A DNA stretch of 45,852 nt from Candidatus Bathyarchaeota archaeon (lineage in GTDB: Archaea > Thermoproteota > Bathyarchaeia > Bathyarchaeales > SOJC01), in assembly GCA_020351305.1 (NCBI GenBank), contig CP070730.1, positions 38,929 through 84,780 on the forward strand. The letters run 5' to 3'. Made by a program: the position numbers and the translations under genes. Below are positions 1 to 45,852 of the stretch, piece after piece (positions within the stretch are counted from its first letter, which is position 1; each line of letters starts with the position of its first letter). Below the pieces are notes generated by a model. That model was not told the origin of the DNA and did no database searches. It saw only the letters and a list, made by a program, of their open reading frames with translations.

Positions 1-1
1 A

Positions 2-139
2 CGTGGACTTGTCGAGGGTAGGGTATTTCCGGGGGAGCGAGGTCGTGGAGGGAAGATTCTCAAGTTAAGAATAGCATATGAAAAAGAACCGATCGAGCGA
101 TTGGTTGATCAGCAAATAATGAAAAATGTGGAAAAATAG
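2..139 (+). CDS. C-terminal end of an unidentified protein (partial)
   Basis: An open frame enters from the left edge and stops at TAG 137-139, giving 45 residues. The sequence has a basic glycine-rich turn (GERGRGG) between short hydrophobic stretches, followed by a charged helix. This resembles the wing and last helix of a winged-helix domain, but that is only an impression. The 5' part lies outside the window, so no function can be assigned. It could also be a chance open frame, although it stays open from the edge in a lysine and arginine rich composition like that of its neighbours. Confidence 0.4.
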   Translation, partial: RGLVEGRVFPGERGRGGKILKLRIAYEKEPIERLVDQQIMKNVEK

Positions 140-195
140 GGAAAGCCAATTTAACCTTTAAAGGCTATAATATTAAAAATTCAAATTTCTTTTTA

Positions 196-242
196 TTTTT
201 TAAGGCTTATTTGAGTTACAAAATTAATAAAAGCCTTAAAAA
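196..242. repeat. 12-bp perfect inverted repeat in intergenic region
   Basis: The arms at 196-207 and 231-242 (tttttaaggctt and aagccttaaaaa) are perfectly complementary and separated by 23 bases. The stretch 140-355 around it is AT-rich and shows no credible gene. The repeat lies downstream of the partial gene and upstream of the gene at 356, so it could be a 3' end structure or a regulatory site. Confidence 0.5.
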
Positions 243-355
243 GTCGGATTTTCAACCTCTAGTTCTTTCTTTAGCCCTCCTGCTTGTGCAAAAATATTCA
301 GTTATTTTTCTACCTTAAGAATAGATTGAGCTCTAAAAAGGAGGTGTGAACCAAA

Positions 356-595
356 GTGAAAGTTGCAAAGGCTAGAAAGAAGGTGACACTGCTACCCAAA
401 CCTCGAATGTTATTTACCAAACTTAATGCCGCCCTTCAAACAACAAAGGCTCCTGGAGCATATTCAGCTTCAAAAGAAAAGCGCTCATTTTGGGAAGCAA
501 CAGGCGAAAACTGCAAAACGTGCCAATTCGAGGCTGAGTATCTAAAGACCAGAGCAGAGGAATTCGCACAAAGGCTTCGACAAAGACTAATGTAA
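356..595 (+). CDS. Small basic CxxC protein of unknown function
   Basis: A 79-residue protein with a GTG start. A strong Shine-Dalgarno sequence (ggaggtg, about 341-347) sits at good spacing and is the main evidence that this is real. The N-terminal half is basic. A CxxC pair (Cys53 and Cys56, in NCKTCQF) could bind a metal but has no second pair, so a full zinc site would need a partner. The C-terminal third is a charged helix ending in arginines. I do not recognise the family. A hairpin followed by a T-run just after the stop supports a single-gene transcript. Confidence 0.6.
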   Translation: MKVAKARKKVTLLPKPRMLFTKLNAALQTTKAPGAYSASKEKRSFWEATGENCKTCQFEAEYLKTRAEEFAQRLRQRLM

Positions 596-606
596 GTAAC
601 ACCTCT

Positions 607-634
607 CCTTGCTTCACAGCAAGGCAATTTTTTT
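607..634 (+). terminator. Hairpin plus T-run after the small CxxC gene
   Basis: Perfect 6-bp stem (ccttgc 607-612, gcaagg 619-624) with a 6-base loop, followed after three bases by seven T residues (628-634). It starts 11 bases after the stop codon at 595. Archaeal termination depends mainly on the T-run, so both elements fit a terminator. Confidence 0.55.
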
Positions 635-866
635 CTTTGAATCTACTATATCGGTTAACTGATTTGATGCCCGTGCGTATACCCAATCAATAAGATTTTT
701 TAAGTCATCGCACATACTAGCCATCGTGTGAAACTCTGCTATGATTTATCTCAATACTATTCACCCTCTTCTGACAGATCCTGGATTAAAATTTCAATAT
801 TTCTTTTTTACCCTTTTACATCATGCATTAAATCATGGATTTGAGAATTAGCAAGGTAAAACCGTC

Positions 867-1304
867 TTGTCCACCCACTTAAAAGAAAAAATAGAAAAAA
901 TCGAAGAGCTTCTAGAGAGACTAGCTCTTCAATCAGCAAAGGGAATACCCATTATTGTGGAAGGTCAAAATGATGTCAATGTTCTTCGTAAACTTGCTAT
1001 ATCCGGTGATATTATAGCAGCAAAAACAAAATCATCCTTTCTTTCTTTAGTAACTGAAATAGAGAAACTGGATGTAGAAGAAATAGTAATTTTAATGGAT
1101 TTTGACCGACGTGGCAAAGAATGGACCAAACGTTTAGTTCAATACCTTGAACAAACAAATACAAAGCCTAACATATTCTTCTGGCAGGGACTCCGAAATC
1201 TCATAAGCCATGATGTTAAAGATGTAGAAGGCATGTTACCTTATTTATACACCTTGAAGAAGAAGAGTGGCAATTCGCAAACTATAATAGAGAGAAAGCT
1301 GTAA
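867..1304 (+). CDS. Toprim-domain protein (small archaeal type)
   Basis: A 145-residue protein, TTG start, almost entirely one Toprim domain. The N-terminal 25 residues form a charged helix. The Toprim glutamate is in VEGQND (Glu32) and the acidic DxD pair is Asp78/Asp80 in LMDFDRRG, the residues that bind Mg2+ in topoisomerases, primases and M5-type nucleases. There is no associated DNA-binding or primase domain, so it matches the small stand-alone archaeal Toprim proteins of unknown biochemical role. The next gene downstream is dnaG, another Toprim protein, about 70 bases away on the same strand, which suggests a nucleic-acid-processing pair. The start codon is uncertain because no strong ribosome site precedes it. 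Confidence 0.75.
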   Translation: MSTHLKEKIEKIEELLERLALQSAKGIPIIVEGQNDVNVLRKLAISGDIIAAKTKSSFLSLVTEIEKLDVEEIVILMDFDRRGKEWTKRLVQYLEQTNTKPNIFFWQGLRNLISHDVKDVEGMLPYLYTLKKKSGNSQTIIERKL

Positions 1305-1375
1305 GCGGATACTCGGTTTACGTTTCACATTTAGTGATGCTAATCCTTCACAAATATCACTCGGAGGTGACGTTA

Positions 1376-2512
1376 ATGGGTTCATCACAAACCGTTACAG
1401 TAAAGTATGTAATCAGCGCAAAATTTGAAATCGAAGGCGTTGTGGAAAAACCAGATGTTATTGGAGCAGTTTTTGGTCAAACAGAAGGCTTATTTGGACC
1501 TGAACTAGACTTGCGGGAACTCCAAAAGTCTGGTAGAATAGGAAGAATCGAAATCAACTTACAATCAAAACAAGATAAGACAACTGGAACTATTGTTATA
1601 CCTGCAAGCTTAGACCGCGTTTCAACAGCTATACTAGCTGCCAGCTTAGAAAGCATAAATCGCGTTGGTCCATGCAACTCCAAAGTTACTCTTGAGAAAG
1701 TTGAGGACATCCGTGACGCTAGACGCAAGCTCATTATAACTCGAGCAAAAGAAATTCTCCATCAGTGGAATATTGAATCTATGCCTAGTACTGATGAGAT
1801 TTTTCGCGAAGTCTCAGAAACGTTACGAACAGCGAAAGTTGAAAAATATGGAAAAGAGAAACTCACAGCTGGGCCCGAAATCGAAAGGACAAAAGAAATA
1901 ATTGTTGTTGAAGGCAGAGCCGATGTTTTGAACCTTTTAAGATGCGGAATGCTGAATGTAATTGCCCTTGAAGGGGCGAAAATACCTGATACAATAATAA
2001 AACTATGCAAAGAAAAGGAAGCAACAGCTTTCCTAGATGGTGATCGAGGGGGAGACCTAATACTCAAAGAATTGATGCAAGTTACGAACGCAAAATATAT
2101 CGCAAGGGCTCCCTTAAAGAGAGAGGTTGAGGAACTTAACTGCAAAGAGATCATGACTGCTCTTAACCGCAAAGTTCCAATAGGACAGGTGAAGAAAAAG
2201 CGGGAGAGAGGCCGGGTTCTTGTTCCCAAACAGATTGTGGAAGTTGCGAAAGAATTGGAAGGCACTCTTGAGGCAGTTTTACTTAACAAAAAGATGGAAA
2301 GGACAAAGCGCTTGCCAGTCAGCGAGCTTGCTGAAAAACTTCAGCAAGCACAAGAAGTTGACACGGTTGTTTTCGATGGTGTCATAACTCAACGCTTAGT
2401 AGATGTAGCAAATCAGAAGAAGATTAACTACATGATAGCAGCACGTGTCTCTGATGTTGTTAAACAACCATTAAACGTACATCTAATCACATTTAGTGAC
2501 ATCCACAGCTAA
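1376..2512 (+). CDS. dnaG: DnaG-type primase, archaeal form
   Basis: A 378-residue protein with a central Toprim domain. The catalytic glutamate is in VVEGRADV near residue 180 and the acidic motif is in DGDRGGD about 40 residues later. Archaeal DnaG makes oligoribonucleotides in vitro and copurifies with the exosome as an RNA-binding subunit, so the in vivo role may be RNA tailing or degradation rather than replication priming. The frame is open further upstream to 1334, but ATG 1376 is chosen because ggaggtga (about 1363-1370) lies at ideal spacing and because homologues start in the same way. There is no zinc-ribbon domain, as expected for the archaeal form. The Toprim gene immediately upstream is probably cotranscribed. 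Confidence 0.92.
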   Translation: MGSSQTVTVKYVISAKFEIEGVVEKPDVIGAVFGQTEGLFGPELDLRELQKSGRIGRIEINLQSKQDKTTGTIVIPASLDRVSTAILAASLESINRVGPCNSKVTLEKVEDIRDARRKLIITRAKEILHQWNIESMPSTDEIFREVSETLRTAKVEKYGKEKLTAGPEIERTKEIIVVEGRADVLNLLRCGMLNVIALEGAKIPDTIIKLCKEKEATAFLDGDRGGDLILKELMQVTNAKYIARAPLKREVEELNCKEIMTALNRKVPIGQVKKKRERGRVLVPKQIVEVAKELEGTLEAVLLNKKMERTKRLPVSELAEKLQQAQEVDTVVFDGVITQRLVDVANQKKINYMIAARVSDVVKQPLNVHLITFSDIHS

Positions 2513-2666
2513 CTCCCAAAAATCCAACTAATTTGTAATGCTAACCTAAAAAACTAGGTTTAAATTAATCAATCCCCCAAGAAATTCAGTGTAGTAAGAG
2601 TGTGATTACAGCTCTAAGTTTTAATAGCCAAATGCTTTTAATAAAGGGCGCAATAGGTGAGCTATT

Positions 2667-3746
2667 GTGAAAATTTTAGCTAAGAATTTTAAAAAAGGCA
2701 TCGTTAAAGTTGTGCCTAAAACATTGGATGATTTATGGCACTTGTATAATCTCATCTATAAAGGCGACCTAGTCTTTGGGCGAACAACTCGGGAGATCAA
2801 GATTGACGTAGAATATTCACGACCACAAAAGGGGAAGCGAGTTTCAATTCTTCTAGGTATAAGAGTCGAAGACATTGTTTGGGACCGAAGCTTAAATCGA
2901 CTAAGAGTTCATGGCAGAATACATGAAGCACCTGAAGATGTTGTTGGGCCAGGAACATACCACACACTGAATATAGCAGTTAACAAGCCAATTACCCTTG
3001 TAAAGGAGAGGTGGTTCAAACATCAAATCACCCGTCTTGAACAAGCTGGGCGTTTTGAAGCACCCTCCATTATTGTCGTTTCGGTTGATAGTGAGGAGTA
3101 CTCTATTGCGATGATAAGGGAGTACGGGGTGGATGTTCAAGTTGAAGGCAAGGCAAGGCTCCCCGGAAAGTTGGAAGCGGAGAAGAGAGCAACCGCTTTA
3201 CAAATTTATCTTAGAAATGTATTGAATGCCTTGAGTGAACTTTGGCAAAGAAATCGGTGTTCAATTGTAGTCATCGGGGTAGGCTTCGTCAAAAATCATT
3301 TCTCCAAATTTGTGAAGGAAGAGAAACCAGAAATCGCCCAAGCTGTGGTGGACGTGAAAAGTGTAAACAGCAGCGGATTATCTGGAATTGAAGAAGCTTT
3401 GCGCTCTGGCGTCTTGGACAAAACTTTGAAGAATATACGCATTGCTGAAGAAACTAGAGTTATGGAAGAAGTTCTAGCAAGACTTGGAAAAGAGCAAAGA
3501 GATGTAACATATGGTTTGGAACAAGTGGAAAAGGCTGAAGCCTTTGGAGCTGTCGAAACCTTTCTCGTTGCAGACTATATTATAAGAGGTGCTTCTGACG
3601 AGAAGCGACTAACCTTGGAGAAGCTCATGAGAGAAGCCGAACAAAAAGGCGGAAAAATCATCGTGGTTAGTGCAGAACATGAGGCCGGTCAGAAACTGTT
3701 GGCTCTAGGAGGAGTTGCAGCATTGCTTCGATTCCCAATCAGCTAG
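2667..3746 (+). CDS. pelA: aPelota, ribosome rescue and mRNA surveillance factor
   Basis: A 359-residue protein, full length for archaeal Pelota/Dom34. It begins with the Sm-like N-terminal domain (KNFKKGIVKVVPKTLDDLWHLYN), followed by the eRF1-like central domain and an L7Ae-like C-terminal domain ending in EHEAGQKLLALGGVAALLRF. Together with aABCE1 and the GTPase aEF1A, archaeal Pelota recognises stalled ribosomes with an empty A site and drives subunit splitting. The GTG start is preceded by aggtgag about 6 bases upstream. A TATA-like cttttaataaag (2634-2645) places the expected transcription start very near the start codon. It is a single gene, convergent with the nucleotidyltransferase that follows. 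Confidence 0.95.
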   Translation: MKILAKNFKKGIVKVVPKTLDDLWHLYNLIYKGDLVFGRTTREIKIDVEYSRPQKGKRVSILLGIRVEDIVWDRSLNRLRVHGRIHEAPEDVVGPGTYHTLNIAVNKPITLVKERWFKHQITRLEQAGRFEAPSIIVVSVDSEEYSIAMIREYGVDVQVEGKARLPGKLEAEKRATALQIYLRNVLNALSELWQRNRCSIVVIGVGFVKNHFSKFVKEEKPEIAQAVVDVKSVNSSGLSGIEEALRSGVLDKTLKNIRIAEETRVMEEVLARLGKEQRDVTYGLEQVEKAEAFGAVETFLVADYIIRGASDEKRLTLEKLMREAEQKGGKIIVVSAEHEAGQKLLALGGVAALLRFPIS

Positions 3747-3839
3747 GGCAAAATAAAAGTGACTTTGGATAAAAGCTCCCGCGACACATTGCAATTATTT
3801 TTAACGATCCTTCAAGCGACGTCTCACTTCAGGTCTTGT

Positions 3840-4508
3840 TTAAGCGAGTCGTTTTAGAGCCATCTCGAAAGTTTCGTTTGGTGCAAGCTCTTCTTTAATA
3901 AAAACGCCTGTCCTCCCAATTTTATCCCTTCGAAAAAGCGCATGGGTGCGATCTAACACCGTTTCAATGGAGATCCCTAAAAGTCTAGCTGTATCTTCCT
4001 CTCGGCTAATAATGCTACTTTCGATGTGCCCATTTTCTATTGGTTCTATTAACATGAGCCTTTTATCAACACCTGCTATTCTTATGTTATCTTCAATCAT
4101 TGCAAGGGTGATTTCTCCGCTGAACTGAAAAAAGTCTCTTTCCACCCTACGCATTTTGATGAGGGGAAAGGAAACGGTTTGTCGTTTGTCGATTTCAATA
4201 TAGCCCTTCACGGTGTAATAAGGTGTTGCTTGTATGATCACTCGTCTGCTTACTGGGGTTCCTGCTCTCTCAAGCGTCATTTCAATCATAAAGGAGGAAG
4301 GCGGACTGGGTATGAAGATATCTACATCGCTTTTCTCGGTCACATCTCCTCTCGCTATGCTACCATGAGTGATCGCTGAGATGTTTGATTTTTCAAGAAT
4401 CATCATCATCTTAAACGCTATAGAGCGTAAGGTCTTTAATTTTCGCCAACGTTGCCTATTATAGTTGATTACTAAGCGTTCAGCGCGTTTAGCAGGTTTC
4501 TTAGTCAT
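3840..4508 (-). CDS. Archaeal minimal nucleotidyltransferase
   Basis: A 222-residue protein with the polymerase-beta-type nucleotidyltransferase signature GSIARGDVTEKSDVD (Gly49, Ser50, Asp61, Asp63), which coordinates the two catalytic metals. The third acidic residue is probably in the strand around residues 100-110 (YIEIDK). A C-terminal part contains a stretch that may be a helix-turn-helix (LLGISIETVLDRTHALFRRDKIGRTG, described here by its ends). Archaeal proteins of this type are annotated as predicted nucleotidyltransferases with unknown acceptors. The ATG start is taken as it is. The gene is convergent with pelA and divergent from the acyl-CoA dehydrogenase gene. Confidence 0.75.
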   Translation of the reverse strand: MTKKPAKRAERLVINYNRQRWRKLKTLRSIAFKMMMILEKSNISAITHGSIARGDVTEKSDVDIFIPSPPSSFMIEMTLERAGTPVSRRVIIQATPYYTVKGYIEIDKRQTVSFPLIKMRRVERDFFQFSGEITLAMIEDNIRIAGVDKRLMLIEPIENGHIESSIISREEDTARLLGISIETVLDRTHALFRRDKIGRTGVFIKEELAPNETFEMALKRLA

Positions 4509-4575
4509 ATTTATTGACCTTCAAGTAGAAGTTTTGTTCTCTTTCCAACCCGATTCTTACTCTTCTTCCTCCCTG

Positions 4576-4597
4576 AACGTGCACTACTAAGCACGTT
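4576..4597. repeat. 7-bp inverted repeat between divergent genes
   Basis: AACGTGC (4576-4582) and GCACGTT (4591-4597) are perfect complements around an 8-base spacer. The site lies between the divergent nucleotidyltransferase and acyl-CoA dehydrogenase genes, upstream of the TATA-like element at 4674, so it could be an operator. There is no direct evidence of a bound regulator. Confidence 0.3.
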
Positions 4598-4673
4598 GTG
4601 AAAAGCCCTTTTAAAATGTGCGCGCGTGTGTGCAAATCACATTTTTCAGGAAGAGGGGTACAATCCGGCAATC

Positions 4674-4682
4674 CTTATATGC
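4674..4682 (+). promoter_or_regulatory. TATA-like promoter element of the acyl-CoA dehydrogenase gene
   Basis: The sequence cttatatgc lies about 45 bases upstream of the start codon. With the usual archaeal spacing of about 25-27 bases, transcription would begin near 4704, leaving a short leader that contains the gagga ribosome site at about 4709-4713. Confidence 0.4.
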
Positions 4683-4721
4683 GTTGGCATAGAGACTATT
4701 TCTTTCCGTGAGGAAATTTAG

Positions 4722-5939
4722 ATGATGGATTTCAGTTTCACAGAAGAACAAGATCTTTTCCGCAAAGCTTTACGGGAGTGGTGCGAGAAAAACCTATCTT
4801 TGGAAAAAGTTCGAGAAATGGATACTAAAGGTACGATTCCGCAAGAGCTAGTAAGGGAAATGGCAAAACTTGGTTTGCTAATAATGACCGCTCCAGAAGA
4901 GCATGGTGGAACTGGCGCAGATTGGGTTACGGCATGCATTGCTGCCGAAGAACTGGGCTATGCAGATATTAGTATTGCTGTCCCAGTGCTTTGGCTTGTA
5001 GAATCATCATGGGGATATGTCGTTGACAAATATTGTAGTGAGCAAGTGAGAGAGGACGTTATACGGAAAGCTATCAAAGGAGATGCTTTCATTGGCATAG
5101 GTTCCACGGAATCAAGTGGTGGATCAGATGTTGCTGGCTTCAAATCCACAGCAAGGAAAGAAGCTGACAAGTGGGTGCTTAATGGTGAAAAAATGTACCT
5201 CAGCGGTACAGAAGAGTCGAAAAAATGGGGTGGTGGCTTTTTTGTCAATGCAAGAACATCGCCAGCTCCGCCAGGAGCACCTCATCGTGGAATGACTGGA
5301 TTCTACTTACCAATGGATTCCCCTGGAGTGGAGATTAACAAACGTTTTGATGACATGGGGCGAATGGCTATTTCAACAGGAGGTTTTGTCATGAAAGACG
5401 TGAAGTTACCAGAGAGCTATCTTATCGGTGAGGTGGATAAAGGCTTTTACTTGACAATGGAGGGATTTGATACTGCGCGTATCCTCATTGGTGCAGTATG
5501 CTTAGGTGCAGCAAAACGTGCATTAGAGCTGGGAATAGAGTATATCAAAGAACGAAAAGCTTTTGGACAACCCATCGGAAAATTCGAGGGCATACACTTC
5601 GAGTTAGCAGACGACTGGGCAGAGCTAGAAGCTCTACGGTCTCTTGTTTACAGAACTGCTTGGATGATGGATAAACGATATCAAGAAAAGCGATTCACTC
5701 CCCTTGAGGTAGCCCAGATGATTTCTGCATGCAAGCTGAAAACTCCGCACTTTGCATTCGATGTTTTCAAGCACGTCATGCTATGGTTTGGTGCTTACGG
5801 CTACACAAAAGAATGCCCAATAGAGATGGGTCTGAGAGGCATAATGTCCTACTGTGTCGGTGCTGAAGGAACCACAAATATCCAACGAGTGGTCATAGCT
5901 AGAGAGCTTCTAGGAAAGGAGTACATAGCATACAAATAG
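4722..5939 (+). CDS. Acyl-CoA dehydrogenase
   Basis: A 405-residue flavoprotein of normal family length. It has the N-terminal helical domain, the middle beta domain (GIGSTESSGGSD and the flavin-contacting WVLNGEKMYLSG) and the C-terminal helical domain (RKAFGQPIGKFEG). The expected catalytic base is Glu382 in CVGAEGTTNIQR, the position used by short- and medium-chain dehydrogenases. It oxidises an acyl-CoA to the 2,3-enoyl-CoA and passes electrons to ETF; an etfBA pair ends 7 bases away on the opposite strand and is the probable partner. Substrate chain length cannot be read from sequence. Two consecutive ATG codons (4722 and 4725) are possible starts after a gagga ribosome site. Confidence 0.93.
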   Translation: MMDFSFTEEQDLFRKALREWCEKNLSLEKVREMDTKGTIPQELVREMAKLGLLIMTAPEEHGGTGADWVTACIAAEELGYADISIAVPVLWLVESSWGYVVDKYCSEQVREDVIRKAIKGDAFIGIGSTESSGGSDVAGFKSTARKEADKWVLNGEKMYLSGTEESKKWGGGFFVNARTSPAPPGAPHRGMTGFYLPMDSPGVEINKRFDDMGRMAISTGGFVMKDVKLPESYLIGEVDKGFYLTMEGFDTARILIGAVCLGAAKRALELGIEYIKERKAFGQPIGKFEGIHFELADDWAELEALRSLVYRTAWMMDKRYQEKRFTPLEVAQMISACKLKTPHFAFDVFKHVMLWFGAYGYTKECPIEMGLRGIMSYCVGAEGTTNIQRVVIARELLGKEYIAYK

Positions 5940-5946
5940 AAGGCAA

Positions 5947-6918
5947 TCATACGCTCTTCATTTTTTTCTTCAGTTCTTCTACTATTGCAGGGACAATCTC
6001 GTATAAATCCCCTACAACAACATAGTCAGCGACCTCGAAGATCGCTGCTTCAGGGTCCTTATTTATTGCTACAACAAGCTGAGAGTCTCGCATTCCTGCC
6101 ACATGTTGAATCATGCCACTAATGCCACAGCCCATATAAAGTGTGGGTTTAATCTTCTTTCCTGACAAGCCAATCCATCCTGTGAACCATTTTCGGTCCT
6201 CAGCTAGGGGCCTTGTATTGCCTACTTGACCTTTGAGAAGTTGAGCAAGTTCCTCAAGGCTCTTAAAGTCTTCCTTCTTCTCAATGCCCCTCCCACCACA
6301 CACTACAATCTGTGCCTCTTCAATTTTCACATCAGCTGTTTTCATTTTATTAATCCCAACGACTTCTAACTTGGGCTCTTCAACCGTAACCTCTACATTC
6401 ACTATTTCTCCGCTCTTTTCCTTGGGCTCCATTTTCTCAAAAATTCTAGGTGGTACTGCAGCAATCTGTGGTTTTTTTCGGAATATTGCGGTGACAACAG
6501 CGCGACCACTGTACACGATCCTCTTGGTGACGAGCCATCCATCTTCGTTAATTGTTAATTGACTGCAGTCGGGAGTGCAACCAGTTTCGAGTCTTGCAGC
6601 TAGACGAGAAGCTAGCTCCTTCCCATTTTTTGTAGATCCGATTAAGAGAATCTCAGGCTTGTTGCTTTTGACGAGGCCTGTTAGAGCGTCTAAATAAGTT
6701 TTTATTTCAAAATTCTTCAGTCGTGGGTTGTCAATTAAAAAGACTTTGTCTGCACCGTACTTAAAAGCCTCATTAGCCTTTTCCTTCATTCCACTTCCTA
6801 GCAATACAGCAGCTAGCTCAATGTTGCTGTTTTTTATAAGAGTGCAACTGCCAGCTAAAAGCTCCAACATCAAGTCATAGTTTTCAGAGTAAACCCATAA
6901 ACCCTTGAATTCGCCCAT
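5947..6918 (-). CDS. etfA: Electron transfer flavoprotein alpha subunit, copy 1
   Basis: A 323-residue EtfA/FixB protein. The N-terminal Rossmann-like domain is followed by the C-terminal FAD domain, seen in KKIKPTLYMGCGISG, QHVAGMRDS, AINKDPEAAIFEVADY and VVGDLYEIVP. The loop that in most EtfA proteins reads DxGWxPxxxQVGQTGK is here RKWFTGWIGLSGKK, so the usual Gln-Val-Gly is altered; the second copy in this window keeps the normal DDRQVGSSGK. Five bases separate it from etfB upstream, so the two are one operon. With EtfB it carries electrons from dehydrogenases, presumably the acyl-CoA dehydrogenase gene that converges on it. Confidence 0.92.
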   Translation of the reverse strand: MGEFKGLWVYSENYDLMLELLAGSCTLIKNSNIELAAVLLGSGMKEKANEAFKYGADKVFLIDNPRLKNFEIKTYLDALTGLVKSNKPEILLIGSTKNGKELASRLAARLETGCTPDCSQLTINEDGWLVTKRIVYSGRAVVTAIFRKKPQIAAVPPRIFEKMEPKEKSGEIVNVEVTVEEPKLEVVGINKMKTADVKIEEAQIVVCGGRGIEKKEDFKSLEELAQLLKGQVGNTRPLAEDRKWFTGWIGLSGKKIKPTLYMGCGISGMIQHVAGMRDSQLVVAINKDPEAAIFEVADYVVVGDLYEIVPAIVEELKKKMKSV

Positions 6919-6923
6919 ATCAA

Positions 6924-7727
6924 TTACCTCCCAAGAACACCTTCCTGAATAAGAGCTTTCACTAGTCTCTCTGCAATATCGTCTGGGTTTTCCCCTTCAA
7001 CTACAATCTTTTTTCGTTCAACCTTGGGTGCTAAAACATCCATTATCCTGACTCCTGAACCCTCTTCTCCCGCTTTTTCCTGTGGAATGTTGATGTCTCC
7101 CAGCTTCCAAGTCACTATCTCTTTTTTAGAGGCTTTCATTATTGCCATAAGTGAGGGGATTCTTGGATCGTTAATCTCTTTAGTTACAGTTACTATCGCA
7201 GGCGTTCTGGTCTTTACCATTTCGAAGCTGTCCTCAAGAGTCCTCTCTGCAGTGACGAAGCCATTTTCAAGGCTGATTTTTCTTGCATATGTAATTACCG
7301 GGATGTCTAGAAGTTCTGCGAGACGTGGACCAATTTGCGCTGAGAATCCATCAATAGATGCTTCACCACAGAGAATAATGTCAGGTTGACCGATTTTCTT
7401 CACAGCTTCTGCTAATACAACCGAAATCGCTAGCGTATCGGAATTTTGCATAGCTTCATCACAGATGAGATATCCCTTGTCGGCACCCATTGCCAGTGCT
7501 TCACGAATTGACGTTTTAGCATCTTCTGCACTGGCTGTAACCGTAATAACTTCGCCCCCAATTTTCTCTTTGAGTCGAATGGCTTCTTCCAAAGCGTTTT
7601 TGTCAAAATCGCTAATTTTTCGAGGCACACCAGCTGTAACAAGGTTTCCTGTAGCGTCTGCTCTCAGTTGGCTAACATCTATTGCTTGTTTAAGACAAAC
7701 TATAATTTTTGGCAAGATTTTCTTCAA
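6924..7727 (-). CDS. etfB: Electron transfer flavoprotein beta subunit, copy 1
   Basis: A 267-residue EtfB/FixA protein with the typical opening IIVCLKQAID, the ALEEAIRLKE helix, EALAMGADKGYLI, the nucleotide-contacting LCGEASIDGFSAQIGPRLAELL and the late NDPRIPSLMAIMKA loop. It binds AMP or a second flavin and pairs with EtfA, whose gene follows after 5 bases. A TTG start (MKKILPK) is used in this call; it begins 1 base after the stop of a small upstream ORF, so translation may be coupled. Whether this ETF only shuttles electrons or bifurcates cannot be decided by eye. Confidence 0.92.
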   Translation of the reverse strand: MKKILPKIIVCLKQAIDVSQLRADATGNLVTAGVPRKISDFDKNALEEAIRLKEKIGGEVITVTASAEDAKTSIREALAMGADKGYLICDEAMQNSDTLAISVVLAEAVKKIGQPDIILCGEASIDGFSAQIGPRLAELLDIPVITYARKISLENGFVTAERTLEDSFEMVKTRTPAIVTVTKEINDPRIPSLMAIMKASKKEIVTWKLGDINIPQEKAGEEGSGVRIMDVLAPKVERKKIVVEGENPDDIAERLVKALIQEGVLGR

Positions 7728-7728
7728 C

Positions 7729-7860
7729 TCAAATGAATTTACCTAAGAACTTAAGAATCCAATTAAGGATTTTGGTTTCTTTTTCAATAATTTGGTCAAT
7801 GATTGTGAGAGCTACCGCAAAAACTAGTGAGTCGATTCCAACGTACTCTGCATAATTCAA
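7729..7860 (-). CDS. Small ORF (43 residues) immediately upstream of etfB
   Basis: An open frame with a TTG start preceded by gaggttttc (Shine-Dalgarno-like gaggt, about 9 bases upstream). It ends at a TGA one base before the etfB start. The predicted peptide has a short polar start (NYAEYVGID), a hydrophobic segment (SLVFAVALTII) and an amphipathic basic tail (KILNWILKFLGKF), as expected of a small membrane-associated peptide. The position and ribosome site suggest it leads the etfBA operon. I do not recognise a family. It could be a leader peptide, an ETF-associated membrane tether, or a chance frame. Confidence 0.5.
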   Translation of the reverse strand: MNYAEYVGIDSLVFAVALTIIDQIIEKETKILNWILKFLGKFI

Positions 7861-7918
7861 CAGAAAACCTCATTACTTATATTTCCAAGTGCCTGAAAAT
7901 ATTCCTGCTGAATATCTT

Positions 7919-8101
7919 ATGAGTCCCTTATCTCTAATTCTTGGAATTTTGGGGTTTTGTTTTCCCATGGGAGGAATAATTTATTTCTTGGTAAAAATCG
8001 GAGACGCGAAGGGAGTAGAGAGAACAAAGCTACGGCTCGTAGCAATAACTTGCTTTGCTATAGGTGTGCTCCTTTTTGGAATAGCACAATCGGCTCAGTG
8101 A
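7919..8101 (+). CDS. Small two-helix membrane protein
   Basis: A 60-residue protein with two predicted transmembrane helices: SLILGILGFCFPMGGIIYFLV and LVAITCFAIGVLLFGIA, joined by a charged loop (KIGDAKGVERTKLR). The frame extends upstream to a GTG at 7889, but the TATA-like cttatatttcc near 7878 predicts transcription starting around 7904, which favours ATG 7919. The layout resembles small archaeal membrane proteins of unknown role. No neighbouring gene explains it. Confidence 0.55.
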   Translation: MSPLSLILGILGFCFPMGGIIYFLVKIGDAKGVERTKLRLVAITCFAIGVLLFGIAQSAQ

Positions 8102-8127
8102 TCATCATTCCTGTTTGCGGCGATTTC

Positions 8128-8256
8128 TTAATCTGGCTTTTTCCGTCTGAGAGTGCGATCTAGAATTCTGTTGATTACGTCGTCGTATGATTCACCATTC
8201 TTGCCTATGCTCCTCAATACCTTTGTGAGTGAAGGGGGGAAATGTTGCGAGTTGTA
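8128..8256 (-). pseudogene. Remnant of a small antitoxin-like protein
   Basis: The minus strand holds an open frame of 42 codons ending at TAA 8128-8130. Its translation contains SLTKVLRSIGKNGESYDDVINRILD, closely resembling the C-terminal half of archaeal VapB-like or DUF7557-type antitoxins, in which a conserved SYDDVI segment follows a lysine and glycine turn. It has no in-frame ATG or GTG and is blocked upstream by a stop at 8257-8259, and no toxin gene adjoins it. It therefore looks like a decayed copy. A TTG within it is the only possible start and would remove half the domain. Confidence 0.45.
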
Positions 8257-8331
8257 TTAGTTGGAGTTGAAGAAGAAGGCTTTGATAAGGTTTTTGGGCA
8301 AGAAAGTAAAACATATGAGAAGGGATAATCT

Positions 8332-8601
8332 TTGAATTGGCGAGTGCTTCTGCGAAGAGTAGCAAAATACTCACCGATAACGATTGGCGTTTTGGTGATA
8401 TGGTTGCTGATAAGATTGAGTTATGGGAATTCTCCACCTGAATGGATCTTTTACTTAATGCCTAATATTGGTTTGTTATTTCCTTATCCATGGTACCCAT
8501 GGTATCTTTCGTTGATAATTGGAGTAATGTTCATTTTTGCCATCATATTTGTATTAGCTGAAACCCTAACTTGGCTATTCAAGAAAATGAAAAGCGTGTG
8601 A
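8332..8601 (+). CDS. Small two-helix membrane protein
   Basis: An 89-residue protein, TTG start, with a basic N-terminus (RVLLRRVAKY), a first hydrophobic helix (ITIGVLVIWLLIRLS), an aromatic loop rich in Pro, Trp and Tyr (PYPWYPWY), a second helix (LSLIIGVMFIFAIIFVLAE) and a basic tail. The positive-inside rule puts both ends in the cytoplasm. A purine-rich gagaaggga about 9-17 bases upstream may serve as ribosome site. The function is unknown and no relatives are recognised. Confidence 0.5.
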   Translation: MNWRVLLRRVAKYSPITIGVLVIWLLIRLSYGNSPPEWIFYLMPNIGLLFPYPWYPWYLSLIIGVMFIFAIIFVLAETLTWLFKKMKSV

Positions 8602-8634
8602 ATGAAAGAGTTTCCAATAGTTATGGAGGTGCTT

Positions 8635-9336
8635 TTATTCTAAATGTTGCACAGTCGTGCTTTCATTTAACTTAGCTATTAGGAGTGGCAGATCCGTTAT
8701 TGTTTTTATCATGTGAGTAGCCCCTGCATAGTCCAACATCTTGACTGCTTCACTATCGACGGCTAAACCCACAGCCTTTGCATTCAAGGCTTTAGCGCTT
8801 TTCATGTCCGTAATGCCATCTCCTACTACAAGGACTTCATCTTTTTTCACATTTAGGGCTTCCAAGGCAGCGGTGAGATGCATTGGATCAGGCTTCACCT
8901 CTGAAACAGCGTCACGCGTAATTATTACATCGAATAACGGCTTTATATGGAAGGTGCTGATGATGTAGTTAGTCGACTTTTCACCATTTATGGTGAAAAT
9001 AGCCAGCTTTAAATTCATCTTCTTCAGGGTTTTCAACGTTTCGAAAACTCCTGGTAGAAGGGAGGTCTCACGGGCAGCTTTAAGTTCGTGCTCGCTGGCT
9101 ATGGAAAGAGCCTTCCTTTTAACAATAGAAAATTCCTGTTCCCTTTTGCCATTGTTTCTTAGGTATATTTTGGCTTTCTTAAGCATTTCAAAAATGCTTT
9201 CCTTCAAAGAAAATAGAGAAGGTGGAAATCCTTGATTTATGAGGAACTGCATGACTTCAGCTCTTACAGCTTTATAATCGAGGTTGAACTCAGCTAGGGT
9301 TCCATCAAGATCAAAGATGATTGCATTAATGGTCAT
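8635..9336 (-). CDS. HAD-superfamily phosphatase
   Basis: A 233-residue HAD hydrolase with all four motifs: DLDGT with nucleophile Asp9 and acid Asp11, a motif II threonine in LAIFTINGEKS, the motif III lysine in SEVKPDPMHL, and the acidic motif IV in VVGDGITDMKSAKA. The helical cap is inserted after motif I, as in phosphoglycolate phosphatase and beta-phosphoglucomutase relatives. It hydrolyses a small phosphorylated metabolite, which cannot be named from sequence. The gene is not obviously in an operon; rpoH lies about 110 bases upstream on the same strand. Confidence 0.85.
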   Translation of the reverse strand: MTINAIIFDLDGTLAEFNLDYKAVRAEVMQFLINQGFPPSLFSLKESIFEMLKKAKIYLRNNGKREQEFSIVKRKALSIASEHELKAARETSLLPGVFETLKTLKKMNLKLAIFTINGEKSTNYIISTFHIKPLFDVIITRDAVSEVKPDPMHLTAALEALNVKKDEVLVVGDGITDMKSAKALNAKAVGLAVDSEAVKMLDYAGATHMIKTITDLPLLIAKLNESTTVQHLE

Positions 9337-9445
9337 CTAAAGGCGCTCCCAAGCTTTCGCGCTGGGCGTTAGTGCATAGTCTTGCCTGATATAGATTTCG
9401 GTTCGGAGAATTCTTTCGGAGCTTTCCTAACAAGTGCGCTGAGTT

Positions 9446-9997
9446 CTAACCATCTACTACATACCTGTAGGCAATGTACTCGCCAGCTGTTACGCTGTCT
9501 CTAATGATTTTAACGACGTCACCCGCTACTGCACCAATTGCTTTCACAGCTGGATCAGAGGTTCTTATTCTAGGCAATTGATATGGCTGAACACGGTACT
9601 TGGCTAAAAGCTTCTCCCGTTCATCTGGTGGAAGAATCTCATGTTTTGGCACAAGCTCATGGTCAAAGATGTTGAACGCTGGAAAAATTCGTGGAATTAG
9701 CTCTATTCCGCCTTTTCGTGCCTTTTTCTTAGCTGCTTGAGTGTAACGACCACTTGTCACTACTACTCCTCTTTCTAACTCTTCCTCTTGCATTGTCTTT
9801 ATCAGTTGATTAATGAATGCGACTCCCACAGTGCCTTGGGAGGGAATGCAATACACAATAGCTTTGCCTTGTTGTGTTTTTACGAAATATCCGATGGCGT
9901 TCTTGTATTCCTTCTTTTTTAACTGTTTGTAACCCCTCAGCTTCATTAACACTTTAGCCTTTTTCTCTTCCAACGATTTTGTAACTTTTTCACCCAA
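9446..9997 (-). CDS. rpoH: RNA polymerase subunit H (Rpb5) with eukaryote-like N-terminal domain
   Basis: A 183-residue protein. Residues 111-180 are a clear RpoH/Rpb5 C-terminal domain: FDHELVPKHEIL, DEREKLLAKYRV, QLPRIRTSDPAVKAIGA, GDVVKIIRDS and GEYIAYRYVV. Most archaeal RpoH proteins consist of this domain only, about 80 residues. Here about 110 extra residues precede it; they contain GYFVKTQQGKAIVYCIP, VGVAFINQLIKTM and GVVVTSGRYTQAAKKKARKGGIELIPRI. By eye this matches the nuclease-like jaw domain of eukaryotic Rpb5 and the Mrr-type restriction endonuclease fold, with the usual QxK catalytic motif missing (VYCIP at that position). The TTG start follows an agaggt ribosome site. It is not beside rpoB, unlike typical rpoH. 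Confidence 0.88.
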   Translation of the reverse strand: MGEKVTKSLEEKKAKVLMKLRGYKQLKKKEYKNAIGYFVKTQQGKAIVYCIPSQGTVGVAFINQLIKTMQEEELERGVVVTSGRYTQAAKKKARKGGIELIPRIFPAFNIFDHELVPKHEILPPDEREKLLAKYRVQPYQLPRIRTSDPAVKAIGAVAGDVVKIIRDSVTAGEYIAYRYVVDG

Positions 9998-10168
9998 GTA
10001 TATGACCTCTTAAGCTAGCACTGGAAAAAGATCGACCAAACACCCCTTAAACTTTACGCTTTCTGACTTTTGTGCATTGCGAGAACAACTCTAAACATGT
10101 TTGAATAGTACATACGAAACCCTTATTTGCCATCTTGCTATGGATTGAAAAAAGGCGGTGGATTGGAT

Positions 10169-10891
10169 ATGAAGCCTTTAGATGTTGCTGCTACAGCGAT
10201 TAACGCTGCTTTATATGCTGTCTTTGGGTATATTTTCTTCTTCATCATCCCCATAACAACCCCTGGGCTAGGGCTCGTAAGATTTTGGCCTGTAGTCATC
10301 ATCCCTGCGGTTTTTGCCGTACTCTTTGGACCCTGGGTAGGAGGAGTAGGCGGAGCTATAGGGATTTTCATTAGTGACATGTTAATTCATGGGAACCCTA
10401 TTCTTAGTCTAATGGCGGGAGTAACCTCTAACTTTGCACTTTTCTTCTTGATAGGATACATCTCAAGGAGAAATATCAACTGGAAGGTTCTCACTGCTTT
10501 GTTTGGTTTATGGTCTCTGTTATTCATTTTTATTTCATATACTTGGCTGGAATTCGAAGTTACAATGTGGTTCACAGGAGTAATTGTAGTGAGTTACATC
10601 ATATTGCTCCTTTTCGTCGCTCTTGTTCCAAGGTGGAGAAGCTTCGAAATTGCTTCGATGATCGGTTTAATCACTGGCAGCGCGATCATCGGTGCTACCG
10701 TTTGGCTTTTCAGTCAGTATTTCATAATGCCTGGAGGAACTGGAGTAGCACCTTTGCCTGTCTACGCAAGCCTAACATGGCTCGTTTGGACCTTTGCGAC
10801 AGAGATCCCGTTTCTATTGGGACTTGGACCTCCAATATTGGAAGCCTGTTACAAAGCCTTTCCTTCCCTGGCGCCTAAGCTTGAAGAATAA
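10169..10891 (+). CDS. ECF-transporter S-component-like membrane protein, possibly for a CoA precursor
   Basis: About 240 residues with six or more hydrophobic segments. The first part resembles S components of energy-coupling-factor transporters: AINAALYAVFGYI, FWPVVIIPAVFAVLFGPWVGG, GGAIGIFISDMLIHGNP and MAGVTSNFALFFLIGYIS. Such proteins bind a vitamin and use a shared ATPase module that is not in this window. The pantoate kinase gene starts 14 bases downstream and phosphopantetheine adenylyltransferase follows, so a pantothenate- or pantoate-like substrate is a reasonable guess. The frame opens at 10127; ATG 10169 is chosen because ggcggtgg lies just upstream, but the start remains uncertain. 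Confidence 0.7.
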   Translation: MKPLDVAATAINAALYAVFGYIFFFIIPITTPGLGLVRFWPVVIIPAVFAVLFGPWVGGVGGAIGIFISDMLIHGNPILSLMAGVTSNFALFFLIGYISRRNINWKVLTALFGLWSLLFIFISYTWLEFEVTMWFTGVIVVSYIILLLFVALVPRWRSFEIASMIGLITGSAIIGATVWLFSQYFIMPGGTGVAPLPVYASLTWLVWTFATEIPFLLGLGPPILEACYKAFPSLAPKLEE

Positions 10892-10905
10892 GAGGCGACA
10901 AACGT

Positions 10906-11838
10906 TTGCTTAAAAGGGCTAAAGCGTTTAGCCCAGCCGGAATCTCCAGCTTTTTTGAAATCTGTGATAAAACTCCTGAAGGCACATTGATACCTAATCT
11001 AGAGCATGCTGGTGCGCGAGGTGGAGGTTTCGTGATAGAAAAGGGTGTTCTCACAGAAGTCAAAGTAACAGAATCAGAGAAACCCATCATAGAAGTTTAC
11101 ATCAACAAAAAACCCTTCCCAAAAGCTGAAACAACTAAAGCAGTCGCAACAGTGTTGCTTGAAAAAACCGATAAGCCATTTAAAGCGATTGTTCACCACA
11201 AAGTTGGTGTTCCTATAGGTGCAGGCTTTGGTTCGAGTGCAGCAGGCGCAATAAGCGCAGCTCTTGCATTGAGCAAGGCTTTAGACTTCAACCTTACTAT
11301 CCTTCAGGCAGGCAAAGTAGCCCACATAGCTGAGATCACTTGCCAAACTGGTTTGGGCACAGTTGGACCTATTATTTTGGGTGGATGTGTAATTACCGCA
11401 GAGCCTGGATCCCCTAGACACGCTGTTATTGATCGTTTACCGACTACGTCAGAACATCGAATTGTAGCAGCTTGCTGTCGATCTACCCCAACTAAGGAAA
11501 TATTGGCTTCTGCTGAAACACGTAGAATGGTGAATCAGCATGGAAGGGACACTGTTAACCGAATTCTTCGCAATCCATCATTAGAAAACTTCATGAGAGC
11601 AAGTAGAGAATTTGCCAGAAAAGCAGGATTCACTACGACGCTCACTGATAAACTAATGAATTTAGCTGAAAAAGCAGGGGCAATAGGTGCAGCTCAAAAC
11701 ATGGTTGGTGAGGCCGTTCATGCTTTAGCAACGATTGACAGTGCAAATAGGGTAGCTGAGGCTTTTAAGAAAGTTTTACCACATAAAAATATCCTCATAA
11801 CAAAGATTGACACGCAAGGTGCTCGGTTACTGAGATGA
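10906..11838 (+). CDS. Pantoate kinase (GHMP family)
   Basis: A 310-residue GHMP-type kinase matching archaeal pantoate kinase. It opens with AKAFSPAGISSFFEICD, the substrate-side motif of that family, and has the ATP-binding glycine loop in VGVPIGAGFGSSAAGAISAAL. Pantoate kinase makes 4-phosphopantoate, which archaeal phosphopantothenate synthetase then joins to beta-alanine, replacing the bacterial pantothenate route to CoA. The TTG start is used, since the upstream ECF-like gene ends 14 bases before it. The CoA gene coaD follows after 6 bases, giving a coherent CoA biosynthesis operon. Confidence 0.9.
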   Translation: MLKRAKAFSPAGISSFFEICDKTPEGTLIPNLEHAGARGGGFVIEKGVLTEVKVTESEKPIIEVYINKKPFPKAETTKAVATVLLEKTDKPFKAIVHHKVGVPIGAGFGSSAAGAISAALALSKALDFNLTILQAGKVAHIAEITCQTGLGTVGPIILGGCVITAEPGSPRHAVIDRLPTTSEHRIVAACCRSTPTKEILASAETRRMVNQHGRDTVNRILRNPSLENFMRASREFARKAGFTTTLTDKLMNLAEKAGAIGAAQNMVGEAVHALATIDSANRVAEAFKKVLPHKNILITKIDTQGARLLR

Positions 11839-11844
11839 AAATGG

Positions 11845-12321
11845 TTGAATAGATCCTTCAAAATCGTGGCTGTGGGCGGAACTTTCGACGAATTCCACAA
11901 AGGCCACAGAATCTTGCTCCAAAAGGCTTTCGAAGTAGGTGAAAATGTCTTGATAGGTCTATGTACTGATGATCTAGTGGAGAAATTAGGAAAACCTCAC
12001 GAAATTGCGCCTTTTGCTGTAAGACTGGAGGAATTGAAGGGATTCTTGAGAGAATGTGGCTGGTTAGAACGGGCTGAAATCGTACCCCTATACGATCCTT
12101 ATGGACCGACATTAACAAACAAGCATTTTGAGGCAATAGTGGTGAGTGAGGAGACTGAACCGAGAGCTCATGAAATAAACGAAAAGCGGAGAGTCAACAA
12201 CCTTCGACCTCTGCGAATCATTGTTATTGATATGATATTAGCGGAAAATTGTCAAGCCATCTCCACTACCAGAATTCGGCGCCTTGAAATAGATCGTGAA
12301 GGAAAATTACTGAAACGGTAA
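11845..12321 (+). CDS. coaD: Phosphopantetheine adenylyltransferase, archaeal type
   Basis: A 158-residue nucleotidyltransferase with the class signature GGTFDEFHKGHRILL (HxGH-like FHKGH, binding ATP) near the N-terminus and ISTTRIR near the C-terminus, equivalent to the ISSTxxR motif. This is the eukaryote-related archaeal type rather than the bacterial CoaD. It adenylylates 4'-phosphopantetheine to dephospho-CoA, the penultimate step to CoA. It has a TTG start and begins 6 bases after the pantoate kinase gene. It is the last gene of this operon; a 463-base intergenic stretch follows. Confidence 0.93.
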   Translation: MNRSFKIVAVGGTFDEFHKGHRILLQKAFEVGENVLIGLCTDDLVEKLGKPHEIAPFAVRLEELKGFLRECGWLERAEIVPLYDPYGPTLTNKHFEAIVVSEETEPRAHEINEKRRVNNLRPLRIIVIDMILAENCQAISTTRIRRLEIDREGKLLKR

Positions 12322-12380
12322 CTGTTGTGTATGTGGATCGTAAATCCTGAAAATTTAATTAAATTATGAGTAGAGGGGAG

Positions 12381-12465
12381 TTGCGAGTGGAGGGGGAGAT
12401 AGGAATTGAAGAGTTGGTTTTTTAGATGTAAAAAAGAGTTACATCTTTTCCTCCGACTCGCAATT
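12381..12465 (+). ncRNA. Candidate structured RNA element in the intergenic stretch 12322-12784
   Basis: Nested inverted repeats: an outer arm TTGCGAGTGGAGG (12381-12393) pairs with CCTCCGACTCGCAA (12450-12463) with one bulged G, and an inner perfect 8-bp stem pairs 12424-12431 with 12439-12446. A TATA-like tttaattaaatta lies at about 12353-12365, so the predicted transcription start falls at the first base of the outer arm. No long gene occupies the rest of the 463-base stretch, which also holds a second TATA-like element (12565-12577). It may be a small RNA gene, a leader structure or a mobile-element remnant; no known family is recognised. Confidence 0.35.
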
Positions 12466-12564
12466 GTGAATTAAGTATAACTACACCTATATTCTTTGTC
12501 ATCATGTGAGTAATAATGAAATTATCAAAATGGAATATATTCTGATAAAATTGATGAATTTAAT

Positions 12565-12577
12565 AAAAATATATAAG
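12565..12577 (+). promoter_or_regulatory. TATA-like element upstream of the mutase operon
   Basis: The sequence aaaaatatataag is the strongest TATA match before the mutase operon. If used, it predicts transcription from about 12597 and an unusually long leader of about 185 bases for an archaeon. A weaker tttatctaat near 12738 would instead give a leader of about 15-20 bases, so the choice is open. Confidence 0.35.
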
Positions 12578-12784
12578 TGGGTGGCATCAGAAGGGCCTGA
12601 GTTACCACTTCATACACTGATTAGGTATTATTTGGCTTTACCAAGCGGTTGAAAAAGCCTAGTTAAAGATGTAGAATGTGCACATCTCGTGTATTGCAGG
12701 TTTTCTAGCGGTAGCTATGTAAAGGCAACCTTTTAGTTTATCTAATAACTCTATCTACTAAGTTCCTTACGGAGACCATAGACA

Positions 12785-14473
12785 TTGACGATTCAAGAAG
12801 AGAAGAAACTAGAAGAGCTTATGAAGCGGCAGGAGCAGTGGGAGAAAACCACAATCCCAAATTGGTTGAAGAACCACCCAGAGAGAAAAAATAAATTCTT
12901 AAACATATCCGAGATCTCGATAAGACGACTCTACACACCCAAAGAAACCAAAGAACTAGACTATATAAATGATCTAGGCTATCCGGGAGAATACCCGTTC
13001 ACTCGCGGCGTACACGCTACAATGTACCGAGGACGCTTATGGACTATGCGCCAATTCAGCGGATTCGGCACAGCAACCCAAACAAACAAGCGATTTAAGT
13101 ATCTTCTCAAGGAGGGAGAAACCGGTCTCAGTATTGCATTCGATTACCCTACTATCATGGGATATGACTCGGATCATCCCATGTCCCAAGGAGAAGTAGG
13201 AAGATGCGGTGTTGCAGTCGCTTCACTCAAAGATTTTGAAGCCCTCTTCGATGGAATTCCGTTGGATAAAGTGTCCACAAGCATGACAATAAATGGTCCT
13301 GCAGCCATGCTATTGGCAATGTACGTCGCCATAGGAGATAAACAGAATGTCAAGCGCACAATCCTAAGAGGAACAACACAAAACGATCTTCTCAAAGAAT
13401 TTTTTGCCCAAAAACTTTGTATATTCCCACCAAAGCCCTCAGTCAAGCTTGTAGTTGACATTGTAGAGTACTGCACCAAAAACCTTCCAAAGTGGAACCC
13501 CATCAGCATAAGTGGTTATCATATTCGTGAAGCAGGCTCAAACGCTGTTCAAGAACTAGCCTTCACACTCTACGACGGCATTGCCTATGTTGAAGCTGCA
13601 ATGAAAAGAGGGCTGAATGTAGATGATTTTGCCCCCCGCCTAAGCTTCTTCTTCGCGAGTCACAATGACCTCTTCGAAGAAATTGCTAAGTTCAGAGCAG
13701 CTCGCAGACTCTGGGCAAAGCTTATGAAGAACAGGTTCCATGCCCAGAAACAGCGCTCAATGTGGATGCGAATGCATGTTCAGACCTCTGGATGCACATT
13801 GACCGCCAATCAACCCGTCAACAACATTATTCGTGTAACACTACAATCTCTTGCTGCAATATTAGGTGGGACACAAAGCTTGCACACAAATAGCCATGAC
13901 GAAGCCCTGTGCCTACCAAGCGAAGAGGCCGTCCGGATAGCCCTAAGAATACAACAAATAATTGCACACGAAAGCGGTGTTCCGAACACGATAGACCCGG
14001 TTGGTGGAAGCTACTACGTGGAAACGCTTACAAATCAAATGGAAGAAAAAGCCATGGAGTACATCGAAAAAATCGATGGAATGGGTGGCGTCTATGAAGC
14101 CATCGAAAAAGGATTTTTCCAAAAAGAAATCGCTGATAGTGCCTACAAGTACCAACGAGAAATCGATAGCAATGATAGGACACTCGTGGGCGTAAACGAA
14201 TATGCTATTGAGGAACCTGAATGCCCTATTGACCTCTTACGAATCGACCCGATAGTCGAAGAAGAACAGATAGGACGACTTCAAAAGCTCCGGCGTGAAC
14301 GCAACAATGAAATAGTAAAGCAAGCTCTCAGCAAGCTTCATGACGAAGCAGCCAAAAATAAGAACTTGATGCCTGCGATAATTAAGGCTGTGAAAGCTTA
14401 TGCCACACTAGGTGAAATAACTGATGTCCTTCGAAATGTCTATGGCGAATATAAGGAATTGATAATTGTCTAA
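12785..14473 (+). CDS. B12-dependent acyl-CoA mutase large subunit (isobutyryl-CoA mutase-like residues)
   Basis: A 562-residue substrate-binding subunit of the methylmalonyl-CoA mutase family, TIM-barrel only, with the B12 domain encoded separately downstream. It has [51 protein letters not shown] and [13 protein letters not shown]. Two residues decide the substrate: methylmalonyl-CoA mutase has Tyr89 and Arg207 (Propionibacterium numbering), which hold the carboxylate; isobutyryl-CoA mutase has Phe and Gln. Here the equivalent residues are Phe91 in MRQF and Gln209 in FFAQK. The enzyme is thus predicted to act on isobutyryl/butyryl-CoA-like substrates. The TTG start is used. The downstream genes encode its B12 subunit, chaperone and cofactor enzyme. 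Confidence 0.93.
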
Positions 14474-14490
14474 AAGGAGACCCTAGGATA

Positions 14491-14895
14491 ATGCAAGAGA
14501 AAAAAATTCGAATCCTCGTTGCAAAACCAGGTTTGGATAGCCATGACAGAGGCGCAAAGGTTGTTGCCAGGGCGCTACGAGATGCTGGCATGGAAGTCAT
14601 CTACACAGGATTAAGACAAACACCCGAACAAATAGTGGAAACAGTACTACAAGAAGATGTTAATGCATTAGGACTAAGCATCTTGTCAGGTGCTCACATG
14701 ACGCTTTTTCCAAGAATAATCGACCTTATGAAGCAGAAAGGGTTAGGAGACGTTATCGTGTTCGCTGGCGGCATAATACCCGAAGAGGACATTCCGTTCC
14801 TCAAAAAGTTAGGAATAAGAGAAATATTTGGACCTGGCACACCCACAGAGACCGTAGTTAACTTTGTTAAAGAAAGCGTATTGACAAGTCGTTGA
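14491..14895 (+). CDS. B12-binding subunit of the acyl-CoA mutase
   Basis: A 134-residue cobalamin-binding Rossmann domain. The base-off, His-on motif DxHxxG is DSHDRG (Asp17, His19, Gly22), so the histidine coordinates cobalt from below. Other family motifs present are [16 protein letters not shown] and [14 protein letters not shown], then GPGTPTE. Length and content match the small subunit of split archaeal mutases. It begins 17 bases after the large subunit gene, with a plausible ggaga ribosome site, so the two are cotranscribed. The meaB gene follows after 6 bases. Confidence 0.94.
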
Positions 14896-14901
14896 TAAGA
14901 A

Positions 14902-15855
14902 TTGACTAACATTCAACAACTCGTCAACGCAGTACTAAGCGGAGATCGCAGAGCTACAGCTAAGGCGATAACAATCATAGAAAATGACTCTTCGAGAGCA
15001 CAAAAATTAGTCTCCCTACTTTATCCACACACTGGAAATGCGCACATAATTGGTATAACTGGTCCAAGCGGCGTTGGGAAGAGCACTTTAGTCGAGAAAC
15101 TAGCTAAGAAGCTAAGGCAGAAAGGTAAGACAGTTGGTGTAGTAGCAGTTGACCCTACTAGTCCCTTCTCCTGTGGCGCATTTCTAGGCGACCGCATACG
15201 AATGCAAGATCTCAGCACTGACCAAGGAGTTTTCATTCGAAGCATGGCGACACGAAATAACCCTGGAGGCCTAGCTAGAACCACAAAAGAAGCTGTACAC
15301 ATTCTGGATGCTGCGGGCATGGATATAATAATTGTAGAAACAGTGGGAGCAGGACAATCAGAGGTAGACATTATTCAGATCGCTCAAACAATTGTCGTGG
15401 TTTTAGCCCCAGGTCTTGGAGATGAAATTCAAGCTATCAAAGCTGGTCTTATGGAAATAGGAGACATATTCGTTATTAACAAAGCTGATCGAGAAGACTC
15501 AAACAAAGCAGCTACTGATGTCCAAACCATGCTTGGAATTGGCAGTAAAAATTTCCAATGGAAACCCGCAATAATCAAAACTATAGCAATGACAGGCGAA
15601 GGAACAGCTGAACTATTAGGCAAGATTGAGGAACACAAAGGGCACCTCAAAGGAGAATTAGATGACTTAAGACAAAGGAAAATTGTCGAAACGGAACTGA
15701 CAGAAGCGATTAAACGTAAAATTGCAGAATACTTAATAAATGAGTTGAGGAAAAGCGGTCAGCTTGACGAATTAATCTCAGAAGTTCTTGCGAGAAAAAT
15801 AGACCCTCTTACTGCAGCAGAAAAAATCGTGACAAAGCAGCTAAAAAAGAATTGA
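14902..15855 (+). CDS. meaB: MeaB/ArgK-type GTPase chaperone of the mutase
   Basis: A 317-residue G3E-family GTPase. It has the P-loop GPSGVGKS (residues 54-61), the DPTSPFSCGAFLGDRIRM switch region, the Walker B-like ETVGAGQSE and the guanine-specificity NKAD. MeaB proteins gate delivery of adenosylcobalamin to B12-dependent mutases and protect the cofactor from inactivation. Its position between the B12 subunit and an adenosyltransferase gene agrees with this role. The start is TTG, 6 bases after the B12 subunit. A helical C-terminal tail (residues about 245-317) matches the dimerisation region of the family. Confidence 0.94.
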   Translation: MTNIQQLVNAVLSGDRRATAKAITIIENDSSRAQKLVSLLYPHTGNAHIIGITGPSGVGKSTLVEKLAKKLRQKGKTVGVVAVDPTSPFSCGAFLGDRIRMQDLSTDQGVFIRSMATRNNPGGLARTTKEAVHILDAAGMDIIIVETVGAGQSEVDIIQIAQTIVVVLAPGLGDEIQAIKAGLMEIGDIFVINKADREDSNKAATDVQTMLGIGSKNFQWKPAIIKTIAMTGEGTAELLGKIEEHKGHLKGELDDLRQRKIVETELTEAIKRKIAEYLINELRKSGQLDELISEVLARKIDPLTAAEKIVTKQLKKN

Positions 15856-15866
15856 TAAGGATAATC

Positions 15867-16409
15867 ATGCTAATGAAAAAACATCGATTAGAGATAGGTT
15901 TGATACAAGTTTACACTGGTGATGGAAAGGGAAAAACTTCTGCTGCTTTTGGTCTAGCCCTTAGAGCCATCGGTCAAGGATTGAAGGTTTATATGATACA
16001 ATTTATCAAGGGGGGATTTGATTATGGAGAACTAAACACGATCAAGCAGCTTAGTAATTTTCAGTTGAAAGCCTTCGGCAGTGGTAAATTCATAACAGAA
16101 AAGCCACCTAAAAGGGAAGATATGGAATTTGCAAGCAAGGCTTTCGAATTAGCCACAAAAATCGTTGAGAGTGGCGAATACGACATCGTAATCTTAGATG
16201 AAATCAATGTAGCACTGAACTTGAAATTAATAGAAGTTACTGATGTCATCAAACTGCTAAAGAGCAAGCCAAAGCATATAGAACTAATTCTCACAGGTCG
16301 CTACGCCCCTCCACCCATCCTTAAGGCAGCTGACCTTGTCACAGAAATGAAAGACATTAAGCATCCTTTCAACCAAGGAGTGCCACCAAGAAAGGGCATC
16401 GAATACTAG
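15867..16409 (+). CDS. cobO: Cob(I)alamin adenosyltransferase, CobA/BtuR type
   Basis: About 180 residues, with the P-loop YTGDGKGKTSAAFGLALRA typical of CobA/CobO/BtuR-type corrinoid adenosyltransferases, then MIQFIKGG and the acidic motif DIVILDEINVAL. It converts cob(I)alamin to adenosylcobalamin, the cofactor of the mutase encoded in the same operon. The frame opens at 15852, overlapping the meaB stop, but ATG 15867 is preferred because aagga lies 7-10 bases upstream. It is the last gene of a four-gene mutase operon that starts at 12785. The PduO and EutT types of adenosyltransferase are unrelated. Confidence 0.9.
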   Translation: MLMKKHRLEIGLIQVYTGDGKGKTSAAFGLALRAIGQGLKVYMIQFIKGGFDYGELNTIKQLSNFQLKAFGSGKFITEKPPKREDMEFASKAFELATKIVESGEYDIVILDEINVALNLKLIEVTDVIKLLKSKPKHIELILTGRYAPPPILKAADLVTEMKDIKHPFNQGVPPRKGIEY

Positions 16410-16437
16410 AATTCCAACCTGAGTTTTTCCATAGCTA

Positions 16438-17676
16438 CTATTGAATCCGAGACCAAGATATTCTCATCTTATCAACAACAAGCTCCTTATAGAAGTCTAG
16501 TACTTCCTTTCTGCTATTTGCCCCTTCGATAATAAGGATGCCACTTTTAAGAATGCTAGCAATAAGGCCCTGCCTAGTTTCGAAAGTTGTCCCTAGCTTG
16601 GCTTTAACCTTAAATTGCATTCCTTTCTTCGTTAAAATGTCTATCAATTCTTTTATCTTCAAGTTCAGGTTTTCTCTTGGAACCATTAAAAAGACTCTTC
16701 TATTTTTTCTTCCACAGCTTTCTTCAATCAAAACGTGTCTCAAGGGCTTAGGGCTAGTTTTGGGTCTACTACCACAAATTGGACAACTTTCTGTTTTAGC
16801 AACCTCAATTTCCTCAAATCGTGTGGAATCTATGTCACAATATAATAGCTTGTTGCTTAAGCTTGGTTGTCTTTCTAGCAGTATCTTGACAGTTTCAGCA
16901 GCTTCTATGCTTGCCACAACGCCTAGAACTGATGGATGTATTCCCATGGTGCCACAAGCAGGTAGGACTCTGTCATCAAGGTTTCCATAGAAGCATACCA
17001 GGCATGCAGTTTTTCGCGGAATGATTGTAGATGCGTTTCCAAAGGTTGATATGGCTGAACCAAACACGTAAGGAATTCCTAATTCAACACAAGCGCGATT
17101 CAAAGCGTATCTGGTGTCCATGTTATCTAACCCATCAACCGCAGTGTCAATCCCATTCAGTATGTCACCGGCGTTGCGTTCAGTTAGAGAAAGGGGAAGA
17201 GGTTCTAATTTCACATGTGGATTAATTTTTTCAAGCGTTTTCGTGGCTGCTTCCACTTTTGGAAAGCCTAAAAGGTCATAGTTGTAGAGGTGCTGTCTTT
17301 GCAGGTTTGATTCTTCAACGATATCGCGGTCAACAAGCCGTATATGGCCTATGCCCATGGCGGTTAGCTGAATAGCTATGGTTGAACCTAACCCGCCAAG
17401 TCCTATTATGCAGACTTTTGAGTTTTTGAGTTTAAGTTGTCCTTTGTATCCGATTTTATCTAACATTATCTGCCTTGAATAAAACTGCAATTCACTATCA
17501 GAAAGCTTCTCCTGCCCATCTTCAAAAAGGCGTTTGAGCTGTTTCTCCATTTTCAGCTCGTGGGCATGTTCTTCAGGAGGGAGCGGAAGTTGCCTTAAAT
17601 ATTCTTCTAAAGCTGTTTTCTTAATTTTCGTGTTACTTCGTTCCTTCTTTGTATTAACCATGTTAATTTCTCTCAT
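16438..17676 (-). CDS. E1-like adenylyltransferase (MoeB/ThiF/UbaA type) with unusual C-terminal domain
   Basis: A 412-residue protein. Residues about 60-300 form the ThiF/MoeB adenylation domain: nucleotide-binding GLGGLGS (92-98), LVDRDIVEESNLQRQ, and VDGLDNMDTRYALN. Four cysteines (225, 228, 298, 301) match the structural zinc site. Cys241 in LPACGTMGIHPSVLG is at the position of the sulfur-transfer or thioester cysteine. These enzymes activate the C-terminal glycine of ubiquitin-like proteins for molybdopterin or tRNA sulfuration or protein tagging. A roughly 105-residue C-terminal extension follows where some relatives have a rhodanese domain; I do not recognise it. A basic N-terminal tail of about 40 residues is also extra. 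A second ATG lies at residue 6. Confidence 0.83.
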   Translation of the reverse strand: MREINMVNTKKERSNTKIKKTALEEYLRQLPLPPEEHAHELKMEKQLKRLFEDGQEKLSDSELQFYSRQIMLDKIGYKGQLKLKNSKVCIIGLGGLGSTIAIQLTAMGIGHIRLVDRDIVEESNLQRQHLYNYDLLGFPKVEAATKTLEKINPHVKLEPLPLSLTERNAGDILNGIDTAVDGLDNMDTRYALNRACVELGIPYVFGSAISTFGNASTIIPRKTACLVCFYGNLDDRVLPACGTMGIHPSVLGVVASIEAAETVKILLERQPSLSNKLLYCDIDSTRFEEIEVAKTESCPICGSRPKTSPKPLRHVLIEESCGRKNRRVFLMVPRENLNLKIKELIDILTKKGMQFKVKAKLGTTFETRQGLIASILKSGILIIEGANSRKEVLDFYKELVVDKMRISWSRIQ

Positions 17677-17769
17677 CTAGCTTAGTTTGTACATGTGCCC
17701 TTTCCAACCTTTACTTGCCAGGTTTGATGCATAAGTTTTTCCTTGAGCTGTAACCATCTAGTCTGACAA

Positions 17770-18741
17770 TTAGAACTTGCAAATATGTGACATTAGCCCA
17801 TGAATGTCTTGAGGTTCTAATGATAAGTCAAGTTGCAAGTAAGCTGCTGAAGAGTTGAAGTATGGTGGGCCCTTTCTGGAAAACAGCGTGAGGATACGTC
17901 CACTATGGTTTATTTTAAAACCGTCGTGAGATGATTCATGTCCACGGATCAGCATTTTGACTCTGAGCATGTCAAGAAATCTTTTGGTAACATCTTCACC
18001 GAAAAGCCTACCCGCCCCTCTTGGAGATGAATATGTTCCTTTTACATCCTCAGCAGGGTCACTCCAGAGGATTTCTTCCAGATGCCTTTCCTTTGGGTGC
18101 TTTAGTTGAGCGAATTTCATGTCGTCTATTGAGGAAGCCTCACTCGGTACTCCACCATGAATCATTACAAACTGCTTCTCCACAACAACTCCATTGTACA
18201 AAAATTTGAACAGGTCACGAATTTTCGAGTAAATCACAGAACCTTCCTTTCCAAACTTTCTCTGAAGGTTCTCTGGCAAATCATGGGGATGAGCCAATAA
18301 GTCGTCAGGACCTTCATGGTTTCCCCTCATTAACACTATTCTCTGTGGAAAAAGCTGCTTCAATTTTAAAACTAGAAAGTAGGTTTCTGATGAGTATCGT
18401 CCTCTATCTCCGTAATCTCCTAAGAAAATTAACAGAGGTTTCTTTTTTTGAGTTACCTTTTCCAGGAACCTGGAGGTTTTTATGATGTGCCTTAAGCTTT
18501 CAAAATCACCATGAAGGTCACCGACTATGATTGCTTCCCCTGAAGGTTTTAACTTAACTAGCCGTCCTTCAATGTTCAATTCACCTACTTGCCCTTTTTC
18601 TGAAGCTATGAACTCGGTTGTCTCCTCAATTAGACTAATGAATTCTGTAGTGCTGAGTTTGAATGCTTGGTGAGTTATCTCAGCAAGTTTTATCATGGGC
18701 ACCGATAATCCTGTGCGTACAATATATGCGTCGGTGTGCAA
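17770..18741 (-). CDS. PPP-family protein serine/threonine phosphatase
   Basis: A 323-residue metallophosphatase with the three signature motifs of the PP1/PP2A/PP2B superfamily: GDLHGD (Asp75, His77), GDYGDRG (109-114) and RGNHEG (139-144), plus the later HGGVPSE and GHESSHDG histidines that complete the dinuclear metal site. It removes phosphate from Ser/Thr in proteins; its targets are unknown. PPP phosphatases are uncommon but known in archaea. The start is a TTG; an ATG at residue 16 (MIKLAEI) is an alternative and would still leave the domain whole. The gene lies upstream of the E1-like gene on the same strand, with a 93-base gap. Confidence 0.88.
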   Translation of the reverse strand: MHTDAYIVRTGLSVPMIKLAEITHQAFKLSTTEFISLIEETTEFIASEKGQVGELNIEGRLVKLKPSGEAIIVGDLHGDFESLRHIIKTSRFLEKVTQKKKPLLIFLGDYGDRGRYSSETYFLVLKLKQLFPQRIVLMRGNHEGPDDLLAHPHDLPENLQRKFGKEGSVIYSKIRDLFKFLYNGVVVEKQFVMIHGGVPSEASSIDDMKFAQLKHPKERHLEEILWSDPAEDVKGTYSSPRGAGRLFGEDVTKRFLDMLRVKMLIRGHESSHDGFKINHSGRILTLFSRKGPPYFNSSAAYLQLDLSLEPQDIHGLMSHICKF

Positions 18742-18844
18742 GATTTAGTATTTATGTTATTCTTATCTTCACTCTTTTTCGAGTAGTTACTCTTAAATAG
18801 TTAGAATGGAGAACGAGCTTTTTTGAAAGATGGGTTGGTGTAAA

Positions 18845-19408
18845 ATGGAATCCAAAACTATTGCAGTAATCGCTGTATTCGCTGCTTTAACCATTGCCTT
18901 TAATCTTTCACCAATAAAAGTGCCTTTCCCATTGGCAACTTTCCTGATTTTCCAAATCTGGGAGATTCCAATTGTGGCAGCTTCATTATTGTTCGGTCTT
19001 CGGGTGGGTGTATTCATATCAATAATAAATACTGCGTCACTTCTTATCCTGTTTCCAGGAGATCTTCCCACAGGTCCATTCTATAACCTTGCTGCAGTCC
19101 TCAGTATGTTACTCGGAATCTATGTGATTCACAGATTTTTATCAGAGCGTTTTAATGAGCGACGAGAGGTTACATTACCAGCATTTTCAACAGCTGTCGG
19201 CACTCTATCAAGAGTAGGGGCTATGTCAATTATAAATTGGCTATTTCTTCCCTTTCCACCTCCAGTAGGATTTGGGATACCTGTAGAGCTAGTCATAGCA
19301 TGGCTTCCTATCATAGGAGTATTCAACGCTATTCTCACGTTATACACGATTCCCATTGGCTATCTACTAGCTAATTTTGTGGGTTCAACCTTGAAAACTA
19401 CTATCTAA
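18845..19408 (+). CDS. ECF-transporter S-component-like membrane protein
   Basis: About 187 residues with five or six transmembrane helices. The N-terminal part, TIAVIAVFAALTIAFNL and IFQIWEIPIVAASLLFG, resembles S components of ECF vitamin transporters, including the RibU-like group. Substrate is unknown, and no ATPase or T subunit is in the window. The frame opens at ATG 18830; ATG 18845 is preferred since ggttggtg precedes it, giving MESKTIAVIA. It sits divergently from the phosphatase gene and converges with the small gene at 19416. Confidence 0.65.
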   Translation: MESKTIAVIAVFAALTIAFNLSPIKVPFPLATFLIFQIWEIPIVAASLLFGLRVGVFISIINTASLLILFPGDLPTGPFYNLAAVLSMLLGIYVIHRFLSERFNERREVTLPAFSTAVGTLSRVGAMSIINWLFLPFPPPVGFGIPVELVIAWLPIIGVFNAILTLYTIPIGYLLANFVGSTLKTTI

Positions 19409-19415
19409 AAAAGTG

Positions 19416-19709
19416 TCAATTTGCTAGTATTATTTTGATTTTCTCACGGATTTCTTTGGATCTTCCTTGAACTAGCTTGAATAATTCTTTAAATTCCTCA
19501 TCCTTAGGAAACCTTTTATAGGCACCATAGGTGCAGAAGCCTAAGCCTTCAAGCAAATCGCCTACAATAACACCCAATAAAAAATCTCTTTTTGATTTTG
19601 AGAGGCTGAGAAATTTTTTGTTCATCAGGCGGAAATAAGTGTTTTCAAGAGTTCCCTGAAGTAACCTGTCAAGAGCCTTTTCTAACGTTTCTTGAATTTT
19701 TTGTTCCAT
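19416..19709 (-). CDS. Small helical protein of unknown function
   Basis: A 97-residue protein with an ATG start. It is rich in charged helices (TLEKALDRLLQG, LFKLVQGRSKEIREKIKIIL) with a central hydrophobic stretch (FLLGVIVGDLLEGLGF) that is short for a membrane span and contains acidic residues. I do not recognise a family. It follows a 44-residue ORF on the same strand after 15 bases, and the two probably form an operon. Confidence 0.55.
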   Translation of the reverse strand: MEQKIQETLEKALDRLLQGTLENTYFRLMNKKFLSLSKSKRDFLLGVIVGDLLEGLGFCTYGAYKRFPKDEEFKELFKLVQGRSKEIREKIKIILAN

Positions 19710-19724
19710 TAAACCATCGCACTG

Positions 19725-19859
19725 TCAGTCAAACTTTTCTTTGACAATCATTTTGCGGACTTTCTTGAGATGATTGCAATCTGATCTTAGCCGTTTGAGC
19801 TCCTTTGCTTCCATTTGAAGCTTAGCAACTTTTATTCGAATTTCCTTAAGGTTGCCCAT
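19725..19859 (-). CDS. Small coiled-coil protein (44 residues)
   Basis: An ATG-started frame of 45 codons. The peptide is almost entirely one charged helix with heptad-like spacing (MGNLKEIRIKVAKLQMEAKEL, then LKRLRS and LKKVRKMIVKEKF), as in small coiled-coil proteins. It ends 15 bases before the 97-residue gene, suggesting cotranscription. A perfect AGTCTA/TAGACT inverted repeat lies 16 bases upstream of the start codon. No strong ribosome site is visible, so it may be leaderless. The function is unknown. Confidence 0.5.
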   Translation of the reverse strand: MGNLKEIRIKVAKLQMEAKELKRLRSDCNHLKKVRKMIVKEKFD

Positions 19860-19874
19860 TTCAAATCGATGTGC

Positions 19875-19890
19875 AGTCTATTTTTAGACT
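19875..19890. promoter_or_regulatory. AGTCTA-TTTT-TAGACT palindrome, possible operator
   Basis: A perfect 6-bp inverted repeat with a 4-base spacer located 16 bases upstream of the start of the 44-residue gene on the minus strand. Its position suits an operator, but repeats of this size are expected several times by chance in 45 kb. Confidence 0.25.
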
Positions 19891-20036
19891 AAAATCCCTT
19901 ATGAAATGAGAATAAATATTCAGAATCAGCAATTTTAAAGCGTCTTTACATCAAACATGCAGGATAATTAGGAACGGATGAATGTTTGCTAAAACCATTT
20001 CCTCCTTTTCCCTTAACTGATTGCAGATTAATAAAT

Positions 20037-20045
20037 CATATAAAG
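20037..20045 (+). promoter_or_regulatory. TATA box of the RHH regulator gene (leaderless)
   Basis: The sequence catataaag is centred 27 bases before ATG 20068, the usual archaeal distance between TATA box and transcription start. No ribosome site lies between them, so the regulator mRNA is predicted to be leaderless. Confidence 0.5.
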
Positions 20046-20061
20046 TATGTAAAAAGAAATA

Positions 20062-20073
20062 CTGCATATGCAG
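20062..20073. promoter_or_regulatory. Palindrome CTGCATATGCAG spanning the regulator start codon
   Basis: A perfect 12-base palindrome that contains the ATG (20068-20070) of the ribbon-helix-helix regulator and coincides with its predicted transcription start. Ribbon-helix-helix dimers bind short palindromes, so this may be an autoregulatory operator. Confidence 0.3.
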
Positions 20074-20637
20074 TCAGCCAAAGATCCATCTCCACCTCAA
20101 GGTAAAAAGGAACGTGCACGACGAACCACGATAATCTTGAATGAAGATGAACGTACATACATAGACCAGCTAATTCAAAGCGGAAAGGAAGCAGGCCTTA
20201 AGCAGCTCATCTCAAAAATGCTCGCTGTCTATAGAAGCATGATGATCTACGACTGGAAATATCCTGGTGAATATTATGCAGGTATAAGTCGCATCGCGTT
20301 TATTAACACTGAGTTTATCAACACTCTTTTGCAAGATATTCCTGAGGACCATCATTATGCAGTGGGCAAGAAAGCAGGTGAAGCTGCAAAAATTAGCATG
20401 GAAGCCACACTTAACCTCAATACGGCTAACAAAGGAGAATGGTCGGAAGTTTTCAAGCGACTATGCATTCAAGGCTTAGGAGACTTCTACCAAAGGGACA
20501 AATACATAATCATCAAAGCACCTTACATTAACAACCTAGAAGTCCAACGGGGTTATCTTGAAAGCCTTCTAGGCATATCTCTCGAAACACGTACTTTTAA
20601 CGCACCGTATGTCTACGAAATTGTCACGAAACAATGA
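20068..20637 (+). CDS. Ribbon-helix-helix transcriptional regulator, likely of the pilus locus
   Basis: A 189-residue protein. Residues about 18-60 look like a ribbon-helix-helix DNA-binding domain: a basic strand (RRTTIILNEDERTYIDQLI) followed by two helices (LKQLISKMLAVYRSMMI). The rest (residues about 65-189) is an unrecognised alpha/beta domain, perhaps ligand-binding or dimerising (GKKAGEAAKISMEAT, LGDFYQRDKYIIIKAPY). The mRNA appears leaderless from a TATA box at 20037, with a palindrome over the start codon. Its place directly upstream of a pilin gene and prepilin peptidase suggests control of pilus genes, which is inference from neighbourhood only. Confidence 0.7.
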   Translation: MQSAKDPSPPQGKKERARRTTIILNEDERTYIDQLIQSGKEAGLKQLISKMLAVYRSMMIYDWKYPGEYYAGISRIAFINTEFINTLLQDIPEDHHYAVGKKAGEAAKISMEATLNLNTANKGEWSEVFKRLCIQGLGDFYQRDKYIIIKAPYINNLEVQRGYLESLLGISLETRTFNAPYVYEIVTKQ

Positions 20638-20753
20638 ACTTGGTACGTGAGTGTTAACATAATCAAGTGGCATCAGAATTATCCTATGCTAGAATAATTG
20701 CATGTCTACAAATTTCAAGAGAATTTCATGATGTGAATCCTGACTTCATATTT

Positions 20754-20763
20754 GTTAAATAAG
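20754..20763 (+). promoter_or_regulatory. TATA-like element of the pilin gene
   Basis: The sequence gttaaataag is centred about 28 bases before the GTG at 20787, predicting a leaderless transcript and favouring that start over the later ATG at 20808. Confidence 0.4.
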
Positions 20764-20786
20764 CGATCATAGATTTTTAGATTCAG

Positions 20787-21233
20787 GTGAAAGCAAGTTT
20801 GTCATTAATGCTTAAGTCAAAGAAGGGTATTTCACCAATTCTAGCCACGCTACTGTTAATCGTTATCGCAGTCGCTGCTATAGTGGTTACTTACGCATGG
20901 GTCTTAACATTTACAACAAGCCAAACTGAAAGGGCTGGGGAGTTTCTCTCAGTTGCAAACTTGAACTGGTCCAACTCATCTCAAATCGTCGTTGATGTGA
21001 TAAACTCAGGAACTGCTGACTCAGTGGTCTTAAGAGTATACCTTGGCACGTCATCAACAGGACGAGTGGAACAGACTTCAGTGACATACAGCCCGACATC
21101 AAGAATCGTCAGTAAAGATGGTGGAGTAATAAGAATTACCATTTCTTATTCATGGACTTCTGGAATACGATATTACTTTAGAGTCCTCACGGAAGCTGGT
21201 AACAACTGGGACCACAACGAAAGAGCACCATAA
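20787..21233 (+). CDS. Type IV pilin with class III signal peptide
   Basis: A 148-residue pilin. It has a basic leader and prepilin peptidase cleavage site KSKKG/ISPIL (after Gly14), followed by a long hydrophobic helix (ATLLLIVIAVAAIVVTYAWVL), the hallmark of archaeal adhesion pilins. The C-terminal head is beta-rich with short polar repeats and no cysteines. It is exported by Sec, processed by the prepilin peptidase encoded just downstream, and assembled on the cell surface. GTG 20787 fits a TATA-like element; ATG 20808 would shorten the leader to seven residues (MLKSKKG) but remain functional. This is the best candidate for the major pilin of the adjacent machine. Confidence 0.85.
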   Translation: MKASLSLMLKSKKGISPILATLLLIVIAVAAIVVTYAWVLTFTTSQTERAGEFLSVANLNWSNSSQIVVDVINSGTADSVVLRVYLGTSSTGRVEQTSVTYSPTSRIVSKDGGVIRITISYSWTSGIRYYFRVLTEAGNNWDHNERAP

Positions 21234-21410
21234 ATATAACAAGCTTTTAAAACTGCCGCGTCGTCAATCTGCCATAATCAGCGCCCGACTAGTGTATTCA
21301 CCATTAGCTCTTAACTATTTTTTAAACACCTTCCCTGTACTATGTTTGGAGTGTGACCAGAACTGGACCAGGCATTAGATGGCATCAGAATCTCGCTGTG
21401 CATAGGCTTC

Positions 21411-22199
21411 TTGATTTATGCCTCTTGGAGCGATATGAAATCACGTGAAGTCAGTAATAGTGTATGGCTGATTTTTGGGCCTACTGCTTTCTTGTTGAGT
21501 TTTACTCGGTTCTTGTTTTTCCCCCCAATTGCAGACACACTTCAATCGATGATTTTCTATGGCCTCTCTTTCTTTATTACTTCAATATTTTCAATAGCTT
21601 TATTTTATGTCGGAGCATTTGGGGGAGCTGATGCAAAAGCGCTCATGTGTATTGCCTTGGCAATGCCTGATCCAAGTATAATCGACTCATTGTCGGATTT
21701 CGTATTCTCAGCATCTAATTTTACAATTCCATTATCGGGTTTTGTCTCTCTAATCTTTCCTATTACAGTGTTTAGTAACGGTGTAATCATAGCAGCCTTA
21801 AGCGTATTTTACGCCCTCAGTCGTAACTTTTTGTGGAAAAGGCGGACTGGGCAGAACCTTTTTGAAGGATATGAAAGTGAGTCCTTTGGACGAAAGGCGC
21901 TGATTGTACTAAGTGGCTACAAAGTTACTGTCACAAAATTAAAGGAATCATTCCTTTACCCTCTTGAAGATTTTCAGAGAACACAGTCTCAAGAGATTAG
22001 GCGTTTGCTGCTTTTTCCAAAGGATGAGAAAAGGGATGAAATTGTTGAAAGGCTTGTCAAGGCTGAGAAGGATGGCAAGCTCAAAAACATGGTTTGGGCC
22101 ACGCCAGGTTTGCCTATGCTGGTCTTTATCACCGTAGGTGCAATTCTCGCCTTGACAGTTGGGGACATTGTTTGGATAATTATTAGTCAAATCTTGTGA
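21411..22199 (+). CDS. Prepilin/preflagellin peptidase (FlaK/PibD type), start uncertain
   Basis: A membrane aspartic protease of 262 or more residues. Catalytic aspartates are Asp8 in ASWSDMKSREVSN and Asp74 in FGGADAKALM, the latter being the GxGD-like motif. Four to six hydrophobic helices follow, and a polar cytoplasmic segment of about 90 residues lies before a final C-terminal helix. It cleaves class III signal peptides of the neighbouring pilins. The TTG start at 21411 cuts the first helix; the same frame continues upstream as LDGIRISLCIGFLIYASWSD to a TGA at 21354-21356 without a standard start codon. A CTG at 21363 behind ggagtg is the only obvious upstream start. Confidence 0.85.
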   Translation: MIYASWSDMKSREVSNSVWLIFGPTAFLLSFTRFLFFPPIADTLQSMIFYGLSFFITSIFSIALFYVGAFGGADAKALMCIALAMPDPSIIDSLSDFVFSASNFTIPLSGFVSLIFPITVFSNGVIIAALSVFYALSRNFLWKRRTGQNLFEGYESESFGRKALIVLSGYKVTVTKLKESFLYPLEDFQRTQSQEIRRLLLFPKDEKRDEIVERLVKAEKDGKLKNMVWATPGLPMLVFITVGAILALTVGDIVWIIISQIL

Positions 22200-22207
22200 T
22201 TCAAATG

Positions 22208-24148
22208 CTAGTCAGTGCTGACAGCAACTGTTGGCGGGGACTCCACCATTACCCATAGCCCAGTGTTGTCTAAATCTGAGTAAATAGGATCAGTGTTGTA
22301 AAAGTTTACAACAGCGCCGTGCCAACTTATGTCAAGCGGATATTGAAAAGAAACAGAAACCATCTCTACTGGGTTGAATTCAATAACTTGTCCAGAGCTG
22401 TGCACATTCAACGCTCCAGTATTTTGACCTGCAATTCCATCAAAATGGTAGAGCTGTTGATTCGCTTTGTCAGAAAACATTATTCCCGCTCCTATATTTT
22501 CTGACAAATATTCACTCCAGTGGTGAGCCCAACCTGTTGACGAACTAAAATTATAGAAAAGTCCAACCATGCTGGAGGTGATAGGATACCCTCCTGCTGT
22601 CCCATTCTCAGTAAGTTGTTGTCCATCGCTAACGCCAGAGACTGTAACTTGAATTGCTCTCAAATTAGTGATTGTTCTACTTTGAACAGAGTCTACAAAG
22701 ATGGGTCTCAAGGTATAAGTGTAGTAGGTTGCATTTGCAGGAAGTGTTAACAGAATTTGTGCATACACGTTTGGGCAATTAGGGATTCCGCTGCTCCACT
22801 CTGCCTCTTGTTGTACAATGTCTCTTATTATGCCGTGATGAATTACAAAGGCTGGGCTTGCTCCATAAACTGGCCTCTCGTAATTTATTCGCAAGAAACG
22901 AGCTTGTGCATTCACACTGCTACCTACAATCGAAGAGGTTGCAGTGAAGCCTGAAGAGCTAAAGGTTAGAGTTAGCATTCCGTTAGTCAATGTTCTTGAA
23001 CTTGGATTGTCTCCGATAAAATATCTATTTGTATAAGCGTAAGCTGTTTGGTTCGCTATGTCTCGTCCATCCCACCATAAAATAACATTTTCGACATTAT
23101 GATTGACTAGAAAAACAAACATTTGTCTACTACTGAAAATGCTGGTGTTGCTTGTAAGCCCTGCTGGGACCCTATAATTTGATCCCCAGTCTTCAACTTG
23201 GAAAGGTACTTCGCGACTCCTTCCGTTAACGGTTTGATTGATGTGAAAGGCCTTCACTGGAATTGGGGGGATGGGTTTGCCATCAGTTATCAGCTGCAGG
23301 GATTGACCTAACCACTTAAGAGTGCCATTTTGAAGAGCTTCCACAACAATAGTGTCTTGACTAAGTGATGAGTATAATTCCTGATCCCAGTTGAAAGTAT
23401 AAATATATTGAGAAAAGGTTGAGGCTGAAACCATAATCCCTCGAGGATCAACAACTTGAAGCATGTAGCATGATGGGTCGATGCCACTGGGCGTATTTAT
23501 GCTATAAACTGAGTAAGTGTCTGTAGATGTAATGGAGTTAATGCTTAGGTTGTTGTTGATTAATTCCCAAGCAGCATCTGTATAATTGTAGTTGTAGAAG
23601 TGAAAGTTATTTTTACTTAATTTGGAATATGGTTCACCCCCATCGCGACTTATGTTGACAATTACAGAACTTGAAGTTGAGGGGTTGACGGCTACTTTAA
23701 GCCCAGCAAGTGTTGTATATCGCACGCCTGAAATGCCCAATCCATGTAATGAGTAAGTTATGTTAATGAAGCCTTCACTGTGGCTTGTGCGATTGAACCA
23801 TGACGCTGTGATGCGTGAATAATCAAGTTGGAATGATGGGCTCCAACCAGGATGAGTACTAGCAATATTTTCGAGACCGCTATGCAGATAATTTCCAGCA
23901 AGGTTTCTGGCATATGTTACATTTCCAGTAACCTGTAACACCGAGCTATAGTATCCGACTGTGAATTCAAGAATTCGATCTATAGCCAAATTCACCTCGT
24001 CTATAGATGTTAGAATTTGAGGTCGTTCCTGCAAAGGATTGTTTCGTAATATAGAGTATGTTGTGATAATGGCGGTAACAAGTACAATTGAGACTAATGC
24101 GGCAGCTATTATGGAGAATTGCCCTTTTTCGTTGAGTAGTTTCTTCAT
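22208..24148 (-). CDS. Large secreted pilin-like protein of the pilus operon
   Basis: A 646-residue protein. It begins MKKLLNEKGQFSIIAAALVS, a class III signal peptide with cleavage expected after Gly9, then one hydrophobic helix (AAALVSIVLVTAIITTYSIL). The remaining 600 residues are extracellular, beta-rich, with many N-x-S/T sequons and almost no lysine clusters. The frame opens further upstream at 24214, but ATG 24148 has a perfect aaggaggc ribosome site 9 bases away and begins 1 base after the preceding gene stops. It is the last gene of the operon. A minor pilin or tip adhesin role is likely; no known domain was recognised. Confidence 0.75.
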   Translation of the reverse strand: MKKLLNEKGQFSIIAAALVSIVLVTAIITTYSILRNNPLQERPQILTSIDEVNLAIDRILEFTVGYYSSVLQVTGNVTYARNLAGNYLHSGLENIASTHPGWSPSFQLDYSRITASWFNRTSHSEGFINITYSLHGLGISGVRYTTLAGLKVAVNPSTSSSVIVNISRDGGEPYSKLSKNNFHFYNYNYTDAAWELINNNLSINSITSTDTYSVYSINTPSGIDPSCYMLQVVDPRGIMVSASTFSQYIYTFNWDQELYSSLSQDTIVVEALQNGTLKWLGQSLQLITDGKPIPPIPVKAFHINQTVNGRSREVPFQVEDWGSNYRVPAGLTSNTSIFSSRQMFVFLVNHNVENVILWWDGRDIANQTAYAYTNRYFIGDNPSSRTLTNGMLTLTFSSSGFTATSSIVGSSVNAQARFLRINYERPVYGASPAFVIHHGIIRDIVQQEAEWSSGIPNCPNVYAQILLTLPANATYYTYTLRPIFVDSVQSRTITNLRAIQVTVSGVSDGQQLTENGTAGGYPITSSMVGLFYNFSSSTGWAHHWSEYLSENIGAGIMFSDKANQQLYHFDGIAGQNTGALNVHSSGQVIEFNPVEMVSVSFQYPLDISWHGAVVNFYNTDPIYSDLDNTGLWVMVESPPTVAVSTD

Positions 24149-24149
24149 T

Positions 24150-25457
24150 CTAGCTGCCTCCTTGTTGGCTGAGATGTAGCATGATGAGTCTTTGCGTAGC
24201 TCTTTCGCCAGCACTTAGAGTGAACTCAGACCTGTATATGTTTGGACGATAATACATGAGAAGCGCAAGAGCCGTGATTCGTATATCAGGTGTTCTTGTT
24301 AATCCAATGGCGGTGAAAGCACCTGTGCCTGTGTGCTTGAAGGTAGCAGCTCCGTACCAGTTGCCCACGGGGTCAAAGACGTTCGAGGTCACAGTTGTAT
24401 GATAGGTGCTTTGAATAGAAGAAGGAAGTGCACGAGTTGAAGTTTGATAGGGCGATGGGTAGATACCATAGTAGTTAGAATAGTAAGATGTGTTTGCTGA
24501 GAAATATACAATGCCTGGGCTTCCAGTAATCCATGAACCATCATAACTGTAAAATGGATAATGTTCCATGTCTAATCCTCTGAGGAAGGAGTTGAGTCCA
24601 GCAGGACCTACCCTTACCGTACCATAAATTCCCCAAGTATTCTGACTGGAAGAGAATTCCCCAGTGTTACTAACGTAGTAAAATGGGTAGCCCACGATGC
24701 TTACCCAAGTCCAGTTATACTGGTTAACTCTTCTGCCAAGTTCATAGCAATATTGAGCATAGGAGTCTTGAGGATATGAATCGGCATATGTTGATGGGAT
24801 TGGAACCGCTTCCCCAAATGTGTTTACTATCACCGCATTTGTAATATTCTCGTAAGGGAGATCTGAAATCTTTGAGCCATCTAGAAGACGCCCAAAATCT
24901 GTAGTGTTTTGTATTATTACAGTAGTGTTAAAATAAGGTGAAAGCAAGGAGAGGAGGTCTGTAGCTAAACTTTGGCCAGTATAGCCCGTTATCCACCATC
25001 CATTTGCGTCACTACAATTAAGAATATAGAGTGTTCCGGAAATTTCTTGGGGCGTGACTGTGAACTTTATATCGGTTGTTGTGACTAGGTATGTAGCTGC
25101 TTCTGAAGTGGTTCCGAGTCCACTTTCAGAATTCACTATCGAATGAAATTTTTTGTAAGTCCACGTGTTACCTATTTCAACCATATCATAGACTGTTAGA
25201 TTGTAAACCATGTTGGGAGGCAGGCAAGCAGAGAGAGCAATCTCCAAGTCTATCCATGCTAGATCTGTTGGGTCCTTGAAAGCAGTTTTACTTAAATCCT
25301 TATTGGTGTCGAGGACTTGAAGAGTTGTGAAAGCTAGTTGTCGGAGGCTTTGAGATGAGATTTGCCTAGGATAAGGTAAAACTGCAAAATATGTGGCTCC
25401 AATAAATGCAGTTGCGAAGATAAGTATGACCAGTGAGACTTCGATGGTTCGCAACAA
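24150..25457 (-). CDS. Membrane-anchored secreted protein of the pilus operon
   Basis: A 435-residue protein with an N-terminal hydrophobic helix (VSLVILIFATAFIGATYFAVL) after only a few residues and no clear KG cleavage site, then a tyrosine, serine and asparagine rich extracellular domain. A TTG start is used; a second TTG codon directly after it is better spaced from ggtaagga and may be the real start. It begins about 6 bases after the preceding gene and its stop overlaps the ribosome site of the next gene, so it is cotranscribed. Function is inferred only from the operon: a structural or minor component of the pilus. Confidence 0.7.
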   Translation of the reverse strand: MLRTIEVSLVILIFATAFIGATYFAVLPYPRQISSQSLRQLAFTTLQVLDTNKDLSKTAFKDPTDLAWIDLEIALSACLPPNMVYNLTVYDMVEIGNTWTYKKFHSIVNSESGLGTTSEAATYLVTTTDIKFTVTPQEISGTLYILNCSDANGWWITGYTGQSLATDLLSLLSPYFNTTVIIQNTTDFGRLLDGSKISDLPYENITNAVIVNTFGEAVPIPSTYADSYPQDSYAQYCYELGRRVNQYNWTWVSIVGYPFYYVSNTGEFSSSQNTWGIYGTVRVGPAGLNSFLRGLDMEHYPFYSYDGSWITGSPGIVYFSANTSYYSNYYGIYPSPYQTSTRALPSSIQSTYHTTVTSNVFDPVGNWYGAATFKHTGTGAFTAIGLTRTPDIRITALALLMYYRPNIYRSEFTLSAGERATQRLIMLHLSQQGGS

Positions 25458-25463
25458 TGCTCC

Positions 25464-26687
25464 TTACCACCCCCTGCTTGGCTCCCAAATTTGGTATCCT
25501 TCTAAACTCCAACAAGTAATCTTTGCGTTGTACGCCATTTGATCCACGGTCACTTGCCGTAGATCAGTAGCTGTCCAAACGCTCCCTGTTGGATTACCAC
25601 CAAACAGCGCAGTGGTGGCTAGCGTGCCAATACCCCAAGGCATAAGGGTCATCCCAAATTCATTACCAGACCTGTAGGTCACAAGCAAGAATCCTGGTTG
25701 ACCTATTGGGAGAGTTGTTATTTCATAATTTCTTGAACCATAGTTTAGATGACCGGTTGAGTTGGCTATTGCCCACTCTTGAAAATCGCGGTCTTCTGTT
25801 AATGTGAAAAATGTAGCATTGAACTTATAATCAGGCACAGGTGTTCCTGAATCATGCACATCCCAGCTGTGTGCAAGATAGATTTTTCCTTTTTCATAAT
25901 CAACAACGAAGGGCATGACACCGGAGCCTTGTGTGAAAGTGCGGTGGGAATAGTGACCCAAACCAAGAATCCCGCTCAGACTTGCATATACAATAATTGT
26001 GTATGTCTCGATATCTCCATCAAGAGTAAAATTCAGGTAGGCCACACCAGAGGAGTCGGCTTTCGCTACCCCGGTAGAGAGCTCAAGGGCACCATATTGA
26101 CTCGTTCCATAAGCGCGGTAAAAGTAATAACGTAAAATAGCTCCACTCAGCGGAAAACCTAGGCCTTTGACCTCAACTTTCAAAGTCAAGGGATTAGATT
26201 GGTGTTCAGAAATGGAAACATCTGCGATTGGTGCAATACTAAGTTGAAATCCATAGGTTCCGTTTATTCCCAGTAGCCTTGAAGCAGTCTCATAGTCTAT
26301 TGTGTCACTTATGGGTATAAACAGGTAACTATCCGGTCCTATACTAACATTATTGTACCATATTCCTGAGTCGCGTGGATATTCCACTGGTTCTCCAGAA
26401 AGGGAAGTTAGTCGCATGAGGGCGAAAGAGCTAAGGGAGTAGCCACTTTCTCCTGGTTTTTGAAGTCCAAAAACAGACAAAGTAGTGTTTGTTACGCCCC
26501 AATTATAAGGATAGCCTGGGTTCAGTAGAATATTATCTAAAAGATCACTAGCTTTGAGTGCAACATGCCTATTTTGTTGATACAGAATCGCAGTTTGCAG
26601 AGTCTGGGTGAAAAGACCCATGAATAACACTATTGCAGCTATGAAAGTCGTAGCTGCAACCAAATGATCGATGGTTACTCCAGTCAT
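25464..26687 (-). CDS. Membrane-anchored secreted protein of the pilus operon
   Basis: A 407-residue protein with an N-terminal transmembrane helix (LVAATTFIAAIVLFMGLFTQTL) and a pilin-like heptad region after it (LQTAILYQQNRHVALKASDLLDNIL). A central part (about residues 165-235) has the alternating strand pattern of an Ig-like or transthyretin-like domain (VEVKGLGFPLSGAILRYYFY, GVAYLNFTLDGDIETYTIIVY). It is glycosylation-sequon-rich. The ATG start follows ggaga. It lies between two other anchored proteins in the operon and is probably a minor pilin or surface subunit. Confidence 0.7.
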   Translation of the reverse strand: MTGVTIDHLVAATTFIAAIVLFMGLFTQTLQTAILYQQNRHVALKASDLLDNILLNPGYPYNWGVTNTTLSVFGLQKPGESGYSLSSFALMRLTSLSGEPVEYPRDSGIWYNNVSIGPDSYLFIPISDTIDYETASRLLGINGTYGFQLSIAPIADVSISEHQSNPLTLKVEVKGLGFPLSGAILRYYFYRAYGTSQYGALELSTGVAKADSSGVAYLNFTLDGDIETYTIIVYASLSGILGLGHYSHRTFTQGSGVMPFVVDYEKGKIYLAHSWDVHDSGTPVPDYKFNATFFTLTEDRDFQEWAIANSTGHLNYGSRNYEITTLPIGQPGFLLVTYRSGNEFGMTLMPWGIGTLATTALFGGNPTGSVWTATDLRQVTVDQMAYNAKITCWSLEGYQIWEPSRGW

Positions 26688-26702
26688 AATCTCTTGTCTC
26701 CA

Positions 26703-27152
26703 CTATCCAAACGAAAAGCTGATGGTTCCGTTAGAGAATCTTTCAGCTTTTATGGAAGCACTTGTAGAATTACTTACAAAGGTTGACTCCTCCCAAATTA
26801 CGTTAGGACCTAACGTGACACGAGTTGTAGTAGTGATGTTTATTCCGGTTAAAGCCAAATATAGATCTATCATCGTACTATTCTCAATCTTCTTTTCAGA
26901 AGCTGTAATAGAGTATGGGATAGATTCAATGAATCGTGGGACATTCGCAGCCTGTGTAACTGTTCCAGGTACCACTCCCTCACGGTTGAGAGAGAAGTAA
27001 AGTTGCTGCATAGTGCTTCCAATATGACTTGCAACATCTTGAAGGGCGGTTTCCCTTCGTCGAATAGTCCAAGTATCCATCATCCAACTGACAGCTGCAG
27101 GGATTAGAATAACCTGCATCAAGAGAATTGGAACCATGATGGTATACTCCAT
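26703..27152 (-). CDS. Small membrane-anchored pilin-like protein
   Basis: A 149-residue protein. It opens directly with a hydrophobic helix (MVPILLMQVILIPAAVSWMMD) without a basic leader, followed by a heptad-like amphipathic region (TALQDVASHIGSTMQQLYFS) and a beta-rich head ending in a glycine/serine/phenylalanine tail. This resembles pseudopilins or minor pilins that lack a classical signal cleavage site. The start is the ATG; the ribosome site is weak and the preceding gene's stop is only 34 bases away. Role in pilus assembly is inferred from the operon. Confidence 0.65.
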   Translation of the reverse strand: MEYTIMVPILLMQVILIPAAVSWMMDTWTIRRRETALQDVASHIGSTMQQLYFSLNREGVVPGTVTQAANVPRFIESIPYSITASEKKIENSTMIDLYLALTGINITTTTRVTLGPNVIWEESTFVSNSTSASIKAERFSNGTISFSFG

Positions 27153-27186
27153 GCTTACATGCGGTATCCAAACACCCTCCTACTCA

Positions 27187-28020
27187 TTATGCGTGTACTC
27201 CAAGCGCTACGTCTACGCCTCCAACATAAAGCTCCACAGTTTTGTTAGCCAGTGTTATTGATTCCACAATCTGAGGAAATCTGAAGAAGGAATTATTGAA
27301 TCCAAGCTCATCCATTGGAAAGCTTACTTCAATCCTAATACCTGTAACACTATCTCCTATCTTAGAAAGAGATTTTCCAGTTAGAGTAACAGACTCATAA
27401 CGTTCAGGAGACTCTCCTTCCAAAAGAATGGGCAGATAGAGCCGAATATAATCCGTGTCACCAATACTTAGATTGAGCATTCTTATCGTTGGCACTATCA
27501 CTACCCTGATAAAGCTACTATTCTTCACAGGGAGCTTTTCCACAACGAAAATCCTCGCTGTAGGTGCTGAAGCTCCGCTTAACAGAAAGCTATTATTAGA
27601 AGAGGGATAAATCAACTTAAAGAAGTTATTTCCAATGGAATAACGTGAAACTGGCATATTATAACAGATGATGCCTGTTGTATTGGTGTATAATACTTGG
27701 TTTACTTGTGTTGTAGTGTTTATGTATATTGTATAGTTCAGTGCATTCTCAAAAGCAATATCCCCATATCTGCTTGAATGACGTGCTGTCTCTGTGCGTC
27801 CAATCACCCATGCTACATCGTCAATCTGAAGCCCTATGGTTTGCATGAACTGCTGGGCAGAGTTAAACTCGCTCTCAGCTATCCTGTATACCAGGAAATT
27901 ACTGGCAAAAGCGAGTGCAACAGCGATTAATGCCATCATGGCACCAGTTATTATTACCGTTGAAATAGCAGGGCTTATTGCCTTGTCTTTTCGGCAGCTT
28001 TGTTTTGCCATCAAAGACAT
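27187..28020 (-). CDS. Pilin-like protein with class III signal peptide
   Basis: A 277-residue protein. The N-terminus RKDKA/ISPAISTVIITG is a prepilin peptidase site, followed by a hydrophobic helix (AMMALIAVALAFASNFLVY). The large extracellular head has many N-x-S/T sequons and is longer than typical pilins, which suggests a minor pilin or adhesin. The ATG start is preceded by taggaggtaag, a strong ribosome site. It follows the TadC/FlaJ-like membrane platform gene after 15 bases. The first of five secreted genes in the operon. Confidence 0.8.
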   Translation of the reverse strand: MSLMAKQSCRKDKAISPAISTVIITGAMMALIAVALAFASNFLVYRIAESEFNSAQQFMQTIGLQIDDVAWVIGRTETARHSSRYGDIAFENALNYTIYINTTTQVNQVLYTNTTGIICYNMPVSRYSIGNNFFKLIYPSSNNSFLLSGASAPTARIFVVEKLPVKNSSFIRVVIVPTIRMLNLSIGDTDYIRLYLPILLEGESPERYESVTLTGKSLSKIGDSVTGIRIEVSFPMDELGFNNSFFRFPQIVESITLANKTVELYVGGVDVALGVHA

Positions 28021-28035
28021 GTTTATTCTTACCTC

Positions 28036-29742
28036 CTAGAAGTTTATTAGTGATGGAGCAACCTTAGCCGCAACGATGGCTATCACTGTTAACAAAGCTG
28101 AATGTTTGAAGCCTGCAGCGACAGATTCTTCGCTTATCTTACCCCCAACAAGCCCGATCAAATAGCTGTGCACAATTACAGAAGTGGAGAAAATGACTAG
28201 CAAAGAGTCTATATCAACAGGTGTTGTTGCAGCACCAGGACCAGCAAGACCAACTGTTTTTGTAGTAAATGTAAGCATCATAACGGTTGTAGCCACCAAC
28301 ATGAGAGCTGCAAAGTAAGGCATCATTATGTATGGTTTGACTGCCATTTTCTTTTCTCTCTCCACTTCTTGCGTTGTTGTACTGAACTTGGCAAGTGATT
28401 CAATCATTGCAATTGTTCCACCGCCAACATCAATTGTCTCCACCAGAAGAAACATAACAATTTGTGTCGCCCAGCTCTTCGTGCGCTTAACAAAATCCAT
28501 GAAAACCTTCCTTAATGGGATACCCCAAGAAAGCTCTGCGGTTATCTTCTTCAAATGCTTGCTAAAACTACCATACTCTCGATCAGATAGAGTTTCAACA
28601 CATTTTTCTGGAGCTAGACCAGTCTTCCTTGTCTCTGTGAGATCTTGAAGAAAGAGTGTAACTCCTTTCTCCGTACTTGCTTTTTCCGCTGCAAGCTTCA
28701 TTTGTATGATAGCTGGCGGACCAGCTGAAATCACCAAGGCTATAGAGACAGCTGTTGGAAGGTCAACAAAACTTGTCAATGCAGTTAGAGATGGAATGGA
28801 CACCATGCCGAAGAAGCTAGTGAGAATTGCAAGAACAACGATAGCCAATATGCAGCAAATCCCAAAAACCTTGTAGGGTCTATAGTCTGTGATTGGGGAC
28901 TTTGGCTGCATTCCGTGTGCAAGGTAGATGAATACAAACGAGAGTAGAGGAGTAAAAACATACGTATATAAAATAATCCCTGAATACATTGACATGCCTG
29001 TGCTGTATATTGACTCCACGCTGAACAGGATGTAGAAACACAACGACATTAGAACCATTATGATGATAAATGATTCTAGAAGCATGCCCAAACGCTCAGC
29101 AGCTGCTCGAACTCTTGCAGCTCGTGTCTTGAAGAGCTCTTCAGACTTTGTCTCGAGGAAGCTGGTTATGTCCCCACCTATGATTACCGTTGAAGCATAT
29201 CCTCCCACAAACTCACGGTAAATATCTAATGGGTTTCCCTTAGCAGACTTTTGCATGGCAGTCAGTGGATCCACGCCAAAAATTTCAACGTCTCTGATTA
29301 GGTTCTTTGCTTCCCGACTCATGCAAGGCATTAACTTCGCTTCCGCAAGCCTTTTGAAGCTTGTATATGGCGGAATTCCACCAGAAGCCATAACAGCCAC
29401 GTAGGTTGCGGCAAAGGGCATTTCCCTTTCTAATCTTTGAGCTCGATCGCTAGCTTTAGACATTGGAGCGAGCAAAAAGATGATCATTATGTAGAAAGGG
29501 GTGGGCACCAAGAAGAGAGCAGGTATAAATGAAAAAAAGTATAGCACCAAAATACCGATTATGCTGACTGGAATGCACAGACAAGCTATGAAAAGCATCA
29601 AAGAAACATATGTTTCTGGGTATATCCTCATATTTGCTCGTTCAAGATGCTTGCTGAATTCGAAAATATTCTTCAAGAACCTTGAGGCAATCTTTCCGAA
29701 AAAACGGAAAGAAAGTCCTTCAAGTGTGTCTAGCAGTGGCAA
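28036..29742 (-). CDS. Pilus membrane platform protein (FlaJ/TadC type)
   Basis: A 568-residue integral membrane protein with two T2SSF repeats. Each repeat has a cytoplasmic helical bundle (for example EREMPFAATYVAVMASGG and DLTETRKTGLAPEKCVETLS) followed by membrane segments; about seven to nine hydrophobic helices in total. The platform anchors the cytoplasmic ATPase and adds pilin subunits to the growing filament. It has a TTG start and overlaps the end of the ATPase gene by 23 bases, which fits translational coupling. Its place after the ATPase gene is the standard archaeal order. Confidence 0.88.
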   Translation of the reverse strand: MPLLDTLEGLSFRFFGKIASRFLKNIFEFSKHLERANMRIYPETYVSLMLFIACLCIPVSIIGILVLYFFSFIPALFLVPTPFYIMIIFLLAPMSKASDRAQRLEREMPFAATYVAVMASGGIPPYTSFKRLAEAKLMPCMSREAKNLIRDVEIFGVDPLTAMQKSAKGNPLDIYREFVGGYASTVIIGGDITSFLETKSEELFKTRAARVRAAAERLGMLLESFIIIMVLMSLCFYILFSVESIYSTGMSMYSGIILYTYVFTPLLSFVFIYLAHGMQPKSPITDYRPYKVFGICCILAIVVLAILTSFFGMVSIPSLTALTSFVDLPTAVSIALVISAGPPAIIQMKLAAEKASTEKGVTLFLQDLTETRKTGLAPEKCVETLSDREYGSFSKHLKKITAELSWGIPLRKVFMDFVKRTKSWATQIVMFLLVETIDVGGGTIAMIESLAKFSTTTQEVEREKKMAVKPYIMMPYFAALMLVATTVMMLTFTTKTVGLAGPGAATTPVDIDSLLVIFSTSVIVHSYLIGLVGGKISEESVAAGFKHSALLTVIAIVAAKVAPSLINF

Positions 29743-31345
29743 GTGTTTCTATTTCTCCTATGGAGGCTTTTTCATAGAATTCTTCAGGTCTTGCGTAATA
29801 TTCCGCAATGATTGCTGCAACACCTTTGTAACTCCTTATGTTCTGTTCTCTCATCCAATGCAACACATTTCTGCGCTGATCAAACTCTTTCTGCAAAGAA
29901 TTTCTGCTGACTCCTGTACGTTCGGATACATAAGGAAACATGACACTATCATTGAATGAAGATTGATAGATGTCCTCGGCAGCTTTCCACTTAAACATCC
30001 TTCGATAATCCTCGTAATTGGCAACCTCGTTGACTTCCATTACGCGCCTAAATGCCTTCGTTTCATCCTCTACTTTCTTGTGGACCCTTTGAACAGACAG
30101 AACAATATTCATCAATGGTATGTACGCAGGTGCGATGTCCATAGGTTTTTGAGTAAGACGTTTGACAGCAGAATCGATGTCTTCAGCGTGCATAGTGCTC
30201 ATGCCACCATGACCAGTAGCCATTGCCTGAAACATGACGTAGGCTTCGTTGCCTCGAATTTCTCCCACCACAAGAACATCCGGTCTGTGTCTCATTGAGG
30301 TCTTGACAAGGTCAAAAAGCGTCACCTCTCCAGTCTGGTTTTCGCCAAGACCATAGCTTCTTCTAGCAATCAGAGAAACCCAGTTCTCATGAGAGAGATT
30401 TAATTCAGCTGTTTCCTCTATCGTGATTATCTTGCTTCCAGGCTTGATTAGGCAAGCAAGAGCATTTAGCGCCGTTGTTTTTCCAGCAGCAGTACCCCCA
30501 AGAATCATGATTGAGGCTCTATTCTCTAAACATATCCAAAAATATGCAGCCATCTCTTCAGAAAATGTTCCAAGGTTTATTAAGTCGATGATGGAATATG
30601 GATCTTCTCTAAATTTCCTGATGGTAAAAGCAGTGCCAAAAGGTGTGATTTCACGTCGATAGCAGACCGCAAGCCTATGTTTTCCAGGAAGTGAAGCGTC
30701 AACAATAGGAAATGCAGAGCTCACATGTTTTCCAGCCATATGAACTAGCTTAACAACCGTATTATCTAATTCAGAGTCTTCATAAAAAACTAGGTTAGTT
30801 TCGATGCTTTCATGCTTTCGATGCCAAATATAAACCGGCTTCTTAATTCCATCACATGATATGTCCTCGATGTTAGGGTCACGCATCAGCGGATCAATTC
30901 GTCCGAACCCAACAAGATCTCGCTCGGCGTGATAGAGGATCTTATACCAGGAAACATCTGGCAACCATCCTAAGCTGATTCGATATTTATCAACGATCTC
31001 TCTTGCCTCTGTGGCAAAAAACTTCCTAGGATCTTCTATCTCTTGTTTTGGAGACTCGATTTCTGACAGCAAAATATCTAGGACACGATTATAAATCCCC
31101 TGTTCTAAAGGGTCCAATTGCAATTCATCAAGCATATACTTATACTCTCCTGTCTTTGGGTTCTGCACTATAGCTACATGTGCAAAAGGCTCGTACAATG
31201 GATATCTTTCAATTACCTTTAGACCTCTGGGGACAGGTTTTGGTGGTGGTGTTGGAACAATCCTTCGTTTAGGTTTCTTGCCAAACTTTGGCAGCTTGAT
31301 CTTTTTCATAAAATTCTTTAGTTTTGAAGATGTTTTCTGTGGCAA
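29720..31345 (-). CDS. Type IV pilus/archaellum-type secretion ATPase (FlaI/TadA type)
   Basis: A hexameric-ATPase family protein of 541 residues. It has Walker A GGTAAGKTT (residues 289-297 counted from the longer frame), Walker B in RPDVLVVGEIRG, and the His box GHGGMSTMHAED. The N-terminal 40 residues are basic and proline-rich (KPKRRIVPTPPPKPVPRG). It powers filament assembly through the adjacent platform. The frame opens at TTG 31363, but TTG 31345 is chosen since taggagag lies 5 bases upstream and a TATA element at 31381-31392 places transcription start near 31361. This is the first gene of the seven-gene minus-strand operon. Confidence 0.9.
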   Translation of the reverse strand: MPQKTSSKLKNFMKKIKLPKFGKKPKRRIVPTPPPKPVPRGLKVIERYPLYEPFAHVAIVQNPKTGEYKYMLDELQLDPLEQGIYNRVLDILLSEIESPKQEIEDPRKFFATEAREIVDKYRISLGWLPDVSWYKILYHAERDLVGFGRIDPLMRDPNIEDISCDGIKKPVYIWHRKHESIETNLVFYEDSELDNTVVKLVHMAGKHVSSAFPIVDASLPGKHRLAVCYRREITPFGTAFTIRKFREDPYSIIDLINLGTFSEEMAAYFWICLENRASIMILGGTAAGKTTALNALACLIKPGSKIITIEETAELNLSHENWVSLIARRSYGLGENQTGEVTLFDLVKTSMRHRPDVLVVGEIRGNEAYVMFQAMATGHGGMSTMHAEDIDSAVKRLTQKPMDIAPAYIPLMNIVLSVQRVHKKVEDETKAFRRVMEVNEVANYEDYRRMFKWKAAEDIYQSSFNDSVMFPYVSERTGVSRNSLQKEFDQRRNVLHWMREQNIRSYKGVAAIIAEYYARPEEFYEKASIGEIETLATARHT

Positions 31346-31380
31346 CGTTGCTCTCCTAAACAATTAATGCACATGACTAT

Positions 31381-31392
31381 GTATTAAATATT
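31381..31392 (-). promoter_or_regulatory. TATA box of the pilus operon
   Basis: On the minus strand the sequence AATATTTAATAC is centred about 26 bases before the predicted transcription start near 31361, leaving a leader of about 15 bases to TTG 31345 with an aggagag ribosome site. Confidence 0.45.
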
Positions 31393-31444
31393 GCGTCTTG
31401 CTAAAGCATAATTGAAATCAAAGTAAGAAATTTGGCTTCTAATG

Positions 31445-31463
31445 TCCCTGTAGGAAACAGGGA
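31445..31463. repeat. 7-bp hairpin between etfA and the pilus operon
   Basis: TCCCTGT (31445-31451) and ACAGGGA (31457-31463) are perfectly complementary around a 5-base loop. It lies about 100 bases beyond the end of the etf-hdrA operon on the minus strand, with no T-run after it, so it may mark or protect the 3' end of that transcript. Confidence 0.35.
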
Positions 31464-31559
31464 AATGCTTCTAATATCATGAGCCAGTACGGTGTGAAAA
31501 TTAAAATGCCTTGTTTATATTTTTCTGAATTCCTAATAGCGATTTTCTGTTTCAAGCCT

Positions 31560-32537
31560 TTACTTTTTCAGTTCCTCAACTTTGCTTTTTAGCGATGGCA
31601 TAATTTTGAAAAGATCTTCTACGACACCGTAGTCTGCTACGCCGAAGATTGGTGCCTTTGGATCCTTGTTAACTGCGATTATTAGGTCCGAGTTTTTCAT
31701 TCCTAGTATGTGTTGGAAAGCGCCACTTATTCCAAGGGCGATGTAAAGTTTTGGTTTAACTGTTTTTCCGGAGCTACCTACCTGTCGATCGTCTGGAAGC
31801 CATCCTTTATCTACGATGGGACGTGAGCATGCCAAGGCTCCTCCGAGGGCTTTCGCTAGTTCCTCTGCTGAGGGAATCTCGCTTTCGTCTTTTATTCCCC
31901 TCCCAATTCCTATGAGTACATCCGTGGCTGTAATATCGACACCTCCTGGGGGTGGTAGGACATATTTGACAAAGCGCTTTTCAGTAATTTCGTCAGAAAG
32001 TGGAGATGTAATCTCAACGATTTCTCCATTTGAAGGAGATTTCTTTCCCGCTGGGAATGTTGCTTGGCGAACAGTTCCAATATAACTTTCTGCCTTTTTA
32101 AGCAGACAATTAACATTCACCTTGCCACCATACATCTGACGAGTTACAGTTAATGCATCATTTCTAAATCCCAAGTCGATACAATCTGTTGCTAAGGGTA
32201 TATTCAGTGAAACGGCTAGGCTTGGAGCTAAATCTAAACCAAAAGAGGTATGCCCCATCAAGGTTAGCAAAGGCTTACGTTCCTTAATTATGCTGGCTAA
32301 CACTCTTTGATAGGTTTCTGAGTTGAAGTTTTCCAATTGGGCGTCTTCTACCACCAAAACTCTTTTTGTATATTCTGAAAGAATCTTTGCATATTCTTTT
32401 ACATTACTTCCAAGGAGCACTGCTGCAAGCTCTGTCTTTGCTGCTTCAGCCAATTCTCGACCTTTAGCCAGCATTTCGAAAGTTATGTCTCTGATTTCAC
32501 CCTGCCTATGCTCAGTTAATACAAAGATTTCCTTCAA
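31560..32537 (-). CDS. etfA: Electron transfer flavoprotein alpha subunit, copy 2 (HdrA-linked)
   Basis: A 325-residue EtfA with an intact FAD motif: DKGWLPDDRQVGSSGKTVKP, LYIALGISGAFQHILGMKNS, AVNKDPKAPIFGVADY and VVEDLFKIMP. It differs from copy 1 in keeping the DRQVG segment. It follows etfB directly (no gap) and lies downstream of hdrA. In anaerobes ETF pairs coded with HdrA are often part of flavin-based electron bifurcation or confurcation complexes; the exact partners here are inferred from the gene cluster. Confidence 0.93.
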   Translation of the reverse strand: MKEIFVLTEHRQGEIRDITFEMLAKGRELAEAAKTELAAVLLGSNVKEYAKILSEYTKRVLVVEDAQLENFNSETYQRVLASIIKERKPLLTLMGHTSFGLDLAPSLAVSLNIPLATDCIDLGFRNDALTVTRQMYGGKVNVNCLLKKAESYIGTVRQATFPAGKKSPSNGEIVEITSPLSDEITEKRFVKYVLPPPGGVDITATDVLIGIGRGIKDESEIPSAEELAKALGGALACSRPIVDKGWLPDDRQVGSSGKTVKPKLYIALGISGAFQHILGMKNSDLIIAVNKDPKAPIFGVADYGVVEDLFKIMPSLKSKVEELKK

Positions 32538-33326
32538 CTAAACCAACCCCCTGGATTTCAGGATATCAGCAATTTTTGCGGCGATTTCTTCTGGGGCTCC
32601 TGCAAGGAACTCAGCTTGCTTTTCAACAGGTGGTACGTACATCTTCTCTGTTTTTATCCATGAACCTGATTCGCCAACCTCATTTTCGCTCAAACCAACT
32701 TCAGCTAAACCAAGGACTTGGGTCTCCTTTTGCATCGCTTTCCTGATTCCCATGATAGAAACATAGCGAGGTTCATTGATTCCAGTTTGAATTGAAAACA
32801 CTGCCGGTAACTTAACATCAATTACTTCCTCTAAGCCCCCTTCCAATTCTCGATTAACTCTGGCGAAGTCTCCGTTAAGCTCGATTTTCTTCACCATTGT
32901 AGCGTGAGGGATCCCTAGTAGTTCTGCAAGAATAGGGCCTGCTGCTGCGAAGCCATCGTCGCTTGCAAGGGCTCCCGTTAATATCACGTTGAAAGGGAGG
33001 TCTTTAATGACGTTGTGAAGGATCTTAGCGGTTGCGAAGCTGTCAGAGCCTTCAAATTTTGGGTCTGTGAGTCTTATAGCTTTGTTGGCTCCTCTTGCTA
33101 AGCATTTTCTTAGAGTGCTGTCAGCTTCTTCAGGACCCACTGTTATAGCTGTCACTGAACCTTCGAATTTCTCTTTTATTTGCACTGCTTCTTCTAAGGC
33201 ATAGTCGTCCCATTCATTGATGTCAAAAACTAATCCACTTTCTTCAATAGCTGTCCCCTTAGGATTGATTTTTAGGTCAGCCTCCGCAGTTTCGGGGACA
33301 TGTTTTACACAGACAATTACATCCAC
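32538..33326 (-). CDS. etfB: Electron transfer flavoprotein beta subunit, copy 2 (HdrA-linked)
   Basis: A 262-residue EtfB, beginning MDVIVCVKHVPETAEADLKI, with WDDYALEEAVQIKE, KCLARGANKAIRL, GALASDDGFAAAGPILAELL and NEPRYVSIMGIRKA. The ATG start is 10 bases after the hdrA stop, and its stop abuts the etfA start. With EtfA it should bind FAD and an AMP or second FAD. The DDGFAAAGP segment is the nucleotide-contacting loop. Whether the second flavin is present, which decides bifurcation, needs an alignment with bifurcating ETFs. Confidence 0.93.
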   Translation of the reverse strand: MDVIVCVKHVPETAEADLKINPKGTAIEESGLVFDINEWDDYALEEAVQIKEKFEGSVTAITVGPEEADSTLRKCLARGANKAIRLTDPKFEGSDSFATAKILHNVIKDLPFNVILTGALASDDGFAAAGPILAELLGIPHATMVKKIELNGDFARVNRELEGGLEEVIDVKLPAVFSIQTGINEPRYVSIMGIRKAMQKETQVLGLAEVGLSENEVGESGSWIKTEKMYVPPVEKQAEFLAGAPEEIAAKIADILKSRGLV

Positions 33327-33336
33327 GGTTTTTCCC

Positions 33337-35697
33337 TCAAATGCCTAGTTTCTCTTTCAGTTTATTACGTTTTTCCATGGTGACCGGGCCAAACTTCTTA
33401 ATTCTTTCTGTAAACCTTGTGAACAAGTCTGCAGCCTTTTTGTAGACTGGTAAGGGCACGTAACTGTATCGAACTCTCATGCCTTTTATTCCAAGCTCTG
33501 AAAGAGAACGAATCATCTCGATCATTCTCTTTTTAGAGAAATGCTCATCGATATCCTCTTGCCCCTCAATTACTAGAATCCCATCTGCACCAAAAGCAAA
33601 AGCGTATTGGAGGTGTTTCAAGCTAATTATGGCGGTGGAAGGGACAGTTATTATGCGGATATTCTCTGGATAGTTGACACGATCCAGCCCTAAAAAGTCC
33701 ATACCTGTATATCCAACACCTTTGTCTACAAAAGCAATAATCTTGACTTCATCGGATTTATCCATGAGTACTCCTTGAAGGTTGGCAATAATTTGTCTGC
33801 TGGTCGAATTCTTGAAGTCAATTGCTTCGTAAGGACAAATGGGAATACATGCGCCACAACCAATGCAAAGAAACGGATCGATTCTAGCTTTTCCAGATTC
33901 GATCGTTATTGCATTGACTGGGCAAACTTCAACGCATGAAGCTGTGCCATGGCACATACTTTGTATGACAAAGGCTTTTTCGGGGCTTGTGGTGATATGT
34001 TCTCCTTTAAGGAAGAGAGAAGCTTTAGCAGCAGCAGCCAGAGCATCGGAGACTGTGTCGCGAACATCCTTTGGGCTTAAAGCACATCCACAAACGAAAA
34101 TTCCAGTTCTAAGAGAATCTACAGGATCAAGTTTTGGATGTTTTTCCGTAATGAATCCTTCTTCTCCCAAAGAAAGTTTCATCTTGCCAGCTAGTTCCTT
34201 TAGTTTCTTAGGTGGAACCATAGGTGTAGCCAAGGCAACCATATCAAATTCTTCTTCTTTGACTTCGCCCATCAAGGTGTCTTCTGCTAATACTATGAGT
34301 TTACCATTCTTTTTCTTCCAAATTTCAGCTACTCGACCCTTAGTAAAGACTACTCCGACCTCTTCATCTCGCCAATATAATTCTTCGTAGCCTTTGCCTG
34401 TGGCCCTAATGTCAATATAGTAAATGTGAACATCAATTCCAAGCATTTTTTTAAGCACAAAAGCTTGTTTTAAACCATACATGCAACAGATTCGGCTGCA
34501 ATAAGGAATATGATTCTTGTCTCTAGAGCCTGCACAAAGCACAACAGCCAGCTTTTTAACGTCATTGTCATTCGACATCTTTATGTAGCCTCCTGTTGGT
34601 CCAGAGGCAGATGTTAATCTTTCCAAGTCCATCATGGTAATGACGTCTTTGTAAATCCCATATCCATAATTCTTTAGCATATTCGGGTCGTAAAGCTCGT
34701 AGCCTGTCGCCATAATCATGGCCCCGACTTTCAAATTAATTGTTTTTCCTTTGTCTTCCAGGTTTATGGCTTTAGAAGGGCATACTTGTTCACATTTTAG
34801 GCATTTGGTGCAAGCATCAAAATCTATTGTGTAAGCTGAAGGCACTGCTTGTGGAAAATCTATATAGGCTGCTTTCCTCTCTGATAAGCCTTCATTGTAC
34901 TCATCCGGTGCTACAGCTGGACAAACTTTGGCGCAAACGCCACAGCTTCTGCACATCTCGGTGTCCACGCCTCGAGGTTTCAGGAAAACCTTCACATCAT
35001 AGTTGCCTGGACGTCCGCTAATGTCAATCACCTCAGAGTATGTGAGAAGATTTACATTGGGATTTCTTCCAATCTCCGCCATTCTTGGCGTAAGGATACA
35101 CTGAGCACAATCCAAAGTCGGAAAAACTTTAGTCAGCTTCGCCATGTTGCCCCCAATTGTTGGGTTTCTTTCCACTATATGGACCTTATAGCCCAGATAT
35201 CCCAATTCTAGGGCTGCAGTGATGCCAGCTATCCCTCCACCGACAATTAAGATTTCTCTTGAGCTCTTTTCACTGATTTTTTCCAAAGGCTCAAGCTCTG
35301 CGCTTCGCTCATAACCACCTCTTATGAGGCTTATGGCCTTCTTTGTTGTTGCGCTAGAAGGTTGAGGACCATGAACCCATGAGGCCTGCTCTCTGATGTT
35401 TACAAACTCAAGCATGTAGGGATTTAGCCCAGCTCGTTCTAATGCGCTCTGGAAGGTAGCTAAATGCATTCTAGGCGTGCAACTGGCGATCACAATCCGG
35501 TCCAGATTCTTCTTTTTTATGGCTTCAACTATAGTTTCCTGAGATGGTTTTGAACATAGATATTTTTGATGTTTTGTATCAACAACTCTTTCCCACCCCT
35601 TGACCGCTTCAAGAACGGCTTTGACATCCACGACATCCCCTATGTTCCCACCACACTCGCAAACATAAATCCCGATTCTCGGCGGCTCTTTTTCCAT
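33337..35697 (-). CDS. hdrA: HdrA-like flavo-iron-sulfur protein with degenerate MvhD-like C-terminus
   Basis: A 786-residue protein. Order: N-terminal HdrA cysteine domain (VCECGGNI, residues 12-18, and LCSKPSQ), Rossmann FAD-binding domain (VGGGIAGITAALEL, 152-165) with the HdrA signature LDCAQCILTPRM (195-206), two [4Fe-4S] motifs (Cys249-252-255-259 and 296-299-302-306), a further flavin-domain part, then two ferredoxin-like motifs. In the first of these the second cysteine is Thr585 (C582, C588, C592); the second is complete (611, 614, 617, 621). Residues about 650-768 resemble MvhD but lack its cysteines. It follows the divergent promoter shared with the HdrCB gene and heads the operon with etfB and etfA. 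Confidence 0.93.
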   Translation of the reverse strand: MEKEPPRIGIYVCECGGNIGDVVDVKAVLEAVKGWERVVDTKHQKYLCSKPSQETIVEAIKKKNLDRIVIASCTPRMHLATFQSALERAGLNPYMLEFVNIREQASWVHGPQPSSATTKKAISLIRGGYERSAELEPLEKISEKSSREILIVGGGIAGITAALELGYLGYKVHIVERNPTIGGNMAKLTKVFPTLDCAQCILTPRMAEIGRNPNVNLLTYSEVIDISGRPGNYDVKVFLKPRGVDTEMCRSCGVCAKVCPAVAPDEYNEGLSERKAAYIDFPQAVPSAYTIDFDACTKCLKCEQVCPSKAINLEDKGKTINLKVGAMIMATGYELYDPNMLKNYGYGIYKDVITMMDLERLTSASGPTGGYIKMSNDNDVKKLAVVLCAGSRDKNHIPYCSRICCMYGLKQAFVLKKMLGIDVHIYYIDIRATGKGYEELYWRDEEVGVVFTKGRVAEIWKKKNGKLIVLAEDTLMGEVKEEEFDMVALATPMVPPKKLKELAGKMKLSLGEEGFITEKHPKLDPVDSLRTGIFVCGCALSPKDVRDTVSDALAAAAKASLFLKGEHITTSPEKAFVIQSMCHGTASCVEVCPVNAITIESGKARIDPFLCIGCGACIPICPYEAIDFKNSTSRQIIANLQGVLMDKSDEVKIIAFVDKGVGYTGMDFLGLDRVNYPENIRIITVPSTAIISLKHLQYAFAFGADGILVIEGQEDIDEHFSKKRMIEMIRSLSELGIKGMRVRYSYVPLPVYKKAADLFTRFTERIKKFGPVTMEKRNKLKEKLGI

Positions 35698-35750
35698 TTT
35701 TTCTTTCTCTCGTTTCCCGTGAAATGTTTTGGTTGATACAGAGGAAAACG

Positions 35751-35760
35751 CTTAAAAAAC
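35751..35760. promoter_or_regulatory. Shared TATA-like element of the divergent hdrA and hdrCB genes
   Basis: The sequence cttaaaaaac reads as a TATA-like box on both strands (GTTTTTTAAG on the minus strand). It predicts transcription starts near 35782 rightward and near 35728 leftward, with leaders of about 15 and 31 bases. One element may serve both genes of the same system. Confidence 0.35.
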
Positions 35761-35796
35761 CTTTGTGGTTCATGTTACCCAAACGAGACAAGGAAA

Positions 35797-36906
35797 ATGA
35801 GTGCACAAGAACTTGCTGAAAAACACAAACTTCTTGAGTGCATCCATTGCGGAATATGTACCGGAAGTTGTCCTGTAGCTAGAAAAACCAACTTGAACGT
35901 TAGAAGATATATGCGAGAAATCGCCATGGGCAGCAAAGTGACTATACATCCTCAAAATGAACTTTGGAGTTGCACCACCTGTGCAACATGTGGCCTTCGC
36001 TGCCCAAAAGAAATAATGCCATACAACTTTCTAATTGACATCAGAAGCCTTGCCGTCGAAGGAGGACAGATTGGCCCAACCATAGGAGAAGCATTGGAGA
36101 GTATTTTCAAAAATGGCAATCCATGGGGAAGAATAAGAAGCAAGAGATCCGAGTGGGCACAAGAGTTGAACATCAAACACGCATCGGAAGGCAACGGATT
36201 TCTTTATTTCGTAGGCTGTACACCAGCGTATGACCCCCGGATTCAAGATGCAGCAAAAAGTCTAGTGAAGTGCTTTCACAAAGCGAAAATCGACTTCGGA
36301 ACCTTGGGAGACGAAGAAAATTGCTGCGGAAACGAGGTTTATGGGATGGGCGAAAAAGGCTTATTTGAATTTCTAGTCGAAGAAAACATCAAACTCTTTA
36401 ACAAATACAACATTAAAGAAATTCTCACAAATTGCCCCCACTCATACCAATCATTCAAAAACAGATACGGACAAACAAATTTCAAAGTCCTACATCATAC
36501 ACAACTATTAGCAAAACTGATCAATGAAGGGAAACTTAAATTCTCAACGAAAATAGACAAGACAATCATCTATCATGACCCATGCTTCCTAGGAAAACAA
36601 AACGACATTTATGACGAACCCCGGAAAATCATAGAGAGTATCCCAGGAGTCAAACTTGTAGAATTTGACCGTAATAAGGAGCGAAGCCTTTGCTGCGAGG
36701 GTGGTGGAGGAAGAATGTGGATAGACATACCAGGGGAACGACTTGCTGAAACTCGTATTAAAGATGCAGCTGACGCAGGAGCACAAATATTAGCTGTTGC
36801 TTGTCCCTTCTGTCTCTTAACATTTGAAGACGCTGTCAAAACAACGGGTCTAGAAGGAAAAATTCAGATCATGGAAATAGCTGAACTGCTTTCACAAGCC
36901 ATGTGA
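35797..36906 (+). CDS. HdrCB-like fused iron-sulfur protein
   Basis: A 369-residue protein fusing HdrC- and HdrB-like parts. Two [4Fe-4S] motifs are Cys15-18-21-25 and Cys59-62-65-69. Two CCG (cysteine-rich) domains follow. The second is complete: Cys263, Cys299-Cys300, Cys336 and Cys339. The first has Cys141, Cys176-Cys177 and Cys213, but the last cysteine is Ser216 (NCPHS). In HdrB the CCG domains bind noncubane clusters that reduce CoM-S-S-CoB; relatives serve other dithiol or ETF-linked reactions. The ATG start follows an aagga site. It is divergent from hdrA and followed by the tfrA and tfrB genes. Confidence 0.9.
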   Translation: MSAQELAEKHKLLECIHCGICTGSCPVARKTNLNVRRYMREIAMGSKVTIHPQNELWSCTTCATCGLRCPKEIMPYNFLIDIRSLAVEGGQIGPTIGEALESIFKNGNPWGRIRSKRSEWAQELNIKHASEGNGFLYFVGCTPAYDPRIQDAAKSLVKCFHKAKIDFGTLGDEENCCGNEVYGMGEKGLFEFLVEENIKLFNKYNIKEILTNCPHSYQSFKNRYGQTNFKVLHHTQLLAKLINEGKLKFSTKIDKTIIYHDPCFLGKQNDIYDEPRKIIESIPGVKLVEFDRNKERSLCCEGGGGRMWIDIPGERLAETRIKDAADAGAQILAVACPFCLLTFEDAVKTTGLEGKIQIMEIAELLSQAM

Positions 36907-36943
36907 ATCATTTTTTAGACACAATCTCTTAGAGCGACCGGAA

Positions 36944-36953
36944 AACTATAAAC
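36944..36953 (+). promoter_or_regulatory. TATA-like element of tfrA
   Basis: The sequence aactataaac predicts transcription from about 36975, with a leader of about 30 bases to the tfrA start. A nearby 12-base palindrome, AGTCTAGAGACT (36957-36968), could be an operator. Confidence 0.35.
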
Positions 36954-37007
36954 GTTAGTCTAGAGACTTATGTTTTCTCTTCAAATAACCCATGTTAGGT
37001 GAACTTG

Positions 37008-38708
37008 TTGGAAGCACTAAGTCATGATATAGTTATAGTTGGCGCTGGAATGGCTGGTCTTCGAGCTGCAATCACTGCAGCCGAGATTAACGACAAGATT
37101 GACATTGGTGTGATTTCTAAAGTATACCCAATACGTTCCCACTCAGTCTGTGCGCAAGGCGGAACAGCTGCTATGATGAGGGATGGAGATTCATACGATC
37201 TGCATGCTTGGGACACGGTGAAAGGATCGGATTTTCTCGCAGACCAAGATGTCGTGGAGTTTTTTGTGAAAAAAGCCCCTGAAGAAATCACCACACTAGA
37301 ACATTGGGGCTGTCCCTGGAGCAGAACCGAAGAGGGAAAAATAAACCAACGCCCTTTCGGTGGTCATAGCTTCCCACGGGCATGCTTCGCAGCCGACATG
37401 ACTGGTTTTCACGAGATGCACACACTGGATGGAAAAGCCAAGACATATCCAAACATTAAATTCTATGATGAATGGTTTGTCACCTCCCTCATGATTGAGA
37501 AAAATGCTGCAGCAGGTTTGACAGCCATAGAGTTGAAGACTGGTGAAATGTCAGTATTTCGTGCTAAAGCCATAATAATGGCGACTGGTGGCTACGCACG
37601 CGTCTACGAGTTTACAACATTTTCCCACACAGCGACAGGTGATGGAATGACAATGGCCTACCGGGCTGGTGTGCCATTAAAAGACATGGAATTCATTCAA
37701 TTCCACCCCACAGGAATGGTTCCATCAGGAATTTTGATAACAGGAGGTGCCCGTGGAGAAGGAGGATACTTGGTCAATGCTAAAAGCGAGCGTTTTATGA
37801 AACGTTATGCTCCTGAAAAGATGGAGCTAGCCCCTCGCGACATAGTTTCCAGAGCAGAGACAACAGAGATTCAGGAAGGGAACGGAATCGAAGGTCCACA
37901 CGGACCCTATATAGCTTTAGACCTTAGACATCTGGGCGAGGAGAAGATAAACGAAAGGCTTCCACTAATACGAGATGTGGCAATAAAACTAAGCGGAGTA
38001 GACCCCGTAGATGAGCCAATACCAATTAGACCAGCTGCTCACTATTCCATGGGGGGAATTCACGCAAACATAAAGACAGAAACATCAGTTCTAGGATTCT
38101 ATGCTGCTGGTGAATGTGCATGCTTAAATGTGCATGGAGCAAATAGACTCGGCACTAATTCCACATCAGATTGCTTGGTTTTTGGAGCTGTTGCTGGCGA
38201 AGAAGCTGCCAAATTCGCTCTTTCACATGACCTTCGAGATTTTTCTCAAGAAAAAGCCTTGGCAGAGGAAAGGAGAATATTTGACGATATCTGGGGCAGA
38301 GAAGGGGATGAAAGGATTCCCGTTATAAGAGATGAGTTGAGACGTATTATGAGCGAAAGGGTTTGGGTTTTCAGAAAAGAAGACGAACTTAAGAGTGCTT
38401 TGAATGAAGTAAGAGAGCTTAAAGAAAGATTCAAGAACACAAGGGTTGAAGACAGAGATAGGCAATTTAACACTGGACTCGTAGGTGCTTTGCAACTTGA
38501 CTTCACGTTAGATTTATCCGAAGTTACAATTGCCGGTGCACTTGCTAGAACAGAATCAAGAGGAGCCCACACAAGACTCGATTACCCTAAACGTGACGAT
38601 GAAAACTGGTTGAAACACACTCTAGGCCATTATACAAAGGATGGTCCCAGACTCGCATATATTCCAGTTACTATCACGAAGTGGTCCCCAGCGGTGAGAG
38701 CCTACTAG
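37008..38708 (+). CDS. tfrA: Fumarate reductase / succinate dehydrogenase flavoprotein (TfrA-like)
   Basis: A flavoprotein of 566 residues in the FrdA/SdhA/TfrA family. It opens with the FAD-binding motif [15 protein letters not shown] and has [10 protein letters not shown], whose histidine (His48 in the longer frame) is the covalent FAD site in SdhA and FrdA. Later motifs include [21 protein letters not shown] and [17 protein letters not shown]. It interconverts fumarate and succinate. TTG 37008 is chosen because aggtga lies at ideal spacing; GTG 36999 is inside that site. Downstream, tfrB overlaps or closely follows. No membrane anchor subunit gene is present, which fits the soluble thiol:fumarate reductase type. 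Confidence 0.92.
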
Positions 38709-38722
38709 GAAATGAAACAGTC

Positions 38723-40288
38723 ATGAATTTGCAGATTGAAAAGACTATTAAATTCAAAATTCATCGCTTTAATCCTGAACAAAAAAGACGCTATCTCTCA
38801 GAGTATGAAGTCCCTGTCCGAAAAGGAACCACACTACTCGATGTTTTCATGTATATAAAAGATAATTTTGATGGGGCATTCGCGTTTAGACATTCATGTA
38901 GAATGGGAGTGTGTGGAAGCTGTGGGGTTATGGTTAATGGAAAACCCATGTTGGCTTGTTACACACAAGTGCTCCATCTGAACTCTGACACATTGGTAAT
39001 TGAACCGCTCCAAAACATGCCTATTATTAAAGACCTAGTTGTTGATCTTCAACCATTCTTTGATACGTATAAGAGTATACGAAATGTCCTGATCAAGCCT
39101 GAAGAAGCATTGAAAAGGCTTGAAGAGTTTATTCAATCACCAAAAGATCTTAAAGATTACTGGGACTTGTCACTATGCATCAAATGCTCCATTTGCTACT
39201 CTGCATGCCCTGCAGCACTTGATGAAAGATTCCTCGGACCTTCTACATATGTCACTAACTATCGCTTTGTTTCAGATTCGAGAGATGAAGGGTTCGATGA
39301 ACGATTGAAAGCTATGGTTGACAATGTGTGGCTGTGCACTTCCTGTAACTCTTGTACAGAGTTCTGCCCAAAGGAGATCAGCTGCGCGTCTTCCATTGTA
39401 GATGAACGCGGTCTTCTGGTCGAAGCTGGAAGCATACCCAGAACAGTCAAAGACATACTGACAAGCGTTGTCAGATACCATAATCCGCTGGAAATTCACC
39501 CGAGCAAAAGGATAGATTGGGCTAAGGACCTAGAGGTTAAAATGTTTCCAACAGTCTCCAAATCTGATGTGCTGTTTTTCATTGGTTGCGCCCCCTCCTA
39601 CGATCCAAGGAGTCAAGCAATAGCCAAGTCAATGGTTTCAGTATTCAACAGTTTGGGTATTGACTTCGCAACACTGGGCACCGAAGAGCGGTGCTCCGGC
39701 GATCACGTACTCAGACTTGGGGAGAAAGGGTTGTTTGAAATGCTTGCCGAACATAACATCTCGATGTTTGAAAAGTTCGAAGCCGAGACGATTCTAACAC
39801 TGTGCCCCCACTGTTTCAATACTCTCAAGAATGATAAACCATATAGTAACAAGCGACTTAATGTTCAGCACTACACCCAGTTTCTGGCTGAAATCATCAA
39901 AAGGGATGAACTCAAGCTTTCCAAATCTTTCAATAAGAAAGTTGCCTATCACGACCCTTGCTTTTTAGGAAAACGCAACGATATTTATGATGCCCCAAGA
40001 AAGATCTTAAAACTAGTAGATGGCTTGGAATTCCTGGAGATGAAAAGAACAATGGAGAACAGCTTTTGTTGTGGTGGAGGAGCTGGAAGAACCTGGACAG
40101 AGGATTCGACTCCTCAAAAAAGACCTAGTGTAGATCGAGTTAGAGAAGCCTTGGAACTCGGAGTTCAGGTCATAGCCACTGCCTGTCCGTTCTGTGTAAC
40201 AACACTGGAGGATGCTGTGAAAGTGTTAGATGTCGAAGACAAAATCGTAGTAAAAGAAATCCTTGAACTGTTAAAAGAAGCGATGTGA
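38723..40288 (+). CDS. tfrB: Fumarate reductase iron-sulfur/CCG subunit (TfrB-like)
   Basis: A 521-residue protein built like TfrB of thiol:fumarate reductase. Domains: N-terminal [2Fe-2S] ferredoxin (Cys59, 64, 67 and 79), two [4Fe-4S] motifs (Cys152-155-158-162 and Cys205-208-211-215), then two HdrB-like CCG domains. The second CCG is complete (Cys413, Cys449-450, Cys488, Cys491). The first has Cys289, Cys361 and Cys364 but only one cysteine of the central pair (Arg323-Cys324). The frame extends upstream to 38681, overlapping tfrA; ATG 38723 is chosen for its taggaaa site. In methanogens the same subunit oxidises CoM-SH and CoB-SH; the donor here is unknown. Confidence 0.92.
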   Translation: MNLQIEKTIKFKIHRFNPEQKRRYLSEYEVPVRKGTTLLDVFMYIKDNFDGAFAFRHSCRMGVCGSCGVMVNGKPMLACYTQVLHLNSDTLVIEPLQNMPIIKDLVVDLQPFFDTYKSIRNVLIKPEEALKRLEEFIQSPKDLKDYWDLSLCIKCSICYSACPAALDERFLGPSTYVTNYRFVSDSRDEGFDERLKAMVDNVWLCTSCNSCTEFCPKEISCASSIVDERGLLVEAGSIPRTVKDILTSVVRYHNPLEIHPSKRIDWAKDLEVKMFPTVSKSDVLFFIGCAPSYDPRSQAIAKSMVSVFNSLGIDFATLGTEERCSGDHVLRLGEKGLFEMLAEHNISMFEKFEAETILTLCPHCFNTLKNDKPYSNKRLNVQHYTQFLAEIIKRDELKLSKSFNKKVAYHDPCFLGKRNDIYDAPRKILKLVDGLEFLEMKRTMENSFCCGGGAGRTWTEDSTPQKRPSVDRVREALELGVQVIATACPFCVTTLEDAVKVLDVEDKIVVKEILELLKEAM

Positions 40289-40337
40289 CCTACATCATCG
40301 GATTCTATTATTAGCAGGAAGCATGTACATGATGTTG

Positions 40338-40943
40338 TCAAGGTTCAATGCCTAATTTCTTATAGATTGCGTTCAGATTTCCCTGTGTTTTCTGTTTGAT
40401 ATCTTCAAACAGGTTGTTACCGTGGGAATCTATCGCCACTGTTAAAGGACCGAACTCCTCTGCTTCAAGTATCCATAAAGCTTCTGGCATGCCCAAGTCG
40501 AACCATTCGACGGCTTTAACATTCTTAATTGCTTTTGCAGCAAGAACTGCAGCTCCTCCAGTGAAGGCTCCATAAATAGCGCCATATCTCTGCATTGCTT
40601 TAGTAGTACGTTTGCCCATGCCCCCCTTACCGATGATGATACGGGTTTTGAAATTCTTGATGAAATCATCTTCAAATATATCCATGCGTGTGCTAGTTGT
40701 CGGGCCAGCTGCAACTATGACCCATTTATCTCCCTCTTTCTTAACTATAGGACCACAGTGGAAGACTGCAAGACCTTCTAGGTTGAGGGGGAGTCTTTTT
40801 CCTTCTTCATGGAATTGTAGGGCTCTCTTATGGGCCTGATCACGAGCTGTTACAATTGTTCCAGTTATGTATACAACGTCGTTGACTCTTAGTTTTCTTA
40901 TATCCTCTTCCGAAATTGGCGTGGTGAGTTTGTACGTTGCCAT
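40338..40943 (-). CDS. Class I fumarase, beta subunit
   Basis: A 201-residue C-terminal (beta) subunit of the two-subunit iron-sulfur fumarase or tartrate dehydratase family. Typical elements are VVYITGTIVTARDQAHKRAL, LPLNLEGLAVFHCGPIV, AAGPTTSTRMD and FEDDFIKNFKTRIIIGKGGM, with WFDLGMPEALWILE near the end. With the alpha subunit it hydrates fumarate to malate. The adjacent fumarate reductase genes make fumarase the likely activity rather than tartrate dehydratase. It lies 4 bases after the alpha gene on the same strand and ends 49 bases from tfrB, convergent. Confidence 0.9.
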   Translation of the reverse strand: MATYKLTTPISEEDIRKLRVNDVVYITGTIVTARDQAHKRALQFHEEGKRLPLNLEGLAVFHCGPIVKKEGDKWVIVAAGPTTSTRMDIFEDDFIKNFKTRIIIGKGGMGKRTTKAMQRYGAIYGAFTGGAAVLAAKAIKNVKAVEWFDLGMPEALWILEAEEFGPLTVAIDSHGNNLFEDIKQKTQGNLNAIYKKLGIEP

Positions 40944-40947
40944 TCTA

Positions 40948-41829
40948 TCACCTCAATTCATGCGTTAAGTATTTAATCTGTCCATCTGGACGGACTTGTG
41001 CTGTTGCTCTCCTTGCTGCCCAGCAGTTGAAGGCTACTGCGGCTGGAAATGATGCCGGATGTCTAACAGCATAGTCAACATTTACACCTAGGACTGTAAA
41101 TTTGCCGCCTAAACCCATTGGTCCTATGCCTGTTTGGTTCACAGCATCTAAGAGTTCTTTCTCAAGTTGAGCTATTTTAGGATCTTTATGGGGCTGGTTC
41201 AGAGAGCGAAGCAGCGCGTTTTTTGCAAGTTTCATAGCAATATCTGCTCCACCGCCGAATGCTACACCTAGAATATTGGGAGGACAAGGTTTCGAACCTG
41301 ATTTAATTACAGAATCGATAACAAACTTCTTCAGGCCTTTAATGCCTTGACCCGGGACTAACATGTTCATGGTACAAACATTTTCTGAACCACCGCCTTT
41401 TGGCATCACAGTAATTTCAATGATATCGCCAGGCACAATTTCCCAGTTTATATAGGGAATATTTCTGCCTGTATTGTCACCTGTATTCTTTTGTTGGATT
41501 GGGTCTACGGCGTTTGGCCTGAGAGGGACTTCAGTCGTAGCTCTTTTTGTTGCGTTGAACAAGGCATTTTCAATCTTATCGAGCTGTCCTACTTCCGCTC
41601 CGGCTTTAATGTAGAATATTATCGTACCAGTGTCTTGGCACATGGGAGTACGTGTCTTTTCAGCTAGCTCAATGTTGTTGAGGATGGCTTTAAGCTGAGT
41701 TTTTCCTGCCTCACTAGTCTCTTCTTGGTAAGCGTTCCGTAAAGCTTCTTTGACATCTCTTGGCAATTCTGTTACTGCAAGGCGCAACAGATTAACGGCC
41801 ACATTCTCTATAGTTTTCTCTAAACTCAA
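40948..41829 (-). CDS. Class I fumarase, alpha subunit
   Basis: A 293-residue N-terminal (alpha) subunit of class I fumarase. The [4Fe-4S] cluster cysteines are in TPMCQDTG (Cys64), ENVCTMN and KPCPPN. Other features are IPYINWEIVPGD, MPKGGGSEN and FGGGADIAMKLAKNAL. The cluster makes it oxygen-sensitive, fitting an anaerobe. ATG start, no clear ribosome site read. It supplies or removes fumarate for the neighbouring TfrAB. The 288-base stretch upstream (41830-42117) shows only an unconvincing open frame and no recognisable gene. Confidence 0.92.
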   Translation of the reverse strand: MSLEKTIENVAVNLLRLAVTELPRDVKEALRNAYQEETSEAGKTQLKAILNNIELAEKTRTPMCQDTGTIIFYIKAGAEVGQLDKIENALFNATKRATTEVPLRPNAVDPIQQKNTGDNTGRNIPYINWEIVPGDIIEITVMPKGGGSENVCTMNMLVPGQGIKGLKKFVIDSVIKSGSKPCPPNILGVAFGGGADIAMKLAKNALLRSLNQPHKDPKIAQLEKELLDAVNQTGIGPMGLGGKFTVLGVNVDYAVRHPASFPAAVAFNCWAARRATAQVRPDGQIKYLTHELR

Positions 41830-42117
41830 AGGGATTCCTCCAAAGCTTTGAGAACTTAGGTGTAAAGAACTCAGTCTTATAGCTTTTATGTGGGATTTAG
41901 ATTAGGGTATGAATGTGTCGCTGAGCTCGTGCTTCAATGCTCTGAGGTTCTTGTTATCGTTTAACTTCCTATATTCCCTGAAAAGCTTTAGGTTGGGGGG
42001 TGATTTTGGTTGGAATGAGAGTGGGAAGTATGTAAAGGGGATATTGTTTATTAATTCGGAAGATTTAATACAGCATCAAAACCATACCTTACCTTCAACC
42101 AAAGGAGTAAATTATCC

Positions 42118-42567
42118 ATGCCCAATCTACTGAGTAACAAACCACAACTCACTGGAATAGTGATATTGTTTACTGGAGTCGCCCTTCTAGGATTCACATT
42201 CATAAACGCTTTCATGCTTCTTCAAGAACCTTTTAGCATATTAGCTACTGGCGATCTAGCAAGAGTTTTTGGTGAAGCTCTTGCCCCACTTATTCAGGCC
42301 TGTATACGCCTGATGTATCTTGGTATTATGGGGTGGATAGGATCTCTTCTAACTGTGAGAGGTATCCCATTGGTGACACATAGATATGCTCTCGTTTCTG
42401 TCCCAGTTAGTGTAGCTCAAACTAAATCAAAGCCACAACCGGTAAAACAAGAACCAACACCAAAGTCTACACTTTCCAAGCCTACATCGCCAAAACCTAT
42501 AACCGAACCCAAACAAGAAGAACCTAAGGCAATATTAATAACGCCTGAAAACCAAAGAGAAGGATAG
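42118..42567 (+). CDS. Membrane protein with proline/lysine-rich tail
   Basis: A 149-residue protein with two transmembrane helices (GIVILFTGVALLGFTFINAFM and RLMYLGIMGWIGSLLTVRGI) and a long proline, lysine and threonine rich C-terminal tail (from about residue 97 on) that would be cytoplasmic or extended. ATG start with aaaggag 10-16 bases upstream. It is the first of three closely spaced membrane-protein genes. I do not recognise a family; the tail resembles flexible linkers that tether partners. Confidence 0.6.
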   Translation: MPNLLSNKPQLTGIVILFTGVALLGFTFINAFMLLQEPFSILATGDLARVFGEALAPLIQACIRLMYLGIMGWIGSLLTVRGIPLVTHRYALVSVPVSVAQTKSKPQPVKQEPTPKSTLSKPTSPKPITEPKQEEPKAILITPENQREG

Positions 42568-42571
42568 CCCA

Positions 42572-43348
42572 ATGAATGTGCCACTACGGGCGCTGGGCTG
42601 GGCTGTACGTTTCTTCTGGATAATAGCCCTCGCATTCGCTGTAACAGCTGTCTACTCAGCAACATTTATTCGTATCGACTTTGGCAAACCGATGTTGAAT
42701 TTTACGGAAAAGGATCTCATGATAATGATCCCAATGATCTTCGACAACAAAGGTTACTACAACCTAGCTGACCTTAACATCACTACGTTCGTCGTAGACC
42801 ATGATAATGAGTCTCTTTCTGAAGACACAACTTACCTAGCTCAAATTAATTTTCAAGACAACGCAACAATTTTTCACAATATCACATTAAGCATTGATGA
42901 GCTCATAACACAATCAGAATATTACCTCTTTAACGACTCAAGTCTCATCTTGTATGGGTCAACTCAACTGAGCTACGCAAACCTAATACCATTAGGCTTT
43001 GAATCAAATGAGATCATTCCATGGGGCGCACCGCTTTCTGATTTCACTATTGGCATACCTGAATTCAGCGCGTATAACAGGACACATTTCAGAGTAAATG
43101 TGCCCATTAGCTTCGATAATCATTCCCAATACTTCAGCGTAACTGGAACTATACGGATTGAGTTTTTAAATAATGGGCAAGTTATTTGGAGAGGAGCGAC
43201 TTCGGTGGATGTTCCATCAAACACGACTTATAATGGAGAGGTTGAAACATTGGTTGAAGCTGCGATGGTTATAGAGAGCGGGCAAATTCATTTTTGGATT
43301 GAAACTCCGATATTTGGTTTTGGACCATTGGTGATAGAGAATGGATGA
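42572..43348 (+). CDS. Membrane-anchored extracellular beta-rich protein
   Basis: A 258-residue protein with one N-terminal helix (FFWIIALAFAVTAVYSATFI) and an extracellular beta-rich part in two similar halves of about 100 residues, each ending in a strand with the pattern of an LEA14- or CARDB-like domain (MIPMIFDNKGYYNLADLNIT; NVPISFDNHSQYFSVTGTIR). Several N-x-S/T sequons are present. It begins 4 bases after the previous gene and overlaps the start of the next by 8 bases, so the three form an operon. Function unknown. Confidence 0.6.
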   Translation: MNVPLRALGWAVRFFWIIALAFAVTAVYSATFIRIDFGKPMLNFTEKDLMIMIPMIFDNKGYYNLADLNITTFVVDHDNESLSEDTTYLAQINFQDNATIFHNITLSIDELITQSEYYLFNDSSLILYGSTQLSYANLIPLGFESNEIIPWGAPLSDFTIGIPEFSAYNRTHFRVNVPISFDNHSQYFSVTGTIRIEFLNNGQVIWRGATSVDVPSNTTYNGEVETLVEAAMVIESGQIHFWIETPIFGFGPLVIENG

Positions 43349-43811
43349 AATGGAAAGTGTCAAGCGGAATAAGTTTACATTGAAAACCATAATACCACGT
43401 TTTATCAAAGCTTTAGCTAAAGCGGGTTTCGTCTACATCCTTTTCGCGCTCTTATCATCAATAATGGTTCCGTTTGAGAGCATCTACAGCTATCAGTCCT
43501 CTTTCACAGTTTTGTTTGCATTATACCTATTCTTCATTTTCGTCATCGAACTGACAAAAGGCACAATTTTTCAGCACCTTTTCAGCATAGCGAACTCACT
43601 GATGATTGTTTTCTACTTCATTCATATATTAAACACTGGCGTAATCAACTTCTCAATCGAAGAGATTAACTTGGTAATTGATCTGCGCTTTTTCCTTTCC
43701 TTATTCGTTCTTGGTGGTGTTCTGGGCTTTGCAAAGAACATGCTACGACTTCTGAATTGGATGAATGAAAGAGAGGAACAATGGCTGAAATATCAGATCA
43801 AGTCACTATAA
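43341..43811 (+). CDS. Four-helix membrane protein of unknown function
   Basis: A 156-residue protein with four predicted transmembrane segments (AGFVYILFALLSSIMV, SFTVLFALYLFFIFVIE, HLFSIANSLMIVFYFIHIL and FFLSLFVLGGVLGFA) and charged termini. The ATG overlaps the end of the previous gene by 8 bases, showing coupled translation. The end overlaps the convergent CYTH gene by 19 bases. No family recognised. Confidence 0.6.
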   Translation: MDEMESVKRNKFTLKTIIPRFIKALAKAGFVYILFALLSSIMVPFESIYSYQSSFTVLFALYLFFIFVIELTKGTIFQHLFSIANSLMIVFYFIHILNTGVINFSIEEINLVIDLRFFLSLFVLGGVLGFAKNMLRLLNWMNEREEQWLKYQIKSL

Positions 43812-44326
43812 GAAGACCTCTCCAGACTTTGTGAACTAATATTCAGTCGTTTTCTAAGCCTTTCTAGCTTTAGCAAATCTTTTTTCTGTTGCCTTGGGTC
43901 GCTTGAAGTTATACGTTCAAATTCTATATAACTTCCTAGGTCTCTAACCGTATCTAGATGGATTTGAATATCGTCATAAAGATAGATTTCCCTAATCTTA
44001 TCCACCACGCCTTTTATTGTCAAGATACGGTTGAGGATTCCCTTCAGAATTTGAGACTGAGATAATTGAAAGATGAAGACGGAATTTTTTTTTGGCTCAA
44101 AAACATCTTCTCTCTCATAATAGATCAATTCACTATCAGCCTTGCCTTCCACCTCTCGCAGTTTCAATCTACCTGTCGGAACTTCATAATAAGTATCAAT
44201 TTGATGAAAAACACCAATTTTCTTAGCTCCAAACTCAATTAACCTATTTCGGCTCAACTCTAGGCTGTTCGCTCTTGCTTTCAACTCGACCATAATGTGC
44301 TGAACCTTTAGATTCTTAACAGACAT
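43793..44326 (-). CDS. CYTH-domain protein (class IV adenylate cyclase/thiamine triphosphatase-like)
   Basis: A 177-residue CYTH-fold protein. The opening MVELKARAN gives part of the ExExK signature, followed by HQIDTYYEVPTGRLKLREVEGKADSELIYYERED, with the alternating acidic and basic residues that bind triphosphate in the tunnel fold. Archaeal members (CyaB-like) have mixed or unknown activity on triphosphates such as thiamine triphosphate or ATP. The first ATG (44326) has a ribosome site too close for efficient use; ATG 44293 (MVELKARA) is a plausible alternative and matches family N-termini. It converges on the membrane-protein operon. Confidence 0.8.
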   Translation of the reverse strand: MSVKNLKVQHIMVELKARANSLELSRNRLIEFGAKKIGVFHQIDTYYEVPTGRLKLREVEGKADSELIYYEREDVFEPKKNSVFIFQLSQSQILKGILNRILTIKGVVDKIREIYLYDDIQIHLDTVRDLGSYIEFERITSSDPRQQKKDLLKLERLRKRLNISSQSLERSSYSDLI

Positions 44327-44487
44327 GCTCCTTCACTGATGGATTTAATTGGTGATATTCCTATTCTTCGTTAATAAGGTAATAACTTTAGATTTTGTAT
44401 AGCGTTCCCTATCAACCCTGGATTCTTAATGAAGCGTTTTTTTACGCGAGCATATGAGGAAAGTAAATATTCTGAAAGGTAGTGTCA

Positions 44488-44985
44488 TTATGATCCGGTT
44501 TTTTTCTCAACTAGTCTTTTCGCCATCAAGTATGCATCCTCTCCATCAGCATAATACCTTCTGTTCCTACGAATTATTTGGAGCCCCAGTTTTTTATACA
44601 TGTTTACTGCTGGCGTGTTGCTTGTTCTAACTTCCAAATAGATTTCCTTCGCTTTATATTGGGGCATGTTCTTCATTGCATTTTCCATAAGAGCTGCTCC
44701 CACACCTTTACGTTGATGTTTTGGCAACACAGCGATAGAAACCACATGTCCTTTTCTTGATATTCCAAACAAGCCAAAACTTGTCATGCCAGTCTCGATT
44801 CTGCACATGATGTATCCCACTATCTCCAATTCTTGTTCTGCCACGATGAAAGTTTGGGGAAAACGTTCGTATAGATCCATAAAGAAATAAGGAGAGTAGT
44901 TTTCAGGAAGGCAGATGCGGTTTATGTTCATGACATGTTCAAGGTCATTGGGCTTAAATTGTCGCAGTGTGAAAGTTGTTTGCAT
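44488..44985 (-). CDS. GNAT acetyltransferase, RimI/Ard1-like
   Basis: A protein of about 165 residues with the GNAT acetyl-CoA motif in VSIAVLPKHQRKGVGAALMENAM (R/Q-x-x-G-x-G/A), the acceptor-side LRQFKPNDLEHVMNIN, and the late YLEVRTSNTPAVNMYKKLG typical of RimI and archaeal N-terminal acetyltransferases. Archaeal homologues acetylate N-terminal residues of proteins. The frame opens at TTG 45003; ATG 44985 (MQTTFTLRQF) is preferred because a TATA-like box near 45024-45035 leaves a leader of about 18 bases. Confidence 0.85.
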   Translation of the reverse strand: MQTTFTLRQFKPNDLEHVMNINRICLPENYSPYFFMDLYERFPQTFIVAEQELEIVGYIMCRIETGMTSFGLFGISRKGHVVSIAVLPKHQRKGVGAALMENAMKNMPQYKAKEIYLEVRTSNTPAVNMYKKLGLQIIRRNRRYYADGEDAYLMAKRLVEKKTGS

Positions 44986-45203
44986 GCCTTGCTTACCAGC
45001 CAATGTTTAGGCGACATGAATTAAAATTAAATGTTTTGGCATCTCTGCAGGTTACATAACTAATAGCTGATGCAGTAAATATCAGATTAACATGAGCTAT
45101 AGTACTTGGACAACTGTGACTGAATGCGATCTTAAGATTGCTCCAAAGTTCAAAAAATATGGCAATGCCGCGCGCGCCCCTATGCAGTCCATGTTTTCGA
45201 AAG

Positions 45204-45213
45204 CAATAAAAAG
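45204..45213 (+). promoter_or_regulatory. TATA-like element of the PP-loop gene
   Basis: The sequence caataaaaag lies about 36 bases before the ATG at 45245, predicting a short leader of around 10 bases. Confidence 0.35.
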
Positions 45214-45244
45214 ATGAAAACGTAAAACCTCAAGGCATGCATAT

Positions 45245-45852
45245 ATGAAGGCTCTAGCGCTACTGTCCGGTGGATTGGACAGCACATTAGCAGTGAAGCT
45301 AATCCAACAACAGGGAATAGATGTAGCAGCAATCAATTTCACCTCTCCTTTCTGTCTTTGTGGAAAAGGTGGGTGTGGTGCTGCCAAGGTTGCAGAACAA
45401 CTAAAGATTCCACTTAAGACAATAAATGTTGGCAACGACTACCTAAAGATTTTAAGAAATCCTAAGCATGGCTATGGGAAGAACATGAACCCCTGCATCG
45501 ACTGCAGGATCTTCATGTTTAAAAGGGCTAAAGAATTCGCCAAAGAAGTTGGGGCTTCTTTCATAATTACGGGTGAAGTCCTTAACGAGAGACCAATGTC
45601 TCAACGCAGAAAGGCATTAGATCTCATTGAAGAAGAGGCTGGCTTGAAAGGCCAAGTTCTGAGACCTTTATCCGCCAAGCTTTTACCAGCGACGGAGGGG
45701 GAGAGGAAAGGATGGTTTGATAGAAGAAAGCTACTAGATATAAGGGGTAGATCAAGAAAAAGGCAGATCGAGCTTGCTAACGAGTTTACTTTAAAAGACT
45801 ATCCCTGTCCTGCTGGGGGTTGCCTGCTTACCTACAAGGAATTTGCAGCGAA
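45245..45852 (+). CDS. PP-loop ATPase, tRNA-thiolation-like (3' end cut by window)
   Basis: The first 202 codons are present and the frame runs off the right edge. The N-terminus has the PP-loop LLSGGLDSTLA, which binds ATP pyrophosphate in N-type ATP pyrophosphatases. Cysteines cluster in FCLCGKGGCGAA and NPCIDCRIFMF, with a late DYPCPAGGCLLTY, as in MnmA/ThiI-like or TtuA-like tRNA sulfurtransferases with metal- or cluster-binding cysteines. ITGEVLNERPMSQRR is also typical. The product is probably a tRNA thiolation or related enzyme; the exact family is not certain from this part. Confidence 0.8.
   Translation, partial: MKALALLSGGLDSTLAVKLIQQQGIDVAAINFTSPFCLCGKGGCGAAKVAEQLKIPLKTINVGNDYLKILRNPKHGYGKNMNPCIDCRIFMFKRAKEFAKEVGASFIITGEVLNERPMSQRRKALDLIEEEAGLKGQVLRPLSAKLLPATEGERKGWFDRRKLLDIRGRSRKRQIELANEFTLKDYPCPAGGCLLTYKEFAA

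Follow-up and report, generated by a model that had tools for sequence, protein, structure and literature searches.

The window, by which we mean the whole 45,852-nucleotide stretch of DNA analysed here, comes from a genome that is bathyarchaeal judging by its relatives. It encodes HdrA, an electron-splitting protein, with a C-terminal MvhD/FlpD domain, flanked by genes for an ETF and, in divergent orientation, for an HdrC-HdrB fusion. The relevant features are:

33337-35697, minus strand: HdrA with C-terminal MvhD/FlpD domain, 786 aa (Pfam and PDB matches; closest NCBIfam model HdrA2)
33808-33975, minus strand: C-terminal ferredoxin domain of HdrA, residues 575-630, with two [4Fe-4S] motifs (Fer4 matches; Cys columns in 25 orthologs)
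33388-33741, minus strand: cysteine-less MvhD/FlpD domain of HdrA, residues 653-770 (PF02662 match; MvhD fold; ligand columns D658, V661, S687, G712 and a gap)
32538-33326, minus strand: EtfB, 262 aa, non-bifurcating by motif (PF01012; lacks DGDTAQVGP; best PDB match 1o94)
31560-32537, minus strand: EtfA, 325 aa (PF01012 and PF00766)
35797-36906, plus strand: soluble, EtfD-like HdrC-HdrB (HdrD-like) fusion, divergent from hdrA (Fer4 and CCG domains; PDB match EtfD 9ojn)
36999-38708, plus strand: SdhA/TfrA-like flavoprotein (succinate dehydrogenase/fumarate reductase), possibly associated
38681-40288, plus strand: SdhB-CCG fusion (TfrB-like), possibly associated (TfrB 340 bits, below the cut-off of 385)

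What kind of HdrA is this? Residues 4-646 of the open reading frame match solved HdrA (phmmer, 623 bits), and the protein scores 848.6 bits with the HdrA2 model NF040770, under the curated cut-off of 1100. By its domain content we assign it to type Ia, the HdrA2-like proteins in which HdrA is fused to a C-terminal MvhD; such fusions are already known (PMC5296606, PMC12054007, PMC11237513). Its cluster cysteines, those of the N-terminal, FAD-domain, inserted and C-terminal ferredoxin sites, are kept in 24-25 of 25 orthologs except at position 585, the second Cys position of the first C-terminal ferredoxin motif (bases 33943-33945, minus strand). Here, 23/25 orthologs carry Cys, the window protein carries Thr (T585) and ortholog L040 carries Ser, giving CxxTxxC and CxxSxxC, respectively, and the cluster at this motif may be [3Fe-4S] or otherwise altered in these two proteins. 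Lys410 of the CCMYxxK motif, invariant in 40 HdrA sequences, aligns with solved HdrA and, by position, would be the counterpart of the FAD lysine described there (K409; PMC12054007). In the methanogen complex, electrons travel from MvhD to the C-terminal ferredoxin and on to FAD (PMC9012536).

An earlier note on this DNA had read an MvhD-like pattern at residues 650-768 (window bases 33750-33394, within the HdrA open reading frame) and named a profile search as its test. The similarity is there, and the coordinates and motifs proved exact: residues 653-770 score 74.5 bits with the Pfam model PF02662 (FlpD), whose cut-off is 22.3. Queried with phmmer, the whole HdrA retrieves the MvhD chains of several PDB structures at 1e-8 to 1e-11, and for the domain alone MvhD chains are the sole PDB matches (1e-9 to 1e-12). 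An AlphaFold model of the isolated domain, built from 40 related sequences (pLDDT 82.5), points the same way, its four best Foldseek matches being the MvhD chains 5odc_D, 5odh_D, 8rvu_F and 7bkb_F (E 4e-10 to 2e-8, TM 0.74-0.85).

The same note held that the [2Fe-2S] cysteines of MvhD are replaced by other residues, and the alignment with solved MvhD bears this out at all five positions, the corresponding columns being D658, V661, S687, G712 and a gap. Past the C-terminal ferredoxin, the HdrA tail of the window protein contains no cysteine at all, and the five MvhD ligands score 0/5 in the window and 0/5 in all 56 cysteine-less sequences aligned. Counting cysteines in related archaeal HdrA proteins, as had been suggested, gives the same picture: the ligands are absent from every ortholog with a readable tail, in Bathyarchaeia, Nezhaarchaeota and Borrarchaeum, as well as from the second HdrA of the window genome. 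Chance or a MAG or sequencing error is ruled out as the cause, since the loss recurs in all of these orthologs. Because all five ligand positions are replaced, both the cluster and its relay role would be lost, as the note had supposed. We thus interpret the domain as an MvhD homolog that is not a functional MvhD relay, and the first step of the methanogen electron path as missing in the window HdrA.

How far does this loss extend? Among 121 genomes from the order and family, 29 encode a domain closely orthologous to that of the window (59-100% identity), and a second domain type, at 30-42% identity, occupies about 20 further places in these genomes; all domains read in both sets lack the ligands. 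Other phyla were sampled through named contigs, among which orthologs were found in Bathyarchaeota, Nezhaarchaeota (61%) and Borrarchaeum (60%). The window genome itself encodes seven FlpD domains. Five keep all or most of their cysteines (one free MvhD, three HdrA fusions and one other fusion), and two HdrA fusions, the window protein and the second HdrA, have no ligand cysteine. The latter is encoded in an hdrABC operon (L136 5681-8089; L007/L136, genome C1 about 329680-332090). Further cysteine-less HdrA proteins occur elsewhere in the phylum, two of them adjoining an SdhA-like gene. Of the five MvhD cysteines, just two survive in four HdrA proteins (L148, L149, L153, L154) that belong to other families in the phylum. 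These two-cysteine proteins, which adjoin SdhA-like and HdrC-like genes, possibly represent an intermediate stage of the loss. FlpD domains missing one of the five cysteines were also encountered (L005 and L126 1935-2741, with CSWS and CNWS replacing CxxC).

On a tree of the HdrA core, from which the MvhD part was left out, a branch with an SH-aLRT of 99 separates all 38 cysteine-less proteins from the others, and the two-cysteine proteins stand beside this clade. A tree of the domain, which uses only ~120 residues, supports the cysteine-less grouping at 94/84; with the ligand columns and their neighbours removed, the cysteine-less domains still lie on one side, at 85/26. We reject the ligand columns as the cause of the grouping: the stripped domain tree is weak, but the core tree, free of any such columns, is strong. 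With trees rooted by midpoint only, the simplest reading would be a single ancient loss of the ligands, perhaps stepwise, in the ancestor of the whole archaeal lineage.

Has the domain merely outlived its function? A vestigial remnant that persists only through its fusion to HdrA would be in keeping with the total loss of ligands. However, the domain is under purifying selection: dN/dS between close pairs is 0.02-0.18, low and near that of the catalytic core (the FAD part gives similar values), mean identity within the clade is 74% as compared to 78% for the FAD part, and, contig ends aside, no ortholog without the domain was seen. New invariant residues likewise disfavour decay. At residue 711, adjoining the former ligand position G712, all 56 cysteine-less sequences have Glu, and all 34 sequences of the cysteine types have Gly or Ala; D/E at 658, Ser at 687, Pro at 750 and Tyr at 752 are further marks of the lineage. 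We therefore regard a mere remnant as highly improbable. Retention as a structural part or, as the earlier note had proposed, a binding part fits both the selection and the lineage-specific residues, and the place of the lost cluster seems to have taken on a new specialisation. To what end is a separate matter. The pocket might have been rebuilt for another ligand, such as a nucleotide, a deazaflavin cofactor or a metal, and now serve as a new substrate or cofactor site; D/E658, S687, the invariant E711, P750 and Y752 are found at ligand columns and in loops expected, for this type of fold, to point into one pocket. Yet the same residues could form salt bridges that stabilise an empty pocket, there is no ligand-bound homolog, and the secondary Foldseek matches of the domain model, to lumazine synthase, are weak (TM <0.5), leaving a new ligand site rather improbable in our judgement.

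The gene neighbourhood ties the window branch to ETF. Near hdrA, etfBA is found in 17/27 orthologous loci, and of the ten others four are on contigs that end at or soon after hdrA. The HdrC-HdrB fusion, at an identity of at least 63%, adjoins hdrA in 25/27 loci, the SdhA/TfrA-like gene in only 3/27. The combination of etfBA and the fusion near hdrA recurs, in differing gene orders, at four loci of other families in the phylum. In genomes with non-adjacent etfBA, an ETF 70-76% identical to that of the window is encoded elsewhere (10/10 checked); at the loci read in detail, this ETF has acyl-CoA dehydrogenase genes next to it, and at several of them the beta-oxidation set is complete. Overall, ETF genes are present in 28/29 genomes with a window-type HdrA vs 46/92 others, a contrast inflated by shared ancestry. 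No hydrogenase or formate dehydrogenase genes adjoin the window HdrA.

Elsewhere in the window, at positions 4722-7727 and about 25 kb from the HdrA-linked ETF, a gene for an acyl-CoA dehydrogenase lies convergently with another etfBA pair, which is only distantly related; the EtfB of this pair reads DGFSAQIGP, closer to the bifurcating motif. Positions 25464-31363 (minus strand) look, from their translations only, like an archaeal type IV filament system, with a GspE-type ATPase, a membrane platform protein and pilin-like proteins. In the SdhB-CCG protein, the CCG part has a CPHC motif with an EtfD-type His, and this protein may have a link to ETF instead of being a thiol:fumarate reductase.

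The HdrA-linked EtfB has as its best PDB match the trimethylamine-dehydrogenase-linked ETF (1o94). Its motif reads DDGFAAAGP, and most orthologs are of the DDGxAxxGP type; DGDTAQVGP, the b-FAD motif of bifurcating EtfB (PMC9232219), is absent. A bifurcating ETF as the branching site is thus disfavoured, and the branching flavin, if any, should be the FAD of HdrA. The HdrC-HdrB fusion, in turn, has mycobacterial EtfD as its best PDB match (9ojn, 188.9 bits over 313 residues), a protein that hands electrons from ETF to menaquinone (PMC13083937). All ligands of the EtfD D2 noncubane cluster (five Cys and His583) are kept in 28/28 orthologs of the fusion. The His ligand makes D2 non-catalytic; in the sister branch, HdrB carries Ala or Gly instead. 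A membrane or heme b domain is absent from the fusion, whose 369 aa comprise only Fer4 and two CCG domains.

Which of these proteins would receive the ETF? The earlier note had put forward ETF as a possible partner of the MvhD-like domain. If EtfBA docked directly on this domain, a mobile ETF flavin could feed the C-terminal ferredoxin and bypass the lost [2Fe-2S] cluster, an arrangement consistent with the adjacency of ETF genes in most loci of the window branch, with both C-terminal ferredoxin motifs being complete in 23/25 orthologs, and with the constraint on the domain. However, the same cysteine-less domain occurs in a sister branch that has ordinary hdrBC but lacks an ETF next to it; docking of ETF thus fails to account for the loss and is disfavoured as its cause. 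Moreover, a subunit of a known kind of ETF partner, the EtfD-like fusion, is encoded next door and accompanies ETF even where a window-type HdrA is lacking, as in two genomes with an hdrDC-etfBA-acyl-CoA dehydrogenase operon. We therefore judge docking on the MvhD-like domain unlikely, though worth keeping in mind, and the claim emerges weakened. Being EtfD-like and retaining its D2 ligands including the His, the HdrC-HdrB fusion is the likelier ETF partner.

Together, the explanation we favour, and to which we give slightly better than even weight, is that of a type Ia HdrA whose MvhD cluster was lost throughout the lineage, whose domain was kept as a structural or docking part and which, in the window branch, belongs to an ETF-linked complex. 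Electrons would then no longer pass through the MvhD-like domain, and input from a hydrogenase or formate dehydrogenase of the methanogen type is therefore unlikely; the cluster-less domain would sit beside a still intact C-terminal ferredoxin. From gene order and homology, we infer for the window branch a complex of HdrA, EtfBA and the EtfD-like HdrC-HdrB fusion, the last in place of HdrBC. EtfBA, single-flavin and non-bifurcating by motif, would exchange electrons with acyl-CoA dehydrogenases and with the fusion, which would pass them to or from the HdrA FAD as branching flavin. Ferredoxin would be the low-potential partner of HdrA. Its counterpart at middle potential, which could be F420, NAD(P)H or a protein at the C-terminal ferredoxin, probably reacts independently of an MvhD relay. 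We take F420H2 as the model for this third partner, with NAD(P)H as the alternative, because F420H2 reacts with HdrA2 (PMC5296606) and the window genome has cofD. HdrA2-like use of F420 alone does not account for the loss, since HdrA2 is reported with an intact MvhD cluster. As to direction, textbook potentials would make bifurcation towards enoyl-CoA the favourable one, and the reverse would need driving.

Carried one step further, the MvhD relay of an ancient archaeal HdrA lineage may have become a module that has no cluster and whose pocket is rebuilt, and one branch of this lineage may have become a soluble ETF:ferredoxin electron-branching complex (HdrA, EtfD-like HdrCB fusion, non-bifurcating ETF) in which HdrA, rather than a bifurcating ETF, couples electrons of the acyl-CoA level to ferredoxin. 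We offer this as a tentative proposal that could well prove wrong. If the ETF reading is true, these uncultured archaea have a soluble, HdrA-based means of balancing electrons of the beta-oxidation level against ferredoxin; current metabolic models of these organisms either leave this step open or give it to a bifurcating ETF.

The methanogen enzyme, which electrons enter via MvhD, is the usual model for HdrA complexes, and annotation pipelines will name the present domain MvhD, taking for granted a [2Fe-2S] relay that is fed by hydrogenase or formate. The cysteine-less enzymes of Bathyarchaeia, Nezhaarchaeota, other members of the phylum and Borrarchaeum probably cannot work by such a relay. 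That a whole lineage lost the cysteines yet keeps the domain under strong selection suggests that their wiring departs from that of the methanogen model, and that the window branch serves ETF, a carrier of electrons tied to metabolism of the fatty-acid type. In the open-access literature searched, we found no description of the loss of the MvhD cluster or of a complex of HdrA, an EtfD-like protein and ETF; prior mention elsewhere is possible.

Compared to known systems, the window HdrA most resembles HdrA2 of the Methanosarcina acetivorans HdrA2B2C2 complex (PMC5296606, PMC12054007; NF040770), which has the same domain order over its full length and gives the best NCBIfam score; the N-terminal, FAD, inserted and C-terminal ferredoxin domains are all kept. 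In HdrA2, however, one Fe2S2 cluster is reported in the MvhD domain, whereas all five ligand positions are gone in the window protein, and the partners would differ, being HdrB2C2 for the former and the EtfD-like fusion plus ETF for the latter. With MvhD of MvhAGD-HdrABC (5odc, 8rvu, 7bkb), the window domain has fold and sequence family in common; unlike it, it lacks cluster ligands and is fused to HdrA. The fusion aligns with mycobacterial EtfD (9ojn, PMC13083937) over 313 residues and shares its D2 ligands including the His, but has no membrane or heme part in its 369 aa, would pair with HdrA, and shows changed D1 ligands, with C at the Thr539 position and S at the Cys584 position. Finally, the bifurcating Bcd-Etf, Ldh-EtfAB and CarCDE complexes share with the proposed assembly the ETF and acyl-CoA dehydrogenase chemistry and a presumed low-potential ferredoxin partner; in contrast to these, the window EtfB lacks the b-FAD motif, and the branching flavin would be the FAD of HdrA.
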